The notes beneath the pieces are model-generated. The model was not told where the DNA came from. It saw nothing but the letters and a program-made list of their open reading frames with translations, and ran no database searches. From assembly GCF_002211285.1 (NCBI RefSeq), contig NZ_LOKX01000005.1, forward strand, positions 62,001-126,000: a stretch of DNA of 64,000 nucleotides, given 5' to 3'. Positions within the stretch are counted from its first letter, which is position 1; each line of letters begins with the position of its first letter. A program made the translations under genes and the position numbers. The DNA comes from Rhizobium sp. R635 (GTDB taxonomy: Bacteria; Pseudomonadota; Alphaproteobacteria; Rhizobiales; Rhizobiaceae). This document shows, one piece after another, positions 1 to 64,000 of the stretch.

Positions 1-1
1 T

Positions 2-838
<837 letters not shown>

Positions 839-843
839 CGCCA

Positions 844-887
844 TCCGGCGGGGTGACGGGAGAGGAGGAGTCTCCCATTCCGCCGGA
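844..887 (+). terminator. Long intergenic hairpin between ATPase and binding-protein genes
   Basis: The arms TCCGGCGG (844-851) and CCGCCGGA (880-887) enclose a second stem, GGGAGA (858-863) and TCTCCC (871-876). No T run follows. It is more likely an RNA-processing or stabilising element ahead of the binding-protein gene than a full terminator. Confidence 0.45.
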
Positions 888-1018
888 GCGCAAGCATTCG
901 AGGGGCGAGTTCTCCACCGGGGCGCACGCTCCTGTTTCGCGAATGCCAGGCCGCCGTTCACCAAGCGGGAGGTGAACGCCGGGGAATTGCTCCCGCTGTT
1001 TCAATGAGGAGGAATCTC

Positions 1019-2323
1019 ATGACGATCAAGAGACGTGAATTTCTTGCTGCATCGGCAGCCGTTGCCGGTGTCGCCGGCCTCGGCATCAAGCCCTCTTTCG
1101 CGCAAGCCGAACCGACCTATACGCCGGAAAGCGGCGCAAGCCTGCGGCTCCTGCGCTGGACGCCTTTCGTAAAGGGCGATGAGGAAGCCTGGATCGCCAA
1201 TACCAAGAAGTTCACCGAAGCGACCGGTGTGGAAGTACGCATCGACAAGGAGAGCTGGGAGGACATCCGTCCGAAGGCTGCCGTTGCCGCCAATGTCGGC
1301 TCCGGCCCCGACCTCATCATGTGCTGGTTCGACGACGCGCACCAATATCCGGACAAGCTGGTCGATCTCACCGAACTCGGCAATTATCTCGGCAACAAGT
1401 ACGAGGGCTGGTACGACGGCGTGAAAGGCTACGCCACACGCGATGACAAGTTCATCGCCATGCCGCTGACGGCGATCGGCAATGCCGTCGTCTATCGCGA
1501 CAGCCATGTGAAGGCGGCCGGTTTCAACGAATTCCCGAACGATACCGCAGGCTTCCTCGAACTCTGCAAGGCGATGAAGGCAAAGGGCACGCCCGCCGGC
1601 TTCCCGCACGGCAAGGCGGTCGGCGACGGCAACAACTACGCCCATTGGCTGCTCTGGAGCCATGGCGGCAAGATGGTCGACGAAGGCGGCACGGTGACGA
1701 TCAACAGCCCCGAGACGCTGGCTTCGATCAACTATGCCAAGGAACTCTACGCGACCTTCATTCCGGGCACGGAAAGCTGGCAGGACGTCAACAACAACCG
1801 CGCCTTCCTGGCCGGCCAGGTATCGCTGATCGCCAACGGCGTTTCGGTCTATTACACGGCCAAGAACGATCCGAAGCTTGCCGAGATCGCCAAGGACATC
1901 CGCACGACGAACTTCCCGATCGGACCGGTCGGCAAGAGCGTCGAGCTTTGCCAGACGAGCTCGCTGCTGCTCTTCAAGCACAGCAAATATCCGGAAGCCG
2001 CCAAGGCCTACATCAAGTTCATGATGGAAGCCGACCAGATGAATGCCTGGATCCAGGGCTCCAGCGCCTATTGCTGCCAGCCTTTGAAGGCCTTCGCCAA
2101 GAACCCGATCTGGACCGCCGACCCGGTGCACGCGCCCTATGCGCGCGCCTCGGAAAAGCTGCGCCCGAACGGTTATGCCGGCCCGCTCGGCTACGCCTCG
2201 GCAGCGACCATGGCCGACTACGTGCTGGTCGACATGTATGCCGCCGCCGTCACCGGCCAGAAATCGCCCGAGGACGCGATGAAGGAAGCCGAACGCCGGG
2301 CAAACCGCTACTACCGCGTCTGA
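1019..2323 (+). CDS. ABC transporter extracellular (sugar) solute-binding protein
   Basis: A periplasmic binding protein of about 434 residues, of the family that delivers sugars or polyols to MalF/MalG-type permeases. The N-terminus has a twin-arginine signal (KRREFLAASAAVAG) with cleavage likely after SFAQA, so export is probably by Tat. The start at 1019 is chosen because a strong AGGAGG lies at 1007-1012. An earlier in-frame ATG at 1004 would overlap that site. The gene sits between the ATPase and two permease genes on the same strand. The ligand cannot be read from the sequence; size and context fit a mono- or oligosaccharide or glycerol-phosphate-like compound. Confidence 0.9.
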   Translation: MTIKRREFLAASAAVAGVAGLGIKPSFAQAEPTYTPESGASLRLLRWTPFVKGDEEAWIANTKKFTEATGVEVRIDKESWEDIRPKAAVAANVGSGPDLIMCWFDDAHQYPDKLVDLTELGNYLGNKYEGWYDGVKGYATRDDKFIAMPLTAIGNAVVYRDSHVKAAGFNEFPNDTAGFLELCKAMKAKGTPAGFPHGKAVGDGNNYAHWLLWSHGGKMVDEGGTVTINSPETLASINYAKELYATFIPGTESWQDVNNNRAFLAGQVSLIANGVSVYYTAKNDPKLAEIAKDIRTTNFPIGPVGKSVELCQTSSLLLFKHSKYPEAAKAYIKFMMEADQMNAWIQGSSAYCCQPLKAFAKNPIWTADPVHAPYARASEKLRPNGYAGPLGYASAATMADYVLVDMYAAAVTGQKSPEDAMKEAERRANRYYRV

Positions 2324-2338
2324 TCCGGAGCCGAGACA

Positions 2339-2365
2339 TGCGGCATGCCTTTCCGGCATGCCGCA
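2339..2365 (+). terminator. Hairpin after binding-protein gene (attenuator or mRNA stabiliser)
   Basis: An 11-bp perfect stem, TGCGGCATGCC (2339-2349) with GGCATGCCGCA (2355-2365), and a 5-nt TTTCC loop. It lies 15 bases after the binding-protein stop and has no T tract. Hairpins in this position commonly protect binding-protein mRNA and reduce read-through into the permease genes. Confidence 0.55.
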
Positions 2366-2372
2366 GAGTTCT

Positions 2373-2480
2373 CTAAAGCGCGTCACATCAGATTTTGATC
2401 CATGCGCCGCGCTTTAGTTCCTTGTTTTTATGCATGTCGTTGTCCCGGAACCGCTGCACACTTCCGGGCGACATGCATCA
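2373..2480 (+). repeat. RIME-like intergenic repeat, copy A
   Basis: An element of about 108 bp with two internal palindromes: CTAAAGCGCG pairs with a GCGCTTTAG arm near 2409-2416, and GCATGTCG (2432-2439) pairs with CGACATGC (2469-2476). The block CCGCTGCACACTT lies between them. The same ordered blocks recur at 19535-19640. Size, two-palindrome structure and intergenic position match the RIME family of rhizobia. This copy lies inside an operon, between the binding-protein and permease genes. Confidence 0.75.
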
Positions 2481-2507
2481 GAATTGAATGCAATCTGGAG
2501 ACAAGCA

Positions 2508-3434
2508 ATGTCGACCTTGAAATCCGGGGATACGCGCGGCCCCTCGCTCCTGCAGAACAACAATGTGCTCGGCTTCCTCTTCATGCTGCCGGCCGCGGTG
2601 TTTCTCGTCTGCTTCCTCACCTATCCCCTGGGGCTCGGCGTCTGGCTTGGCTTTACCGACACGCGGATCGGCCGGGACGGCATCTTCATCGGCCTGGAGA
2701 ACTATCAGTTCCTGGCCGACGACGCGGTTTTCTGGCTGTCGGTCTTCAACACCATTCTCTACACCGTCATCGCCTCGGCTCTGAAATTCGCGCTCGGCCT
2801 GTGGCTGGCGCTGCTTCTGAACCAGCACCTACCGTTCAAATCCTTCTTCCGGGCGATCGTGCTGCTCCCCTGGGTGGTGCCGACGGTGCTTTCGGCGCTG
2901 GCCTTCTGGTGGATCTACGATTCCCAGTTCTCGATCGTCTCCTGGTCGCTGATGAAGCTCGGGCTGATCAGCGCGCCGATCAACTTCCTCGGCGATCCCA
3001 CCAATGCCCGCATCTCGGTCATCGTCGCCAATGTCTGGCGCGGCATTCCCTTCGTGGCGATCTCGCTGCTCGCCGGCCTGCAGACCATCCCGGCCTCGCT
3101 GCAGGAAGCGGCCTCGCTCGACGGCGCGACGAGCTGGCAGCGCTTCCGCTATGTGACGCTGCCGATGCTGACGCCGATCATCGCCGTCGTCATGACCTTC
3201 TCGGTGCTCTTCACCTTCACGGATTTCCAGCTGATCTACGTGCTGACCAAGGGCGGGCCCGTCAACGCCACGCATCTGATGGCCACACTCTCCTTCCAGC
3301 GCGGCATTCCGGGCGGGCAGCTCGGGGAGGGCGCGGCCATCGCCGTCGCCATGATACCCTTCCTGCTCGGCGCCATCATGTTCAGTTTCTTCGGTCTGCA
3401 ACGCCGCAAATGGCAGCAGGGCGGACAGGATTAA
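2508..3434 (+). CDS. Sugar ABC transporter permease, MalF type
   Basis: An inner-membrane permease of 308 residues with about six transmembrane segments; the first is near residues 20-45. The cytoplasmic EAA loop reads EAASLDGATSWQRF, the contact site for the ATPase. The start at 2508 is preceded by GGAG (2497-2500) at good spacing. A longer in-frame extension to 2430 would run through the RIME-like repeat and lacks permease character. It pairs with the next permease, 10 bases downstream, to form the heterodimeric channel. Confidence 0.9.
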   Translation: MSTLKSGDTRGPSLLQNNNVLGFLFMLPAAVFLVCFLTYPLGLGVWLGFTDTRIGRDGIFIGLENYQFLADDAVFWLSVFNTILYTVIASALKFALGLWLALLLNQHLPFKSFFRAIVLLPWVVPTVLSALAFWWIYDSQFSIVSWSLMKLGLISAPINFLGDPTNARISVIVANVWRGIPFVAISLLAGLQTIPASLQEAASLDGATSWQRFRYVTLPMLTPIIAVVMTFSVLFTFTDFQLIYVLTKGGPVNATHLMATLSFQRGIPGGQLGEGAAIAVAMIPFLLGAIMFSFFGLQRRKWQQGGQD

Positions 3435-3444
3435 GGAGCAAGCC

Positions 3445-4344
3445 ATGTCGACCAATCTCAAAACGGCCGATGAGGTCCTGACAGACAATGCCGAGGGCAT
3501 GAGCTACCTGAACCGCCTGCCGCGGCGCGTGGTGATGCTCTACCTGCCGATGGCGGTCTTCGTCTTCGTGCTGCTCTTTCCCTTCTACTGGATGGCGATC
3601 ACCGCCGTGAAGCCGAACGAGCAGCTGACGGACTACAACAATTACAGCCCCTTCTGGGTGGTCGGGCCGACGCTCGACCACATCAAATACCTGTTCCTGG
3701 AGACATCCTATCCCGGCTGGCTGTGGAACACGATGCTGGTGGCCGTGGGCTCGACCGCACTGTCGCTGGTGGCCTCGGTCTTCGGCGCCTATGCGATCGA
3801 GCGCGTGCGCTTCACCGGCTCGCGCCAGATCGGCCTCGTCATCTTCCTCGCCTATCTCATTCCGCCGTCGATCCTCTTCATCCCGCTCGCCTTCATCGTC
3901 TTCAAGCTCGGGATCTACGACTCGCGCCTGGCGCTGATCTTCACCTATCCGACCTTCCTCATTCCCTTCTGCTCCTGGCTGCTGATGGGCTATTTCCGCT
4001 CGATCCCGTTCGAGCTCGAAGAAAGCGCGCTGGTGGACGGCGCCAACCGCTGGCAGATCCTCGTCAAGATCATCCTGCCGCTTGCGGTGCCGGGCCTGAT
4101 CTCGGCCGGCATCTTCGCCTTCACGCTCTCCTGGAACGAATTCATCTACGCGCTGACATTCATCCAGTCCTCGGAGAACAAGACCATTCCGGTCGGCGTC
4201 CTCACCGAACTAGTGCGCGGCGACGTCTTCGAATGGGGATCGCTGATGGCGGGCGCACTGTTCGGCTCCCTGCCTGTCGTCATCCTCTACTCCTTCTTCG
4301 TCGACTACTACGTGTCCTCGATGACCGGTGCGGTGAAGGAATAG
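3445..4344 (+). CDS. Sugar ABC transporter permease, MalG type
   Basis: The second inner-membrane permease of the importer, 299 residues. Its N-terminus is cytoplasmic, the first membrane segment is near residues 32-52, and the EAA loop reads EESALVDGANRWQI. The start is preceded by AAGGAG in the 10-base gap after the first permease. This is the last gene of the operon; no convincing terminator is visible in the 157 bases before the first Mur-type site. It should form the channel with the MalF-type subunit. Confidence 0.9.
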   Translation: MSTNLKTADEVLTDNAEGMSYLNRLPRRVVMLYLPMAVFVFVLLFPFYWMAITAVKPNEQLTDYNNYSPFWVVGPTLDHIKYLFLETSYPGWLWNTMLVAVGSTALSLVASVFGAYAIERVRFTGSRQIGLVIFLAYLIPPSILFIPLAFIVFKLGIYDSRLALIFTYPTFLIPFCSWLLMGYFRSIPFELEESALVDGANRWQILVKIILPLAVPGLISAGIFAFTLSWNEFIYALTFIQSSENKTIPVGVLTELVRGDVFEWGSLMAGALFGSLPVVILYSFFVDYYVSSMTGAVKE

Positions 4345-4501
4345 CCTCACCTATCGGGCCGGCTGCGGAGCGTCTGGAAACCTCCGCGGCCGCTTGCTTT
4401 GCGTGAACCATTGCGGCGGAGATTCGCTTGGGAGGCCTGCTGTTTTGCGACAGCGGGCCGATTTGATGTTCGGCGGCCAATCCTCCTCGTTGAATTTCTT
4501 A

Positions 4502-4523
4502 TTGCAATTCATTCGCAATTGCA
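4502..4523 (+). promoter_or_regulatory. Mur-responsive (MRS-like) operator 1 upstream of sitA
   Basis: TTGCAATTCATTCGCAATTGCA has the 7-bp inverted arms TGCAATT and AATTGCA and lies about 95 bases before the sitA start. In rhizobia, the Fur-family Mn sensor Mur binds motifs of this TGCAA...TTGCA type at sitABCD. Assignment is by motif resemblance and context. Confidence 0.65.
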
Positions 4524-4584
4524 GAATATGGAGGAACCGGGGGCCGTGTCTTGCAAACCATGTGAGCAGGTTGCGATCTCGAAC

Positions 4585-4605
4585 TGCAATTAATTCTTAA
4601 TAGCA
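4585..4605 (+). promoter_or_regulatory. Mur-responsive (MRS-like) operator 2 upstream of sitA
   Basis: TGCAATTAATTCTTAATAGCA is a dyad of 9-bp arms with one mismatch, TGCAATTAA and TTAATAGCA around TTC. It ends 13 bases before the sitA ATG and would cover the start region of the transcript or the ribosome site. Together with the copy at 4502-4523 it gives the two-operator layout known for rhizobial sit genes. Confidence 0.6.
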
Positions 4606-4618
4606 ACCGGAGACATCC

Positions 4619-5533
4619 ATGCTCGATAAGGTACGACGGTCGGTCCTGGCCGGGATGATGGGAGCGGCGTTTGCGGCCGTGCTGACGGTCATGCCGGCAT
4701 CGGCGCAGGAGAAGTTCAAGGCGGTGACGACCTTCACCGTCATCGCCGACATCGCCAAGAACGTCGCGGGGGACGCGGCGGTCGTCGAGTCCATCACCAA
4801 GCCGGGCGCCGAGATCCACAATTACCAGCCGACGCCGGGCGATATCCAGCGCGCCCAGGGCGCCCAGCTCATCCTGTGGAACGGGCTCAATCTCGAGCGC
4901 TGGTTCGAGAAATTCTTCCAGAACCTGAACGATGTGCCTGACGTCGTCGTCTCCACCGGCGTCGAACCGATGGGCATTTCCGAAGGCCCCTATGAGGGCA
5001 AGCCGAACCCGCATGCCTGGATGTCGCCGACGGCGGCGCTGATCTATGTCGACAATATCCGCGATGCCTTCGTCAAGCACGATCCCGCCAATGCCGAGGC
5101 CTACAAGGCCAATGCCGAAGCCTACAGGGAGAAGATCAAGGCGACCATCGATCCCATCAAGACGCAGCTTGCCGCCGTGCCAGAGGCCAAGCGCTGGCTG
5201 GTGTCGAGCGAAGGCGCCTTCTCCTATCTCGCCCGCGATTTCGGCTTGAAGGAACTCTATCTGTGGCCGATCAACGCCGACCAGCAGGGCACGCCGCAGC
5301 AGGTGCGCAAGGTGATCGACGCCGTCCGCAAGAACGGCATCACCGTCGTCTTTTCCGAAAGCACGATCTCGTCCAAGCCCGCCGAACAGGTGGCGCGGGA
5401 GACGGGCGCCAAATATGGCGGCGTTCTCTATGTCGACTCGCTGAGCGAGGCCGATGGCCCGGTTCCGACCTATCTCGATCTCCTCAAGGTCACGTCGGAA
5501 ACCATCGCCAAGGGCCTGGCGTCCTCATCCTGA
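4619..5533 (+). CDS. sitA: Manganese/zinc ABC transporter periplasmic metal-binding protein SitA
   Basis: A periplasmic metal-binding protein (cluster A-I, 304 residues) that delivers Mn2+, possibly Zn2+ or Fe2+, to the SitB/C/D transporter. A Sec signal peptide spans about residues 1-29, ending MPASAQ. The expected metal ligands are visible: His67 (EIHNYQP), His132 (NPHAWMS), Glu198 (SSEGAF) and Asp273 (YVDSLS). There is no His-rich loop of the ZnuA kind, which favours Mn over Zn. It is the first gene of sitABCD and is preceded by two Mur-like operators, so repression by Mur under Mn sufficiency is expected. Confidence 0.93.
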
Positions 5534-5545
5534 TCGGCCGATAGG

Positions 5546-5567
5546 GGCCTCGCCTGCGGGCGGGGCC
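5546..5567 (+). terminator. Hairpin between sitA and sitB
   Basis: GGCCTCGCC (5546-5554) pairs with GGCGGGGCC (5559-5567), with one G-U pair and a TGCG loop. No T run follows. It lies just after the binding-protein gene, like the hairpins at 2339 and 25214, and probably sets relative sitA expression. Confidence 0.5.
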
Positions 5568-5594
5568 TGTTCATGTGTTCATGGGGGTGTTTCG

Positions 5595-6500
5595 ATGAGT
5601 GTTCAACCCGGCCGGCAGAAGCAGGCCGCATCCGGTTTCGAGGGGACCGGGATTTTGGTGGACGGCGCGACCGTCACCTATCGCAACGGCCATACGGCGC
5701 TGCGGGACGCAAGTTTCACCACCCCCACCGGCACGATCACCGCGCTGGTCGGCGTCAACGGTTCGGGAAAATCGACGCTCTTCAAATCGATCATGGGCTT
5801 CATCCGCCTCGCCAAGGGCGAGATCCGCGTGCTCGGCATGCCGGTCAAGGATGCGCTGCGAAAGAACCTCGTCGCCTATGTGCCGCAGTCGGAAGAGGTC
5901 GACTGGAATTTTCCGGTTCTGGTCGAGGACGTCGTGATGATGGGCCGCTACGGCCATATGGGCATGATGCGTAATCCGAAGGCCGCCGATCACCAGGCGG
6001 TGGCCGCCGCCCTTGCCCGCGTCAACATGAGCGAATTCCGCAAGCGCCAGATCGGCGAGCTTTCCGGCGGCCAGAAGAAGCGGGTTTTCCTCGCCCGCGC
6101 GCTGGCGCAGGACGGAAAGGTCATCCTGCTCGACGAGCCGTTTACCGGCGTGGACGTCAAGACCGAGGAGCAGATCATCAAGCTGCTCCGGGAACTCCGC
6201 GACGAGGGCCGCGTCATGCTGGTTTCGACGCATAATCTCGGCTCCGTGCCGGAATTCTGCGACAGGACGATCCTGATCAAGGGCACGGTGCTCGCCTACG
6301 GCCCGACCTTCGAAACCTTCACCCAGGAAAACCTGGAGAAGGCCTTCGGCGGCGTGCTGCGCCATTTCGTGCTGACCGAAGCCCCAAGCGGCAGGCCGAC
6401 ATCGATCGGCTTGGTCAGCGACGACGAACGGCCTCTCGTGTTTCGCGAAGGCAAGGCGACCGCAGGCGCATCGGATGGAGACGGCGGAGGCTGGGAATGA
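5595..6500 (+). CDS. sitB: Manganese ABC transporter ATP-binding protein SitB
   Basis: The ATPase of the Sit importer, 301 residues from the ATG at 5595. Walker A is GVNGSGKST, the signature is [10 protein letters not shown], Walker B is [12 protein letters not shown] and the H-loop is VSTHN. A longer in-frame reading from 5454 would overlap the end of sitA and adds only low-complexity residues, so the shorter form is preferred. The C-terminal extension of about 40 residues after GGVLRHF is typical of SitB-like proteins. The stop overlaps the sitC start by 4 bases (ATGA), showing translational coupling. Confidence 0.92.
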
Positions 6501-7357
6501 CGGCCATTCTCACCGAGCCCTTCACCTACAACTACATGCTGAACGCCATGTGGGTCTCTGCCCTCGTCGGCGGCGTTTGCGCCTTTCTCTCCTGTTACCT
6601 GATGCTGAAGGGCTGGTCGCTGATCGGCGATGCGCTCTCGCATGCGATCGTCCCCGGCGTGGCCGGCGCCTATATGCTCGGGCTTCCCTTCTCGATCGGC
6701 GCTTTCTTCTCCGGCGGGCTTGCCGCCGCCGCCATGCTTTTCCTCAATCAGCGCACCAAGCTGAAGGAAGACGCCATTATCGGCCTGATCTTTTCCTCCT
6801 TCTTCGGGCTCGGCCTGTTCATGGTGTCGCTGAAGCCGACCGCGGTGAACATCCAGACGATCGTGCTCGGCAACATTCTCGCCATCACGCCCGAGGATAC
6901 GCTGCAGCTTGCCATCATCGGCTTCGTGTCGCTGGCCATCCTGCTCGTCAAATGGAAGGATCTGATGGTCACATTCTTCGACGAGAACCATGCCCGCTCG
7001 ATCGGCCTCAATCCGACCGTGCTCAAGATCATGTTCTTCACGCTGCTTTCCGCCTCCACCGTCGCAGCGCTTCAGACGGTCGGCGCGTTCCTGGTCATCT
7101 GCATGGTGGTGACGCCGGGCGCGACCGCCTATCTGCTGACCGACCGTTTCCCGCGGCTCCTGCTCATCGCGGTGGCGATCGGCTCGATCACCAGCTTCGC
7201 TGGCGCCTATGCGAGCTATTTCCTCGATGGGGCGACCGGCGGCATCATCGTCGTGCTGCAGACGGCAATCTTCCTGCTTGCCTTCTTCCTCGCCCCCAAG
7301 CACGGAATGCTCGCCGCACGCAGGCGGGCCGCGCAGGCCCTGGAGGCCGGACGATGA
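6497..7357 (+). CDS. sitC: Manganese ABC transporter permease SitC
   Basis: A hydrophobic permease of 286 residues (ABC-3 family) with about eight transmembrane segments. It has the family-typical [20 protein letters not shown] segment near residues 38-57, where aspartate and histidine line the metal path. It overlaps sitB and sitD by 4 bases each. The closest relative in the window is SitD, which carries the matching segment GWSLMGDAISHAVFPGVVIA; the two are ancient paralogues that pair to form the channel. Confidence 0.92.
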
Positions 7358-8199
7358 CGATCACCGAAACGCTGCTTTCGCCTTTCCAGTTCGAATTCAT
7401 GGTCCATGCGCTTGTCATTTCGGTGCTGGTCGCCGTGCCCATGGCGCTTCTGTCCTGCTTCGTGGTGCTGAAGGGCTGGTCGCTGATGGGCGACGCGATC
7501 AGCCACGCGGTCTTTCCGGGCGTCGTCATCGCCTATATCGTCGGCTTTCCCTATGCCGTCGGCGCCTTCGCAGCCGGCATGATCTGCGCCATCGCCACCG
7601 GTTTCCTGAAGGACAACAGCCGCATCAAGCAGGATACGGTGATGGGCATCGTCTTTTCCGGCATGTTCGGTCTGGGTCTGGTGCTCTACGTCAAAATCCA
7701 GACCGACGTGCATCTCGACCATATCCTGTTCGGCGACATGCTCGGCGTTTCCTGGGGAGACATTGCGCAGGCGGCCGCGATCGCCGCGGTCACGGCGGGC
7801 ATTCTCGGCGTCAAATGGAAAGACTTCCTGCTGCATGCTTTCGACCCCACGCAGGCAAAAGCCGTGGGGCTCAGGATCGGTCTCCTGCATTACGGCCTGC
7901 TCGCTCTCATCTCGCTCACGATCGTCGGCGCCCTGCAGGCGGTCGGCATCATCCTTTCGATCGCCATGCTGATCGCGCCCGGCGCCATCGCCTTCCTGCT
8001 GACCCGCAAGTTCAGCACCATGCTCATCCTGTCGGTCGCCATCGCCGTCACCGGCTCCTTCACCGGCGTCTACCTGTCCTTCTTCATCGACAGCGCCCCC
8101 GCACCGACCATCGTGCTCGTGCTCTCAATCATTTTCGTCCTTGCCTTCATCCATGCCACGCGCCAGGCGGCGCGGATCGATGCGGCGGAGACGGTCTAG
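7354..8199 (+). CDS. sitD: Manganese ABC transporter permease SitD
   Basis: The second ABC-3 family permease, 281 residues, starting at the ATG that overlaps the sitC stop. The conserved segment GWSLMGDAISHAVFPGV lies near residues 39-55. The C-terminus is short and charged (ATRQAARIDAAETV). It is the last gene of sitABCD; the sequence composition changes immediately after its stop, where the accessory island begins. Confidence 0.92.
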   Translation: MTITETLLSPFQFEFMVHALVISVLVAVPMALLSCFVVLKGWSLMGDAISHAVFPGVVIAYIVGFPYAVGAFAAGMICAIATGFLKDNSRIKQDTVMGIVFSGMFGLGLVLYVKIQTDVHLDHILFGDMLGVSWGDIAQAAAIAAVTAGILGVKWKDFLLHAFDPTQAKAVGLRIGLLHYGLLALISLTIVGALQAVGIILSIAMLIAPGAIAFLLTRKFSTMLILSVAIAVTGSFTGVYLSFFIDSAPAPTIVLVLSIIFVLAFIHATRQAARIDAAETV

Positions 8200-8408
8200 C
8201 CGGCGCCGTCAATAAAGCAGGCCAGTACGAAGGCGAAATGGTCGATCAACCGAAAAACCCGTCTCCGATTTCTGTACGACGCAGAGGCGGGCTTCCTCCA
8301 CGCGATCTAGGATACCTCGATGGATTACAGCCGACGGTGACGAAACCAGGCGCAAAATCCACCTTCTCTACGTGACCTGGTTGATAGAAGTCGAACGTTA
8401 ACGCCCCA

Positions 8409-8863
8409 TCACTCTGACTTGCCATTGATCGATATCTGCGGGACCCGCACCAATTTGTCGGCCACGTCAACGTCCCGCTTGTCCCGAAGGCCCAAATCGC
8501 GGGCGACGATGTTCAAATTCAGCAGGTCGGCGGCCGCCCCTTCGTACTTCTGGGCAGAATGATTTCCTCGACGCGCGTTACTACTCCCGAGAAATCACTC
8601 TCGCTGCGGTATTCATCCCACGTGCCGCGAGCGATATCGAGGAAGGTGCAGAGCCCCGCAATGGTCATAGCGCGCATCTTCCAGAAATTGCTTTGCGGTC
8701 ACCTTGCCACCGGATGCGAATGCTCTACTCTCCCAAAGCGGTTTTTCCTCTACCCAAGCGAAATACTCGCTTGCAGCGGCCCAATTTCCGGAGATGCGAA
8801 TGTTGGTATCCGGCCATGGCTGCCTGGAGCCATCCAGAACTCATTTCCTTTTGGAGCTGCCAT
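8409..8863 (-). pseudogene. Frameshifted phage terminase small subunit
   Basis: Read on the minus strand, consecutive pieces in different frames join into one recognisable small terminase. The first begins [18 protein letters not shown] from an ATG at 8863. The second contains [20 protein letters not shown], the third [20 protein letters not shown], and the last LLNLNIVARDLGLRDKRDV, ending at a TGA at 8411-8409. At least three indels separate the pieces: between ASPE and the next block (about 8790-8800), near 8670 and near 8565. Order and spacing match phage small terminases of the kind with EYFAWVE, LC.FL.I and ARDLGL..K motifs. No large terminase is visible next to it. It is a decayed prophage remnant. 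Confidence 0.8.
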
Positions 8864-9064
8864 TGGCCACCTTTGCCGGTCTGAGCGGCTGAAAATTGGC
8901 GACAATGAGATCGTCACCACGTCCAGCCATGAGGCCTTAAGAATTCGCCGGCTGCAGATGATGCGCACCCCATCATTGTATCGCACTTTGCTGCATACAC
9001 ACTAGGAGTTGACTGCAAAGAAGAATCATCAATTAATAAAGTTCGTTAGCTTGAGAGGGGCATC

Positions 9065-9721
9065 ATGAAAACCTTTTTTGTACTTGTTTCATCCGCAGCA
9101 TTAGTAACATCTTGCGGAACTGACGGAACGTTTCTTCCGCGACGTATGTACATCAAACAAACCGCGGCCGTTGACGCTTTAGGGCCGGGCGCTATTTCAA
9201 CAAGCTTGGTGCGCGCAACGACAATTCAGCCAGGGCGCATCTATCACCAAGCCGCCGACGGTTCGATACATCCTATCTGCCAGAAGGATTTTGAAAAACA
9301 AAATGCGTTAAAGGCTATGCCAGTAAAAGAGGAGAAGCGTCCCGGCGATATCGCCGAAGACACCGTCTATCAAGCGAGTGTTTCTCTTCCCCTCGGGCTC
9401 GGGAAAGCTAGGTTCCCTTACGATCGAGTAAAGGTGACGGGTTTCACCGTCACTTCTATTGATGGCGTTGATAATGTGCCCAGTTACATTCTCAGCAACC
9501 TAGCGTCCAAATGCAAAACGGAGACCCTAAAAAACAACAGGCCGTACTACGTTACATCCGCAGTTGCTGTTGCGGACAAAGCAGAAACATACTCCCGGAG
9601 CGCCGTCGATTCAGTTAGCGTTGGCCCTTTCACCTATGAAGGGGGCGAAGAAACAAAAGGGCCCACGCGATCGAATGTTGTCTTTGCGGCAACTGCTCGA
9701 CGTGTCTCTAAGGAACCTTAG
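9065..9721 (+). CDS. Hypothetical lipoprotein
   Basis: A 218-residue protein of unknown function. The N-terminus has a lipoprotein signal with lipobox VTSC and Cys17 as the lipidation site (FVLVSSAALVTSC), so it should be membrane-anchored on the periplasmic side. The start follows a GAGAGGGGC ribosome site. Codon use is visibly AT-richer than in flanking operons. The central region carries a K/E-rich stretch and two Cys residues beyond the lipobox. It lies in the phage-derived island and might be a superinfection or lysis-related lipoprotein, but nothing in the sequence proves this. Confidence 0.6.
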   Translation: MKTFFVLVSSAALVTSCGTDGTFLPRRMYIKQTAAVDALGPGAISTSLVRATTIQPGRIYHQAADGSIHPICQKDFEKQNALKAMPVKEEKRPGDIAEDTVYQASVSLPLGLGKARFPYDRVKVTGFTVTSIDGVDNVPSYILSNLASKCKTETLKNNRPYYVTSAVAVADKAETYSRSAVDSVSVGPFTYEGGEETKGPTRSNVVFAATARRVSKEP

Positions 9722-9754
9722 CGCAGGCACCTAAACTGGGGTGGCATCGTAGGA

Positions 9755-10306
9755 ATGACCGCTGCCACCCTTGTCTGTTTCGCGCTCACTTCCATAGAAA
9801 GCAGCAGGATGTTTGATCTTATCCGTAGCTTACTGGTTCAGCATCATGACGCCCTGGAGTCGGCAGCAGCTATCGCCACCGTCTTCGCGTTGATAGTGCC
9901 CTTACCTATCTTTGTCGCGTCCTCCGTCCTGCAGAGACGGGCCATCGCTCGAGACCGCGCATATACATTGATCGAGAAGCTAGATTCCGAGGAGTTTTTG
10001 GTACTTCGGAACGCTTTGCTGCGCCTGATAGCGCAAGAAAAACTCATGCCGAAAACGGAATATGCCGATCTTTCTCCCGATGATCAAAATGAACTGCGCA
10101 GGTTCTTAAACTTCAATGAGTGGATCGGCCTGCATGTCAACACTTCGAGGATAGAACGCGACACCTTTTACCGTTTCTATCGCAGTTCCTTCATCAAAGA
10201 CTGGGATGTTCTGAAGCCAACTATTGATCATCTGCGCGCGAAAGCGAAAAATCCCAACATCTACTCCGAATGGGAGCGGGCGGTTCAAAACGCTCGCAAA
10301 AGATAG
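9755..10306 (+). CDS. Hypothetical membrane-anchored protein
   Basis: A 183-residue protein (165 if the ATG at 9809 is used; neither start has a clear ribosome site). One strong membrane segment lies near residues 39-58 (AIATVFALIVPLPIFVASSV), followed by a cytoplasmic helical domain of about 120 residues with the motif NFNEWIGLHV. The arrangement of one membrane helix and then a helical domain with a conserved asparagine/tryptophan patch resembles DUF4760-type proteins; this is a memory-based impression only. It lies 33 bases after the lipoprotein gene and may be co-transcribed with it. Confidence 0.55.
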   Translation: MTAATLVCFALTSIESSRMFDLIRSLLVQHHDALESAAAIATVFALIVPLPIFVASSVLQRRAIARDRAYTLIEKLDSEEFLVLRNALLRLIAQEKLMPKTEYADLSPDDQNELRRFLNFNEWIGLHVNTSRIERDTFYRFYRSSFIKDWDVLKPTIDHLRAKAKNPNIYSEWERAVQNARKR

Positions 10307-10434
10307 CCGAATCGCTTCGAGCGTGATGTCTGCGTTCCCATGCAAGCCTAGCCACTCTCACGCCCCTCGACAAGATCCAGCTCTTGATGCAAGTTCAGAT
10401 TGTTTGGAGAGGGTAATGAGATGGTTGGAGCTCT

Positions 10435-10569
10435 ATGACGACGATAGAAGCGTTTTCGTCAATTCGGATCGATGCTGCGGACTTTCGGCATGATAAGCAG
10501 ACGCAGGTCGCGATGGGAGCCTTCGGTGATGACGCCGCAGCGGTCGAAAGAAGCTTGAGGGTCGCATGA
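10435..10569 (+). CDS. Small hypothetical protein (44 aa) coupled to next gene
   Basis: A short frame beginning MTTIEAFSSIRIDAADFRH. GGAG lies at 10427-10430 just before the ATG, and the stop overlaps the next start as ATGA (10566-10569). The overlap and ribosome site support translation. The acidic, alanine-rich end (GDDAAAVERSL) and the neighbours suggest a phage-type accessory gene. No family recognised. Confidence 0.4.
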   Translation: MTTIEAFSSIRIDAADFRHDKQTQVAMGAFGDDAAAVERSLRVA

Positions 10570-10847
10570 GCGAGAGAACCGATAAGCCGTTTCAAGAATC
10601 TTTACGCCAAGCATTCAAGAACAACCGTCGACCTGTGTCCTTGGAACTCGCAGCAAATATATATGCTGATCTTTCTAACATCCGAGATATGTCTATGGAG
10701 TTGATTTCTCTTCTCATCTCTCTTTCGGAGAGTCAGGAACACGTTGATCTACTCAAGAAGTTCGCTGAACAGGTATATGCTTATCAAGATAACTTGGGCA
10801 AAGGCATGGAGTTGCTTCTGAGTGAAGGTCGGGAGGCGACGAAGTGA
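10566..10847 (+). CDS. Small hypothetical helical protein (93 aa)
   Basis: A 93-residue, mostly helical protein with no recognised family. A hydrophobic heptad-like stretch lies near residues 42-55 (MELISLLISLSES), which suits a coiled coil or membrane-surface helix. Its start overlaps the preceding small frame by ATGA. Its stop overlaps the following GTG start by GTGA, so three small genes are chained by 4-base overlaps. AT-rich codons set it apart from the surrounding chromosomal genes. A phage or defence accessory role is possible but not supported by any motif. Confidence 0.5.
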   Translation: MSERTDKPFQESLRQAFKNNRRPVSLELAANIYADLSNIRDMSMELISLLISLSESQEHVDLLKKFAEQVYAYQDNLGKGMELLLSEGREATK

Positions 10848-11203
10848 CGGACAGACTTTCTGAACTCGAAGGCATGTGGCACGAGAGAACGAATGCAGCG
10901 CGCGCTGCGCTGCCATTGAAATCCGGCGGCGGAGGTGGCACATTCGATGGTATGGAAGCTCGCGTCGAAGCCCTCGAAAAGAAGTTTGACAAGATTGATG
11001 GCAAACTAGACTCGATTGCCAACGATATGGCCTATATTAAGGGCAAAATAGAAGGCCTCCCCTCAGCGTCAGCATTTGGAGAACTCAAGGGGAGAGTTGA
11101 CAGCCTCCCCACGACAGCCAAGGTCGCGTCAATCGTTGGTATGATTGGAGTCGGGATAACTATTTTGACGAAATGGTCCGAGCTGTCTAAGCTCATTCCC
11201 TAA
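10844..11203 (+). CDS. Hypothetical coiled-coil protein with C-terminal membrane helix
   Basis: A 119-residue protein starting at GTG 10844 (GGGAGG at 10831-10836), overlapping the upstream stop by 4 bases. A glycine-rich linker (KSGGGGGTFDG) precedes a coiled coil (ARVEALEKKFDKIDGKLDSI, then MAYIKGKIEGL). A C-terminal hydrophobic helix follows (VASIVGMIGVGITILT). This layout resembles small phage-associated proteins of the XhlA type that anchor to the membrane beside holin/lysin genes. That comparison is by layout only. It closes the chain of small genes in the island. Confidence 0.6.
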   Translation: MTDRLSELEGMWHERTNAARAALPLKSGGGGGTFDGMEARVEALEKKFDKIDGKLDSIANDMAYIKGKIEGLPSASAFGELKGRVDSLPTTAKVASIVGMIGVGITILTKWSELSKLIP

Positions 11204-11631
11204 TTTTTCTGCTTCTCTCCGAGAAGATCCATCGAATATTGAACATACCTGTGCGATTTTTTCTTGAGACTGAAACAGCGAGATGATGCACTTCTTCCAT
11301 TGCGCAAATTGCTGCTTATTCGCATGGGGGCGTGACGAATCCTCAGACACTCCAAATTGGTGCCCGCAACTCGACAGGCACCACCACCTGCGTGTCCTAT
11401 GCTGAAATGGTTATCAATTCAAGCTGCAGCAACATCATCGGCTAGTCTAGTGAAAAGGTTTATGTTTCCCGCGATATCCAGTTTCTCGACCCATCGCTTC
11501 AGTACTTTGAGGCCCTTCTGAGTGCAAGAGACATTGTCGGTCGTCGCCAACCGCCAAGACCGACCACCGAACAATCACCCCTTTACAACTAACATGTCAG
11601 TCTGCTACACCTGACCCGTTAGCTGGGAGGA
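11204..11631 (+). other. Intergenic end of the accessory island
   Basis: A 428-base stretch with no well-supported gene. It holds the tentative minus-strand 51-codon frame at 11419-11574 and, on the plus strand, an open frame without a usable ribosome site ending at 11445. No tRNA, integrase fragment or clear attachment repeat was seen. The last bases before 11632 contain the GGGAGG ribosome site of the aldolase gene. Confidence 0.5.
11419..11574 (-). CDS. Possible small protein (51 aa), TTG start
   Basis: A minus-strand frame with protein-like composition, including CTQKGLKVLKRWVEKLDIAG and a C-terminal LFTRLADDVAAA. The only upstream start is TTG at 11574, preceded by AAAGGGG. It could be a real small gene or the 3' remnant of a longer phage gene. 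No family recognised; tentative. Confidence 0.25.
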   Translation of the reverse strand: MFGGRSWRLATTDNVSCTQKGLKVLKRWVEKLDIAGNINLFTRLADDVAAA

Positions 11632-12522
11632 ATGAAGTTGACATCAAAATTCGGGCTTTCCGTCGCCCTCGCCACGCCGTTCGATGAGAACGGCAATATT
11701 GCGATCGAGGTGATGATCGCGCAGGCGCGGCGGTGCCTTGCTGCCGGATGCTCCAGCGTGACGCTGTTCGGGACGACGGGTGAAGGTTCTTCGATCGGCA
11801 ACGGGGAACGGGAGCGCGTGCTGTCTGCCTTCCTCGATGCCGGCATTGCGCCTGGCAACATCATCGCCGGCGTGTTGGTCGATGCCGCGGAGGATGCGGC
11901 GACGCAGGCCGGTCAGGCCCTTTCGCTCGGCGCCCGCAATATCCTTCTTGCCCCGCCGTCCTATTTCAAGAATGTCAGCGATGACGGCGTCTTCCAGTGG
12001 TTTTCCGCCGTCTTCGCCCTGCTGGGCGACAAGGCGCGCGATATCATCGTCTACAACCTGCCTTCGGTCACCATGGTTCCGCTGACCGTGTCGCTGATCG
12101 GCCGTCTCAAGGCCGCTTTTCCCAATATCGTCACCGGCGTCAAGGATTCCTCCGGCGACTGGCCCTATACCGAAAGCCTGCTGAAGGCGCATAACGATCT
12201 CATCATCCTGGTGGGCGACGAACGGCACCTCGCCAAAGCCGTGCAGCTCGGCGGCCAGGGCGCGATCTCGGGCATGGCGAATTTCGCGCCCCGCGAACTC
12301 AGGCCGCTGGCCGAAGAGGGCAAGGACGACGTCCGCATCGAGAATATGGTGGTGGAACTGCTGAAACATCCCGTCATCCCGGCGGTGAAGGCGATGATCG
12401 CGCGCACCACGTCGGAGGAGAGCTGGATTGCGGTTCGTCCGCCGCTGGTTTCGATATCCGCCGAAGGGCAGGCGCAGCTCGCCCTGGCTTTCGATCATCT
12501 TTTCCGCTCGAAAGCCGCATAG
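11632..12522 (+). CDS. DapA-family lyase/aldolase
   Basis: A class I aldolase fold protein of 296 residues from the dihydrodipicolinate synthase / N-acetylneuraminate lyase / KDG aldolase superfamily. GTTGEG lies at 47-52, the catalytic tyrosine at Tyr141 (YNLPSVT) and the Schiff-base lysine at Lys171 (GVKDSSGDW). It is cytoplasmic. The context argues against lysine biosynthesis: it is followed directly by a GntR regulator, a carbohydrate importer and a sugar kinase, so it more likely cleaves a 2-keto-deoxy sugar acid or related keto acid. The start is preceded by GGGAGG. Confidence 0.88.
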   Translation: MKLTSKFGLSVALATPFDENGNIAIEVMIAQARRCLAAGCSSVTLFGTTGEGSSIGNGERERVLSAFLDAGIAPGNIIAGVLVDAAEDAATQAGQALSLGARNILLAPPSYFKNVSDDGVFQWFSAVFALLGDKARDIIVYNLPSVTMVPLTVSLIGRLKAAFPNIVTGVKDSSGDWPYTESLLKAHNDLIILVGDERHLAKAVQLGGQGAISGMANFAPRELRPLAEEGKDDVRIENMVVELLKHPVIPAVKAMIARTTSEESWIAVRPPLVSISAEGQAQLALAFDHLFRSKAA

Positions 12523-12529
12523 GTCAGAC

Positions 12530-13207
12530 ATGTTCGTGGGGGAGGCGATGGAGGAAACGGAGGAGCAGCCGACACTGCGGGAAAAGGCGTATGCGAGCTT
12601 CACGCGCCATCTTCTTGCGCGTGACGTGCGCCCCGGCCAGTTCGTTTCCCAGCGCCGGCTCGTCGAGCTGACGGGCCTGCCGCTCGGCGCCATCCGCGAG
12701 CTCATCCCCCGGCTCGAAGCTGAAGGGCTGATCAAGACCGTGCCGCAGCGGGGTCTGCAGATCGCCCACATCGATCTCAACCTCATTCGCGAGGCCTTCC
12801 AGCTGCGCGTATTCCTGGAGAAGGAAGCCGTGGCGCTGTTTACCAGGTCCGCCTCGGACGAGACGATCGCGAAACTCCTGAAGCAGCATCGGGATATCGC
12901 CGATGCCATTCGCAGCGGCGACGGATCGCATGAGCTGGAACTGCGCGCGCAGGCCGTCGACTGGGGCATGCACGACGCCTTTATCGATGCGCTTGGAAAC
13001 ACCATCATCTCGAACGCCTACCGCGTGAACTCGATCAAGATGCGCCTGATCAGCCAGGACCGTTTCCGCATCGAGGGCCATGTCGGGCCTGTCATGGGCG
13101 AGCATCTGAAGGTGCTCGAGGCGATCGAACGACGATCGGCGGAGGACGCCGTCAACAGCCTTGTCGCACACATCAACGGTGCAAGGGATCGTGCGCTGAG
13201 GATATAA
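12530..13207 (+). CDS. GntR-family transcriptional regulator (FCD domain)
   Basis: A DNA-binding regulator of 225 residues. The winged helix-turn-helix spans about 12-80, with SQRRLVELTGLPLGAIRELI as the recognition region and GLIKTVPQRGLQI as the wing. An all-helical FCD ligand domain occupies about 85-220. It starts 7 bases after the aldolase stop; an alternative ATG at 12548 lies too close to the GGAGG at 12541-12545. It probably senses the sugar acid handled by this operon and regulates the module. The operator was not identified. Confidence 0.85.
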   Translation: MFVGEAMEETEEQPTLREKAYASFTRHLLARDVRPGQFVSQRRLVELTGLPLGAIRELIPRLEAEGLIKTVPQRGLQIAHIDLNLIREAFQLRVFLEKEAVALFTRSASDETIAKLLKQHRDIADAIRSGDGSHELELRAQAVDWGMHDAFIDALGNTIISNAYRVNSIKMRLISQDRFRIEGHVGPVMGEHLKVLEAIERRSAEDAVNSLVAHINGARDRALRI

Positions 13208-13220
13208 TCGGGAATAATCG

Positions 13221-13244
13221 GCCGGCGATGAGGAGATCGCCGGC
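13221..13244 (+). terminator. Hairpin between gntR and binding-protein gene
   Basis: A 9-bp perfect stem, GCCGGCGAT (13221-13229) with ATCGCCGGC (13236-13244), and a GAGGAG loop. It sits immediately before the AGGAGGAGG ribosome site of the binding-protein gene. No T run; likely a processing or attenuation element. Confidence 0.45.
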
Positions 13245-13266
13245 ACATAAAGGAGGAGGAACTCAC

Positions 13267-14595
13267 ATGCCATCATTCTTCAATCCGACGCGCAGAGGAT
13301 TTCTGGCGGGCACGGCCGCGCTTGGGGCGAGCAGCATGCTCGGCATGCGCGCCGCATCGGCCGCCGTCGACTGGAAGCGCTTCACCGGCACGACGCTCGA
13401 AGTCAACCTGGTCAAGAGCCCGCGCAGCGAAATCCTTCTGAAGTACCTGCCTGAATTCGAGGCGCTCACCGGCATCAAGGTCAATGCCGAAGCGACGCCC
13501 GAGCAGCAGCAGCGCCAGAAGACGACGATCGAGCTCAGCTCCGGCAAGCCGAGCTTCGACGTCGTGCACATGAGCTACCATGTCCAGAAGCGGCAGTTCG
13601 AAAAGGGCGGCTGGCTTGCCGATATCAGCGGCTTCCTCAAGGACGCCTCGCTGACCGACCCGTCGCTCACCGAAAGCGATTTTGCCGAAGCCGGCCTCGC
13701 TTTCGCCAAGGATGGCGACGGCGTTCTGCGCTCTCTTCCCTTCTCGGTCGATTACTGGATCATCTACTGGAACAAGGCGCTGTTCGAGAAGAAGGGGCTT
13801 GCCTACCCCACGAGCTTCGACGAACTGGCAAGTGCGGCCGAAGCGCTGACCGATCCTTCGACCAACACCTATGGCTTCGTCGCCCGCGGCCTGAAGAACG
13901 CCAATACGCCGGTCTGGACATCGCTGCTGCTCGGCTATGATTCGAGCCCGCTCGGCCCCGACGGCAAGCTGCGCACGACCTCGCCGGAAGCGGTCGATGC
14001 GGCCAAGCTTTACCAGAAGCTGATGACCAAGACCGCCCCTCCCGGCGTCTCCGGCTTCAACTGGGCCGAGGCGCAGTCGGCCTTCCTGCAGGGCAAGATC
14101 GGCATGTGGCTCGATGGCGTCGGCTTCGCGCCGCCGATCGAAAACCCGGAAAAGTCGCGCGTCGTCGGCCAGGTCGGTTACGGCATCATGCCGAAGGGCC
14201 CAAAGGCACAGGCCGCCGGCACCTTCGGCGACGGTCTCGGCGTCGTCGCGGCCAGCCAGAAGAAGGAAGCCGCCTACCTCTTCTGCCAATGGGCGATTTC
14301 GCATGAAATGGGCGCACGCCTGCTGCAGGCCGGCGCCGGCGTTCCTTTCCGCCAGTCGGTGCTCGAGGATGCGAAGGTCCGCGAAGGCGTCAAGATGCCG
14401 GCCGCATGGCTGGATGCCGTCGTTGGCTCGGGCAAGATTTCCAAGCTCGCGCTGCCGGTCATCATTCCGGTCACCGAGTTCCGCGACATCTATGGCGTCG
14501 GCCTCACCAACATGATCGGCGGCGCCGATCCTGAGACAGAACTGAAGACGGCGACGGCACAGTTCGAACCCGTCCTGGCGAAGAGCGAGGGATAA
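13267..14595 (+). CDS. ABC transporter extracellular (sugar) solute-binding protein
   Basis: A periplasmic binding protein of 442 residues in the sugar-binding family 1 fold. It has a twin-arginine signal (TRRGFLAGTAALGASS) and a cleavage region ending RAASA, implying Tat export. The start at 13267 is preceded by a duplicated AGGAGG (13251-13259). The earlier ATG at 13228 would place the hairpin and ribosome site inside the gene. The stop overlaps the first permease start by one base. The ligand is presumably the sugar or sugar acid used by the neighbouring aldolase and kinase. Confidence 0.9.
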   Translation: MPSFFNPTRRGFLAGTAALGASSMLGMRAASAAVDWKRFTGTTLEVNLVKSPRSEILLKYLPEFEALTGIKVNAEATPEQQQRQKTTIELSSGKPSFDVVHMSYHVQKRQFEKGGWLADISGFLKDASLTDPSLTESDFAEAGLAFAKDGDGVLRSLPFSVDYWIIYWNKALFEKKGLAYPTSFDELASAAEALTDPSTNTYGFVARGLKNANTPVWTSLLLGYDSSPLGPDGKLRTTSPEAVDAAKLYQKLMTKTAPPGVSGFNWAEAQSAFLQGKIGMWLDGVGFAPPIENPEKSRVVGQVGYGIMPKGPKAQAAGTFGDGLGVVAASQKKEAAYLFCQWAISHEMGARLLQAGAGVPFRQSVLEDAKVREGVKMPAAWLDAVVGSGKISKLALPVIIPVTEFRDIYGVGLTNMIGGADPETELKTATAQFEPVLAKSEG

Positions 14596-15533
14596 TGGCC
14601 TCGGCAGGCATCGAAACGGCCGCAGTGGCCAAGGCGCCGAAAGGAAGGAGCAAACCGGACAGGTTTGCTCCCAACTACTGGCCCTTCGTCATCCCGGCGC
14701 TCATCGTCATATCAGCCGTCATCGTCTTTCCATGGGTGTTTACGGTGTGGATGAGCGTCAATAGCTGGACGCTCGGTCAGTCGCAGGTCTTTGCGGGGCT
14801 GGACAATTATATCCGGCTCGCCACCGACATGCGATTCTGGGAGTCCCTGTGGCATACGGTGCTCTATACGACGCTCTCCGTGGTGGTTCCCCTTTTCCTG
14901 GGGACGCTCGCCGCGCTGATCTTCGATGCCAGATTCCCCTTGCGGGGCCTCATACGAGGCATATTCGTGATGCCGATGATGGCGACCCCGGTCGCCATCG
15001 CGCTCGTCTGGACCATGATGTACCATCCGCAGCTCGGCGTGCTCAATTATCTCCTCTCCTTCGTCGGCATCGGCCCGCAGGAGTGGATCTACAATCAGAG
15101 CAGCGTCATTCCATCGCTGGTGCTGGTCGAAAGCTGGCAGTGGACGCCGCTCGTCATGCTGATCGTGCTCGGCGGCCTGGCGGCCGTCCCGCGCGAGCCT
15201 TACGAGAGCGCTGAAATCGACGGCGCCAATGTCTGGCAGAAATTCCGCTATCTCACGCTGCCGATGATCGCGCCGTTCCTGATGATCGCGGTGATCATCC
15301 GCAGCATCGATGCGGTGAAGAGCTTCGACATCATCTATGCCATGACCCAGGGTGGGCCCGGCACGGCGTCGGAAACGATCAACATCTATCTCTACAACAC
15401 CGCCTTCGCCTATTACGACATCGGCTACGGCTCGGCCATGGCGGTCGTCTTCTTCATCCTCATCGTGCTGCTCTCCTTCGTCCTGATGATGATCCGGCAG
15501 CGCGTGAACTGGTCCGACGGGGAGGCACGCTGA
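14595..15533 (+). CDS. Sugar ABC transporter permease, MalF type
   Basis: An inner-membrane permease of 312 residues with a cytoplasmic N-terminal tail of about 30 residues, then six membrane segments starting near residue 35 (FVIPALIVISAVIVFPWVF). The EAA loop reads ESAEIDGANVWQKFRYL. It overlaps the binding-protein stop by one base (TAATG) and the next permease by one base (TGATG), so the three are translationally coupled. Confidence 0.9.
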   Translation: MASAGIETAAVAKAPKGRSKPDRFAPNYWPFVIPALIVISAVIVFPWVFTVWMSVNSWTLGQSQVFAGLDNYIRLATDMRFWESLWHTVLYTTLSVVVPLFLGTLAALIFDARFPLRGLIRGIFVMPMMATPVAIALVWTMMYHPQLGVLNYLLSFVGIGPQEWIYNQSSVIPSLVLVESWQWTPLVMLIVLGGLAAVPREPYESAEIDGANVWQKFRYLTLPMIAPFLMIAVIIRSIDAVKSFDIIYAMTQGGPGTASETINIYLYNTAFAYYDIGYGSAMAVVFFILIVLLSFVLMMIRQRVNWSDGEAR

Positions 15534-16348
15534 TGAAGCGCAAGACGCTCGATCGCATCGGACTGCTGTTCGTCGCGCTGGTGATGATCTCGCCGGTCGT
15601 GCTGTTCTTCCTCTGGATGATCTCGCTGTCGCTGAAATACGAGATCGACAACGGCGCCTATCCGCCGATCTTCATCCCGGAACGTTTCGCCTGGTCGAAT
15701 TATCTGAAGGTCTTCGAGGAAAACAACTTCTTCCTCTATCTCTGGAATTCGGTGCTGGTGACGGGCGCGGCCACGCTTCTGGCGCTCCTGATCGGCGTGC
15801 CGGCCGGCTATGGCATCGCGCGGCTGAAGGCGGAGAAATCCGCGATGGTCATCATGATCGCGCGCATGACGCCCGGCCTTTCCTTCCTGATCCCGCTCTT
15901 CCTGCTGTTCCAGTGGCTGAACCTGCTCGGCACGCTGATGCCGCAGATCATCATCCATCTCGTCGTCACCGTGCCGATCGTCGTGTGGATCATGATCGGC
16001 TATTTCGAAACGACGCCGATGGAACTCGAAGAGGCGGCAAGCATCGACGGGGCGACGCCATGGCAGGTCTTCCGCCTGGTTGCCCTGCCGATCGCGAGGC
16101 CCGGCATCGTCGTCGCCTTCATCCTGTCGGTGATCTTCTCCTGGAACAACTTCGTCTTCGGCATCGTGCTCGCCAGCCGCGAGACGCGAACACTCCCCGT
16201 CGCCGTCTACAACATGCTGTCTTTCGAACAGGTCAGCTGGGGGCCGCTTGCGGCCGCCGCATTGATCGTCACCTTGCCGGTGCTGATCCTGACGGTGTTT
16301 GCGCAGCGGCAGATCGTGGCGGGCCTGACGGCAGGCGCCGTCAAGTGA
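15533..16348 (+). CDS. Sugar ABC transporter permease, MalG type
   Basis: The second permease, 271 residues, with six membrane segments and an EAA loop EEAASIDGATPWQVFRLV. It forms the channel with the preceding gene product. No ATP-binding subunit is encoded anywhere between 11632 and 17338, so this importer must borrow an ATPase, perhaps the MalK/UgpC-type protein at the window start or another multitasking ATPase. Confidence 0.9.
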   Translation: MKRKTLDRIGLLFVALVMISPVVLFFLWMISLSLKYEIDNGAYPPIFIPERFAWSNYLKVFEENNFFLYLWNSVLVTGAATLLALLIGVPAGYGIARLKAEKSAMVIMIARMTPGLSFLIPLFLLFQWLNLLGTLMPQIIIHLVVTVPIVVWIMIGYFETTPMELEEAASIDGATPWQVFRLVALPIARPGIVVAFILSVIFSWNNFVFGIVLASRETRTLPVAVYNMLSFEQVSWGPLAAAALIVTLPVLILTVFAQRQIVAGLTAGAVK

Positions 16349-16366
16349 GCAGGTGAGGCAGAGATT

Positions 16367-17338
16367 TTGACGGCTTCTTCCGCCTTCGAGCCGCCTCCCG
16401 GTCCTGCGCGCCGCGTACTCTCAGTCGGCGCGGCGGTGCTGGATACGCTGTTCCGCGTGCGCTCGCTGCCCACCGGCCAGGGCAAGATCCTGCCCTACGA
16501 GATGCTGCAGATCGCCGAAGGCATGGCGTCGAGCGCGGCATTCGCCGTCGCCCGCCTCGGCGGCCATGCCAGCCTCTGGGGTGCGGTCGGCGACGATGCC
16601 GCGGGCGAACGCATCATCGCGGATCTCAGCGCGAGCGGCATAGATACGAGCGGCATGGCGGTTGTGCGGGGCGCCCGCTCGGCCGTCTCGACAATCCTCA
16701 TCGATGATGACGGCGAGCGGCTGATCGTGCCCTTCTACGATGTGCGGCTGCACGATACGGTCAAGCCGGTCACGGAGCGGGAGGTCTCGTCCTTCGATGC
16801 GGTGCTCGTCGACGTGCGATGGCCAAAGCTCGCGCTGGCGGCGCTGTCGGCGGCGAGAGGGGCGGGCAAACCGGCCATTCTCGACGGCGATGTTGCGGGC
16901 AACGGCGTGATCGAACTGCTGGCGCCGGCGGCAAGCCACATCGTCTTCTCGCAGCCGGCCGCCGAGCGGCTCGCCGGAACGACCGATCCCGTGGAACTCG
17001 TCGGCCTGTTGAAGCGAAAGTTCGAGCAGGCCTTCATCAGCGTCACCGCAGGCGAAAACGGCTGCTTCTGGTTCGACGAGCAGACCGGAAAAATCCGCCA
17101 TCTCGCGGCACCTCGGGTCAGGGCCGTCGATACGCTCGCGGCCGGCGATATCTTCCACGGCGCTTTCGCGCTCGCCATCGCGGAAGGCATGCCGATCGAA
17201 GAGACGATGCGATTGTCGTCCATGGCGGCGGCGCTCAAATGCCAGGTCTTCGGCGGCCGCACCGGCGCGCCGACTAGGGCCGAGGTGTGCGATGCGCTGC
17301 GGGATTGGGAGGCCAGGGCGGTTGAGGCCGGCACGTAG
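16367..17338 (+). CDS. PfkB-family sugar kinase
   Basis: A ribokinase-fold kinase of 323 residues that phosphorylates a sugar or sugar acid with ATP. The signature DTLAAGD (255-261) holds the catalytic Asp261; Ala replaces the usual Gly at the third position of GAGD. The segments VLVDVRW, ILDGDV and LKCQVFGGRTG resemble the E. coli YihV (sulfofructose kinase) subgroup more than ribokinase proper; this is recalled, not searched. The start is TTG at 16367 with AGGTGAGG upstream; the next in-frame start would remove the first beta strand. It is the last gene of the module. Confidence 0.85.
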   Translation: MTASSAFEPPPGPARRVLSVGAAVLDTLFRVRSLPTGQGKILPYEMLQIAEGMASSAAFAVARLGGHASLWGAVGDDAAGERIIADLSASGIDTSGMAVVRGARSAVSTILIDDDGERLIVPFYDVRLHDTVKPVTEREVSSFDAVLVDVRWPKLALAALSAARGAGKPAILDGDVAGNGVIELLAPAASHIVFSQPAAERLAGTTDPVELVGLLKRKFEQAFISVTAGENGCFWFDEQTGKIRHLAAPRVRAVDTLAAGDIFHGAFALAIAEGMPIEETMRLSSMAAALKCQVFGGRTGAPTRAEVCDALRDWEARAVEAGT

Positions 17339-17426
17339 GACCGTGCCCGATAGTCCACACACCGCCAGCCAAACTCCGCCGCAGCCAAATTCTTTCGCCC
17401 TGCCGCCGCCTTTTTATGTTCTTAAT

Positions 17427-17445
17427 GTGACGATTGATTCGTCAC
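17427..17445 (+). promoter_or_regulatory. Inverted repeat in the ftsZ2 promoter region
   Basis: GTGACGA (17427-17433) and TCGTCAC (17439-17445) form a perfect 7-bp inverted repeat with a 5-base spacer, about 40 bases before the ftsZ2 start. A CcrM methylation site GATTC (17436-17440) lies inside it. It looks like a dimeric regulator site; the protein is unknown. Confidence 0.4.
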
Positions 17446-17485
17446 GGGCGAAGACGGAACATCCATGGGGCATAAGGAGCATATG

Positions 17486-18508
17486 ATGACGGACGCCAAG
17501 AGCAGCATCGTGGGGCTGCGGCCACATATCACCGTCATTGGCGTCGGTGGCGGCGGCGGAAATGCGATCAACAACATGATCGCGGAAAATCTGGCCGGCG
17601 TCGAATTCATCGCCGCAAACACGGATGCGCAGGTGCTGGCCACGTCGAAGGCCTCCCGGCGCATTCAGCTCGGGGCACAGGTGACCGAAGGGCTCGGCGC
17701 GGGTTCGCTGCCGGAAGTCGGCCGTGCGGCCGCCGAGGAATCGCTCGACGAGATCATGGATCATTTGAGCGGCTCGCACATGTGCTTCGTCACCGCCGGC
17801 ATGGGCGGCGGCACGGGAACGGGTGCGGCAGCGGTGATCGCCCGCGCGGCCCGCGACGCGGGCATCCTGACGGTCGGCGTCGTCACCAAGCCATTTTCCT
17901 TCGAAGGCAACCGCCGCATGCGGACGGCTGAGGTCGGCATCGAGGCGCTGCGTCAGGCGGCCGATACCGTCATCGTCATTCCAAACCAGAACCTCTTCCG
18001 CATCGCCGACGCGAAAACCACCTTCGCCGATGCCTTCATGACCGCCGACCGCGTGCTCTATTCCGGCGTCGGCTGCATTACCGATCTCATCGTCAAGGAA
18101 GGCCTGATCAACCTCGATTTCGCCGATGTGAAGTCGGTGATGCGCGGCATGGGCCGGGCCATGATGGGCACGGGCGAAGCCTCGGGCGAAAGCCGTGCGA
18201 TGAAGGCGGCGGAAGGGGCAATCGCAAACCCGCTGCTCGACGATCTCTCGATGAAGGGCGCCAAGGGCGTGCTGATTTCGATTTCGGGCGGCTCCGACAT
18301 GACGCTGTTCGAAGTCGACGAGGCGGCGAGCCGCATTCGCGACGAAGTCCAGGCGGACGCCGAAATCGTCGTCGGCGCAATCTTCGACCGCGGCCTCGAC
18401 GGCAGGTTCCGTGTCTCGGTCGTGGCGACCGGCCTGGAAGGCCACGCCTATGACGCCATGCCCGGCGTCGCCCCTGAAGGCGTGCAGGTGCCGCGCATAT
18501 TGCAGTAA
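17486..18508 (+). CDS. ftsZ2: FtsZ2, tail-less FtsZ homologue
   Basis: A tubulin-like GTPase of about 340 residues. It has the FtsZ N-terminal [14 protein letters not shown], the tubulin signature [11 protein letters not shown], the synergy segment with FADAFM, and [10 protein letters not shown]. It ends shortly after [13 protein letters not shown]. The long linker and the conserved C-terminal peptide that binds FtsA/ZipA/SepF are absent, as in the FtsZ2 described in Sinorhizobium meliloti. The start at 17486 is chosen for its distance from AAGGAG (17474-17479); the ATGs at 17483 and 17465 are also in frame. It sits 42 bases before an L,D-transpeptidase gene. Confidence 0.88.
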
Positions 18509-18550
18509 CGCCTTGTGGAACAACTAGCACCGGCGATCATTTGATGGTTC

Positions 18551-19528
18551 ATGAAAACTGTCATATCGGTCGCAACGCTGGCTTTGCTTTTCTCCCTCGA
18601 CACGGCGGATGCGCTGGAGCTGTCGCCGGAGGCCGTCAACACGGCCTCCCTTGCTTCGCTCGCAGCCGAGCGTCCGCAGAAACCGTCGCCGGACCCTGAC
18701 CCGGCGATCGTGCGCCTGCAGGTGCTTCTCGACCGCGCGGGCTCCTCTCCCGGCGTGATCGACGGCCTCTATGGTGAGAATGTCGGCAAGGCCTTGGCCG
18801 GCTTCGAGGCGATGAACAAGCTCCCCTCCGATGGAAAACTGGACCCGGAGGTGATCGGCCGGCTGGAAAACGGCGCGCCCATCGTCGAAAGCTACGTCGT
18901 GACCAAGGAGGATGCCGCCGGTCTCGTCGACCGTATCCCCGAAGATTACGGGGAAAAGGCGGAGATGGCGAGCATGGGCTATACCAGCGTGGCCGAGAAG
19001 CTGTCGGAGCGCTTCCATATGGATATCGACCTGATGAAGGCGCTCAATCCCGCTTCGGATTTTGCGCCGGGCAAGACCATCCAAGTCGTGGCGACGGGCG
19101 CGCCGAGAGAGGGAAAAGTCAAGCGCATCGAGGTGAACGGCAGGAGCGGGCAGGTGCTGGCCTATGGCAACGACGGCGCGCTGCTTGCGGCCTATCCGGC
19201 AACGGTCGGCAGCAAAGACAATCCTTCACCCAGCGGCACGCACAAGGTCAAAGGCGTCGCCCGCATGCCGGTCTACCGATATGATCCGAAGGTGAATTTC
19301 AAGCAGGGCAAGAACAACAAGGTCCTGACGATCCCCAAGGGACCAAACGGGCCGGTCGGCAGCGTCTGGATCGACCTGACCGAGCCGACCTACGGCATTC
19401 ACGGCACGCCCGATCCCGAACTGATCGACAAGGTGGCTTCGCATGGCTGCGTCCGCCTGACCAACTGGGATGCCGAAGAGCTTGCCGGGATGGTGAAGCC
19501 GGGTGTCGTGGTCAGATTCACCGACTGA
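18551..19528 (+). CDS. L,D-transpeptidase (YkuD) with peptidoglycan-binding domain
   Basis: A periplasmic cell-wall enzyme of 325 residues that forms 3-3 cross-links in peptidoglycan or attaches proteins to it. It has a Sec signal (about 1-22), a PG_binding_1 domain (50-105, RLQVLLDRAG...DGLYGEN), a LysM-like segment (144-180) and a YkuD domain (about 192-324). The catalytic motif is SHGCVRLTNW with Cys300, and His284 lies in IHGTP. Rhizobiales rely heavily on L,D-cross-links for polar growth, which makes the adjacency to ftsZ2 noteworthy. Confidence 0.9.
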   Translation: MKTVISVATLALLFSLDTADALELSPEAVNTASLASLAAERPQKPSPDPDPAIVRLQVLLDRAGSSPGVIDGLYGENVGKALAGFEAMNKLPSDGKLDPEVIGRLENGAPIVESYVVTKEDAAGLVDRIPEDYGEKAEMASMGYTSVAEKLSERFHMDIDLMKALNPASDFAPGKTIQVVATGAPREGKVKRIEVNGRSGQVLAYGNDGALLAAYPATVGSKDNPSPSGTHKVKGVARMPVYRYDPKVNFKQGKNNKVLTIPKGPNGPVGSVWIDLTEPTYGIHGTPDPELIDKVASHGCVRLTNWDAEELAGMVKPGVVVRFTD

Positions 19529-19534
19529 TCCGGA

Positions 19535-19640
19535 CTAAAGCGCGTCGCGATCTTTCAGATTCGCTCCTTGCGCTTTAGGTCCTTGTTTTACGCATGTCGT
19601 TGCCGCAAACCCGCTGCACACTTTTGCGCGACATGCTTTA
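19535..19640 (+). repeat. RIME-like intergenic repeat, copy B
   Basis: The second copy of the element at 2373-2480, in the same orientation. It starts CTAAAGCGCG, carries the matching GCGCTTTAG arm, then CGCATGTCGTTG, CCGCTGCACACTTTTGCG and a terminal CGACATGC arm. It lies between the L,D-transpeptidase gene and the convergent FAD-oxidase gene, and its last bases include that gene's stop codon (19638-19640). Its two palindromes could act as a bidirectional transcript end. Confidence 0.75.
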
Positions 19641-20963
19641 AAAATCAGCGACTTTGCCCCAGGCCGATCTCTTGAAGCGGTCGGGATGATAGGGCTTGGG
19701 ATCGACGATCGGTGCGTCGCCGCTGACGATATCGGCGATCAGATGGCCGGCACCGGGGCCGATGCCGAAGCCATGGCCGCTGAAGCCGGCGGCGAGGATG
19801 AAGCCGGGGATCGAGGTGATTTCGCCGATCCCGGGCACGCCGTCCGGCGTGCTGTCGACATAACCGGCCCAGGCGGCGGTGATCTGCGTCGTCCTGAGAT
19901 CGGGCAGGAGCTCAAGGGCGCGCGCATGGGTGCGCTCGATCGTCGGCCGATCGACCTTCGGATCTAGAATGCGCATGCGTTCCATCGGTGTCGGCGCGTC
20001 CAGCCGCCACCGCCGCAAGGTCTCGTGGCCGGACCTTGCGCCCTCCAATCCACCGGGCGCGAGGCTGCGCCAGCGCCGGATGAACATCGGCAGAAACTGC
20101 GGCGCGTAGCGGAATTGCTGCGGCGTCAGGTCGACGCGGCCGCCGCCGCTGATGGCGAGCGTATAGCCGCCGTCGCCGCGGCGCGTGGCAGAGACGGCGG
20201 AGGTGTGCAGGGCATCCGGCAGCGCAGCGGCAGGCGCCGAAACCGAAAGGATCGACGAACGGATAGACGCCTGGGGAAAGCGGATGCCGAGCTGATGGCA
20301 GAAGGAGGAGGCCCAGGCGCCGCCGGCGAGAACCGCGATGCGGGTGCGAATGGTGCCGTGCTCGGTGACGACGGCGGAAAGACGCCCGCCTTCGGTCTCG
20401 ATGCCGCGGGCGGCACAGGATTGGCGCACCGTGCCGCCAAGTTTCAGGATCGCGCGCGCCACGGCCGGAGCCGCACTCGCCGGGTCGGCCGTCCCGTCGG
20501 TCGGGGAAAAGACGCCGCCCTTCCAGGCTTTGCCCGTCGCACGGCCGCGCTCGGTTGCCTCTGCACCGTCGAGCATATGGGTGGTGACGCCGGCTGTGCG
20601 GGCAAAGTCGCGCCAGCGCGCCCAGCCGGCCAGTTCTTCCTCGCTGTTGCTCAGATAGAAAAGCCCGCAGCGGCGAAAGCCGGTCTCTTCGCCGGACTCT
20701 GCCGAAAAACGCTCCCAGAGATCGAGGCTTTTCGTCGCCATCGGCAGCTCCCGCGCATCGCGGTTCTGCTGGCGGCACCAGCCCCAGTTCCGGCTCGACT
20801 GTTCCGCGCCGATCCGGCCCTTCTCTACGAGAACGACCTTGAGGCCGCGAAGCGCCATATAATATGCCGTGAAGACACCGATGATCCCGCCGCCGATCAC
20901 CACGGCATCGGCAGCCGCAGGCAGCTTCAGGGGTGACTCAACGAATTTCAGCGGTGCCGGCAT
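19638..20963 (-). CDS. FAD-dependent amino acid/amine oxidoreductase (DadA/DAO family)
   Basis: A flavoprotein of 441 residues of the D-amino-acid dehydrogenase / glycine-sarcosine oxidase superfamily. The Rossmann FAD motif is AVVIGGGIIGVFTAYYMALR near residue 20, with the ribose-binding Glu in VVLVEKG. A C-terminal GFSGHGFGIGPGAGHLIAD segment closes the FAD site. It likely deaminates a D- or N-methyl amino acid. The start at 20963 has GGAGAA before it; the upstream open frame as far as 21662 is antisense to the Lrp gene and is not coding. It is transcribed divergently from the Lrp-type regulator, which probably controls it. Confidence 0.88.
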   Translation of the reverse strand: MPAPLKFVESPLKLPAAADAVVIGGGIIGVFTAYYMALRGLKVVLVEKGRIGAEQSSRNWGWCRQQNRDARELPMATKSLDLWERFSAESGEETGFRRCGLFYLSNSEEELAGWARWRDFARTAGVTTHMLDGAEATERGRATGKAWKGGVFSPTDGTADPASAAPAVARAILKLGGTVRQSCAARGIETEGGRLSAVVTEHGTIRTRIAVLAGGAWASSFCHQLGIRFPQASIRSSILSVSAPAAALPDALHTSAVSATRRGDGGYTLAISGGGRVDLTPQQFRYAPQFLPMFIRRWRSLAPGGLEGARSGHETLRRWRLDAPTPMERMRILDPKVDRPTIERTHARALELLPDLRTTQITAAWAGYVDSTPDGVPGIGEITSIPGFILAAGFSGHGFGIGPGAGHLIADIVSGDAPIVDPKPYHPDRFKRSAWGKVADF

Positions 20964-21182
20964 GGGGTATTCTCCGTTTACGGCGTAATCTAGCGAGAAT
21001 TGCTGATGCTGCGTTGCCGGAGTTCGGCCGGCCGGCAGCACAACATGCCGTCTTGCGGGAAGTGCACAGAGGCTTGTGCTTCGCGGCAGCTCGCAAAACG
21101 AAATAGACAGGCAGGGGCAATGTGTTACCTTCGATGAAAGCTGTTGGACAGCATAATCTGCTGTAACCCGAATAGGTGCTTC

Positions 21183-21659
21183 GTGAAACTCGATCGAATC
21201 GACGTCAAGATCCTCCACGAACTGCAGAAGAATGGGCGCATCACCAATGTGGAACTGGCCGATCTCGTGGCGCTCTCCCCGAGCCCGTGCCTGATGCGCG
21301 TGAAGAAGCTGCAGGCGGAAGGTTATATCGAAGGTTATTCGGCCCAGATCAACGTCGGCAAGCTTGGCCAGACGCTGACCGTCTTTACCGAAATCACCCT
21401 GAAGAACCACCGGCAGATCGATTTTGCCCGCTTCCTCGCGGCGATCGAAAAGGTCGAGCAGGTCATCGAATGCCATCTCGTTTCCGGCGGCTACGACTAT
21501 CTCGTCAAATTCGTCACCTCGGGGATCGGTGAATACCAGACGATCATGGAGCGCCTCACGGATATGGACGTCGGCATCGACAAATATTTCAGCTTCGTCG
21601 TGCTGAAATCGCCGATCGTCAGGGCGCATATGCCGCTGACGAGCCTGTTTCCGCTTTAG
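21183..21659 (+). CDS. Lrp/AsnC-family transcriptional regulator
   Basis: A regulator of 158 residues with an N-terminal helix-turn-helix (KLDRIDVKILHELQKNGRIT, then LSPSPCLMRVKKLQ) and a C-terminal RAM amino-acid-sensing domain (SGGYDYLVKF). The start is taken as GTG 21183, matching the usual MKLDRID family start with AGGTG upstream; an in-frame ATG at 21144 adds 13 atypical residues. The divergent FAD oxidase is the likely target, with an amino acid substrate as effector, as in other Lrp/dehydrogenase pairs. Confidence 0.87.
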   Translation: MKLDRIDVKILHELQKNGRITNVELADLVALSPSPCLMRVKKLQAEGYIEGYSAQINVGKLGQTLTVFTEITLKNHRQIDFARFLAAIEKVEQVIECHLVSGGYDYLVKFVTSGIGEYQTIMERLTDMDVGIDKYFSFVVLKSPIVRAHMPLTSLFPL

Positions 21660-21675
21660 CACGCCGCCACACGAA

Positions 21676-21693
21676 CCCTCAGCGTACTGAGGG
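21676..21693. terminator. Bidirectional hairpin between convergent genes
   Basis: CCCTCAG (21676-21682) and CTGAGGG (21687-21693) form a 7-bp perfect stem with a CGTA loop, midway between the Lrp stop and the ABC ATPase stop. No long T run on either side. Confidence 0.5.
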
Positions 21694-21705
21694 CCGGCCT
21701 GTGTC

Positions 21706-23361
21706 TCACCCTCTGCTATAGGCGCGCACCAGTTCCGGATCCTGCGTCAGCCCGTCGAGCCAGGCCGGATCGAGCTTCGGCACCGAGGAGAAGAGCAGCT
21801 GGGAGTAGGGGTGCTGCGCCGCCTTGATCTTCTCGGGCGTGATTTCCTCGACCTTCCTGCCGTCATACATCACGACGATCTCGTCGCAGATCGCCTCGAC
21901 CACCGAAAGATCGTGGCTGATGAAGATGTAGGAGAGGCCGAGTTCGCGCTGCAATTCCTTGAGCAGATCGATCACGGCGGCTGCGACGACCGTGTCTAGA
22001 GCCGAGGTGATCTCGTCGCAGAGGATCAGTTTCGGATCGGCGGCGAGCGCGCGGGCGAAATTCACGCGCTGTTTCTGCCCGCCCGAAAGCTCTCCCGGCC
22101 GGCGATGGCGAAGGCTGCGCGGCAGGCGGACCATATCAAGCAATTCGTCGATGCGGGCGCTGCGGGCCTTGGCCGCCATGCCATGGTAGAAGACGAGCGG
22201 CCGGTCGAGGATATCCTCGACCGATTTTGCCGGGTTGAGCGCCGTATCGGCATATTGGAAGACGATCTGCATCTGGCGCAGCTGGTCGCGTGAGCGTTCG
22301 CGGGCGCTGTGGCCGAGCTCCTTGCCGTCGAAGACGATCTTGCCGAAGGCGGCGGGCAGGATGCCGGCGATGGTGCGGGCAAGGGTCGACTTGCCGCAGC
22401 CGGATTCGCCGATAATGCCGAGATTGCGGCCTTTCTCGACCTTGAGGCTCACCTGCTGGACGGCACAGACCAAAGGCCGGCCGTCGGCCTGGCGCTGGCC
22501 GTAGCCGGCGACGACGTCCTCGATCGTCAAGAGCGGCGCCGGCAGAGCCTCGCCATCGATTTCGGAATTGCGCGCCTTCGGCTCGAAGGCGGCCAGCAGC
22601 TCGCGGGTATAGGGATGTTTTGCCGCGGTGAGGATCTCTTCCGTCGTGCCGGTCTCCTGGACCTCGCCGCCCTTCAGCACGACGATCCGGTCGGCGATCT
22701 GGGCGACGACGGCAAGATCATGCGAGACGTAGACGCCTGAAATGCCGCCCTTCTTCATCGCCGATTTGAAAGCGCGCAGCACTTCGATCTGCGTCGTCAC
22801 GTCGAGCGCCGTCGTCGGCTCGTCGAAGATCATCAGCTTGGGGTCGCCGATCAGCGCCATCGCTGCCGAAAGGCGCTGCAACTGGCCGCCTGAGACCTGG
22901 TGGGGATAGCGTGTCCCGATGATCTCGGGTTCGGGCAGGGAAAGCGCCCGGAAGAGTTCGACCGCACGGCTTCTCGCTTCGTCGGCCGACATCAGGCCGT
23001 GGATGCGCGTGACCTCGATCACCTGATCCATGATCGTGATGGCTGGGTTGAAGGCGGCGGCCGCCGATTGCGGGACATAGGCGACCTCGGTGCCGCGCAG
23101 CCTGGCGCGCTGCTTTTCGGTAAGTCCGACCATATCCTGGCCGTCGAGCGAAACGCTGCCGCCCGAAATGCGGCAGCCCGGCCGGCAATGGCCCATCAGG
23201 CTGAGCGCGATCGTCGTCTTGCCCGAGCCGCTTTCGCCGATCAGCGCGACGATCTCGCCCTCGGCGATATCGAGGCTGACGCCCCGGATGATTTCGACGC
23301 GGCGGCCGGAATCGGTGGTGGCTTCGACGCGGAGGTCGCGGATTTCGACGAGATTGGTCAT
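21706..23361 (-). CDS. Fused dipeptide ABC transporter ATPase (DppD-DppF in one chain)
   Basis: A protein of 551 residues with two complete ABC ATPase domains that replaces the separate DppD and DppF subunits of a dipeptide/oligopeptide importer. Domain 1 (about 1-265) has Walker A GESGSGKTT, signature VSGGQLQR and Walker B LMIFDEPTTALD. Domain 2 (about 285-545) has GESGCGKST, LSGGQKQRVNFARAL and LILCDEITSALD. The start at 23361 overlaps the permease stop by one base. A much longer open frame upstream is the antisense/out-of-frame shadow of the permease gene and is rejected. It is the last gene of the importer operon. Confidence 0.92.
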   Translation of the reverse strand: MTNLVEIRDLRVEATTDSGRRVEIIRGVSLDIAEGEIVALIGESGSGKTTIALSLMGHCRPGCRISGGSVSLDGQDMVGLTEKQRARLRGTEVAYVPQSAAAAFNPAITIMDQVIEVTRIHGLMSADEARSRAVELFRALSLPEPEIIGTRYPHQVSGGQLQRLSAAMALIGDPKLMIFDEPTTALDVTTQIEVLRAFKSAMKKGGISGVYVSHDLAVVAQIADRIVVLKGGEVQETGTTEEILTAAKHPYTRELLAAFEPKARNSEIDGEALPAPLLTIEDVVAGYGQRQADGRPLVCAVQQVSLKVEKGRNLGIIGESGCGKSTLARTIAGILPAAFGKIVFDGKELGHSARERSRDQLRQMQIVFQYADTALNPAKSVEDILDRPLVFYHGMAAKARSARIDELLDMVRLPRSLRHRRPGELSGGQKQRVNFARALAADPKLILCDEITSALDTVVAAAVIDLLKELQRELGLSYIFISHDLSVVEAICDEIVVMYDGRKVEEITPEKIKAAQHPYSQLLFSSVPKLDPAWLDGLTQDPELVRAYSRG

Positions 23362-24215
23362 CACTCGCTCCGATCGCGGATTTTCTGCGGCAGGTTGTCG
23401 ATCAGCAGATTCACGCTGATCGTGAGGCTGGCGATCGCAAGCGACGGGAACATGACGGCGGGAGCCCCGAAAGGCAGGCCGCCGATGTTTTCGCGAACGA
23501 GCGCACCCCAGTCCGCATAGGGTGGCTGCACGCCGAGCCCCAGGAAGGAGAGGCCGGAGAGCAGGAGAACGATGAAGACGAAGCGCAGCCCGAGATCGGC
23601 CAGCACCGGACCGACGATATTGGGCAGGATTTCCGAGCGGATCAGATAAAGGGTGTTTTCGCCGCGAATGCGGGCGACGGTGATGAAATCCATCGAATTG
23701 ACGTTGACGGCGAGCGCCCGGGCGAAACGATAGGAGCCCGGTATGTAAATCACCGAAAGCGTCAGGATCAGCACCGGGATCGACGATCCCACGGCCGCGA
23801 CCACGACGAGGCCGAAGAGCTTGCCCGGGATGGAATTCATCGCATCGAGGAAGCGCGAAAGCAGGGTATCGAGCCAGCCGCCGGCGACGGCCGCGATCAT
23901 GCCGAGCACGACGCCGCTGAAGCAGGCGATCGTCACCGCCGCGAGCGAGATGCCGACTGTGTAGCGCGCGCCCATCAGAATGCGCGAGAACACGTCGCGG
24001 CCGAGATAATCCGAGCCCATCCAGAATTGCTGGGAGATCGGGCCGAAATAATCGGTATCGACGATCTCGCCGACGGGGTAGGGGATGAGCAGATGCGCGA
24101 AGATCGCGATGAAGGCCCAGAAGAGGATGACGGCAAGCCCGACCAGCCCGACTGGGTTGAAGCGGTAGCCGAGCCGGCGCGTGGCGGCGGGCCGTTGTTG
24201 GATATCGGATGTCAT
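23361..24215 (-). CDS. Dipeptide/oligopeptide ABC transporter permease, DppC type
   Basis: An inner-membrane permease of 284 residues with the N-terminal OppC-type segment and the BPD loop SRFLDAMNSIPGKLFGLVVV. It has about six membrane segments, the first at about 25-48. It overlaps the ATPase start by one base and the DppB-type permease stop by 4 bases, showing coupled translation of the importer core. Confidence 0.92.
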   Translation of the reverse strand: MTSDIQQRPAATRRLGYRFNPVGLVGLAVILFWAFIAIFAHLLIPYPVGEIVDTDYFGPISQQFWMGSDYLGRDVFSRILMGARYTVGISLAAVTIACFSGVVLGMIAAVAGGWLDTLLSRFLDAMNSIPGKLFGLVVVAAVGSSIPVLILTLSVIYIPGSYRFARALAVNVNSMDFITVARIRGENTLYLIRSEILPNIVGPVLADLGLRFVFIVLLLSGLSFLGLGVQPPYADWGALVRENIGGLPFGAPAVMFPSLAIASLTISVNLLIDNLPQKIRDRSE

Positions 24216-25162
24216 CGCAGCCTCGGATTGGAAAGAATGGCGATAATGTCGGCAAGCGTGATCAGGATCAGGTAGCCGAGGCAGAAGATCATCGCGCAGC
24301 TCTGGATCAGCGGCAGGTCGCGCGTGGCGACCGCATCGACCATCAGTTTGGCGATGCCGGGATAGTTGAAGATGGTTTCGACGATGATCACTCCGCCGAG
24401 CAGATAGGAGAGCGACAGCGCGATCGCGTTGACGATCGGGCCAAGCGCGTTGGGAAGCGCGTGCCGCAGCACGATGCGGGTCCGCGACGCGCCTTTCAAA
24501 AGAGCCATCTCGACATAGGGCGTGCTCAGCGTTTCAACGACCGCGGCGCGGGTCATGCGGATCATCTGCGCTGAGACAACGAAGGTCAGCGTGATGACGG
24601 GCATGGCGTAAACGCGCAGCATATCGGCAAGCGAGTGGACTTCATTGGCAAGCGACAGTGCCGGCAGCCAACGGAGATAGACGGCAAAAACCAGCACCGC
24701 CGAGGTCGCCACCATGAATTCCGGCACGGATATGACGCCGATCGTCAGGATCGTCACGATCCGGTCGTAGACCGAGCCGCGCAGCATGGCGGCGGTGATG
24801 CCGAGCGTCAGCGCGATCGGCACTGAGAACAGCGCGGTCACGCCTGCGAGCTTCAGCGTATTGACGAAGCGGCCGCCGATCAGCTGGCTGATCGGCATGT
24901 CGTTGGCATAGGACGTGCCGAGATCGCCCGAAAGCAGGCCGGCGAGCCAGTGAAGGAAGCGCAGGATAGCCGGCTGGTCCAGATGCATGGCCTTGCGCAG
25001 GCCTTCGACGGCTTCCGGCGTCGCCGCCTGCCCGAGCAGGATCGTCGCCGTATCGCCGGGCAGCATGGTCGTGGCGAAAAACACGGCGAAGGAGACGATC
25101 ACCAGTGTGACCAGGGCGATGAGCAACCGGTTCGATATGAGGGACAGCACCTCTTTATTCAT
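24212..25162 (-). CDS. Dipeptide/oligopeptide ABC transporter permease, DppB type
   Basis: An inner-membrane permease of 316 residues with the OppB/DppB layout: a membrane segment near the N-terminus (LLIALVTLVIVSFAVFF), a periplasmic loop, then five membrane segments. The cytoplasmic loop reads LLKGASRTRIVLRHALPNAL. The start at 25162 follows GGGAG; the in-frame extension to 25225 runs into the upstream intergenic region and is unlikely. It forms the channel with the DppC-type protein. Confidence 0.92.
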   Translation of the reverse strand: MNKEVLSLISNRLLIALVTLVIVSFAVFFATTMLPGDTATILLGQAATPEAVEGLRKAMHLDQPAILRFLHWLAGLLSGDLGTSYANDMPISQLIGGRFVNTLKLAGVTALFSVPIALTLGITAAMLRGSVYDRIVTILTIGVISVPEFMVATSAVLVFAVYLRWLPALSLANEVHSLADMLRVYAMPVITLTFVVSAQMIRMTRAAVVETLSTPYVEMALLKGASRTRIVLRHALPNALGPIVNAIALSLSYLLGGVIIVETIFNYPGIAKLMVDAVATRDLPLIQSCAMIFCLGYLILITLADIIAILSNPRLR

Positions 25163-25213
25163 GCGCGCGCTCCCTTCGGCATTCGGCTGAGGATTATAAC
25201 GCAGGGGAAGGCG

Positions 25214-25240
25214 GGCCGGGGACAAATTCAGTCCCCGGCC
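25214..25240 (-). terminator. Hairpin after peptide-binding-protein gene
   Basis: A 10-bp perfect GC-rich stem between GGCCGGGGAC (25214-25223) and GTCCCCGGCC (25231-25240), with a 7-base loop. It lies between the binding-protein stop and the first permease start. It has no T run and probably sets the high binding-protein to permease ratio. Confidence 0.55.
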
Positions 25241-25249
25241 GTTGCTTCC

Positions 25250-26860
25250 TCAGGCTTCGAGCCAGACATATTCCGCGAAGGCATAACCCATCTGGCCGCC
25301 GAGCGGGCTGGGCTCCAGGCCCTTGAGCTTGGCGCTGGTCGCGTCGACGTTGGAGAGATAGGCCGGAATGATCGTGCCGGCCTGCTCGGCGACCATGCCC
25401 TGCATCTCGTTGTAGATGGCCTTGCGCTTGTCCTGATCGAGCAGGCCGCGCGCTTCTATCAGCATCTTGTCGAACTTCTCCGACTTGTACTGGCTTTCGT
25501 TCCAGGGCGCGTCCGATGCATAGAGCAGCGAGAACAGGATGTCGGGCGTCGGGCGCGGGTTGATGTTGCCGAAATGAACCGGCGCCTTGAGCCAGTAATT
25601 GTCCCAGTAGCCGTCCGACGGAACGCGCTGGACGTCGAGCTTCATGCCGATCTCGGCGCCCGCGGCCTGGATGATCATGGCCATGTCGATCGAGGAGTTT
25701 GCGGCTTCCGAAGCGATGACCGGGATCGACTGGCCGAGAACGCCGGCCTTCTGGAAGAGGAACTTCGCCTTGTCGGGATCGAAGCTCTTCGGTTTCAGAT
25801 TGGCGTCGCGGTAGAAGTTGACGGGAGAAACCGGCTGGTCGTTGCCGACTTCGCCCAAGCCCCGCAGCGCCGATTTGACGATCTGCTCGCGGTTGACGAG
25901 ATATTTCATGCCTTCGATGAAGGACTGCTTGCTGCCCGGCTCCATGTCGAGCCGGATGTTGAGATTGGTATAGTTGCCGGAGGTCGTCTTCGATAGCACG
26001 AAGCCGGCGCCCTGGCTTTCAATAAGGCGCATCGAGCGCGGATTGATCGAGGCGGCGAGATGGATGTCGCCCGACAGCAGCGCGTTGACGCGGGCATTGT
26101 CGTCGCTGATCGCGAAATATTCGAAGGAATCGACGTTCGGGCCGGATTTCCAGTAGTTCTTGTTCTTGATGCCGACCGAGCGGACGCCGGGCTCGAACAC
26201 TTCCTTGACGAAAGCGCCGGTGCCGTTGGCCTTGGAAAAATCGGTGGTGCCGTCGGCGACGATCATGAAGTGATGCATCGACAGGATCGTCGGCAGGTCG
26301 GCGTTCGGATTGGCGAGCGTGATCTCGGCGGTCTGTTTGTCGATCGCCTTCACGCCAGATATCTGCGCGGCGATCTTGGCGACCTTGGAGCCGACGGCCG
26401 GATCGAGGTGGCGCTTCAGCGAGAAGACGACGTCATCCGCCGTCAAGGGCTTGCCGTCATGGAAGGTCACGCCGCTACGCAGCTTGACGGTCCAGACTTT
26501 CGCGTCCTTGGATTCGATCGCCTCGGCAAGCTCCATCTGCGGCGTGCCCGTCTTATCGAGGAAGGTCAGGCGATTGTAGAAGGAACAGCAGCGCACATAA
26601 TCGGTCGAGAGCGAAGCCTTGGCCGGGTCGAGCGTGTCGGCCGTCGAGGACGACCAGCCGGCCGCCTTGAGCGCGCCGCCGGCAACCGGTGTCGCCGCAA
26701 CCGCTTTCGAGGCGCGGCCGAGGATCAGCCCGCCGGCGGACATGGCGACGCCGCCTGCCAGCATCATCTGCAGAAGCTCCCGCCGGGTTGCGCCGCGGCG
26801 GATGGCATTTTCGATCGTTGCGTCGTCAGACGCGGTCCAGTTGGTAATTCTATCGGTCAT
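25250..26860 (-). CDS. ABC transporter substrate-binding protein, dipeptide/oligopeptide type (SBP_bac_5)
   Basis: A large periplasmic binding protein of 536 residues, typical of DppA/OppA-type receptors for peptides, opines or other small organics. The N-terminus begins with about 23 cytoplasmic-looking residues, then a twin-arginine signal (TRRELLQMMLAGGVAMSAGG) and a cleavage region near KAVAAT, suggesting Tat export. A family motif (WTVKLRSGVTFHDGKPLTADDV) lies near 116-137. The neighbours are amine- and amino-acid-catabolic enzymes, so the ligand may be an amine conjugate rather than a true peptide; this is inference. Confidence 0.9.
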   Translation of the reverse strand: MTDRITNWTASDDATIENAIRRGATRRELLQMMLAGGVAMSAGGLILGRASKAVAATPVAGGALKAAGWSSSTADTLDPAKASLSTDYVRCCSFYNRLTFLDKTGTPQMELAEAIESKDAKVWTVKLRSGVTFHDGKPLTADDVVFSLKRHLDPAVGSKVAKIAAQISGVKAIDKQTAEITLANPNADLPTILSMHHFMIVADGTTDFSKANGTGAFVKEVFEPGVRSVGIKNKNYWKSGPNVDSFEYFAISDDNARVNALLSGDIHLAASINPRSMRLIESQGAGFVLSKTTSGNYTNLNIRLDMEPGSKQSFIEGMKYLVNREQIVKSALRGLGEVGNDQPVSPVNFYRDANLKPKSFDPDKAKFLFQKAGVLGQSIPVIASEAANSSIDMAMIIQAAGAEIGMKLDVQRVPSDGYWDNYWLKAPVHFGNINPRPTPDILFSLLYASDAPWNESQYKSEKFDKMLIEARGLLDQDKRKAIYNEMQGMVAEQAGTIIPAYLSNVDATSAKLKGLEPSPLGGQMGYAFAEYVWLEA

Positions 26861-26937
26861 GTCATTCCCCTTTTGTCATCTGGTTGGGGGCTGCCCGTCT
26901 CCACGCGGGCTTGGCCCAGGTCGGGTCGTCCTGCGGA

Positions 26938-27651
26938 TCAGCTCCGCGCTGCGGCCACGGCTTCGGCAAGGCCGGCCATGGATGTAAAATGGTAGTCGGG
27001 CTCGGTGAATTCGGCCGGCTCGATGGTGCCGCCATATCCCTTCTGCGCGTGGCGGCGCTCGATCCAGCAATTGGTCATGCCGAGCGCACGCGAGACGCCG
27101 ATGTCATGATATTGGCTCTGGGCCACGTGCAGAATATCGCTTTTCGACGCGCCCTCGGCAGCCACGAAATCAAAGACGCTCTCGAAGAAGGCCGGGTCCG
27201 GCTTTTCCGTGCCGGTATCGTCAGCCGTGAAAGCGGCATGGAACGGGTTGCCGAGCGCCGCAGAAAAATGGTCGAAAGCCCAGCGGCGGGCATTCGTCAT
27301 GGCGATCAGGCGGTAGTCGCGGGCAAGCCGCGCCATCGCAGCCGCGCTGTCGGGAAATGCCTTCCAGGTCCGGGCGGAATCGCGCAGCCGCTCGCCATAG
27401 GCCTTGTCGGCGGGCAGGCCGAGCTCCGGCGCGATTGCGAGATAGACGCGCACGAGATCGTCGGGAAAAAGCGAGGCATTCTCGCTGTAGCGGGCGGCGC
27501 GATAAAGCGTCAGCGCCCGCTCGCCATCGATCGTCACGTCAGCTTCGGCAGCGATCTCCTGAAGGCAAGACTTCAGGCCGCCCTCGAAATCGATCAGCGT
27601 TCCGACGACGTCGAAACTCATATATTTGAATTCAGGCAGAGACTTCGTCAT
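26938..27651 (-). CDS. HAD-superfamily hydrolase, type II haloacid dehalogenase-like
   Basis: A cytoplasmic hydrolase of 237 residues. The nucleophile motif is FDVVGTL with Asp14, motif II is MTNA, the Lys lies in GTEKPDP and the acidic motif III is near SQYHDIGVSRALG. The fold is that of L-2-haloacid dehalogenases, which use this Asp to attack a C-halogen or phosphate ester, but in such clusters the true substrate is usually unknown. It lies 77 bases upstream of the binding-protein gene in the same operon. A second type II HAD lies at 30448-31116. Confidence 0.87.
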   Translation of the reverse strand: MTKSLPEFKYMSFDVVGTLIDFEGGLKSCLQEIAAEADVTIDGERALTLYRAARYSENASLFPDDLVRVYLAIAPELGLPADKAYGERLRDSARTWKAFPDSAAAMARLARDYRLIAMTNARRWAFDHFSAALGNPFHAAFTADDTGTEKPDPAFFESVFDFVAAEGASKSDILHVAQSQYHDIGVSRALGMTNCWIERRHAQKGYGGTIEPAEFTEPDYHFTSMAGLAEAVAAARS

Positions 27652-27723
27652 GTCGTGTCCCCAGTGTCGGGCGCAAGCGGCATGAACTACCGCCGCTTCG
27701 CAAAAATCTATGTCGTTCCCAAG

Positions 27724-27770
27724 CCCGGCTTTGCGCCGGGTCCTTATGATGAGCCCCTATTTTTTAGGGG
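27724..27770 (-). other. Two small hairpins between aminotransferase and HAD genes
   Basis: CCCGGC (27724-27729) with GCCGGG (27735-27740), and CCCCTA (27754-27759) with TAGGGG (27765-27770). They lie in the 240-base gap downstream of the aminotransferase stop. Possible internal terminator or processing region; the rest of the gap shows no gene. Confidence 0.4.
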
Positions 27771-27891
27771 TGCTTGGCTTCTGCTCACTTGGAGTTTGGC
27801 ACCTTCTCGGCATGGATTGCGCCGAATAGACGCCGTGATGCGGCACAAAATTCTGAATATCGGCATCCGGCGGTATTTCGCCGGCTTGGTT

Positions 27892-29268
27892 TCAATCCCT
27901 CAGCGCCCGCCTGACGTCGGGATCCTCCAATGTCTGGTCGAGCGTCTTGAGGGTCCTCTCCAGGATCGCGTCGATATCGGCGTCGGTGCAGCAGAGCGGC
28001 GGGGCATAACCGAGAACGCCGTTGGCGAAGGCGCGGATCACCAGGCCGTTCTCCCAGGCGCGGTCGAAAATCCGCCGGGCGGGCTGGGCTTCGGCGGGAA
28101 GCGGCGTGCGGGCGCGCTTGTCGGTCACGAGCTCGATTGCCGCCAGCATGCCGCGTCCGCGCACATCGCCGACCAGGGGATGATCCCTCATCGCCTCGAG
28201 GCCCGCCATCAGCCGGGCTCCGGCCTTTACCCCGTTTTCCAGCAGGCCACCCTCATAGAGCTTCAGCACTTCGAGCGCGACGGCGGCGCTGACCGGATGG
28301 GCGGAATAGGTATAGCCGTGACCGACCGCCGAAGCGCCGGCGCCCTCGGCGATCGCCTGGTAGACATGGTCCGCCATGAAGACCGCGCCCATCGGCACAT
28401 ATCCCGATGTCAGGCCCTTGGCGGTGGTGATGAAATCGGGAACGACCTCCTCCTCCGAGCAGGCAAACAGCGGCCCGGTGCGGCCGAAGCCGGTGATCAC
28501 CTCGTCGGCGACGAAAAGAATGTCGAGCTCGCGGCAGAGGTCGCGCATGGCCTTCAGCCAGCCCTTGGGCGGCACGATGACGCCGCCCGATCCCTGGATC
28601 GGTTCGGCATAGAATGCCGCGACGCGATCGGCACCGATCGCCTCCACCTTGGCCCGCAACGCGGCAAGCGATGCCGCGATGATCGCCTGCGGATCATCAC
28701 CGACCGGGTTGCGATAGGGGTAGGGCGACGGAATTTTATGCTGCCAGTCGAAGGGGATGCCGAAGCCGGCATGGAAGTTCGGCAGCGCGGTCAGCCCCGC
28801 ACCGACCGTCGAGGAGCCGTGATAACCCTGCTCCAGCGAGATGAACTGGTCGCGCTGCGGCTTGCCGCGGGCGATCCAGTAGTAGCGGATGAAGCGGATC
28901 GTGCTGTCGACGGCATCCGAACCGCCGAGTGTGAAATAGATGTGGCTCAGATCGCCAGGCGCGCGCTCGGCAAGCTCGGCGGCAAGGCGGATGGCGGGTT
29001 CGGAGCCCAGGCCGAAATAGGCCGTCGCATAGGGCAGTTCGCGCATCTGGCGCGTCGCCGCCTCGACGATCGATTCATGGCCATAGCCGGCATTGACGCA
29101 CCAGAGGCCGGCGAAGCCGTCGATCAGCTGGCGGCCGTAAGCATCGGTCACCGTCGCCCCCTTGGCGGATGCCAACACCCGCACGCCCTGCGCTTCATGG
29201 CCGCGATAGGAGGCCACGGGATGAACGAGATGGGCGCGGTCGAGCTCGATGAGGGAATTGCTGTACAT
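27892..29268 (-). CDS. Class III (omega-amino acid/polyamine type) aminotransferase
   Basis: A PLP-dependent aminotransferase of 458 residues. The family features are GYHGSS at 148-153, the PLP-binding VADEVITGFGRTG with Asp255, and the Schiff-base Lys284 in TTAKGLTSGY. It would move an amino group from an omega-amino acid, diamine or related donor to pyruvate or 2-oxoglutarate, giving an aldehyde that the two aldehyde dehydrogenases nearby could oxidise. The start at 29268 has AGGAG at good spacing; the open frame farther upstream is not coding. It lies 14 bases after the GNAT gene. Confidence 0.92.
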   Translation of the reverse strand: MYSNSLIELDRAHLVHPVASYRGHEAQGVRVLASAKGATVTDAYGRQLIDGFAGLWCVNAGYGHESIVEAATRQMRELPYATAYFGLGSEPAIRLAAELAERAPGDLSHIYFTLGGSDAVDSTIRFIRYYWIARGKPQRDQFISLEQGYHGSSTVGAGLTALPNFHAGFGIPFDWQHKIPSPYPYRNPVGDDPQAIIAASLAALRAKVEAIGADRVAAFYAEPIQGSGGVIVPPKGWLKAMRDLCRELDILFVADEVITGFGRTGPLFACSEEEVVPDFITTAKGLTSGYVPMGAVFMADHVYQAIAEGAGASAVGHGYTYSAHPVSAAVALEVLKLYEGGLLENGVKAGARLMAGLEAMRDHPLVGDVRGRGMLAAIELVTDKRARTPLPAEAQPARRIFDRAWENGLVIRAFANGVLGYAPPLCCTDADIDAILERTLKTLDQTLEDPDVRRALRD

Positions 29269-29282
29269 GGATGTCTCCTGCT

Positions 29283-30140
29283 TCAGCCGAGGGCCTGATT
29301 GACAAGGGCGAAAGTGGTCGCGGCCGGATCGGCGTCGCGCGGGATCACCGGCTTGGTGATTGGGATCAGCGGTTTCGCCATGGCGATTCCACCGCCGACA
29401 TGGGCGAGACCCTGTGCGGCAAGCCAGGGCGCCAATCCGCTGTCGTCGGTCGTGTCGACGCGCAGAAACCCTCCCGGCCGCCGGGCGATGAAATGCGCGG
29501 CAAGGGCTTGGGCATCGTCGAGACCGGCGGCGACGATGGGACCGATGACCTCGCCGCGGCCGAAAACCCGAAGCGCTGCGAAGCCGCAAACGCGGCCGTC
29601 CCGGCGTATCACGGCAAATTCACCTGCCTTGGCGAGATGGGTGAGCAAGCGCCCGCGACCGGCGCCGAAGGCGCGGCGGTCGAGTGCACTGATGGCATCC
29701 ATATCGGCGTCGGTCGCAGCCTCCGTTCCTGGCAGAGCGGCAATCTCTCCTGCCACGCCCTGGTGCTGCCGGATCGTGCCCGTCTTCCTGAAGCCGAGCT
29801 TTTCATAGAGCGGCAGCCCTTGCTCTGTCGCGACCAGCCGCAACGGACGGCTGCCGGCGATCTCCAAGGCGGCGTCCATCAGCTTGCGGCCAAGGCCGCG
29901 CCCGCGCATCGCCTCGTCGACGATCACCATGTTGATGGTGGCGCAGTCGGCCTCGTACATCGTCGTCAGCACGGTTGCGACAACCCGGCCGTCTTCGATC
30001 GCGACCACGCCTTCGCTGAGGGCAAGGGCCATCTGCCAGTCCTCCAGCCGGTGCGGCCAGCCCGCTTGGCGGGAGAGCTGGACTGCGGCCTCCAGGTGTT
30101 CCGGGCAGAAAGCCACGAGATCGATCTGACGTGTATGCAT
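29283..30140 (-). CDS. Tandem-domain GNAT acetyltransferase
   Basis: A protein of 285 residues with an N-terminal GNAT domain (GWPHRLEDWQMALAL near the start, acetyl-CoA loop MRGRGLGRKLMDAAL) and a degenerate second domain (FGRGEVIGPIVAAGLDDA, FLRVDTTDDSGL). It is clearly paralogous to the gene at 39368-40261, which shares GWPHR..DWQ, FGRG.VIGP.VAAG and FLR.DT in the same order. The start at 30140 has AAGGA upstream; ATGs at 30155 and 30167 are weaker. First gene of the leftward operon. The acetylated substrate is unknown. Confidence 0.85.
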   Translation of the reverse strand: MHTRQIDLVAFCPEHLEAAVQLSRQAGWPHRLEDWQMALALSEGVVAIEDGRVVATVLTTMYEADCATINMVIVDEAMRGRGLGRKLMDAALEIAGSRPLRLVATEQGLPLYEKLGFRKTGTIRQHQGVAGEIAALPGTEAATDADMDAISALDRRAFGAGRGRLLTHLAKAGEFAVIRRDGRVCGFAALRVFGRGEVIGPIVAAGLDDAQALAAHFIARRPGGFLRVDTTDDSGLAPWLAAQGLAHVGGGIAMAKPLIPITKPVIPRDADPAATTFALVNQALG

Positions 30141-30447
30141 TGCGATGTCCTTCATCTCTTGCCGCAAAGTTTGGTGCAGGATCGACCGGCAGATCGTCTG
30201 AAGGCGGCGATCCCGGCAGTATCTTATAGCGTTGCTCGGACGGCCCGCCGCATCTTATGCTGGCAGGCGCGAGCAGATCACGAACCTCTCCGGCAATATG
30301 GGCAGCGATGGCGGCGGCCGCGCACAACCTTCTGCCAAAGCCGGCTCGGGATACGAAACATTCTGCTTCGGCGGTCCGGATTTCAGGTGAACGGACGCTC
30401 TGGCCGCAGCCTATGATGAGAGCAGCTGGAACATCAGGGATACCGTC
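30141..30447. other. Divergent promoter region
   Basis: A 307-base non-coding stretch between the leftward GNAT/aminotransferase/importer operon and the rightward HAD/oxidase pair. It must hold both promoters. No clear operator palindrome or riboswitch was recognised. Confidence 0.55.
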
Positions 30448-31116
30448 ATGGCTCACTTCCGTCCGAAATACATCACCTTCGACTGCTACGGCACGCTGAC
30501 GAACTTCCAAATGGCGGAAGCCGCCCGCGATCTCTATGGCGAGCAGCTGAGCGAACCCCGCATGCTGGAGTTCATCCGGAACTTCGCCGCCTATCGTCTC
30601 GACGAGATCCTCGGCGACTGGAAGCCTTACAATGAGGTCGTGCACAATTCGCTCGAACGGGCCTGCAAGCGCAACGGCATAATATTCCGCGAGGAAGCCG
30701 CGCGGATGGTCTATGAGCGTGTGCCGAGCTGGGGGCCGCATCCGGACGTTCCGGCCGGCCTTGCCAAGGTCGCCAAGGAAATCCCGCTGGTGATCCTTTC
30801 CAACGCCATGAACGCGCAGATCATGTCGAATGTCGAAAAGCTCGGGGCGCCGTTCCATGCGGTCTATACCGCTCAGCAGGCCAATGCCTACAAGCCGCGC
30901 TTCCAAGCCTTCGAATATATGTTCGACATGCTGGGCTGCGGGCCGGAGGACATCCTCCATTGTTCGTCGTCCTTCCGCTACGACCTGATGTCGGCCCATG
31001 ACCTCGGGATCAAGAACAAGGTCTGGGTCAATCGCGGCCACGAGCCCGCCAACCCCTATTACGGCTATGTCGAAATTCCCGATATTTCGGGCCTGCCCGG
31101 CGTCGTCGGGCTCTGA
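30448..31116 (+). CDS. HAD-superfamily hydrolase, type II haloacid dehalogenase-like (second copy)
   Basis: A cytoplasmic hydrolase of 222 residues with nucleophile motif FDCYGTL (Asp12), motif II LSNA and the Lys segment AYKPRFQ. Overall it resembles haloacid dehalogenase type II and is a distant paralogue of the gene at 26938-27651. The start follows CAGGGA. It is the first gene of a rightward pair with the FAD oxidoreductase, 14 bases apart, and diverges from the GNAT/aminotransferase operon. Confidence 0.85.
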   Translation: MAHFRPKYITFDCYGTLTNFQMAEAARDLYGEQLSEPRMLEFIRNFAAYRLDEILGDWKPYNEVVHNSLERACKRNGIIFREEAARMVYERVPSWGPHPDVPAGLAKVAKEIPLVILSNAMNAQIMSNVEKLGAPFHAVYTAQQANAYKPRFQAFEYMFDMLGCGPEDILHCSSSFRYDLMSAHDLGIKNKVWVNRGHEPANPYYGYVEIPDISGLPGVVGL

Positions 31117-31130
31117 GGGAGAGCCGCGGC

Positions 31131-32405
31131 ATGAAGCTCCAATCCTACTGGCACGACACCGCTCCGGCTTTCGCCAACGCCGCACAGGGACCTGTAGAAG
31201 GCCATTATGACGTCGCGGTCGTCGGCGCCGGCTTTACCGGGCTTGCCGCGGCCCGCCAGCTCGCCAAGGCGGGTGTTCGCGTCATCGTGCTGGAGGCCGA
31301 GGCGGTCGGCTGGGGAGCCTCCGGGCGCAATGGCGGCCATCTCAACAACGGCCTTGCCCACAGCTTCATCGGCGCCAAGGCCGAACTCGGCAAGGAGCGC
31401 GCCATCGCGCTCTACCACGCGCTCGACGCGTCGATCGATACCATCGAGGCAATCGTCGCCGAGGAGGAGATCGACTGCAATTTCCGCCGCGCCGGGAAAC
31501 TGAAGCTCGCCTCCAAGCCGCAGCATTACGATGCGATCGCCCGCAATTTCGAGGCTGTTCATGCCGAGGTCGATCCCGAGACCGCGCTCCTGTCGGCGAG
31601 CGACCTGAAAAGCGAGGTCGGCGCGCCCTTCCATGGCGCGATGCTGTCGAAAAAGAGCGCCATGATGCATATGGGGCGTTATGTCGTCGGGCTGGCGGAG
31701 GCCGCAAGGCGCCATGGCGCGACCATCGTCGAAGGTGCCGCCGTCAGCGACCATCGCCAGGCGGACGGAAGACATGTCCTGAAGACAGCCAAGGGCGTCG
31801 TGACGGCCGACCATGTGCTGATTGCGACGGGCGCCTATACGACGCCCAATTTCGGCTATTTCCGCCGCCGCATCATTCCGGTCGGCAGTTTCATCATCGC
31901 CACACGACCGCTGACGGAGACGGAAATCGCGGCGACCATGCCCGGCAACCGGACCTGCGTGAACTCGATGAATATCGGCAATTACTGGCGCCTCGCGCCC
32001 GATAATCGGCTGATCTTCGGGGGGAGGGCGCGCTTCTCGGCCACGTCGGATCAGCGTTCGGACGCCAAAAGCGGCGCGATCCTGCATGACAGCCTCGCCC
32101 GCATCTTCCCGCAGCTTGCCCATGTCGAGATCGATTATTGCTGGGGCGGGCTGGTGGATATGACCAAGGACCGTTATCCCCGCGCCGGATATCACGACGG
32201 CGTCTGGTATGCGATGGGTTATTCCGGCCATGGGGCGCAGCTCTCCACCCATCTCGGAATGACGATCGCCGACGCGATCCTCGGCCGGCCGGACCATAAT
32301 CCGCTCAAGGGCCTGGAATGGCCGGCGGTTCCCGGCCATTTCGGCAAGCCCTGGTTCCTGCCGCTGGTGGGGCTCTATTACAAGATGCTCGACAAGATCC
32401 GGTAA
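31131..32405 (+). CDS. FAD-dependent oxidoreductase, PuuB-like amine oxidase
   Basis: A flavoprotein of 424 residues in the family of gamma-glutamylputrescine oxidase (PuuB/OrdL). The FAD motif VAVVGAGFTGLAAARQLA is near residue 29, with WGASGRNGGHLNNG near 63-76. The C-terminal GGLVDMTKDRYPR and GYSGHGAQLSTHLG are typical of this family. It would oxidise a primary amine to an aldehyde plus ammonia and hydrogen peroxide, feeding the aldehyde dehydrogenases encoded just downstream on the opposite strand. It is co-transcribed with the HAD gene. Confidence 0.9.
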   Translation: MKLQSYWHDTAPAFANAAQGPVEGHYDVAVVGAGFTGLAAARQLAKAGVRVIVLEAEAVGWGASGRNGGHLNNGLAHSFIGAKAELGKERAIALYHALDASIDTIEAIVAEEEIDCNFRRAGKLKLASKPQHYDAIARNFEAVHAEVDPETALLSASDLKSEVGAPFHGAMLSKKSAMMHMGRYVVGLAEAARRHGATIVEGAAVSDHRQADGRHVLKTAKGVVTADHVLIATGAYTTPNFGYFRRRIIPVGSFIIATRPLTETEIAATMPGNRTCVNSMNIGNYWRLAPDNRLIFGGRARFSATSDQRSDAKSGAILHDSLARIFPQLAHVEIDYCWGGLVDMTKDRYPRAGYHDGVWYAMGYSGHGAQLSTHLGMTIADAILGRPDHNPLKGLEWPAVPGHFGKPWFLPLVGLYYKMLDKIR

Positions 32406-32472
32406 GCCGGCCGGCTGCGCAGCTCGAGAGGTTGCGAAAGCCGTTTTCCTGTCAAACAATTGCAGTGATCAG

Positions 32473-32495
32473 ATGCTCGGCACAAGGCCGAGCAT
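32473..32495. terminator. Bidirectional hairpin between convergent genes
   Basis: ATGCTCGGC (32473-32481) and GCCGAGCAT (32487-32495) form a 9-bp perfect stem with an ACAAG loop, between the stops of the FAD oxidase (+) and the semialdehyde dehydrogenase (-). No T run directly follows on either strand. Confidence 0.55.
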
Positions 32496-32516
32496 GACGG
32501 AGGGGACTTTGCCTGG

Positions 32517-33974
32517 TCAGGCGAGGCCGCCGATATGGAAGGACTTCAGTTCCAGATATTCCTCGATGCCGGCCTGCGCGCCTTCGCGGCCGAGCCCCGA
32601 TTGCTTGACACCGCCGAACGGAGCGACCTCGGTCGAGATGGCGCCGGTGTTGAGGCCGACCATGCCGAATTCGAGCGCTTCGCCGACCCGCCATGCCCGC
32701 TTCAGGCTTTCCGTATAGAAATAGGCGGCGAGGCCGTAAGGCGTGCCGTTGGCAATCGCCAGCGCCTCTTCCTCGGTCTCGAAGCGGAAGAGCGGCGCGA
32801 CCGGGCCGAAGGTCTCTTCGCCGGCGAGCTGCATCTCGGTGGTGGCGCCGGTCAGGACCATGGGCGCGGTATATTGCCGGCCGGGCGGCAGCTCCGCCCT
32901 CCTGGTGACGATCGCGGCCCCCTTGGCAAGCGCATCCTCGACATGGCGGTTGATCTTGGCGATCGCCGCCTCATTGATCATCGGCCCGATCGCGACGCCC
33001 GCTTCCGTTCCCGGCCCGACCTTCATCGCATCGGCGCGGGCCGCGAGTTTCTGGGCGAATTCATCATAGACGCCGGCCTGGACGAGAATGCGGTTGGCGC
33101 AGACGCAGGTCTGGCCGCCATTGCGGAATTTCGAGACGATCGCGCCCTCGACGGCGGCATCGATATCGGCATCGTCGAAGACGATGAAGGGCGCATTGCC
33201 GCCAAGTTCCAGGGAAAGCCGCTTGACGCTGTCGGCGGCACCCCGCATCAGCAGCGAGCCGACGCGGGTCGAGCCGGTGAAGGAGATTTTGCGGACCGTC
33301 TCATTGGCCATGATCTCGTTGCCGATCCCTGTCGGCATGCCGGTGACGATGTTGATCACGCCGGCCGGAATACCGGCCTTTTCGGCAAGCCAGCCGATGG
33401 CGAGCGCCGAAAAAGGCGTGAATTCGGAAGGCTTGATGACGACGGTGCAGCCGGCGGCAAGGGCCGGCGCCACCTTGCGGGTGATCATCGCATTGGGGAA
33501 ATTCCAGGGCGTGATGATGCCGCACACACCGACCGGCTCCTTCAGCACGACGATGCGCCGGTCAGGCGTGGGCGACGGGATGGTGTGCCCGCCGATGCGG
33601 CGAGCTTCCTCGGCAAACCATTTCACGAAGGAGGCGCCGTAGCGGATTTCGCCGCGCGCCTCGTCGAGCGGCTTGCCCTGTTCCGTGGTCAGGATCAGCG
33701 CGAGATCTTCGATATGTTCGATCATCAGCGCGTGCCATGCCTCGAGAAGTGCTGCGCGCTCGGCATGCGTCCTCTTCTTCCACGGGCCATAGGCCGCTTC
33801 CGCGGCCTCGATCGCTGCCCGCGTTTCAGCCACTCCCATGTCAGGGACCGTGCCGATGATCGCCTGGGTGGCCGGATCGATGACGTCGACGCTGTTGCCG
33901 GAGGCGGCAGGAATCCACTTTCCGCCGATGAGCGCATGTTGCCTGATGAGGCCGGCTTCCTTCACGTTTTGCAT
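32517..33974 (-). CDS. gabD: NAD(P)-dependent succinate-semialdehyde dehydrogenase
   Basis: An aldehyde dehydrogenase of 485 residues, closest in layout to GabD. Glu256 lies in LELGGNAP and the catalytic Cys290 in GGQTCVCANR; the CVC arrangement is typical of GabD. The cofactor segment reads GIITPWNFPNAMITRK. It oxidises succinate semialdehyde (or a similar semialdehyde) to the acid, linking amine breakdown to the TCA cycle. It is the last gene of a leftward operon that starts at 39146, 22 bases after the dehydrogenase upstream. The exact substrate is inferred. Confidence 0.88.
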   Translation of the reverse strand: MQNVKEAGLIRQHALIGGKWIPAASGNSVDVIDPATQAIIGTVPDMGVAETRAAIEAAEAAYGPWKKRTHAERAALLEAWHALMIEHIEDLALILTTEQGKPLDEARGEIRYGASFVKWFAEEARRIGGHTIPSPTPDRRIVVLKEPVGVCGIITPWNFPNAMITRKVAPALAAGCTVVIKPSEFTPFSALAIGWLAEKAGIPAGVINIVTGMPTGIGNEIMANETVRKISFTGSTRVGSLLMRGAADSVKRLSLELGGNAPFIVFDDADIDAAVEGAIVSKFRNGGQTCVCANRILVQAGVYDEFAQKLAARADAMKVGPGTEAGVAIGPMINEAAIAKINRHVEDALAKGAAIVTRRAELPPGRQYTAPMVLTGATTEMQLAGEETFGPVAPLFRFETEEEALAIANGTPYGLAAYFYTESLKRAWRVGEALEFGMVGLNTGAISTEVAPFGGVKQSGLGREGAQAGIEEYLELKSFHIGGLA

Positions 33975-33996
33975 CTGTCTGTCCCCGATGACGAAA

Positions 33997-35037
33997 TTAG
34001 AGCTGAGCGAGAATGGAGGCGGTGATCGCCTCGGTCCTGTCCTTGCCCGGAACCGTGCCGATGCCGCAGGCCGTGGTCCATTCGATCGCCTTGATGATGG
34101 CGCCGGCCGCGGCCTTCTCCCCGAGATGGTCGAGCATCATGGCGCCGGACCAGATGGCGGCGATCGGATTGGCAATGCCGAGATGCGCGATATCAGGAGC
34201 CGATCCGTGCACCGGTTCGAACATCGACGGCGCGCTGCGATCCGGATTGATGTTGGCGGAGGCGGCAAAGCCGAGACCGCCCTGGATGGCGGCGCCGAGA
34301 TCGGTCAGGATATCGCCGAAGAGATTGGACGCGACGACCACGTCGAGGCTTTCCGGCGCCATCACCATGCGCGCCGCCATGGCGTCGATGTGATAGCTCG
34401 TCACCTCGACATCGGCATATTCGCCGGCAAGCTTGTGGGTGATCTCGTCCCAGAAGACCATCGAGAATTTCTGGGCGTTCGATTTCGTCACCGAGGCGAG
34501 CCTGCCGCGGCGGGCGCGCGCCTGTTCGAAGGCGAAGCGCAGGATGCGCTCGACGCCCGCGCGGGTGAAGATCGAGGTCTCGACGGCGACCTCATCAGCC
34601 GTGCCCTGATGGACGCGGCCGCCGGCGCCGGAATATTCGCCTTCGGTGTTTTCGCGGATGCAGAGGATGTCGAAGCCTGCGGACCTCAGCGGGCCTTGCA
34701 CCCCCGGCAGCAGGCGATGGGGACGGATATTGGCATATTGCACGAAGCTCTTGCGGATCGGCAGCAACAGGCCGTGCAGCGACACCGAATCCGGCACCTC
34801 AGCCGGCCATCCCACAGCGCCGAGCAGGATGGCGTCGAAGCCGCGCAGCGTCTCGATGCCGTCGGCCGGCATCATCGCGCCGGTCTGCTTGTAGAAGGCG
34901 CAGGACCAGGGAAGTTCCGTACCGTCGAGCCCGAAGCCGGCCTTGTCGGCCGCCTTCTGCAGAACCGACCAGGCGGCAGCGGTGACATCTTTTCCGATAC
35001 CGTCGCCGGGAATGAGAGCGATCCGATAGGTTGTCAT
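33997..35037 (-). CDS. Tartrate dehydrogenase / isopropylmalate dehydrogenase-like enzyme
   Basis: An NAD-dependent beta-hydroxyacid oxidative decarboxylase of 346 residues. The N-terminal RIALIPGDGIGKDVT, the substrate/metal region MFEPVHGSAPDIA and NPIAAIWSGAMMLDHLG place it with tartrate dehydrogenase/decarboxylase and D-malate dehydrogenase rather than leucine biosynthesis (LeuB). It would oxidise a tartrate- or malate-like 2-hydroxyacid. It lies 11 bases after the upstream aldehyde dehydrogenase gene and 22 bases before the gabD-like gene in the same operon. Confidence 0.88.
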   Translation of the reverse strand: MTTYRIALIPGDGIGKDVTAAAWSVLQKAADKAGFGLDGTELPWSCAFYKQTGAMMPADGIETLRGFDAILLGAVGWPAEVPDSVSLHGLLLPIRKSFVQYANIRPHRLLPGVQGPLRSAGFDILCIRENTEGEYSGAGGRVHQGTADEVAVETSIFTRAGVERILRFAFEQARARRGRLASVTKSNAQKFSMVFWDEITHKLAGEYADVEVTSYHIDAMAARMVMAPESLDVVVASNLFGDILTDLGAAIQGGLGFAASANINPDRSAPSMFEPVHGSAPDIAHLGIANPIAAIWSGAMMLDHLGEKAAAGAIIKAIEWTTACGIGTVPGKDRTEAITASILAQL

Positions 35038-35048
35038 GGAATTTCCTC

Positions 35049-36512
35049 TTAAAGACTGATCAAGACGCTCTTGCTCTTGCGATTGGCATGATAGGCCTCG
35101 CGGCCGAGATCCTTGCCGATGCCCGACTGCTTGTAGCCGCCGGTGGGAAGGATATGGTCGCGCGAGCGGTTGTACCGATTGACCCAGACCGTTCCGGCCT
35201 GCAGGCGGCGCGTGAGCCGGATCGCCCGGGAAAGATCGCGGGTGAAGAGCCCGGCCGCGAGGCCGTAGGTCGGATGGTCCGCCAGCGCCAGCGCCTCTTC
35301 CTCGTCCCGGAACGTCTGAAGCGTCAGCACGGGGCCGAAAATCTCTTCGGTGACGGCGGGCGAGTTACCGTCGATGCCGGCGATCAGGGTCGGCCTGTAG
35401 AAATAGCCGGGAGCATCCATCGGCAGGCCGCCCGTCAGGCATTCGCCGCCGGCTTCGATGGCCGCCGAGACGATTGCATGGATACGATCCTGCTGCTTCT
35501 CTGAAATGATTGGCGAATATTGTGCAGCGCCATCCCAGGTCGGAGCGGCAGCGGCGGTCTTCATCCGGGCGATGATCGCTTCCACGAGCTGCCCGGCGGC
35601 GGCTTCCTCGACGATGAGGCGGGAGCCGGCAACGCAGGCCTGGCCGGCATTGCTCATGATGCCGGCTGCAATCGCGGCCGCCGCCTTGTCGAGATCGGCA
35701 TCGGCGAAGACGAGCTGCGGGCTCTTGCCGCCAAGCTCCAGCGTCATCGGCTTGACGCCCGTTCGGGCGATGTTTTCCATGATCGCCGATCCCGCGCGCG
35801 TCGAGCCGGTGAAGCTCACCTTGCCGATGTCGGGATGGCCGGTGATCGCCGTGCCGGTGATCGGCCCGTCCCCCAGCACGACATTGATCAGCCCAGCCGG
35901 CAGGCCGGCGCGAAGCGCGAGCTCGGCCAGATGAATGGTCGAAAAGGGCGTCATCTCGGAGGGTTTCAGAACCACCGCATTGCCGGCTGCAAGCGCTGGG
36001 CCGAGCTTCCACGCTGCCATCGATATCGGAAAATTCCATGGCGTGATCGCGCCGACGACGCCATATGGCTCCGTCATGATCATGCCGAGATTGCCGTCGT
36101 CGGTCGGCACGAGATCGCTGCCTTCCTTGTCGGCGAATTCGGCGAAGAAGCGGATCTGCTCCGCCGAAACCGCAATGTCGCCTTCCACCAAATGGCTGAC
36201 GGGACGCGTCGACGAGAGCGCTTCCAGCCGCGCCAGATGTGGCGCTTCCTGCTCGATCAGGTCGGCCCAGCGATGTAGGACCTTCAGGCGCTCGCGTGGG
36301 CGAACGCCGCCCCAGTTGCTGTCTTTCAGCGCTGTTTTGGCCGATTGGACGGCCTGGTCGACCAGATCCTCGCCGGCAACAGGGCAACCGGCATAGGCCT
36401 TGCCGTCGGACGGGCGGCGCATGGGAATGACACCGTCCGCCGGTATGAGGCGACCTCCCACGAGATGGCCGATGGGAAGGGAAAGGCTGTCGGGATCGAA
36501 ACTCAGCGTCAT
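35049..36512 (-). CDS. Aldehyde dehydrogenase family protein (PuuC/BetB type)
   Basis: An aldehyde dehydrogenase of 487 residues: Glu259 in LELGGKSP, catalytic Cys293 in [11 protein letters not shown], cofactor segment [11 protein letters not shown]. It probably oxidises an aminoaldehyde made by the amine oxidase or aminotransferase. The start at 36512 is preferred over 36539, which adds residues not typical of the family. It lies 126 bases downstream of the cupin gene and 11 bases before the tartrate-dehydrogenase-like gene. It differs clearly in sequence from the second ALDH in the operon, so two different aldehydes are likely. Confidence 0.9.
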
Positions 36513-36638
36513 GGCAATACCTCGGATCACTGAGAGCAAGGCTAGCCGATCGGCCGAAGTAGCTTGATCCGATGACGGCGGGGAGGGCAGCGGAAAAACC
36601 CGTTCTGCCGCCGCCCGACAGCTTATTGTTTGGTGCCC

Positions 36639-36995
36639 TCACGCCATGACGGTGACGTAGATCTTGCGGACCGTTTCGATGGTTTTCCAGACGCCGACGA
36701 AGCCGGGCTTCATGACGAAGCTGTCGCCCGCCTTGTAGACGACGGGATCGCCGCCCTCCCCAGTGATTTCGACGACGCCGGAGAGGATGTGGCAGAATTC
36801 GAAGGTCTCGCCCTTGATCGAGCGCGTGACGCCGGGGGTGGCTTCCCAGACGCCGGTATGGATCATCTCGCCGCGGGCGACGTCCTGCGCCCAGGTCTTG
36901 AACTCGGGATTGCCCGAGATCAGCCGTTCCGGCAATGGCAGGTTTTCGCGCGGCGCAAAGGACGGGTTCGGGTCGATGGTCTTGAGAAGCGACAT
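36639..36995 (-). CDS. Cupin domain protein (DUF861/EutQ-like)
   Basis: A single small cupin of 118 residues. The barrel motifs are visible as MIHTGVWEATPGVTRSIKGE, then HILSGVVEITGEGGDPVVYKAGD and SFVMKPGFVGVWKT. Metal-binding His/Glu in the first motif are partly replaced, as is usual in the DUF861 group. These proteins recur in polyamine and amine catabolic clusters but their activity is mostly unknown. It lies 25 bases after the hydroxyacid dehydrogenase gene in the operon. Confidence 0.85.
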   Translation of the reverse strand: MSLLKTIDPNPSFAPRENLPLPERLISGNPEFKTWAQDVARGEMIHTGVWEATPGVTRSIKGETFEFCHILSGVVEITGEGGDPVVYKAGDSFVMKPGFVGVWKTIETVRKIYVTVMA

Positions 36996-37020
36996 GGGGG
37001 TTCCTTTCGAGGTTGAACTG

Positions 37021-37944
37021 TCAGTAGCCGCGACGCCGGTCGATCAAGCCGACAGGGTCCAATCCGGCACGCATCCGCTTGATGTTGTCGGCGACGGCGC
37101 GGGCAGCACTATGGGGTTGGGTGACGCTCGCGACATGAGGCGTGAGCATTATTCCGGGATGGTTCCAGAAGGCATGGTCCGCCGGCAGCGGCTCCGGATC
37201 GGTGACGTCGATCACGGCGCCGGAGAGATGTCCGTGGTCCAGAGCCGCGATCAGTGCGTCATGGTCGAGCTGCGGCCCGCGGCCGGTATGAACCACCGCC
37301 GCGCCCTGCGGCAGGCGAGCGAAGAGGTCGGCGTCGAGAAAACCGCGGGTCTCGTCGGTCAGCGGCAGGAGGCAGACCAGAATGTCGGCCTCGGCCAGCA
37401 TGACCGCGAGCCCGGCATCGCCGGCGTGGCAGGTCACTCCCTCGATCTCGTGCTGCGACCGGCTCCAGCCCGACAGCGGGAAGCCGAAAGGCCTCAGCCG
37501 CTCGAGCACGGCCCGGCCAAGCACGCCGAGGCCGAGAACGCCGATGCGGCGCTCCGGCGCCTGGAGCTGGGGCAGGGCCTTCCAGACCCGATCGCGCTGC
37601 TGGCCGAGATAGGCGGGCAGGTTGCGGTGAAGCGCCAGCACGGCAAGCGTCACATATTCCTGCATCATGCGTACGATGCCTTGCTCGACCATGCGCACCA
37701 CCTTCACATGGTCAGGCACCTCGTCGATCTGGAACTGGTCGACCCCGGCGCCGATCGAAAACAGCACTTCGAGATTGCGATAGCGCGGGAGGTCGGCGGG
37801 AACCGTCCAGCTGATCAGGTAGCGCACGGCGTCGGGATCGACGCTCGCAGGTTCCATCGAGAAAGGCAGATCCGGCAGTTCGCGCGCGAAGATCTCCTGG
37901 AAGACGGCGCCGCGGCGGGCATCGGAATTGAAGAGAAAGGTCAT
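37021..37944 (-). CDS. D-2-hydroxyacid dehydrogenase, glyoxylate/hydroxypyruvate reductase A type
   Basis: An NAD(P)H-dependent dehydrogenase of 307 residues. The Rossmann motif is [16 protein letters not shown], the substrate-binding region is [13 protein letters not shown], and the active-site His lies in [10 protein letters not shown]. Layout and length match GhrA, which reduces glyoxylate and hydroxypyruvate. The start at 37944 is chosen from the family N-terminus (MTFLFNSD); the longer open frame is not coding. It lies 23 bases after the deacylase gene. Confidence 0.88.
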
Positions 37945-37967
37945 CGTCCGGGTTCCTTCTCGGGAAA

Positions 37968-39146
37968 TCAGGCGCGGCAGCGGGCGGCAAGCGCCTCGAC
38001 CATCGCCTGGCAGGCGGCAAGCTCGCTCATCAGGATGAACTCGTCCGGCTTGTGAGCGCGGGCGATATCGCCCGGGCCGCAGATGATCGCATCCACGCCC
38101 GCTCGCTGATAAAGGCCGGCTTCCGTGCCGTAGCTGACGGCCGCGAGCGGCGCCTTGCCCGTCAAATCCTGCAGCAGGCCGGCGAGCGGTGCGCCCGGCG
38201 GCAGCGAGAGAGCCGGATAGGCGCTGAGCACATCCCATTCGACGGCAAAACCCCAGGTCTTCAGGGCCTCCGCAGCCTCGCGCACACGGGCGAGCAGGGA
38301 GACGGGATCGACGCCGGATACCGCGCGCGCCTCCACTTCCAGGGTGCAGAGATCGGGAATGATGTTGACCGCCTGGCCGCCATGGATGATCCCGGCCTGC
38401 AGCGACGAATAGGACGGTTCGAATGCGTCGTCGAACGGGCCTCTCGCCAACTCCTGGGCCGTGGCAATCGCCGCGTTCAGCACGTCGGCCATGGCATGCA
38501 GAGCGTTGAGGCCGAGATCGGGCCGGGAGGAATGGCCGGAGCGGCCCTTGACGGTGATGCGGGCGGCAGCCTTGCCCTTGTGAGCGAGGATCGCCTGCAT
38601 GCCGCTCGGCTCGCCGATCACCGCGCCGAGCGGCGGCGCGCAGAGATCGGGCAGCCGGGAAAGCAGATGAGGCACGCCGCGGCAGCCTGCCTCCTCGTCA
38701 TAGGAAAAGGCGAGATGGACCGGGCGGGCAAGCGGGCTTGCCGTCAGCGCCGGCACGGCGGCGAGGACGGCGGCCAGGAAACCCTTCATATCCGAGGTGC
38801 CACGGCCGTAGAGCCGCTCGCCTTCGGCTCTCAGCACGAAGGGATCGGCGCTCCAGCCAGCTTCATTGGCGGGGACGACATCCATATGGCCGGAAAGGAC
38901 GTAGCCCGGCTGATCGGAAGGGCCGATGGTCGCGAAGAGATTGGCCCGGTCGCCCTCGGGACCGCGCAGAATATGGGCTTCGATCCCGAAGGAGCGGAGA
39001 TAGGCGTCGATCCAGCCGACGATGGCCTCGTTGGACGTGCCGACGACGGAGGGGAAGCCGATGAGCTTGCGGAGGATCTCGACCACCTGCATGGGCGTCC
39101 GCGGCAGGGTCCCGGAACCGCTGTGCGTGCTGGCTTGAGAAGACAT
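37968..39146 (-). CDS. M20 metallopeptidase, acetylornithine deacetylase (ArgE)-like
   Basis: A zinc amidohydrolase of 392 residues. The metal ligands are His87 (SGHMDVVPA), Asp119 (GTSDMKGF), Glu151/152 (YDEEAGCRG), Glu179 (GEPSG) and the C-terminal His in ARAHKPDEF. ArgE-type enzymes remove N-acyl groups from ornithine or similar amino acids. In this operon the likely role is to deacylate an imported N-acyl amine or amino acid before oxidation; this is inference. ATG 39146 (AGAGG upstream) is preferred over the TTG at 39152. First gene of the operon ending at 32517. Confidence 0.88.
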
Positions 39147-39367
39147 TCCCAACCTCTTTGAGTAAACGGCGACACCGCCGACTGGAATCTTTTCCAGGAT
39201 GCGAGGCTTTAGATGCCGAAAGCTTCATCGATTTGGTTGATTGTTGCGCAGGCTTGGGATTGACCAGCGATTTCTGCCGGCGGCTTTCTTATAGTCTGGC
39301 TGGGAGGGGACGTCGGGTCAGGAGTTCGGCCGACGTTGTCATGGGGATCAATTTCTGGAGGAAGCGC

Positions 39368-40261
39368 GTGACCGCTGGGAAATCGAGACTGGTCGACAGC
39401 TTCGAAATGCGCATCGCCGACATCGATACGGTCGATCTCGAACAGTTGCATGCCCTGTCGATCGGCGTCGGCTGGCCGCACCGCGCCGACGACTGGCAAT
39501 TCGTCCGCGAGCTCGGCAAGGGCGTGGTGGCGCTGGATGAAGTCGGCCGCGTCTTGGGATCGGCCATGTGGTTTCCCTATGGCGTGGATTTCGCCACGAT
39601 CGGCCTCGTCATCACCTCGCCGCGCCTGCAGGCCCGGGGCGCCGGCCAATGGCTGATGGACCACGTCCTCGCCGAGATTCCCCAGCGCAATCTCGGTCTG
39701 AACGCGACACGGGCGGCCAAACGCCTTTACCGGTCTCTCGACTTCACGATAGAGGCCGTCGTCTCCCAATGCCAGGGCGAGGCATCCTTGCCGCCTGATG
39801 TGCAAATACCACCGGAGGCCGAAATCCGGGCGCTGAAGAGAGCGGACCTCGCGGCCATAATCGCGCTGGACAAAGAGGCTTTCGGCGCGGATCGCACCGC
39901 GCTCCTTGCCCGAATTCTTCCCTCGTCCAGCGGCTTGGGATTGATCCGCAACGGAAAGATCGAAGCCTTTTCCTTCTGCCGCCGGTTCGGCCGCGGCCAC
40001 GTGATCGGCCCGGTGGTGGCCGCGGGCGACGCCGACGCGATCGCCATCATCCGGCCGCATGTCGCGGAGCATGCCGGCAGATTCCTGCGGCTCGACACGC
40101 GTGAGAAGAGCGGAGCCTTTTCCGATTTCCTTTCGCATTGCGGCCTTTCCGTCTTCGACACCGTCACCACCATGTCGCGCGGCCGCCCCTGGCTCGAGGT
40201 GCGGGAGCATCGCGCGGGCACGCCGAAAATATACGCATTGGCCGGTCACGCGCTCGGCTGA
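39368..40261 (+). CDS. Tandem-domain GNAT acetyltransferase (paralogue)
   Basis: A protein of 297 residues with an N-terminal GNAT domain (VGWPHRADDWQFVRELG, LQARGAGQWLMDHVL) and a second degenerate domain (FGRGHVIGPVVAAGDADA, FLRLDTREKSG). It is paralogous to the gene at 29283-30140. The start is taken as GTG 39368 because GGAGGA precedes it (39357-39362); an in-frame ATG at 39341 would bury this site. It diverges from the deacylase operon, and its 3' end overlaps the convergent lysR gene by 16 bases. The substrate is unknown. Confidence 0.85.
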   Translation: MTAGKSRLVDSFEMRIADIDTVDLEQLHALSIGVGWPHRADDWQFVRELGKGVVALDEVGRVLGSAMWFPYGVDFATIGLVITSPRLQARGAGQWLMDHVLAEIPQRNLGLNATRAAKRLYRSLDFTIEAVVSQCQGEASLPPDVQIPPEAEIRALKRADLAAIIALDKEAFGADRTALLARILPSSSGLGLIRNGKIEAFSFCRRFGRGHVIGPVVAAGDADAIAIIRPHVAEHAGRFLRLDTREKSGAFSDFLSHCGLSVFDTVTTMSRGRPWLEVREHRAGTPKIYALAGHALG

Positions 40262-41172
40262 CTCATCTTTCTCGCCGCACTGCGCCGCCGCTCGGTCTCG
40301 GCAAGAAGATCGACGAAGGCGCGAACCTTCGCGGGACGAAACCGGGCCGGCGGAAATACCGCGTAGATACCGCCGCTCGGCAGCAGCCAGTCCGGGAACA
40401 TCCGAACCAGCCGTCCCGACTGTACTTCGGCGGCAACCGAGAAATCGGGAAATATTCCGAGCCCGATGCCCGAGCGCATGCAGGCGTAGACCGCTGCGGT
40501 CTTGTCACAGGTCACCAGCGGCGAAAACTCCGTCAGCACCTGCTCGTCTCCCCGTGAGAAGGATAAGCGGCCGATGTGCCTCAGCGCTTCATTGCCGATC
40601 CAGGGCAGCCGCGGCGTGTCAGCCGGCGAGACCGGCCCGAGCCGGGCCGCAAGGGCAGGGGAGGCGACCACGACCTGATGGAACGTGCCGATCTTGCGGG
40701 AGACATTGCTCGAATCGGCGAGCCATCCGACGCGGATGCCGAGATCCCGTTCGTCATCCACGAGATTGCTGACCATGTCGTCGAAATTGGCTTCCACCCG
40801 CATCTGCGGATAGGTCTTGAGATAGGTTGCGATCGTCTCCGCCACCACGGCAGTGCCGTAATCGAGAGGCGCGGTCAGCCGCAACAGGCCCGTCGGTTCC
40901 TCGGTGTGGCGCGCGACGTCGGCAAAGGCGGATTCGGCTTCCCTCAAGAGCTGGCTCGCGCGCTCGTAGAATTGCCGTCCGGCATCCGTGGGCCGCACCC
41001 GCCGCGTGCTTCTCACGAGAAGCGTGACGGCCAGTTCTTCTTCCAGCCTGCCGACCTGATGGCTGACAACCGCCTTGGCGACGTTCAGCCGATCCGCCGC
41101 CGCCGTGAACGAGCCGGCTTCGATGACGGTGGTGAAATAAGCCAGGCGGTTGAGGTTGAGAAGTTTTGACAT
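40246..41172 (-). CDS. LysR-family transcriptional regulator
   Basis: A regulator of 308 residues with an N-terminal LysR helix-turn-helix (AYFTTVIEAGSFTAAADRLN, then AVVSHQVGRLEEELAVTLL) and a C-terminal effector domain of the DmlR/YhjC-like group. It is divergent from the DsbA-family gene. A perfect 21-bp palindrome at 41178-41198 lies only 6 bases upstream of its ATG, which suggests autorepression and control of the divergent pair. No ribosome site other than the palindrome is visible before the start. Confidence 0.9.
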   Translation of the reverse strand: MSKLLNLNRLAYFTTVIEAGSFTAAADRLNVAKAVVSHQVGRLEEELAVTLLVRSTRRVRPTDAGRQFYERASQLLREAESAFADVARHTEEPTGLLRLTAPLDYGTAVVAETIATYLKTYPQMRVEANFDDMVSNLVDDERDLGIRVGWLADSSNVSRKIGTFHQVVVASPALAARLGPVSPADTPRLPWIGNEALRHIGRLSFSRGDEQVLTEFSPLVTCDKTAAVYACMRSGIGLGIFPDFSVAAEVQSGRLVRMFPDWLLPSGGIYAVFPPARFRPAKVRAFVDLLAETERRRSAARKMSQPSA

Positions 41173-41177
41173 GCAAA

Positions 41178-41198
41178 TTGTCTGATCTGATCAGACAA
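41178..41198. promoter_or_regulatory. Perfect palindrome, probable LysR operator
   Basis: TTGTCTGATC (41178-41187) and GATCAGACAA (41189-41198) are exact inverted 10-bp arms around a central T. It lies in the 102-base gap between lysR and the divergent DsbA-family gene, next to the lysR start. Length and symmetry fit a dimeric regulator site and include LysR-type T-N11-A spacing. Confidence 0.65.
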
Positions 41199-41274
41199 AG
41201 AGTATGATTGATCCGTATTTATAGCAAGATCGATTGCTGGCAATCTGCCCCGGAATTCGAACCCGAGGTCATCC

Positions 41275-41910
41275 ATGCAGACGCCCGTCATCTATCTCTT
41301 CGATCCATTGTGCGGCTGGTGTTATGGCGCGGCCCCCGTGCTCGACAAGCTCTCCGCCCTCGGCATGACGGTCGAGTACCTGCCGACCGGACTGTTCAGC
41401 GGCGCCGGCGCCCGGCCCATGGATCGCGGATTTGCCGGCTACGCCTGGCGCAACGATCAGCGGATCAACCAGTTGACGGGCCAGCCGTTCAGCCAAACCT
41501 ATTTCGATCATGTGCTGAACGCCGAGAATACCCGTTTCGATTCCGGAGCCGCGACGCTTGGCATCGTCGCCGTCATGGCGACCGATCCGGGCGCCGAAGG
41601 GCTCGCGCTCAAGGCGCTTCAGACCGCTCGATATGTCGAGGGAGCCGACATCGTCACACATCATGGCGTGGCGGCCGTTTTGGACAAGGCAGGTTTTGCC
41701 AAAGCCGCCGCCCACCTCCAGCAGGCCGATGATGCGCTCTCCAAGACCCTTGCGGAGCTGGTAAAGCGCGGCGGCGGCACGCTGCGTTCGCTGCATGCGG
41801 ACGGCGTTCCCGCGCTCGCGGTCCAAAAGGCCGGCAAGCTTCACCTGATCTCGTCGAATGCCCTCTTCGGCAGCTTCGACAGCCTCGTCACCCAGATCAC
41901 CCATCCCTGA
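41275..41910 (+). CDS. DsbA-family thioredoxin-fold protein (FrnE/2-HCCA isomerase group)
   Basis: A protein of 211 residues with an N-terminal thioredoxin-fold redox motif CGWC (FDPLCGWCYGAAPVLDKL) at residues 11-14, a helical insertion, and the cis-proline region DGVPALAV. No signal peptide is present, so it should be a cytoplasmic oxidoreductase or glutathione-transferase-like protein rather than periplasmic DsbA. It is divergent from lysR and 16 bases upstream of the SDR gene, so a LysR-controlled two-gene operon is likely. Confidence 0.88.
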   Translation: MQTPVIYLFDPLCGWCYGAAPVLDKLSALGMTVEYLPTGLFSGAGARPMDRGFAGYAWRNDQRINQLTGQPFSQTYFDHVLNAENTRFDSGAATLGIVAVMATDPGAEGLALKALQTARYVEGADIVTHHGVAAVLDKAGFAKAAAHLQQADDALSKTLAELVKRGGGTLRSLHADGVPALAVQKAGKLHLISSNALFGSFDSLVTQITHP

Positions 41911-41926
41911 AACGAAAGGTCAAACC

Positions 41927-42538
41927 ATGGCTAAAGTCGCTCTCATCGGCGCATCGGGAAAAGTAGGCGCCCGCCTTGCCAGCGAGCTCTCCAATCGCGG
42001 ACACAGCGTCACCGGCATTGCCCGCCACCCGGAAAACATCGTGGCCTTGCCGAATGTCACGCCGGTGCGCGGCGATGTCGCCGACAAACAAGGCCTCGCT
42101 GAGCTTCTCAAAGGACATGACGCGGTCATTTCTTCCGTGCATTTCCTCGATAGCGATTACACCGTGCTCGTCGACGCCGTGCGCGCCTCCGGCGTGAAAC
42201 GCTACCTGGTCGTCGGCGGCGCCGGCAGCCTGGAAATCGCTCCGGGCAAGCGCCTCGTCGATCAGCCCGAATTTCCTGGCATCTACAAGGCCGAAGCCCT
42301 CAAGGGTGGCGAGTTCCTGACCTATCTCAAGACGGTCGACGATCTCGACTGGACCTTCCTGTCGCCCTCGGCCCTCTTCGTCCCCGGCGAACGCACGGGG
42401 AACTTCCGTCTCGGCGAAGATCAGCTTCTGTCCAGCGACAAAGGCTCGACCATCTCGTTCGAAGATTATGCCATCGCCATGGTCGACGAACTGGAAAACC
42501 CGAAGAACATCCGCAAGCGCTTTACCGTCGGCTATTGA
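41927..42538 (+). CDS. Atypical SDR, NAD(P)-binding (YwnB/NmrA-like)
   Basis: A small atypical short-chain dehydrogenase of 203 residues. The nucleotide motif is ALIGASGKVGARLASEL at residues 5-21, and VGGAGSLEIAPG and the C-terminal NPKNIRKRFTVGY are typical of the YwnB/BVR-B-like group. No YxxxK catalytic pair is visible, so it may be a redox sensor or flavin/quinone reductase rather than a classical dehydrogenase. The start at 41927 lies 16 bases after the DsbA-family gene and is preceded by AAAGG. Confidence 0.87.
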   Translation: MAKVALIGASGKVGARLASELSNRGHSVTGIARHPENIVALPNVTPVRGDVADKQGLAELLKGHDAVISSVHFLDSDYTVLVDAVRASGVKRYLVVGGAGSLEIAPGKRLVDQPEFPGIYKAEALKGGEFLTYLKTVDDLDWTFLSPSALFVPGERTGNFRLGEDQLLSSDKGSTISFEDYAIAMVDELENPKNIRKRFTVGY

Positions 42539-42584
42539 TCGCCAGGCGTCCAGCCATCGGCCCACGGGACACGATCCAAGCAAC

Positions 42585-42606
42585 AGGCTGCCGACATCGG
42601 CAGCCT
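42585..42606 (+). terminator. Intrinsic-type hairpin after the SDR gene
   Basis: AGGCTGCCG (42585-42593) pairs with CGGCAGCCT (42598-42606) across an ACAT loop and is followed by a T-rich TCGTCTGTTTG. It probably ends the DsbA-family/SDR transcript. Confidence 0.65.
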
Positions 42607-42673
42607 TCGTCTGTTTGTGGGGGCCTCGAGGGCAGTCATCCGCCGCATGGCCGATTGCCGCAATCCCAGCCAC

Positions 42674-45304
42674 CTATTGCGCAGCGCAAGGAGCAGTCGC
42701 GGCCGGCTCAGGCCCGTTGCTATTCCTGGCTATCGCCATTGCGCTGAACACGTTGCGGAGCTCCGCCACGGCCTTGTTGGCGAGCATGCCGATCGCCAGG
42801 CCGCCGGCGATGGCGAGCAGGTGAAAGACCGGAACCGGCAAGGCGCCGGCTGCCGGCGTCATCAGCAGCTCCGGTACGAAGCGGTGCAGCAGGTAGATGG
42901 GGAAGGCAGAGACCGCGATCAGCGTCACCACGCGGCCGAGCCACACCGGCAGGCGAATATGCGGCAGATAAAGAAGGGCAAGAAGTGCCGCGAAGATCGT
43001 CAGATACTTGATCGTCGTTCCAATCCAGACCGTTTCCCAGAAGGCGAGATAACCGAGCACAACCGCCGCAAGCGCCGTCAGGACCGTCCGCCGCGCTGCG
43101 CTATCGGCAAGGCCGGCGCACCAGCCGAAGATGCCGAGGTAAAATCCCCAATAGATCGTGAAAATCTGCCGCTTGCCGATGTCGAAGACGGGCGGAAGGG
43201 AAAAGCGCGCGGCGACAGCCAGTCCCAGCAGGCCAAGCGAAAAGGCGAAGGGTCTTGCCCGCGCGAGTTTGCGCACCGCAGGCACGGCGAAAATGAGCAA
43301 GAAGACGAGAAGCGTCTGCGCATAGGCTTCGATGAACCAGTAGAGATAGGGAACCATCTCGTGGCGCTCCGGATCGGCATAACCGAAATTGCCGGTCAGC
43401 GTGATCGAGGCCCAGGGAAGCGTCCGCCACGCGAGCGCATAGGCGGCGACGATGAAGAAATAGGGAATGAGAACGTTGATGGCGGGGCGCAGCGCATGGC
43501 GGAACTGGCCGGCGAGGAAATGGGCTGATTGGAAGCGCGCCAGGCTGAAGCCGACGAGAAGCAGCATGACGCCCGATCCGCCGGGAATGGGCCACAGCAT
43601 CTCGTGGTGCACCACCACCAGCAGGATGGCCATCGCCCTCAGGACCAGGTCGGTCGGCAACGCCCTGATGTCGGCAAGCCGGGACGAGCGTGTTGCTCTC
43701 AGGCAAGTGTCGAGTTCGGCGATCCGCATATGCGCCCAGCCTTCCGGCAAGTCGACGCCGAGCCGGTCGAACTCCATGGTCAATTGCAGGAAGCGCAGGG
43801 AATCGCCGCCGAGCGAGACGAAGCTGTCATTGCGGCCGACGGTGAGGGGATAGAAGACGCGGGCATAGGCTTCGAGCACGCCGACCGCCGCCGTACGGCT
43901 TTTCTCACGTGTCTTGCGCATCTCCTCCCCAAGCCTGTCATAGTCGATCTTGCCGGAGGCAAGCCTCGGCAGGTTCGGTTGCTCGGCAACGGAGATCAGG
44001 TTCGCGGGAAGATGGCTCGCCTGCGCAAGGATCCGCCGCGCCCGGTCGGCCCCGCCCGCTTCAGCCACATAGGCCTGCAGACCTTCATCGTCACCCACCA
44101 CCGCAGCCGCGATGCCGGCCTCCGCCAGAGCCTGCTCCATGATGTCGAAGCCGATCCTCAGGCCCGCGACCTTGGCGAAACGGCTTTTGCGCCCGACGAT
44201 GCGGAAAAAACCCTGCTCGTCGCGGACGGCGATATCGCCGGTATGCAGTGCGTCGACCTCGGCCGGGCGCGCGAGATCGGAGCGATCCGTGCCATAGCCC
44301 ATCATCACGTTCGGGCCGGAATAGACGAGTTCTCCAGCGGCACCCGGCCGGTCGACCGGTTTTCCGTCATCATCGACAAGGCTGAGGCTGCCGCCTGATA
44401 TGGCGATGCCGATCCGCTCTTCATTGTCCGACAGGCTCTCCGGCGGGACGAAGGCGATACGGGCCGCAGCCTCGGTCTGGCCGTACATGACGAAGAAGCG
44501 GCCGCCGCCGGCGCGCATGTGGTCCCGATAGAGGCGAATGCGTTCGGGAGCGAGCCTTCCGCCGGCCACGGTCATGAAGCGCAGCGCCTTGAGCTCAGCC
44601 GTCCGGAAGCGCGTCTTTTCCATGAGTTCATAGGAGTAAGGCACGCCCGAAAAATTGGTGCAGCCGCTTTCGCCGATCACGCGCGCGAAATCGTCGCTCA
44701 TCACGGAGACGCCGGGGAAGAAAATGCTGCCGCCGGCGATCAGGTGGGAATGGAGAACGGAGAGTCCATAGGAGTAGTGAAGCGGCAGGACGAGGGCAGC
44801 CCTGTCGGCCGGGGAAAGGTCGAGATAACCCGCGATCGAACGCGCATTGGCGTCGAGACTGGCATAGGAAAGGCGCACGGCCTTGGCAGCGCCCGAGCTG
44901 CCGGAAGTCATCAGCACGAGAGCGAGATCGGGATGAAGTTGCTGCGCGCTCCGCGCAGGCCGGCTTTCCTCGATCAGGCGCCAGCGGCCGTCGACCGGAC
45001 GGAAGGTGAAGTCGGGCCGAAAGGCTGCGAGAAAATCACTCCATAGCCGGCCGTCGCATGGGGGCAGCATGGCGACCGCATGGCCTGCGCGCAGCGCGCC
45101 CAGATAGGCGACGATCATATGCTCGGAGGTTTCCGCCGAGATCGCGACAAGCCGCTTTTCTCCTCGGCCCAGCCGCTCGGCAAACCGCAAGGTTCGCGCG
45201 TTGAGATCGGCATATGAAAGCGTCCGCCCGTCGGCGAAGACAAGCGCCGGGCGATCATCCGCGCGAAGGATTTCTGACAAGATGTCGACAGGGATCATGC
45301 TCAT
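42674..45304 (-). CDS. Adenylation domain - carrier domain - membrane acyltransferase 3 fusion protein
   Basis: A three-part protein of 876 residues. Residues 1-465 are an ANL adenylating domain: P-loop TSGSSGAAK (133-141), MYGQTEAAA (273-281), HTGDI (354-358), GFFRIVGRKSRFAKVAG (365-381) and the catalytic Lys452 in ASGKIDY. Residues about 470-540 are a carrier domain with the phosphopantetheine serine Ser502 in LGGDSLRF. Residues about 550-850 form an acyltransferase-3 membrane domain (about ten helices) starting RAMAILLVVVHH, with the expected His566/567. The protein could activate an acid, load it on its own carrier and transfer it across or onto a membrane glycan, like DltA-DltC-DltB in one chain. 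Substrate unknown. It lies 54 bases after the iron permease. Confidence 0.88.
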   Translation of the reverse strand: MSMIPVDILSEILRADDRPALVFADGRTLSYADLNARTLRFAERLGRGEKRLVAISAETSEHMIVAYLGALRAGHAVAMLPPCDGRLWSDFLAAFRPDFTFRPVDGRWRLIEESRPARSAQQLHPDLALVLMTSGSSGAAKAVRLSYASLDANARSIAGYLDLSPADRAALVLPLHYSYGLSVLHSHLIAGGSIFFPGVSVMSDDFARVIGESGCTNFSGVPYSYELMEKTRFRTAELKALRFMTVAGGRLAPERIRLYRDHMRAGGGRFFVMYGQTEAAARIAFVPPESLSDNEERIGIAISGGSLSLVDDDGKPVDRPGAAGELVYSGPNVMMGYGTDRSDLARPAEVDALHTGDIAVRDEQGFFRIVGRKSRFAKVAGLRIGFDIMEQALAEAGIAAAVVGDDEGLQAYVAEAGGADRARRILAQASHLPANLISVAEQPNLPRLASGKIDYDRLGEEMRKTREKSRTAAVGVLEAYARVFYPLTVGRNDSFVSLGGDSLRFLQLTMEFDRLGVDLPEGWAHMRIAELDTCLRATRSSRLADIRALPTDLVLRAMAILLVVVHHEMLWPIPGGSGVMLLLVGFSLARFQSAHFLAGQFRHALRPAINVLIPYFFIVAAYALAWRTLPWASITLTGNFGYADPERHEMVPYLYWFIEAYAQTLLVFLLIFAVPAVRKLARARPFAFSLGLLGLAVAARFSLPPVFDIGKRQIFTIYWGFYLGIFGWCAGLADSAARRTVLTALAAVVLGYLAFWETVWIGTTIKYLTIFAALLALLYLPHIRLPVWLGRVVTLIAVSAFPIYLLHRFVPELLMTPAAGALPVPVFHLLAIAGGLAIGMLANKAVAELRNVFSAMAIARNSNGPEPAATAPCAAQ

Positions 45305-45358
45305 GCTTCAGGTTGCCGGAAAACTTGCCGAAGCGCCTATAATCCTTGAGTATCACAG

Positions 45359-47038
45359 TCAACTACTAGCGGCGTGACCCATTATTTTTTGATGTTGATC
45401 GGCCGCTTTCCTGCCCACTCTCGAAAGCATGGCAACCGGCAGGATGCCGACCGCCACGATGGCCAATGCGACCAACGATGCTTCCTCATATGTGCCGCGA
45501 GCGGCCTCGCCGTAGAGATGCGTCGCGAACGTCTCGAAGTTGAGAGGCCTGAGGAGCAGGGTCGCAGGCAGTTCCTTGACGCAATCGACGAAAACGAGGA
45601 GCGCCCCGGTGGCGAGCGCCGTTTTGGAGAGCGGCAAATGCACATTCATGAAGGTCTGGTTGGCCGTTTTGCCGAGGGTCCGGGACGCATGGTCGAGCGA
45701 CAGCGGTATGCGGGACAGCCCCGCATCGATGCTTCCGGCCGAGATGGCAAGGAAGCGAACGACATAGACATAGATCAGGGCCGCTCCCGAACCCATCAGC
45801 AGCAGCCCGGTTGAATATCCGAACCATCGTTGTGCCGTCTGATCGACGATCCTGTCGAAAGAGGCGAGCACGATCAGGGAACCGATCGCGATCACCGTGC
45901 CGGGTGCTGCATAACCCATGGTCGAAAGGCGATAGGTCCAGCCGGTAAGCGCGCCCGGCCTCAGCCGGCTCGCATAGGCAATCACCACGCCGAGAACCAC
46001 AGCCAGAACCGTGGCGATCGAAGCGAAGCTCAATGTATTCAGAGCTTCCGCGGCGAACCGGTCGGAAATGCCCGTGAATGTCCAGCGTTTGAAAGCCTCG
46101 ACGGCGAGATAGAGGCCGGGAATGGCAAAGCCGATCAGTGCCGGCAGGATGCCGAGGGCAAACAGGGCTGGAGAACGCCAGCCATGGACCCGGCGCGGTG
46201 CAGCCGGATTGAAGCGCTGCGTCCCCGTGCTGTAGCGCTGCTTTCGCCGTGCCCAGCGCTCGAGAGACACGAGCAGGACGACGAGAAACAGAAGAAGCAG
46301 GGCGATCTGAGAAGCGCCCGGAAGATCGGAGCGCGTGACCCAGGTCGAATAGATCGATACCGTCAGCGTGCGGATGCCGAGAAACTCGGATGCGCCGATG
46401 TCGTTCAGCGTTTCCATCAGGGCAAGGCTGATCCCGACGGCGATGGCAGGCCGGGCAAGGGGCAGCGCCACTTTCCACAGCACGGCGCGTTGGGTTACGC
46501 CAAGCGTCCGGGCAGCCTCGATGAGATTTGCGGACTGCGTGAGAAACATCGCCCGCGTCGGAAGATAGACATAGGGATAGAGCACGAAGCCGAGCAGGAA
46601 GATGCAGCCCGGCATCGAGCGAATGTCGGGGAGCCGGAATTCCCGGGGACTGGAATAGCCGAACATCCAACGGATCGCGCCTTGGAAGGCGCCGAGCGGA
46701 TGGAGAATATCGAGATAGGCGTAGGCAATGATGTAGGACGGCACAGCCAGCGGAAGCAGCACCACCCATTCGAGCAGCGCTCTGCCCCGAAAGTCATAAG
46801 CCGTCACCAGCCACGCAAGCATCGTTCCGACAATTCCGCTCACCGCCGCCACGCCCGCAAGCAGTATCAGCGTGTTGACGAACGTGATCGGCAGGACGGT
46901 GGCGGCGAGGTGGCTCCAGAGCCCGTTTGACGGGAGCGCCGCCTGAGAGGCGATCCCGAGAACGGGAAGCAGAACGAGTACGGCAACCAGGCAGGATGCC
47001 CGCGTCCAGCCCGAGAGATGGTTTCGGCGCTTAGCTAT
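45359..47038 (-). CDS. fbpB: Ferric iron ABC transporter permease, FbpB type (start unresolved)
   Basis: A duplicated-domain permease of the FbpB/SfuB type with about twelve membrane segments and two EAA-like loops (ARTLGVTQRAVLWKVALPLA and SRTLGKTANQTFMNVHLPLS). From the first ordinary start, GTG 46852, the protein has 497 residues. However, the frame stays open upstream and encodes convincing extra sequence (HLSGWTRASCLVAVLVLLPV, then ITFVNTLILLAGV), matching the two missing N-terminal helices. No ATG, GTG or TTG exists there; ATA at 47038, overlapping the binding-protein stop, would give 559 residues, the usual family length. Either a rare start codon or a nucleotide change explains this. 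Confidence 0.85.
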   Translation of the reverse strand: MAKRRNHLSGWTRASCLVAVLVLLPVLGIASQAALPSNGLWSHLAATVLPITFVNTLILLAGVAAVSGIVGTMLAWLVTAYDFRGRALLEWVVLLPLAVPSYIIAYAYLDILHPLGAFQGAIRWMFGYSSPREFRLPDIRSMPGCIFLLGFVLYPYVYLPTRAMFLTQSANLIEAARTLGVTQRAVLWKVALPLARPAIAVGISLALMETLNDIGASEFLGIRTLTVSIYSTWVTRSDLPGASQIALLLLFLVVLLVSLERWARRKQRYSTGTQRFNPAAPRRVHGWRSPALFALGILPALIGFAIPGLYLAVEAFKRWTFTGISDRFAAEALNTLSFASIATVLAVVLGVVIAYASRLRPGALTGWTYRLSTMGYAAPGTVIAIGSLIVLASFDRIVDQTAQRWFGYSTGLLLMGSGAALIYVYVVRFLAISAGSIDAGLSRIPLSLDHASRTLGKTANQTFMNVHLPLSKTALATGALLVFVDCVKELPATLLLRPLNFETFATHLYGEAARGTYEEASLVALAIVAVGILPVAMLSRVGRKAADQHQKIMGHAASS

Positions 47039-48041
47039 CGAAGCCGACCTTGTCGACCAGTTCGCTCGCCTGCTTGCGGTGGCGCACCACTTCGCCGAGC
47101 GGCGTCTTGTCGATGGTCAGTTTGCCGAATGACTCGATGATGGGATCGGCCGCGACGCCTGCCTTCACCGGATATTCGTAGTTCGCCTCGGCGTAGATCT
47201 TCTGCGCTTCGTCGGAAACCAGATATTCGAGGAGCTTGATCGCCTCGTCCCTGTTCTTGGCGTGCTTGGCGACGGCCGCGCCGCTGATGTTCACCTGCGT
47301 GCCGCCCTCCTTGAAGGTCGGCAGGACGACCTTGATCGCCTGGCCCCAGGCAACCTGATCCTCGCCGCCCTTGCCCGAGCGCATCAGCCCGACATAATAG
47401 GAATTGGCGATACCGATATCGCATATGCCGCCGAGAATATCCTTGGCAACATCGCGGTCGCCGCCGGCTGCCTTGCGCGCCAGGTTCGCCTTGACGCCCG
47501 CCAGCCACTTTTCGGTTTCCTCCGCCCCGTAATGCGCGATGTAATCGGCAATCAAAGCGGTGTTGTAGGGGTGCTGGCCCGGCCGGATGCAGATCTTGCC
47601 CTTCCAGGCGGAATCGGCGAGCTGCTCGTAGTTGAAGGATGTCAGATCGAGGTCCTTCGCCGCATAGAGAACGCGCGCCCTGTAGGAAAGGCCGAACCAA
47701 TGGCCGTCTGGGTCGCGGAGCTGGGACGGGACGGCATCGGTCAGGACAGCGGACTGGATGGGCTGCGTGACGCCTTTCTCGACCAGGTCGACGAGGTTGC
47801 CGGCGTCAACCGCCATCAAAATGTCTGCGGGTGAACTTTCCCCTTCGCTTGCGACACGCTCCGGCAATCCGTCCTTCAGGAAAACGGTGTTGACCGTGAT
47901 GCCGGTCGATTTGGTGAAGGCCTCGAGGAGAGGCTTGACCAGGCCGGGTTCCCGGGTGGTGTAGATATTGACCTCAGCAGCGGTCGCGGCAAGCGGAAGT
48001 GCCGCAGAAATAGCCAGGCCGAGAGTGAAGCGTACGAACAT
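47031..48041 (-). CDS. fbpA: Ferric iron ABC transporter periplasmic binding protein, FbpA/FutA type
   Basis: A periplasmic Fe3+-binding protein of 336 residues. It has a Sec signal ending ATAAE near residue 23, the mature start VNIYTTREPGLVKPLLEAF and the iron-coordinating tyrosine pair in IANSYYVGLM. A further conserved segment is GLSYRARVLYAAKDL. It delivers ferric iron to the permease encoded directly downstream. The start at 48041 has GGGGGA upstream. A strong intrinsic terminator separates it from the ATPase gene, so it likely has its own promoter in 48042-48125. Confidence 0.9.
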   Translation of the reverse strand: MFVRFTLGLAISAALPLAATAAEVNIYTTREPGLVKPLLEAFTKSTGITVNTVFLKDGLPERVASEGESSPADILMAVDAGNLVDLVEKGVTQPIQSAVLTDAVPSQLRDPDGHWFGLSYRARVLYAAKDLDLTSFNYEQLADSAWKGKICIRPGQHPYNTALIADYIAHYGAEETEKWLAGVKANLARKAAGGDRDVAKDILGGICDIGIANSYYVGLMRSGKGGEDQVAWGQAIKVVLPTFKEGGTQVNISGAAVAKHAKNRDEAIKLLEYLVSDEAQKIYAEANYEYPVKAGVAADPIIESFGKLTIDKTPLGEVVRHRKQASELVDKVGFDS

Positions 48042-48086
48042 CGAGAGTCCCCCTAACTCGAGAAATGCCGTAGCATCCAGCATACT

Positions 48087-48101
48087 GGAATTTTAAAATC
48101 A
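48087..48101 (-). promoter_or_regulatory. Possible iron-responsive (IRO-like) site upstream of fbpA
   Basis: On the minus strand the site reads TGATTTTAAAATTCC, that is TGA, nine bases, TCC. It differs at one base from the TGA-N9-TCA core of rhizobial RirA IRO boxes and contains the symmetric core TTTTAAAA. It lies about 45 bases before the fbpA start. Resemblance only. Confidence 0.3.
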
Positions 48102-48125
48102 ACTTATGAACGGTTTTCCAAGCAC

Positions 48126-48148
48126 AAAAAAAGTTGATCGGCTGCCGA

Positions 48149-48152
<4 letters not shown>
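48126..48152 (-). terminator. Strong intrinsic terminator at the end of fbpC
   Basis: On the minus strand TTGATCGG, a CAG loop and CCGATCAA (48152-48134) are followed by C and seven T (48132-48126). The stem overlaps the fbpC stop codon (48151-48149). This is the clearest rho-independent terminator in the window and it separates fbpC from fbpA. Confidence 0.85.
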
Positions 48153-49189
<1,037 letters not shown>

Positions 49190-49378
49190 CCCGAGTTCCC
49201 ATCCGTGGTGAATGCCGTTCTTCGTCTGCCGGGAAGGTGTCTATCTCAGCAGAGAGGAATGTCCAAGCCCCGCAGCCCGGTTGAGACGTGCAGCGCATTG
49301 CTCGGAAGAACGAATAGGAAAATCGGTGTGCCCAGGATTTTAATCCCTCGGCCGCCACGGTTCGTATAGGGACATCGG

Positions 49379-49513
49379 CTATCTGCTGAGCAGCGCGACC
49401 AGCGACATCGGCATCTCGACCGTGAAGAAATCCATTGCCGTACCGATAATGATCGTCCACGCCACGATCAGGAAAATGAGCGCTGCAATCCTGATTTCTA
49501 TCGGTCCCAGCAT
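49379..49513 (-). CDS. Small single-pass membrane protein (44 aa)
   Basis: A short frame starting MLGPIEIRIAALIFLIVAWT, continuing IIIGTAMDFF and ending VEMPMSLVALLSR. One strong membrane helix lies at about 8-25. GGGGGA precedes the ATG at a suitable distance. It lies between the iron operon and the polysaccharide locus. No family recognised; the composition supports a real small membrane protein. Confidence 0.45.
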   Translation of the reverse strand: MLGPIEIRIAALIFLIVAWTIIIGTAMDFFTVEMPMSLVALLSR

Positions 49514-49556
49514 ATGTGTCCCCCCAGACAAAACCTTTATCCCTCGCGAAAATCCG

Positions 49557-50603
49557 CTATCCGCGAGGGTGATGTGCGACCGGAGAGTGCGTGGGGGCGT
49601 GCAGCGCCGAAGTCTTGGCCCTCTCGAAACTGATGTCGCTTTGACCGTTGCTTCGCTCGAGACAATGCCCGTCCAGGAAGGCGTGATAGGCGTCTGCGAT
49701 GCCCTCCTTTAGGCCGATCTTAGGAGACCAGCCGAGGGTGCGAAGCTTGTCGACACTCAGGAGTTTACGTGGCGTGCCATCCGGCTTGCCGAGGTCGCGC
49801 GTGATCTTGCCTTTGAAACCAACGATCTTGGAGACGAGGCGTGTCAGTTCGAGAATGGAAATGTCTTCGCCGGAACCGACGTTCACATGACTTTCGGCGG
49901 AATAGGTCTTCATGAGATGGAGGCAGGCGTCGGCGCAATCGTCGACATGCAGGAATTCGCGCCGCGGCGTGCCGGTGCCCCAGATGCATATCTCTTGCTG
50001 CCGGTTGATCTTGGCCTCATGCGCCTTGCGTATGAGCGCCGGCATGACATGGCTCGACCCGAGGTCGAAATTGTCCCCTGGGCCATAAAGATTGGTGGGC
50101 ATGGCCGAGATGAAATCTCTGCCGTGCTGTTTGCGATAGGCCTGGCAGAGCTTCAAACCGGCAATTTTGGCGATCGCATACCATTCATTCGTGGGCTCCA
50201 GCGATCCGGCCAGAAGTGAATCCTCGACGATCGGCTGATCGGCGAACTTCGGATAGATGCAGGACGAGCCCAGAAACATCAGTTTTTCGACGTTGGCTCT
50301 ATGGGCTGCGTGGATGACGTTCGCTTGGAGAACCAAGTTGTCGTACAGGAAGTCGGCCGGATAGGTCGCGTTCGCGAGAATGCCGCCGACCCGCGCAGCA
50401 GCCAGGAAGACGGCGTCCGGACGATTTTCACTCATCCAGGCCTCGACCTGATCCTGCCGCCTGAGATCGACCTCGGCGCGGGTGGCCGTCAAAATCTCGC
50501 AGCCCTCGGAAGCGAGACGCCGCACGATCGCAGAGCCCACCATGCCGCGATGGCCCGCGACATAGACCCTTTTTCCGGCAAGGCTGTAGATCAGTTCAGG
50601 CAT
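49557..50603 (-). CDS. fcl: GDP-L-fucose synthase
   Basis: An extended SDR epimerase/reductase of 348 residues that converts GDP-4-keto-6-deoxymannose to GDP-L-fucose for polysaccharide synthesis. The NADP motif is VYVAGHRGMVGSAIVRRL; the catalytic residues are Ser in FLGSSCIYP (113/114) and Tyr142/Lys146 in NEWYAIAKIAGLK. About 30 extra C-terminal residues after FLDGHCLERS are not part of the usual enzyme. The partner gene gmd (GDP-mannose dehydratase) is not in the window. It is downstream of the chain-length kinase and glycosyltransferases on the same strand. The start is ATG 50603. Confidence 0.92.
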   Translation of the reverse strand: MPELIYSLAGKRVYVAGHRGMVGSAIVRRLASEGCEILTATRAEVDLRRQDQVEAWMSENRPDAVFLAAARVGGILANATYPADFLYDNLVLQANVIHAAHRANVEKLMFLGSSCIYPKFADQPIVEDSLLAGSLEPTNEWYAIAKIAGLKLCQAYRKQHGRDFISAMPTNLYGPGDNFDLGSSHVMPALIRKAHEAKINRQQEICIWGTGTPRREFLHVDDCADACLHLMKTYSAESHVNVGSGEDISILELTRLVSKIVGFKGKITRDLGKPDGTPRKLLSVDKLRTLGWSPKIGLKEGIADAYHAFLDGHCLERSNGQSDISFERAKTSALHAPTHSPVAHHPRG

Positions 50604-50630
50604 AGGCAAAACCCCCAGCGATGCTCGAAT

Positions 50631-52841
50631 TCATGCTTCAAAATCGTGGTATTTCATCAACGATCTTTCGAACAACTCTGAATCGCTGAAGTTGTATTTG
50701 GCATGCTGCTTCGGTTGGACATCGTTTATGACGACCGAAAGCTCGGCATTGCGTACGCTTTTCAGCTGCTGCAGGCAGAATTCGACGGCGCGACGGCTCG
50801 TCTTTCCCCATCTGACGACCACCAGCGTTCGCTCCGCTGCCGCCGTCAGATGCATCGTATCGGTCGAAGCGAGCACGGGCGCGCTGTCGAAGACGACGAT
50901 CTTGCCTCTGACGCGGGCCATTTCGATGATGTCAGCTGCATCGCTCGAATGGGTGTGCCGATGGAGCCGGGGATTGCCGGCCGGAATGAAGTCGATACCG
51001 CTTGGATGGTGATGAATGATGTCCCCTAGTCGCACCTGTCCACCCAGGAATTCATTCAACCCATGCTCGAGCTCCGATTGGAAAAACGAGTCCAGCCTTC
51101 CGTGTCGAAGATCGCCGTCGACAAGCAGCACCGGAATTCCGTTTGCGGCGAGTTCGATTGCCAACGATCTGGCGACAAGCGACTTGCCTTCTCCGCTGTG
51201 GGCCGACGTCACGACGATGCTGTTGGGCAACTTTCCGCCATTGGATTGTTTGAGCGAAATGATGACGGTGCGAATTGCCTCGTCGAACATCCCGTCCGGC
51301 ACCTGCCCGAAGAATGTCGACGGATTTCCCCCGTCTTTCCTTTTCAAACGCGGGACGAATCCGGCGGGGACTATGCGCGGCATGCCGGCCATCTGGTCGA
51401 AACTACGGACCGACTTGTCCATCATCTCGACCACGAAAGCGGCTGTCACCGCGATCGAAACTGAAGCCAGGAGGGCGCCGACCAGATAGAAAAGCCGTCC
51501 GCGTCCCTGCGGCGCGAGCGGTACTGCGGCCGGCGACAAGACTTCCAGTTCGGCGCCCGGCAGCAAAGCTTGCCCGGCCAGGGTCCTGCGGTTCTCCTCG
51601 AGCTTATCGAGCGACGTTTGCTCCTTTTCAGCCAGGCGCTGGAGCCGCATCAGTTCCGTTTGCGCCAGGGCAGAGCGAGAGCGCTTATCGTGAGCCGCCG
51701 CCAATGCCGATTGGACTACGTCGTGCTCATGATCAAGCGCCGCAAGCTTGGCGCGTATCGACTGGAGATACCGGTCGATCGCAAGGCTGAGATCGGTGCG
51801 GGATTTAAGGATTTTCGCGCGCGAATCGACCACTGCTTCGGCGGTGTTGCCATATGTTTCGAGAAGACGGTCGAGATCTTGTTCCTGCGCACGAAGCTCG
51901 CGTTGCATTGCGCCGATGCTGTCGGGAATAACGATGGTCTGCAGGGCAAGCGACGGGTCGTCGGCCGCTTCCAGTGTCGATATCGTTGCTCTCATTTCAG
52001 CGCGGCTTTGGTCGATTTTCGTCTGCCGCTCGCCCAACTCCATTATCGACTTGATCTGTTCGACCTGAGCTTCGTCATTTGAGACGACGTCCATCGTTTC
52101 CTGATATTGGTCGGCGGCGTCGCGTGCCGCCTTGGCTCGACCCTGCTGTTCGGCGATGCGCCGCAAAACCCATTCTTCCGCCGCGTCCAGGCGGCCGCGG
52201 AAGCTGTTCTTTCGCTCTTCAAGGTAAATACTGATGAGCCGGTTCGGGACCGAGGCTGCCAGCTTGGGGTCACTCGCATCGAAGCCGATCTGAATGACGT
52301 CACCCTGGCCGTCGCGCCACACGCGGAGCGCCCTGTAATATTCCGGAATTATGGGCTCTATGCTGTTTCGTGCCGACAACGACGATTTTTCTCTGTCGAC
52401 CAAGCCGCGCATCAGTGCCCGGATCTCGCCGATGAGCGAGGTCTTCCGCAGCGCCGGATTGAACTCCGGCCACTGATCGAGCCTCAGGTCGCGGATGACC
52501 CGCTCTGCGATGCTTCTGGAAAGAAGCCGCTCGGTCTCCGATGTGACGTCCAGCCGATCGTTGAGGCCGGCGTCTTCCGCGTCGAGCGTCGTGGCCAAAG
52601 GCCGGTGGATGATCAGCCGGGACTCGGCATGAAAGGTCGGCTTCAACCCCGAAATCCCGATTGCGGCAATTGCCATGAGCAGCGCGACTATGGCCGCGAT
52701 CATGACCATCCTTCGCCGGATGAGGCGCAAGCCTGATGTCAGATCGAAATCGTCCGATCTGGTCTCCACCTGAAACCGGGGATCGTAGCGCATCGACGAG
52801 AGCGAGGTGTTGCGGTCTGGCGGGACGGTTGAAATTGTCAT
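50631..52841 (-). CDS. Polysaccharide co-polymerase with BY-kinase domain (ExoP/Wzc/GumC type)
   Basis: An inner-membrane protein of 736 residues that controls polymer chain length and export. A Wzz domain lies between two membrane helices (about 45-66 and 449-471), with long periplasmic coiled coils at about 210-420. The cytoplasmic kinase has Walker A SAHSGEGKS (546-554) and Walker A' VLLVDGDLRHG (571-581). The C-terminus has only two tyrosines (KYNF, KYHD) instead of a tyrosine-rich cluster, so autophosphorylation control may be reduced. It overlaps the glycosyltransferase upstream by 4 bases. Confidence 0.9.
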   Translation of the reverse strand: MTISTVPPDRNTSLSSMRYDPRFQVETRSDDFDLTSGLRLIRRRMVMIAAIVALLMAIAAIGISGLKPTFHAESRLIIHRPLATTLDAEDAGLNDRLDVTSETERLLSRSIAERVIRDLRLDQWPEFNPALRKTSLIGEIRALMRGLVDREKSSLSARNSIEPIIPEYYRALRVWRDGQGDVIQIGFDASDPKLAASVPNRLISIYLEERKNSFRGRLDAAEEWVLRRIAEQQGRAKAARDAADQYQETMDVVSNDEAQVEQIKSIMELGERQTKIDQSRAEMRATISTLEAADDPSLALQTIVIPDSIGAMQRELRAQEQDLDRLLETYGNTAEAVVDSRAKILKSRTDLSLAIDRYLQSIRAKLAALDHEHDVVQSALAAAHDKRSRSALAQTELMRLQRLAEKEQTSLDKLEENRRTLAGQALLPGAELEVLSPAAVPLAPQGRGRLFYLVGALLASVSIAVTAAFVVEMMDKSVRSFDQMAGMPRIVPAGFVPRLKRKDGGNPSTFFGQVPDGMFDEAIRTVIISLKQSNGGKLPNSIVVTSAHSGEGKSLVARSLAIELAANGIPVLLVDGDLRHGRLDSFFQSELEHGLNEFLGGQVRLGDIIHHHPSGIDFIPAGNPRLHRHTHSSDAADIIEMARVRGKIVVFDSAPVLASTDTMHLTAAAERTLVVVRWGKTSRRAVEFCLQQLKSVRNAELSVVINDVQPKQHAKYNFSDSELFERSLMKYHDFEA

Positions 52842-53983
52842 CGTTCGCCAACCATCGTTCGAGGTTGCACGGAGACGGCTTCATAGAGTTTTTCCAGCGA
52901 TCGCATGTAAGCCCTCATGCTGAAATGATTGAGATAATGAGCGCGGCCCTTCGTCGAGAGATGGTTGCGGACTTCCGGATCGGTGACCAGTTTCGCCAGC
53001 GCCGCAGCCAGGGCATCCTTGTCTCCGACAGGCACGAAGACGCCGGTTTCACCGTCAAGGATGACTTCGTCATGCGCGCCGACGCGCGTGGTGACGACCG
53101 CAAGCCCGTGGGCAAGCCCTTCGACCACGGCCATTGCCAAGCCCTCGGCATGCGAGGGCAGGACCAGGATATCCGCCTTGGCGCACAAGGCTTGCGCCTC
53201 GTCGGCGCCAAGCCAGCCCGGCATTTTCACGAGATCGGAAAGCCCCATGGCGGCAGCCTGGCGCCGGTAATGTTCCACAGGCCCGTCGCCTGCCAGCACG
53301 GCTCGCCAGCGGAGCTCTTTCATAACAGGATGGCTCAAGGCAAGCAGAAGCTCCTGAACGCCCTTGCGTTCGCTCAGCCGGCCGAGAAATACGATCAGCG
53401 GCGTCTCGCCGACGTGAACGCTGCGCGCACCGGGGTCGGGAACACAATTGCGGATGACGGCTATACGGCGCTCGTCCACGCCCAGAAGCGTCGCCAACGT
53501 CGTGCGGTCGCGCTGGCCGAGCGCCACGACCTGGTCGGCATGCTGGAACATCCGGCGTATGAGCAGCTGCTGACGCGGCGAGCGGGCGGCAAAGTCGGTC
53601 GCATAGTCGTAATCGTGCAGGTGCAATATGTGGGAGCAGCCGAGAAGACGGGCAGCCTCGGTCAGGATCAGTTTTCTGGCGGTGCTGCCGCGGCCGGCGA
53701 CATGAATATGGTGAATGCGCGCCGGAGCGATGATCCGATCCTTCGCCATCGTCAAGATGGCGCCGAGCAGGCGCAAAGGCGACTTCGCCACGGACCATCG
53801 CGGTCCTCTGGTGTCGGTGACGAAGTGTGTTTCTCCCGCTTCCCTGGCCGTGTTGGATATATAGCCGACCAGCCTGCCAATTCCGCCGCCGTTTTCGCAA
53901 CCGCCCGGGACGTAGTGGCGCACGGTTGCTGGCGCGCTCCGCGTCACTGGCCGATTTTCATCCGTGAACACCTTCATCAGCAT
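52838..53983 (-). CDS. Glycosyltransferase family 4 protein
   Basis: A GT-B fold glycosyltransferase of 381 residues acting on the cytoplasmic side of the membrane. The nucleotide-sugar domain has LGRLSERKGVQELLLAL and the E-x7-E motif in SHAEGLAMAVVEGLAHG. The N-terminal half has VRHYVPGGCENGGGIGR, a glycine-rich acceptor-side loop. The start is ATG 53983 or the in-frame ATG 53977; the latter forms a TGATG junction with the preceding stop. The sugar cannot be assigned. It lies in a tightly coupled five-gene polysaccharide operon. Confidence 0.9.
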   Translation of the reverse strand: MLMKVFTDENRPVTRSAPATVRHYVPGGCENGGGIGRLVGYISNTAREAGETHFVTDTRGPRWSVAKSPLRLLGAILTMAKDRIIAPARIHHIHVAGRGSTARKLILTEAARLLGCSHILHLHDYDYATDFAARSPRQQLLIRRMFQHADQVVALGQRDRTTLATLLGVDERRIAVIRNCVPDPGARSVHVGETPLIVFLGRLSERKGVQELLLALSHPVMKELRWRAVLAGDGPVEHYRRQAAAMGLSDLVKMPGWLGADEAQALCAKADILVLPSHAEGLAMAVVEGLAHGLAVVTTRVGAHDEVILDGETGVFVPVGDKDALAAALAKLVTDPEVRNHLSTKGRAHYLNHFSMRAYMRSLEKLYEAVSVQPRTMVGER

Positions 53984-55077
53984 GCGCCGACCACCTCCCG
54001 ATAAACGGCCGCAGCCTGAGCGCCGACCCGTTCAGGCGAATTCGGTCCTTTGGCCCATCCGAGCGCGTTGTCACCGAAACTGTTTCTAAGCTCGCCGTTG
54101 TCCGCCAATGTCCTGATCGCCGCCGCGAGTTCCTTGGCGTCGCCGGGCGGGACCACCAGTCCCAGCCCATTGGGCTGAACCGTGTCCCGCAACTCGCCGA
54201 CATCGGTCACGATAACAGGTTTGCCGAATGCGGCGGCGAGGTTCAGCACGCCGCTTTGCGATGCTTCCGTGTAGGGAAGCACGACGATGTCGGTATCCAG
54301 GAAAAGCTGGGCGACCTCTGCATCCTCGATAAAGCGATTGCGGATATCGTAGCGGCTGGCATCCCCCATGAGCGACTGGAATACCAGCGGATTGTCGCCT
54401 CGGCCCGCGACCGTGATGCGCAGGTTGGGAAGCACATCCTTGAGCATCGCCTCGGCCCGGACCAGATGTTCCAGGCCTTTGTAGGCAAAGATCCGTCCGA
54501 AGAGCAGGACGCGGATCGTTCCATCCGCTTGCCGCGGCGCCATTTTCTGTTGCCGGGCGAGCTCCGCATAGCGAAGAATGGAGGGATGCGACAGGACATG
54601 GACACAGTCCGGCGATTTCGAATATCGATCGAGAACCAGCCGCTTCAGTCCCTCGCCGTGAACGACGAGATGTCCGGATTGCTTCACCATCAATTCGGGA
54701 GCCCAGACGGGCAGCGTACGGGTATCGGCATCGCCGGGATGGATCTGCACGTCATGAATGGTCGTCACGAGCGGGATCGGGCGCCAGAACGGCACGGCGA
54801 GGTTCAGCCAAAGCGTCGAATTGCTGAGGAGATGAATGAGGTTCGGCTGCTCCCGCCGGATCAAACGCGTCAGCTGATACAGAAACCAGGGATTGGAGAG
54901 AGAACGGTGTCTCGGCCAGTCCAGAAGGTGCAGATCGACAGCCGGATCGAAAGAGGAAGCAAGGTGGGCGTAACGCCGGCGGGGAACTCCGAGCACGACC
55001 TGCAGATGTTGCGCAACGCCGCTGGCGTAGGAGATGGTGTAGTCTTCGAGTTCGGAAACCAGCAGGAGCGCCTTCAT
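53977..55077 (-). CDS. Glycosyltransferase family 4 protein
   Basis: A second GT-B enzyme of 366 residues. Family features are VTTIHDVQIHPGD, the nucleotide-binding LLFGRIFAYKGLEHLVRA, and the motif EASQSGVLNLAAAFGKPVIVTD with a serine/glycine-rich E-x7-E variant. It starts inside the stop of the upstream GT2 gene (4-base overlap) and its own stop overlaps the next start. It adds one sugar to the lipid-linked repeat unit, with unknown specificity. Confidence 0.9.
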   Translation of the reverse strand: MKALLLVSELEDYTISYASGVAQHLQVVLGVPRRRYAHLASSFDPAVDLHLLDWPRHRSLSNPWFLYQLTRLIRREQPNLIHLLSNSTLWLNLAVPFWRPIPLVTTIHDVQIHPGDADTRTLPVWAPELMVKQSGHLVVHGEGLKRLVLDRYSKSPDCVHVLSHPSILRYAELARQQKMAPRQADGTIRVLLFGRIFAYKGLEHLVRAEAMLKDVLPNLRITVAGRGDNPLVFQSLMGDASRYDIRNRFIEDAEVAQLFLDTDIVVLPYTEASQSGVLNLAAAFGKPVIVTDVGELRDTVQPNGLGLVVPPGDAKELAAAIRTLADNGELRNSFGDNALGWAKGPNSPERVGAQAAAVYREVVGAC

Positions 55078-56024
55078 TTCGCCGGCTCCGACAAGCCGAG
55101 GTCCCGACCGCGCCGGGGCAGGTCGTGGGCCGTGCGCAGCGCATCGCGCATCCGCCTCGGCAGGTTCGGTTCTCCGGCAAAAAAGAACCCTTCGACGGCA
55201 AGTCTGAGCCTGGTGCGCATATTCACTCCGTCAAGCCTTGCTGACGCGATCCGGTAGGGATAGTGATCCGTCAGGCGCAGTCTCGCCGGCAGATCGTTGG
55301 CTGAAAGAAAGCGGTTCGTCGCTTCGACGGTCGCCTGCCAATGCGCCATTCGCTTTCGCAGCATGGCGGCATCATCGATCGGCCGATACCAGTTGTTGTT
55401 GTGGATTCGGTAGAAACCGAGCGAATCCGGCAAGGCGGCAACGTCCCCCAGAAACGGATAGATCCCCGTGAGCCACGCGTCGGCCGATATGCGGAACTGT
55501 TCGGGAATATTCCCTGCGGCATCCCACGCACGACGCCGTACGGCGATGGCCGAGGTCATCGGGAAGGGCCACCAGCCGGCCGATTTCGTCAGCCGCAGCG
55601 ATAAATCTCCGGAACATAGGGTTCGGGGGATCGGCTTGAGGGTCGGCGAGCCATCGCTCAGCACGGGCTGAAGCCGGTGGTAGACCAGCGACAGTTGCGG
55701 ATTGGCATGGAATGCCGATGCCGTCGCAGACAGCTTGTCCGGCGCCCACCAGTCATCGGCGTCCAGAAAGCAGAGGATGTCGCCGCGGCTTGACCGCACG
55801 GCGGCATTCACTGCGGCTGCCTGCCCCCGGTTCTCCTGGAAGAGCACCTTCACCCGGTTGCCGTAGGCTTCCAGAACGGAGCGCGACTGGTCGCTGGACC
55901 CGTCGTCGACGACGATGATCTCGACGTCGGGCGTTTGCTGACTCAAAGCGCTGTCGATCGCACGACCAACGAAGCGGCCATAATTGTGATTGTTGATGAG
56001 GACGCTGACGGCTAGCCGCTCCAT
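55074..56024 (-). CDS. Glycosyltransferase family 2 protein
   Basis: A GT-A fold glycosyltransferase of 316 residues. The N-terminus VSVLINNHNYGRFVGRAID is typical, followed by VVDDGSSDQSR (nucleotide binding) and the metal-binding FLDADDWW. No membrane helices are predicted. It is the first gene of the leftward polysaccharide operon (56024 to 49557) and diverges from the Wzy-like gene across a 493-base gap that should hold both promoters. Confidence 0.9.
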   Translation of the reverse strand: MERLAVSVLINNHNYGRFVGRAIDSALSQQTPDVEIIVVDDGSSDQSRSVLEAYGNRVKVLFQENRGQAAAVNAAVRSSRGDILCFLDADDWWAPDKLSATASAFHANPQLSLVYHRLQPVLSDGSPTLKPIPRTLCSGDLSLRLTKSAGWWPFPMTSAIAVRRRAWDAAGNIPEQFRISADAWLTGIYPFLGDVAALPDSLGFYRIHNNNWYRPIDDAAMLRKRMAHWQATVEATNRFLSANDLPARLRLTDHYPYRIASARLDGVNMRTRLRLAVEGFFFAGEPNLPRRMRDALRTAHDLPRRGRDLGLSEPAK

Positions 56025-56517
56025 GACACCCTCTCAAATCAATCGCCGTGCCACTACCGTGACGAGCGACGCATCTGTCATGTAGCGTGCGGAACCAGGA
56101 CCATGACGCAAAACCATAGGAACCCAACCCTTCCAGGCATCGGCTGCCGACAGCCGGCGCGCACCAGAACATTGCTTCACTTCACCGGAAACTGTGGCGC
56201 GGCGTGCTTCGCGGTGTGCATTCCTCGCCAAGCTAGCGATGAATGGGCACGCATAACATCTGCTCTTATGGGCAATCCCGTAGACCCCGGCACCAACCTT
56301 TGGGGGAAGTTCCTCCCAAGGGCTTAGGCGCACCAACGTCCTTGGATGGTGGGCGGCGCATTGGAAGTAGCCCGGCCTTCATTTGTGTAAGTTGATTGCC
56401 GGCATGGCTGCATGATTGTTCCTTGATAGAACAGCGCAGTCATGAAAGCAGACATATGTCTTTCCAAATTGCCGCGACCGACAGCCTCTCATCCGTCCAA
56501 ACCAGCCGGCGACGACA
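56025..56517. other. Divergent promoter region of the polysaccharide locus
   Basis: A 493-base region with no supported gene; open frames here lack ribosome sites and family features. An imperfect inverted repeat around CCTTTGGGGGAAGTTCCTCC (56297 onward, continuing CAAGG) may be an operator. The base composition is AT-richer than that of the flanking genes. Confidence 0.45.
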
Positions 56518-57840
56518 ATGAGCGCATATGGGCTTAGAATCACCAGCAGGCCGGCCATCGGCTGGCGAACCATCGAATGCTGGGGCGCCGGCGTGTCGCT
56601 TTTCCTCCAGACGGGGGCGCTTTTTCCGCTCATGCTGGCAGATGCCGATGGAGCGCTCAGCGATCCGGCCAAGGCCATATTGCGCCTCCTCTGCCTGCCC
56701 GTATACGCATTTGCCGGATTGATCCTGATACGAAATTTTCCGCAGTTTCTGATCGCGCTCCGGCGCAGCCTGCCTTTCCCCCTGCTGCTCGCCCTGCCGT
56801 TCTTGTCGGTCCTGTGGTCGGTCGGCCCGTCAGCGACCTTGAGACGCGCCATCGGCCTGCTGTTTTCTGTGCTTCTGGCCTATGTGCTGGCGATACGCTT
56901 CACCCCGCGGCAGCTGCTTCTGCTCGTCTTTGCGACCGTGGGAACATGTATCGTCATGAGCGTGGCCATTCTCGGAGCGTCGCCGAGCCTTGCCCGCATG
57001 CCCCTGGATGGCGCGCTGCGGGGCATCTTCATCCACAAGAACAGTCTCGGTTGGTATGCCAGCATCATGATACTGGTGGCGACCGCCGTGCTGAAGGACG
57101 GCACTCTCGGCTGGCGGCGAACCGCCATCACCTTGCTGATCGCGGGCGGGTTCTGTCTTGTGGGCTCAGGATCGATGACCGCGATCATTGCGACGGCATC
57201 GGCATTCTGCCTGATCGGGTTCTATTCCCTCTTGCAGAGAACCAGCGGCATGGTCCGCATCGTCGTCATCCTGTTTTTCGTTCAAATGTCAGTCGGCCTT
57301 CTCATCGTGCTTCACGAATTTCTGGTTCCGTTCCTCGAAGCGCTCGGCAAGGACGCCACTTTGACGGGCCGGGTGCCGTTGTGGGAACTGGTCGATCGCC
57401 AGATAGCCGATCATCTGCTGCTCGGCTTCGGCTACCAGGCGTTCTGGACGGACGCGAACCCCGAAGCCTGGATCATCTGGTCAAAAATCCAATGGCAGAG
57501 CCCCCACTCCCATAATGGATACCGCGATACGATACTGAGCTTCGGAATAAGCGGACTGAGCCTGTTTGCGCTGATGCTGTGCCGCGCAGTGCGCCAAGGT
57601 GCGATCCTTCACTGTCGCGATACGCAATATGGCTGGCTCTGGCTGAACGTCTTCACGATCATGGTTTTGGTGATGAATCTGACCGAGAGCCTGTTTCTGA
57701 TCCCGAACGACGCCATTTTCATTCTGTTTGCCACTGCCATCATCATGTTCTCGCTCTACGCGCCCGTCGTTTCGGCCAGCCCCTGCCCACCGCAGCCGGC
57801 GCCCGCAACGAGCATGACGAGGGAGCTGCAGCTCTCATGA
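56518..57840 (+). CDS. O-antigen/exopolysaccharide polymerase-ligase family protein (Wzy-like)
   Basis: An inner-membrane protein of 440 residues with about ten to twelve membrane helices and a large periplasmic loop at about 275-340. The loop contains GRVPLWELVDRQIADHLLLG and SPHSHNGYRDTILSFG, features shared by Wzy polymerases and WaaL-type ligases. In an ExoP/WbaP-type locus it most likely polymerises lipid-linked repeat units on the periplasmic side. The stop overlaps the start of the next gene by 4 bases. Confidence 0.87.
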   Translation: MSAYGLRITSRPAIGWRTIECWGAGVSLFLQTGALFPLMLADADGALSDPAKAILRLLCLPVYAFAGLILIRNFPQFLIALRRSLPFPLLLALPFLSVLWSVGPSATLRRAIGLLFSVLLAYVLAIRFTPRQLLLLVFATVGTCIVMSVAILGASPSLARMPLDGALRGIFIHKNSLGWYASIMILVATAVLKDGTLGWRRTAITLLIAGGFCLVGSGSMTAIIATASAFCLIGFYSLLQRTSGMVRIVVILFFVQMSVGLLIVLHEFLVPFLEALGKDATLTGRVPLWELVDRQIADHLLLGFGYQAFWTDANPEAWIIWSKIQWQSPHSHNGYRDTILSFGISGLSLFALMLCRAVRQGAILHCRDTQYGWLWLNVFTIMVLVMNLTESLFLIPNDAIFILFATAIIMFSLYAPVVSASPCPPQPAPATSMTRELQLS

Positions 57841-59966
57841 GGCGGCGCTTCACGCTGATCTTGAGCATCTTTTCCGCCGCGTTCCTTCCGCAGCCGGGCA
57901 ATACGGCCTCGGTGACGACGGACGCGGATGCGCCCGATCTGATGCAGAGAACGATCCGGGAAGCGACTTGCGCGGAAGCTTCGGCGGCGACCTTATCGGC
58001 CAAGCTGGCAGGGACTTCCTTGAGCGACATAGCGACCGGCACATCCGCGGCAAGGACATCGTTCTACGTTTCTCCGGATGGCGACGACGGCTGGAGCGGC
58101 CTCCTTCCCCAGCCAAATGCTGAGCGCACCGACGGTCCGTTCGCCAGCATCGAAAAAGCGCGTGATGCCGCGCGCGCCAAGCCTGGCCAAAGCACGATTG
58201 CGATGGGCGGCGGAGACTACTACCTCGTGCAGCCCATCGTCTTCGACGCTCGCGATGCAGGCCTCATCATCACGGCGCGATGTGACGAAACACCCATTTT
58301 ATACGGTGGCCCGCTCATTCGTAACTGGACGTCTCAAGCAGCCGGCCGCTGGACGGCGCCGCTGAGGTTGCCGCCTGATGAAGCGGTGGGCGATCTTTTC
58401 GTCAATGGGATCCTCCAAACCCGAGCCCGCTTTCCCAACGCACCCCTTGACGGAGATCCGCGCAAGGGATGGCTGTTCGCGGCCAAATGCGAGCAGGACA
58501 CCGATGGCTGGCAAGGCAATACACAATTTTGCTTCCATGCCGGCGATCTTCCGGCATTGGGAGATCCAACCGGGCTCGTCGTTCACATCGTCGGCGGTTT
58601 CAAGCCGGGAAGCCAATGGGGCAGTGACACGCTCCCGGTCGTTTCAGTCGACACGGCAACGCGGACCGTTCACACCAAAGGCACCGGCTATTTTTTCACA
58701 GGGGAAGGCAGCCGCTATTTCTTGACCGGGGCAGCGGCCCTGCTCGATGCCCCTGGGGAATGGCGGTATGACGTGGCTGCGGGACAGCTCGACTATATCC
58801 CTACCGATGGGCTCTCACCGAGTTCCGCCGTTGTCGCCGGCATCCTGCCGACATTCTTCAAGCTCGAAGGCGCCGACGGCATGGTCGTGTCGGGGCTCGA
58901 GTTTCGCGATGGATCTCCGCTGGGAAGCGGCAAGTTCTACACCGACACCAGGGGGTTTGGCGCCATACGGCTCGAACACGCGCACCGCGTCAGGCTGCTC
59001 GGCAACGTCATCGAAAATGTCGGCGTCGGCATCCACGTGAGCGAAAGCGAGGATGTTCTGATTGCCGGCAATGTGATCGGCGATGTGGCCGGCAACGGGA
59101 TCTACGTCGGCACGACCTATGGCAGCTTCGGCAAATCGAACGGCGCCCGAATCCTGTCGAACCACATCCACGACATCGGAAGGGTCTACTTTGAAACCGC
59201 GGGAATATGGTTCCAGGCGACCGAGGATATCAGGGTCGCCCATAACCTGATCGAAAATGCCGCGCAATTCGGTATCGCCGGCGGCTCGCTGTGGGGCGCG
59301 CAAGACGCAGTGCACGACGCAGTCATCGAGTATAACGAGATCCGCAATGCCAATCAGCAGACGGCAGACGGCGGCGCCATCAAGATGATGGGCGAGCAGG
59401 CGGACCTCCTGAACAGCAGCATCCGCTACAATCTGGTTATCGGCACAAGCCACCTCATGAACAGGGCCGATGGGACGTTCTGGCCTTCCGGATATGAGAA
59501 TATCAATGAATGGCCGACCCCTATCAGTTGGGCGATCTACACCGATGGCAAGGCCAGTGGTGTGCGCATCGAAGGTAATACGCTCTCGGACAACGTATCG
59601 GCGATCGGCATCAACGGCGGCTGGAGCAATCTGGTGACGGGAAACGTCATCAAACGCGGATCGGGCGCGGCTTTTCGCGTCGATGACGGCACCGGCTGGG
59701 GTTGGCATCCGCCATGGGCTGAGCCTAATCGCATCGAGAACAATACAGTGTCGATCGACAGCAGCAGCGGGCTTGCAGCCTACGTCTACGCTCCGAACCA
59801 CGGGCCCGAATCCGTCGCGTTCGCGCACAACCGCTACATCGGCAATTTGAACGGCAAGAGCTTCCGAATACATCCTGACATCATGCGTTGGGGAGAATTT
59901 GGCAGCCTGCGCGATCTCCAGAGGGCCGGGGCGGACACCGGAAGCGTCGTCGCGCCGCCCGATTGA
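57837..59966 (+). CDS. Secreted right-handed parallel beta-helix protein, possible polysaccharide-active enzyme
   Basis: A protein of 709 residues with a signal peptide (RRRFTLILSIFSAAFLP, about 1-22). The N-terminal module (about 70-150) begins TSFYVSPDGDDGWSGLL and contains GPFASIEKARDAARA; such modules open many beta-helix glycanases and lyases. Parallel beta-helix coils follow with repeats such as GNVIENVGVGIHVSES, GNVIGDVAGNGIYVG and HNLIENAAQFGIAGGS. In the Wzy operon it may trim, cleave or epimerise the polymer in the periplasm. The layout recalls GH141-type (alpha-fucosidase/xylanase) proteins; this is uncertain. Confidence 0.82.
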   Translation: MRRRFTLILSIFSAAFLPQPGNTASVTTDADAPDLMQRTIREATCAEASAATLSAKLAGTSLSDIATGTSAARTSFYVSPDGDDGWSGLLPQPNAERTDGPFASIEKARDAARAKPGQSTIAMGGGDYYLVQPIVFDARDAGLIITARCDETPILYGGPLIRNWTSQAAGRWTAPLRLPPDEAVGDLFVNGILQTRARFPNAPLDGDPRKGWLFAAKCEQDTDGWQGNTQFCFHAGDLPALGDPTGLVVHIVGGFKPGSQWGSDTLPVVSVDTATRTVHTKGTGYFFTGEGSRYFLTGAAALLDAPGEWRYDVAAGQLDYIPTDGLSPSSAVVAGILPTFFKLEGADGMVVSGLEFRDGSPLGSGKFYTDTRGFGAIRLEHAHRVRLLGNVIENVGVGIHVSESEDVLIAGNVIGDVAGNGIYVGTTYGSFGKSNGARILSNHIHDIGRVYFETAGIWFQATEDIRVAHNLIENAAQFGIAGGSLWGAQDAVHDAVIEYNEIRNANQQTADGGAIKMMGEQADLLNSSIRYNLVIGTSHLMNRADGTFWPSGYENINEWPTPISWAIYTDGKASGVRIEGNTLSDNVSAIGINGGWSNLVTGNVIKRGSGAAFRVDDGTGWGWHPPWAEPNRIENNTVSIDSSSGLAAYVYAPNHGPESVAFAHNRYIGNLNGKSFRIHPDIMRWGEFGSLRDLQRAGADTGSVVAPPD

Positions 59967-60412
59967 CAAGAGGCGCCGAGCAGACCCCGAAACTCTCGTC
60001 CGAATCCGCCGCAGGCTTTCCACCCGATCCGGCGTCAGGAGCTCCCTGATGACGATATGGCCATCGGAGCTCAAATCTTTCTGCAACTGGCTGGCTCTGT
60101 CGGGCGCCTCTGAAGGCTCACCAGCCGGGGCGTTCATCCCGCATGTTTACTACACCTCTCTCCTCCGCGTTGCCATCGCTAAAAATATACTAGTTCCGCG
60201 CGAGCTCGACTATCTCCAGCGGATTCACGAAGGTCAAACCGCTCCTTTGGGGCAACTGCCATCAAAAGGAGCATTACGACAAGCTTTGGGGTACATGGAC
60301 TTACTTCGAATATTGTAAGTCCTCATGGCGGAAGGCGTAAATATAGAGCTTCTTCTACGTCCAATAGCTGGAACAGCAAGTATGGAGGCAATCGGCCTGC
60401 CAGCATATTCTG
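59967..60412. other. AT-rich intergenic region before the WecG-type gene
   Basis: A 446-base gap inside the polysaccharide locus. It holds the possible minus-strand dioxygenase fragment (59990-60137) and then an AT-rich stretch (about 60160-60410) that probably carries a promoter for the genes from 60413 onward. A plus-strand open frame to 60318 shows no recognisable protein. Confidence 0.45.
59990..60137 (-). pseudogene. Possible N-terminal fragment of a phytanoyl-CoA dioxygenase-like protein
   Basis: From an ATG at 60137 the minus strand encodes residues including LSSDGHIVIRELLTPDRVES and LRRIRTR. This resembles the usual N-terminus of PhyH-type Fe(II)/2-oxoglutarate dioxygenases (DG.VVI..LL.P..V..LR). 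After about 45 residues the frame runs antisense into the beta-helix gene and the similarity ends. Probably a truncated remnant left by a rearrangement; chance similarity is possible. Confidence 0.3.
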
Positions 60413-61300
60413 ATGACAGTTTCAGTCGCGAAAGCGCAGGTCATGAGAAAGCAACCAGCAGACGACAGCCAAACTTCAGCTCACCATCCCAAGGGCTCCT
60501 TGGAATGGACGAATGTCCTTGGTGTTCGCGTTTCGGCAGTCAATCTCAAAAGCGCGACTGGATTTATTCATAAAGCGATCGAAGACGGCAGGAAGGAATA
60601 TGTGTGCGTTCGCGACGCGCACGGCGTCGTCCGCTGTCAGGATGATCCCGAACTCCGGTCGATCCATAACCGGGCGTTCCTCGTGACCCCTGACGGCATG
60701 CCGCTGGTATGGGCGTTGAAGCGTGCCGGTCATTCGGAGAGCGACAGGGTCTACGGACCCGACCTGATGCTGTCCGTTTTCGAGGCCGGCACATCGAAGG
60801 GTATACGCCACTTCCTTTATGGCGCAACGGATGAGACGCTGCAGCAGTTGCAGGCGCGCCTTCTCGCAAGATTCCCGGAAGCCGAGATAGCCGGCACCTA
60901 CGCGCCGCCCTTTCATAAGCTGTCACCGCAAGAGGAAGCCGATATTGCAGATCGGCTCAATCGATCCGGCGCCGATATCATCTGGGTCGGGCTGAGCAGC
61001 CCCAAGCAGGAACTCTGGATGGCGCGCATGCGCGATCGTCTGGATGCATCGATGCTCATCGGCGTCGGAGCTGCATTCGATTTCCACGCCGGCCTCAAGC
61101 GGCAGGCTCCAAGGATCATTCAAAGAAGCGGCTTCGAATGGGCGTTTCGTCTTCTGTGCGAGCCGCGACGGCTGTGGCGGCGCTATGCGCTCGTCGTGCC
61201 GGCCTTCATTTCATTGACAGCATTCCAGAGACTGGGACTTCGAAAGTTTCCGATCGAAGACGCCGTTTCTGGATCGGGTACATCGAGACAAATGCGGTAG
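60413..61300 (+). CDS. WecG/TagA/CpsF-family glycosyltransferase (GT26)
   Basis: A glycosyltransferase of 295 residues (285 from the alternative ATG 60443). Family motifs are VRDAHGVVRCQDDPELR, LVTPDGMPLVWALK with the conserved Asp, FLYGATDETLQQLQARL and WVGLSSPKQELWMARMRDRL. The C-terminus (GFEWAFRLLCEPRRLWRRYA) is the usual membrane-surface helix. It transfers the second sugar, typically an N-acetylmannosaminuronate, glucuronate or similar unit, onto the lipid-linked first sugar made by the adjacent initiating transferase. Confidence 0.9.
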   Translation: MTVSVAKAQVMRKQPADDSQTSAHHPKGSLEWTNVLGVRVSAVNLKSATGFIHKAIEDGRKEYVCVRDAHGVVRCQDDPELRSIHNRAFLVTPDGMPLVWALKRAGHSESDRVYGPDLMLSVFEAGTSKGIRHFLYGATDETLQQLQARLLARFPEAEIAGTYAPPFHKLSPQEEADIADRLNRSGADIIWVGLSSPKQELWMARMRDRLDASMLIGVGAAFDFHAGLKRQAPRIIQRSGFEWAFRLLCEPRRLWRRYALVVPAFISLTAFQRLGLRKFPIEDAVSGSGTSRQMR

Positions 61301-61315
61301 GGGAGTATAAGCGTC

Positions 61316-62809
61316 ATGTCCTTATTTGCACCGTCAGGGATGGCAACGGGGCCGTCAAAGGCGCCCCCATCGAATGACATGACGTCGCGGGCGATTGCGG
61401 CAGGCTCCGTGCCGCCCATAGCAGCCAAGACGGCCGATCCCCTTCTGCGGGCAGGGTTGAAGAGTTCAGCCGCGCTGCGGCGCCGGCTTCCCCGCTTCGC
61501 AACGTCGTGCTTCCTGGTCGGCGGCGACATTGCAAGCTATCTGATTGCCTATTTCGTTCTGCTGTCTTTTCTTCCCGCTGGTGCGGAGGGCACGATGGCG
61601 GAGCGTGCGTTCACGATCGCGGCACTGTCTGCGATTGTTCTTTACGCATCGGCCGGCCTCTATCCCGGATATCGGCTGCACGGCTACGAACATCTGCGGC
61701 GGCGCATTGTCGCTGCCGTCAAGGTGGCCGTCCTGACGGCATTCGCAGCAATTATCCTGCCGGAGGCGGGAGGACTGCTGCTTGCCGTGATCGTGCTGCT
61801 CGGTCTTGGGCTGATGATTCAGCCACTCTTGCATTGGCTTGTACGGAGCCTGTGCTGGAGAGTTGGAATGTGGGGGGAGCGCGCGGTCGTCATCGGGGGG
61901 CGCAACCTTACGCCCGCGCTCCTCGCCCATTTCAGAGACCACTGGCAGTATGGCATCAGGCCGGAGCCGTTTTTTTCCGATAGTTTGGAGGCATTGCCCG
62001 AAGGCGGGCCATCCATTGCCGTGATTGCGGGCGACACGGGCTCGCTCGTGCCCGACCTGGCCGCGATGCGCGGGAAGTTCGCCGAAATCATTCTGCTCTC
62101 CGACACGCCGAGCTTCAAGGTCAGCGGATTGCGGCCTGCCGATGTCGGCGGAGAGGTCGGCATTCGCCTCACCACCGGCGGGAGTTCGCTCAACTCGGAT
62201 CTGGTTCGCCGGATCGTCGATCTCGCGATCGCCATTCCTGCGGCAATCGTGGTCACGCCATTCATCGCGATTGCAGCGGCTGCAATCTATATCATCGATC
62301 CAGGCCCGGTCTTCTTCCGTCAAACCAGGGAAGGACGGTCCGGCAAGCCGGTGCACGTTCTGAAATTGAGGACGATGTACCAGGATGCGGAGCAGCGGCT
62401 CGAAGCGCTGTTCCGGGACAACCCCGCCATGCGCGCGGAGTGGCTGAGCCATTTCAAACTCAAGGACGATCCGCGCATCCTTCCGGTCATAGGGCATATG
62501 CTGCGCTCTTCGAGCATCGACGAGCTCCCGCAATTGGCCAATATCATGGCAGGCCAGATGGCCTTCGTCGGACCACGCCCGTTTCCGGAATATCACCTTT
62601 CCGCGATGGACAGCGAATTTCGAGACAAACGCCGGTCCGTCACGCCGGGGCTCACGGGCCTTTGGCAGATATCCGAACGAAGCAATGCGGATATCGAGCT
62701 GCAGCAGCAACTCGACGAGTTCTATATCGACAACCGATCCTTGTGGTTCGATTTCCACATCCTTCTCAGCACAATTCCCGCAGTCTTGAAGGGCAAGGGA
62801 GCTTGCTGA
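61316..62809 (+). CDS. Initiating sugar phosphotransferase, WbaP/ExoY type
   Basis: An inner-membrane polyprenyl-phosphate hexose-1-phosphate transferase of 497 residues. The N-terminal half has four membrane helices (about 65-180) and a soluble domain, as in WbaP-type proteins. The C-terminal catalytic domain (about 300-495) has VFFRQTREGRSGKPVHVLKL, SIDELPQLANIMAGQMAFVG, PRPFPEYH and PGLTGLWQISER. It starts repeat-unit assembly by loading the first sugar onto undecaprenyl phosphate. The start at 61316 is preceded by GGGGAG and lies 15 bases after the WecG-type gene. Confidence 0.92.
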   Translation: MSLFAPSGMATGPSKAPPSNDMTSRAIAAGSVPPIAAKTADPLLRAGLKSSAALRRRLPRFATSCFLVGGDIASYLIAYFVLLSFLPAGAEGTMAERAFTIAALSAIVLYASAGLYPGYRLHGYEHLRRRIVAAVKVAVLTAFAAIILPEAGGLLLAVIVLLGLGLMIQPLLHWLVRSLCWRVGMWGERAVVIGGRNLTPALLAHFRDHWQYGIRPEPFFSDSLEALPEGGPSIAVIAGDTGSLVPDLAAMRGKFAEIILLSDTPSFKVSGLRPADVGGEVGIRLTTGGSSLNSDLVRRIVDLAIAIPAAIVVTPFIAIAAAAIYIIDPGPVFFRQTREGRSGKPVHVLKLRTMYQDAEQRLEALFRDNPAMRAEWLSHFKLKDDPRILPVIGHMLRSSSIDELPQLANIMAGQMAFVGPRPFPEYHLSAMDSEFRDKRRSVTPGLTGLWQISERSNADIELQQQLDEFYIDNRSLWFDFHILLSTIPAVLKGKGAC

Positions 62810-62854
62810 CCTGTTCGTCGTCCTGAGGGCAATCATCAAAAACGGAGCACATCA

Positions 62855-63910
62855 ATGCACGGACAAATGCACGGACAAAAGCGAGTCATGGTTACCGGCG
62901 GCACCGGATTTCTGGGGTCTTTCCTGTGCGAAAGACTTTTGCGAGAGGGTAACGACGTCCTCTGCGTGGACAATTACTACACCGGTTCGCGCGACAATGT
63001 GCTGCATCTTCTCGACGATCCCCGCTTCGAGATCCTCCGCCACGACATTACCTTCCCGCTCTATGTGGAAGTCGACGAGATCTACAACCTCGCCTGCCCG
63101 GCATCTCCGGTCCACTATCAGTTCGATCCCGTGCAGACCGTGAAGACCAATGTGCACGGCGCCATCAACATGCTCGGCCTGGCCAAGCGCACCAAGGCGA
63201 AGATCTTCCAGGCTTCCACGAGCGAGGTCTACGGCGATCCGGCGGTCCATCCGCAGCCCGAGGAGTATCGCGGCAGCGTCAATCCCATCGGTCCTCGTGC
63301 CTGCTACGACGAAGGCAAGCGCTGCGCCGAGACGCTGTTCTTCGACTATCATCGTCAATATGGCGTGGAAATCCGGGTGGCGCGGATTTTCAACACCTAC
63401 GGGCCGCGCATGCAGACCAATGACGGCCGCGTCGTCTCCAACTTCATCGTCCAGGCGCTTCGAAACGAGCCGATCACGATCTTCGGCGACGGCAGGCAAA
63501 CACGGTCGTTCTGCTATGTCGACGACCTGATCGACGGTTTCATCCGCTTGATGGGCGCGCCTGCCGGGGTCACAGGCCCGATCAATCTCGGCAACCCCGG
63601 CGAATTCACGGTCCGGGAACTGGCCGAAATGGTGGTCGAAATGACGGGATCGAAGTCCGGCATCGTCTTCAATCCCCTGCCGATCGACGACCCGACCCAG
63701 CGCAAGCCCGACATCAGCCGGGCAACGCAGCAACTGGGCTGGCAGCCGAAGGTGAACCTTCGTGAGGGGCTCGGAAGAACGATCGCCTATTTCGAGTGGA
63801 AGCTTTCCGGTGGCGCAAAGAACAAGCGCAGCGCCAAGTCCCGGCAGGAGGCTTATTCGCATCCGCTTTCTCAGAAAGCCGGCTTCACCGTTCCGGAAAT
63901 CACACGATAG
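62855..63910 (+). CDS. UDP-glucuronate decarboxylase (UDP-xylose synthase)
   Basis: An extended SDR of 351 residues that converts UDP-glucuronate to UDP-xylose. Features are [18 protein letters not shown], the UXS-typical [22 protein letters not shown], the catalytic STSEVYGDP (with Glu124) and Tyr151/Lys155 in RACYDEGKR, and FNTYGPRM. The first eight residues are a duplicated MHGQ tetrapeptide from a 12-base tandem repeat (62855-62878), so ATG 62867 is an equally possible start; GGAG at 62844-62847 favours the first. It suggests a xylose-containing polymer. Confidence 0.92.
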
Positions 63911-63914
63911 AGGC

Positions 63915-64000
63915 ATGGACAGCAACGTCGATCACCGCAAACCAAGGCTCGTATTCTTCCAGTGGGACCATCAGCCCAATGCGAATGCAGCCGGTTACCT
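63915..64000 (+). CDS. Start of a probable glycosyltransferase (3' partial)
   Basis: The frame opens at ATG 63915, 4 bases after the decarboxylase stop, with GAGG just upstream, and runs off the window. The visible residues include PRLVFFQWDHQPNANAAGY, typical of the start of a GT-B glycosyltransferase in such loci. Too short for a firm assignment. Confidence 0.5.
   Translation, partial: MDSNVDHRKPRLVFFQWDHQPNANAAGY

Follow-up and report, generated by a model that had tools for sequence, protein, structure and literature searches.

It was found that a gene at 42674..45304 on the minus strand of the window (the 64,000-nucleotide stretch of Rhizobium sp. R635 DNA analysed here) encodes one intact 876-residue chain of adenylation, carrier and acyltransferase-3 domains (A-T-AT3), and that this gene appears to be linked to iron. 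I consider it fairly likely that the protein is an iron-starvation-induced transmembrane acyltransferase that acylates an extracytoplasmic acceptor, and that the product assists ferric uptake. Its architecture, conservation and fold class, the operator-like sites and the linkage to ferric-iron importers are directly supported. Since candidate signals of iron-starvation control are accompanied by frequent adjacency to ferric-iron importers, A-T-AT3 probably aids iron acquisition. The iron link is what is new relative to a first-pass annotation of the same DNA, whose suggestion of an iron connection is now backed by the operator-like sites and by repeated pairing with ferric importers.

The ORF starts with ATG, and the domain order read in the first-pass annotation was borne out by Pfam. 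All domains and codons given here lie on the minus strand. Residues 1-470 (43895..45304) form an adenylation (ANL) domain with a P-loop-type TSGSSG at residues 133-138 and with Lys452 (codon 43949-43951). The AMP-binding match (PF00501) has an E of 1.6e-46, and the fold matches to ANL enzymes reach Z 39.5. Domain, fold and catalytic lysine place the protein in the ANL adenylate-forming superfamily. Residues 471-545 (43670..43894) are a carrier domain, in which Ser502 (codon 43799-43801) lies in GGDSL and aligns with the GGDS region of LgrA; the PP-binding match (PF00550) has an E of 0.0027 and, at 18.4 bits, is under the cut-off of 20.8. Residues 546-862 (42719..43669) are the acyltransferase-3 (TmAT) membrane domain with Arg556 (codon 43637-43639) and His567 (codon 43604-43606), and here the Acyl_transf_3 match has an E of 2.3e-6 and a score of 27.3 bits, under the gathering score of 31. 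When a 38-row family alignment (37 stop-free loci picked for diversity plus the window protein) was scanned at E<=0.01, AMP-binding was found in 38/38 rows, Acyl_transf_3 in 29/38 and PP-binding in 28/38, and no MBOAT family was among the matches. PP-binding was above the cut-off in all four actinobacterial proteins scanned, while Acyl_transf_3 at E<=0.01 was absent from the two Rhodococcus proteins among them.

The membrane domain appears to be of the AT3/TmAT type by Pfam, by its R-X10-H motif and by its modelled fold (pLDDT 93.5). Foldseek alone returned nothing under E 0.001 for this model, and HGSNAT and GWT1 emerged only upon VIA realignment: HGSNAT (8vly) with Z 14.4 over 277 residues at 4.8 A, and GWT1 (8xik) with Z 10.8, values to be read with caution as unrelated helical models reach Z of about 13-14. 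Every one of the top 11 VIA rows (Z 14.4-9.3) is HGSNAT or GWT1, two bearing just the title "membrane proteins", and the next row has Z 6.2. The LPCAT3 chain 7f3x, an MBOAT, gave Z 4.2 over 65 residues.

Is this architecture common? A conserved family was found in Rhizobiaceae, other Alphaproteobacteria, Actinobacteria and Verrucomicrobia. The match range is free of stops in 72 of the best 80 loci; the other eight were dropped for stops, frame or N in the matched range, two of them (L049 and L050) having stops only near its end. In one relative (L161), two adjacent genes 45 bases apart encode AT3 and then A-T. The signature YSYGLS / QAGG / MYGQTEAxxR of the fused protein recurs in split A-domain relatives. 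In a 48-row alignment and tree (34 of the 72 stop-free loci, the window and 13 other loci), Lys452, Ser502, Arg556, His567 and Tyr804 are each invariant, and Glu659 and His807 are kept in 47 rows. In these rows, no loss of these four catalytic-type residues Lys452, Ser502, Arg556 and His567, which would have spoken against the first-pass reading, was seen. Arg556 and His567 make up, in every row, the R-X10-H in TM1, a motif of AT3 proteins according to the available text of PMC9833829. Of the HH pair that had been pointed out at 566-567, only the second histidine is a family feature; residue 566 is His in just 18/48 rows. The current annotation in rhizobia, rhodococci and mycolicibacteria is merely "AMP-binding protein", and a literature search found no paper that describes the A-T-AT3 fusion.

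Upstream of the gene, a candidate RirA-type operator, the IRO box TGA-N9-TCA (motif defined in PMC8822346 and PMC6386902), lies at 45347..45361 on the minus strand. It overlaps a TTGAC that resembles the -35 element of a promoter belonging to the gene itself, and its TGA is the stop codon of the preceding permease gene. The box is present in 46/46 cases comprising 38 loci of Rhizobium, Mesorhizobium, Sinorhizobium, Ensifer and Shinella, seven other Rhizobiaceae and the window, and in 1/34 loci elsewhere; dinucleotide shuffles give a mean of 2.96/80. The longer TTGAC-N8-TCA precedes A-T-AT3 in all 38 loci of the five named genera and precedes 21/646 control ORFs. By its box, the A-T-AT3 promoter would belong with those of the RirA regulon. 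Of 20 additional fetched loci, 17 were scanned for the box; the other three, L196-L198, had no called gene, and L197 was read separately and is counted within the 46/46 tally. Of 14 Rhizobiaceae loci retrieved through genome handles, five (L190-L194, one in the window's own genus) have no box, and it is likewise missing from L160, L161 and L170 and from Phyllobacterium (L067) and Nitratireductor (L072). The available text of an S. fredii ChIP-seq study gives 10 RirA peaks, five with the motif. Neither "AMP-binding" nor "AMP-dependent" occurs in the main text of that study, so RirA possibly leaves the candidate site unbound in S. fredii. For SMc00592 as the S. meliloti copy no confirmation was found, and it is a lead only.

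In Actinobacteria, an IdeR/DtxR-like box (at least 13/19 match within 100 bp) was found in 10/10 A-T-AT3 promoters versus 1/72 controls. As judged from these promoter sequences, A-T-AT3 may be controlled by RirA in Rhizobiaceae and by IdeR/DtxR in Actinobacteria, and would respond to iron. Fur-like boxes in 25 other loci were none clearly beyond chance (at least 7/100 mononucleotide shuffles reach each), and the Phenylobacterium (L095) and Verrucomicrobia (L106) copies have no Fur-like box above chance. The single control with an IdeR/DtxR-like box is an Nramp metal transporter.

The 54-bp gap that had been noted between A-T-AT3 and an importer permease is correct, and the importer is indeed ferric. 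On the minus strand, the listed permease ORF (45359..46852), whose conserved N-terminus extends upstream without an ATG, GTG or TTG, is accompanied by an FbpA-family ferric-iron-binding protein (47031..48083; 1y9u, 1.3e-138) and an ATPase (48149..49189; ABC_tran, 2.6e-39). No IRO box was found within 368 bp of the ATPase gene of this operon. A ferric importer also adjoins A-T-AT3 in Pararhizobium and two further Rhizobiaceae genera, as well as in 5/5 Rhodococcus and 3/3 Mycolicibacterium records opened. The actinobacterial linkage is on plasmid records; 10 of the 11 listed full-length records were opened (H105 left out), and the tally also counts two more Rhodococcus records and one more Pseudarthrobacter record that are unlisted. 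Relative to the importer, the A-T-AT3 gene is found downstream, upstream or in divergent orientation, the binding proteins belong to two different subfamilies (27-29% identical), and the linkage requires at least four changes on the 48-row tree. By tblastn, no ferric importer was found in the flanks of L032-L111, and most alphaproteobacterial copies are unlinked; none is adjacent in R. lentis, R. etli, S. meliloti, NT-25, Rhodobacter, Arthrobacter or Pseudarthrobacter. For part of the loci, neighbour ORFs were called greedily and named by eye from their N-termini unless scanned with Pfam. Among ORF clusters of the 80 loci, none beyond A-T-AT3 itself spans more than six genera, and no siderophore-synthesis gene is named within the annotated flanks opened. 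In Kiloniellaceae (L064), genes for a TonB receptor and a PepSY protein lie directly upstream of A-T-AT3.

How might the protein work? The cytosolic A domain would adenylate a small carboxylic acid lacking an alpha-amino group, whose chemical nature can be guessed at best. The acyl group would then move to the phosphopantetheine arm on Ser502, and the arm may enter the TmAT/AT3 pore as acyl-CoA does in relatives. His567 would help acyl transfer to an acceptor, itself a guess, presumably outside the cytoplasmic membrane. RirA or IdeR/DtxR, depending on the lineage, would repress the gene under plentiful iron. The product would most plausibly be a small iron ligand, extracytoplasmic or attached to the surface and of conjectural chemistry, and probably assists the delivery of ferric iron to FbpA-type binding proteins. 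I put forward tentatively, as a possibility, that this is a complete iron-acquisition enzyme of a kind not known before, which passes its own acyl-loaded carrier arm through the TmAT pore and so makes an external ligand that delivers Fe3+ to FbpABC/SfuABC, the pairing having arisen independently in Proteobacteria and Actinobacteria.

Iron scarcity might instead induce acylation of a lipid, peptidoglycan or glycan as envelope remodelling, with no iron ligand made. AT3 proteins known so far mostly modify envelope sugars, according to the available text of PMC9558356, iron-type operators would suit any low-iron gene, and many A-T-AT3 copies stand alone; however, repeated pairing with ferric importers, in two subfamilies and two phyla, is more specific than general remodelling, which is rather unlikely here. 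That the enzyme decorates a polysaccharide, surface-bound or secreted, with iron control incidental, seems quite improbable. Nucleotide-sugar or flippase genes are beside the L095 and L106 copies, split A-domain relatives sit in flagellin-glycosylation, capsule and EPS loci, and 3-hydroxybutanoyl groups, an example of such decoration, are known on R. leguminosarum EPS from partially available literature. Yet the window's branch keeps the operator-like site but has no polysaccharide gene as a conserved neighbour, the polysaccharide locus pointed out near the gene included. The gene before A-T-AT3 in L104 and L106, read as an O-antigen polymerase, and the Wzc-like window gene at 50631-52841 have no Pfam match.

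A true Dlt-like transfer of D-alanine or another amino acid, also raised in the first-pass annotation, would have the same three-part logic, and DltA (3e7w, Z 38.6) is among the fold matches. In amino-acid-specific adenylation domains (NRPS, DltA), an Asp at the LgrA-type position binds the amino group of the substrate. The window protein has Ser178 there, and the position is Ser, Cys or Ala in 48/48 rows, never Asp; such a domain was therefore rejected, as was a DltA equivalog (TIGR01734, 41.9 bits versus a cut-off of 559.85). The amino-acid reading is highly improbable, and the likeness to Dlt holds for the functional logic but apparently not for the membrane part.

If an acyltransferase serving ferric uptake is the right reading, A-T-AT3 would add a carrier-fed enzyme to the TmAT/AT3 superfamily, in which acyl-CoA is believed to be the donor, and acyl passage across membranes could then be studied with a single purified protein. 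Together, the operator-like sites and the pairing with importers make an "AMP-binding protein" gene a specific candidate for a step in ferric uptake that has not been described.

The Dlt system (DltA ligase, DltC carrier, DltB membrane acyltransferase) has ATP activation, a carrier thioester and transmembrane transfer in common with A-T-AT3. Its membrane acyltransferase is an MBOAT, whereas A-T-AT3 is one chain with an AT3/TmAT domain, no Asp at the amino-binding position and iron-type operators. FbpABC/SfuABC ferric-iron ABC importers are its repeated gene neighbours, and the known systems are not known to need such an acyltransferase. Among NCBIfam models, the A domain best matches TIGR03098 (exosortase-A-associated acyl-CoA ligase; 169 bits versus a cut-off of 592), a stand-alone ligase unlike the fused protein. 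Group II of the Aeromonas flagellin glycosylation island (ACP, 3-oxoacyl-ACP reductase, AMP-dependent synthetase, LuxE and LuxC) has the same gene set as the split A-domain relatives, the comparison being of gene content; in the available text of PMC7874193, which reports no one-by-one test of these genes, it differs from A-T-AT3 in its separate ACP, the lack of AT3, the extra LuxE and LuxC and a position beside pseudaminic acid genes. AT3 fusions mentioned in the available AT3 literature are with SGNH, with alanine racemase and eukaryotic ones only. A-T-AT3 shares R-X10-H in TM1 and a TmAT-like fold with OafB, OatA, HGSNAT and GWT1 and, unlike them, bears N-terminal adenylation and carrier domains.

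The gene at 42674-45304 on the minus strand is an intact ORF of 876 amino acids, whose product joins adenylation, carrier and acyltransferase-3 domains (A-T-AT3) in a single chain, as the first-pass annotation had read it. Since it was found in the 80 best loci of a search over one-per-species genomes, from 89% identity in Rhizobium to 35% in Verrucomicrobia, the architecture is not a chance fusion; the match range is stop-free in 72 of these loci. The protein or its A domain occurs in 25 of 247 genomes of the family (protein search, E<=1e-60) and, by HMM at E<=1e-80, in 11/297 genomes of the order, 8/289 of the class and 23/398 of the phylum, with the window genome and the split relatives included in every count. 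Actinobacterial plasmids also encode it (34-36% identity), mostly as an 'AMP-binding protein' where it is annotated in plasmid records. In some Mesorhizobium and Rhizobium copies (L052, L071, L079, L080), the matched range is interrupted by many stops, as would follow a frameshift, and thus occasional loss of the gene is possible. A fusion of AT3 with an adenylation or carrier domain is not described in the open-access literature searched; the fusions described in the consulted parts of an AT3 review and two structure papers (one being PMC9833829) are SGNH, alanine racemase and eukaryotic ones only.

The A domain has an ANL fold. In a 48-row alignment of selected relatives, Lys452 of the A domain and Ser502 of the carrier, both pointed out earlier as catalytic, are invariant, as are Arg282, Arg556, His567 and Tyr804, while Glu659 and His807 are kept in 47 rows. 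The proposed His pair at 566-567 was half right: His567 is invariant, but residue 566 is His in only 18 of the 48 rows. Pfam matches the T domain weakly in the window protein, but hits it in 28 of 38 rows of a smaller family alignment and above the cut-off in all four actinobacterial proteins scanned. The AT3 domain is matched in 29 of the 38 rows, whereas two Rhodococcus proteins have no Pfam match to it with E<=0.01. The isolated AT3 domain was modeled with a pLDDT of 93.5, and the best 11 rows of a VIA structural alignment are HGSNAT (Z up to 14.4, where chance Z for helical models can be 13-14) or GWT1 (10.8), counting two rows titled only 'membrane proteins' whose aligned residues are the same as in HGSNAT; the next row has a Z of 6.2. 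Foldseek alone did not find this likeness. Because of this miss and the high chance scores, the TmAT-like fold class is supported by VIA, Pfam and motif combined, the motif being Arg556 and His567 as the R-X10-H of AT3 proteins (PMC9833829). Since the N-terminus of AT3 proteins is described as cytoplasmic in the same article, the fused A-T part would sit on the ATP side of the membrane.

An amino acid had been one of two proposed substrates. In a phmmer alignment counted by hand, the Asp of the LgrA FDGS motif pairs with Ser178, a position held by Ser, Cys or Ala in 48/48 rows; His176 (43/48) and the invariant Gly180 resemble acyl-CoA ligases. A canonical amino acid is thus an unlikely substrate. 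Fused, two-gene and split relatives share, with few exceptions, an active-site signature (Y[SC][YF]G[LM]S, QAGG or VAGG, MYGQTEAxxR) that is absent from the other ANL proteins of the window genome in the same alignment.

Upstream of the window's A-T-AT3 gene lies a ferric importer in the order ATPase, FbpA-type binding protein and permease, an arrangement identical in another Rhizobiaceae genus (L182). A divergent importer was found in L197 and Pararhizobium L219, where a single intergenic iron-responsive operator (IRO) is legible on both strands. In Rhodococcus, the A-T-AT3 gene lies upstream of binding protein, permease and ATPase (5/5 records opened), and in Mycolicibacterium after the importer genes (3/3). 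The nearest structure to the window binding protein is 1y9u and that to the R. fascians protein is SfuA/YfuA (1xvy), the two proteins sharing 27-29% identity. Importer linkage requires at least four changes on a quick tree of the 48 rows. A Kiloniellaceae copy (L064) is immediately preceded by genes for a TonB receptor and a PepSY protein. Counting against an importer link, the examined flanks of L032-L111 contained no ferric binding protein or permease, and no ferric importer adjoins the copies of Arthrobacter, Pseudarthrobacter, R. lentis, R. etli, S. meliloti, NT-25 and Rhodobacter. A homologue of the window binding protein exists in 18 of the 25 Rhizobiaceae genomes searched and adjoins the A-T-AT3 gene in two of the 18. 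Beyond its first GTG, the window permease frame continues upstream, open and conserved, for some 60 residues (46853-47050, minus strand) as far as the binding-protein gene's end. This stretch has no ATG, GTG or TTG, which points to either a non-standard start codon or an error in the sequence.

Published work gives TGA-N9-TCA as the RirA binding motif (PMC8822346, PMC6386902). Within 200 bp upstream and 30 bp inside the gene, this box was found in 47 of 80 loci, against a dinucleotide-shuffle mean of 2.96 and maximum of 7: 38/38 in Rhizobium, Mesorhizobium, Sinorhizobium, Ensifer and Shinella, 8/8 in further Rhizobiaceae including the window, and 1/34 elsewhere. The half sites are constant and the middle bases vary. 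The form TTGAC-N8-TCA, overlapping a -35-like TTGAC, is present in all 38 loci of the five genera versus 21/646 other ORFs of the same loci, 92 of which have the plain box. Among Rhizobiaceae loci fetched by genome, some on contigs already counted among the 80, nine of 14 have the box and five, one from the window's own genus, lack it. Balneatrix (L092) and Leisingera (L084) have neither an IRO box nor a clear Fur-like box upstream. Because the predicted window operator (45347-45361, minus strand) precedes the A-T-AT3 gene, its TGA being the permease stop codon, an iron-type promoter of its own seems to serve the gene, though it is downstream of the importer; for the importer operon, no IRO lies within 368 bp of the ATPase gene. 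A ChIP-seq paper on S. fredii reports 10 RirA peaks, five with the motif. Its main text, in the words searched, names no such gene, so RirA is a candidate binder of these boxes and may not occupy the site in S. fredii.

With the DtxR/IdeR consensus of PMC7762939, a site matching 13-15 of 19 positions was found within 100 bp of the gene or its operon's first gene in 10/10 actinobacterial loci, versus 1/72 control promoters. The one control promoter with such a site belongs to an Nramp transporter, and the two Arthrobacter-type copies without an importer also have a site (15 of 19). In S. meliloti Ak57, the A-T-AT3 gene is three genes before ndk, presumably SMc00595, and would then be SMc00592. 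On swarm plates, SMc00592, annotated 'hypothetical, transmembrane protein', changes with hmu, exb, fhuF and an iron-binding protein gene (PMC2848241 Table 2), possibly providing expression evidence.

What the analysis shows is the set of domains, their conserved catalytic residues, the fold class, the operator-like sites and the importer linkage; the reaction scheme is inferred. The A domain would adenylate an acid and load the protein's own carrier, whose acyl-Ppant arm would be presented to the TmAT pore for outward transfer with His567, and the gene would respond to iron. That the product is an iron ligand is a guess. Envelope remodeling under low iron would account for the operators equally well but leaves the ferric importer pairing unexplained, and I regard it as rather improbable. 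Polysaccharide decoration may hold for some branches, Phenylobacterium for example, whose copy (L095) adjoins nucleotide-sugar genes.

The A-T-AT3 system also exists as two genes: one Rhizobiaceae genome (L161:7761-10511) has an AT3 ORF (338 aa) followed after 45 bases by an A-T ORF (562 aa). Elsewhere in the phylum, in other classes, the nearest A domains are stand-alone. Loci for pseudaminic acid, flagellin glycosylation and polysaccharides repeatedly contain stand-alone relatives of the A domain (L136-L149, L165, L166, L169, L211), many of which are accompanied by a small carrier-like ORF, an SDR reductase, LuxE and LuxC. In R. beringeri pRlX3 (L208:6236-17284), a split A domain is accompanied by an ACP, a transketolase pair, an acyl-CoA reductase, a long-chain ligase, a GMC oxidoreductase and FabZ, and adjoins a TonB siderophore receptor and FhuB; this looks like an undescribed natural-product cluster. 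Polysaccharide loci of Parabacteroides and Deinococcus have annotated ACP and A-domain sets. In a gene-by-gene scan of L138:4434-16300, the A domain was flanked on one side by LuxE, LuxC and a Maf glycosyltransferase and on the opposite side by PseF, PseI, PseG and a PseH-like gene (below cut-off); its 80-aa carrier-like ORF has no Pfam match. A FabG-like reductase was confirmed in L136, and the L162 carrier falls just short of the Pfam cut-off. This arrangement resembles the Aeromonas flagellin glycosylation islands of group II, which are described as having an ACP, a 3-oxoacyl-ACP reductase, an AMP-dependent synthetase, LuxE and LuxC (PMC7874193).
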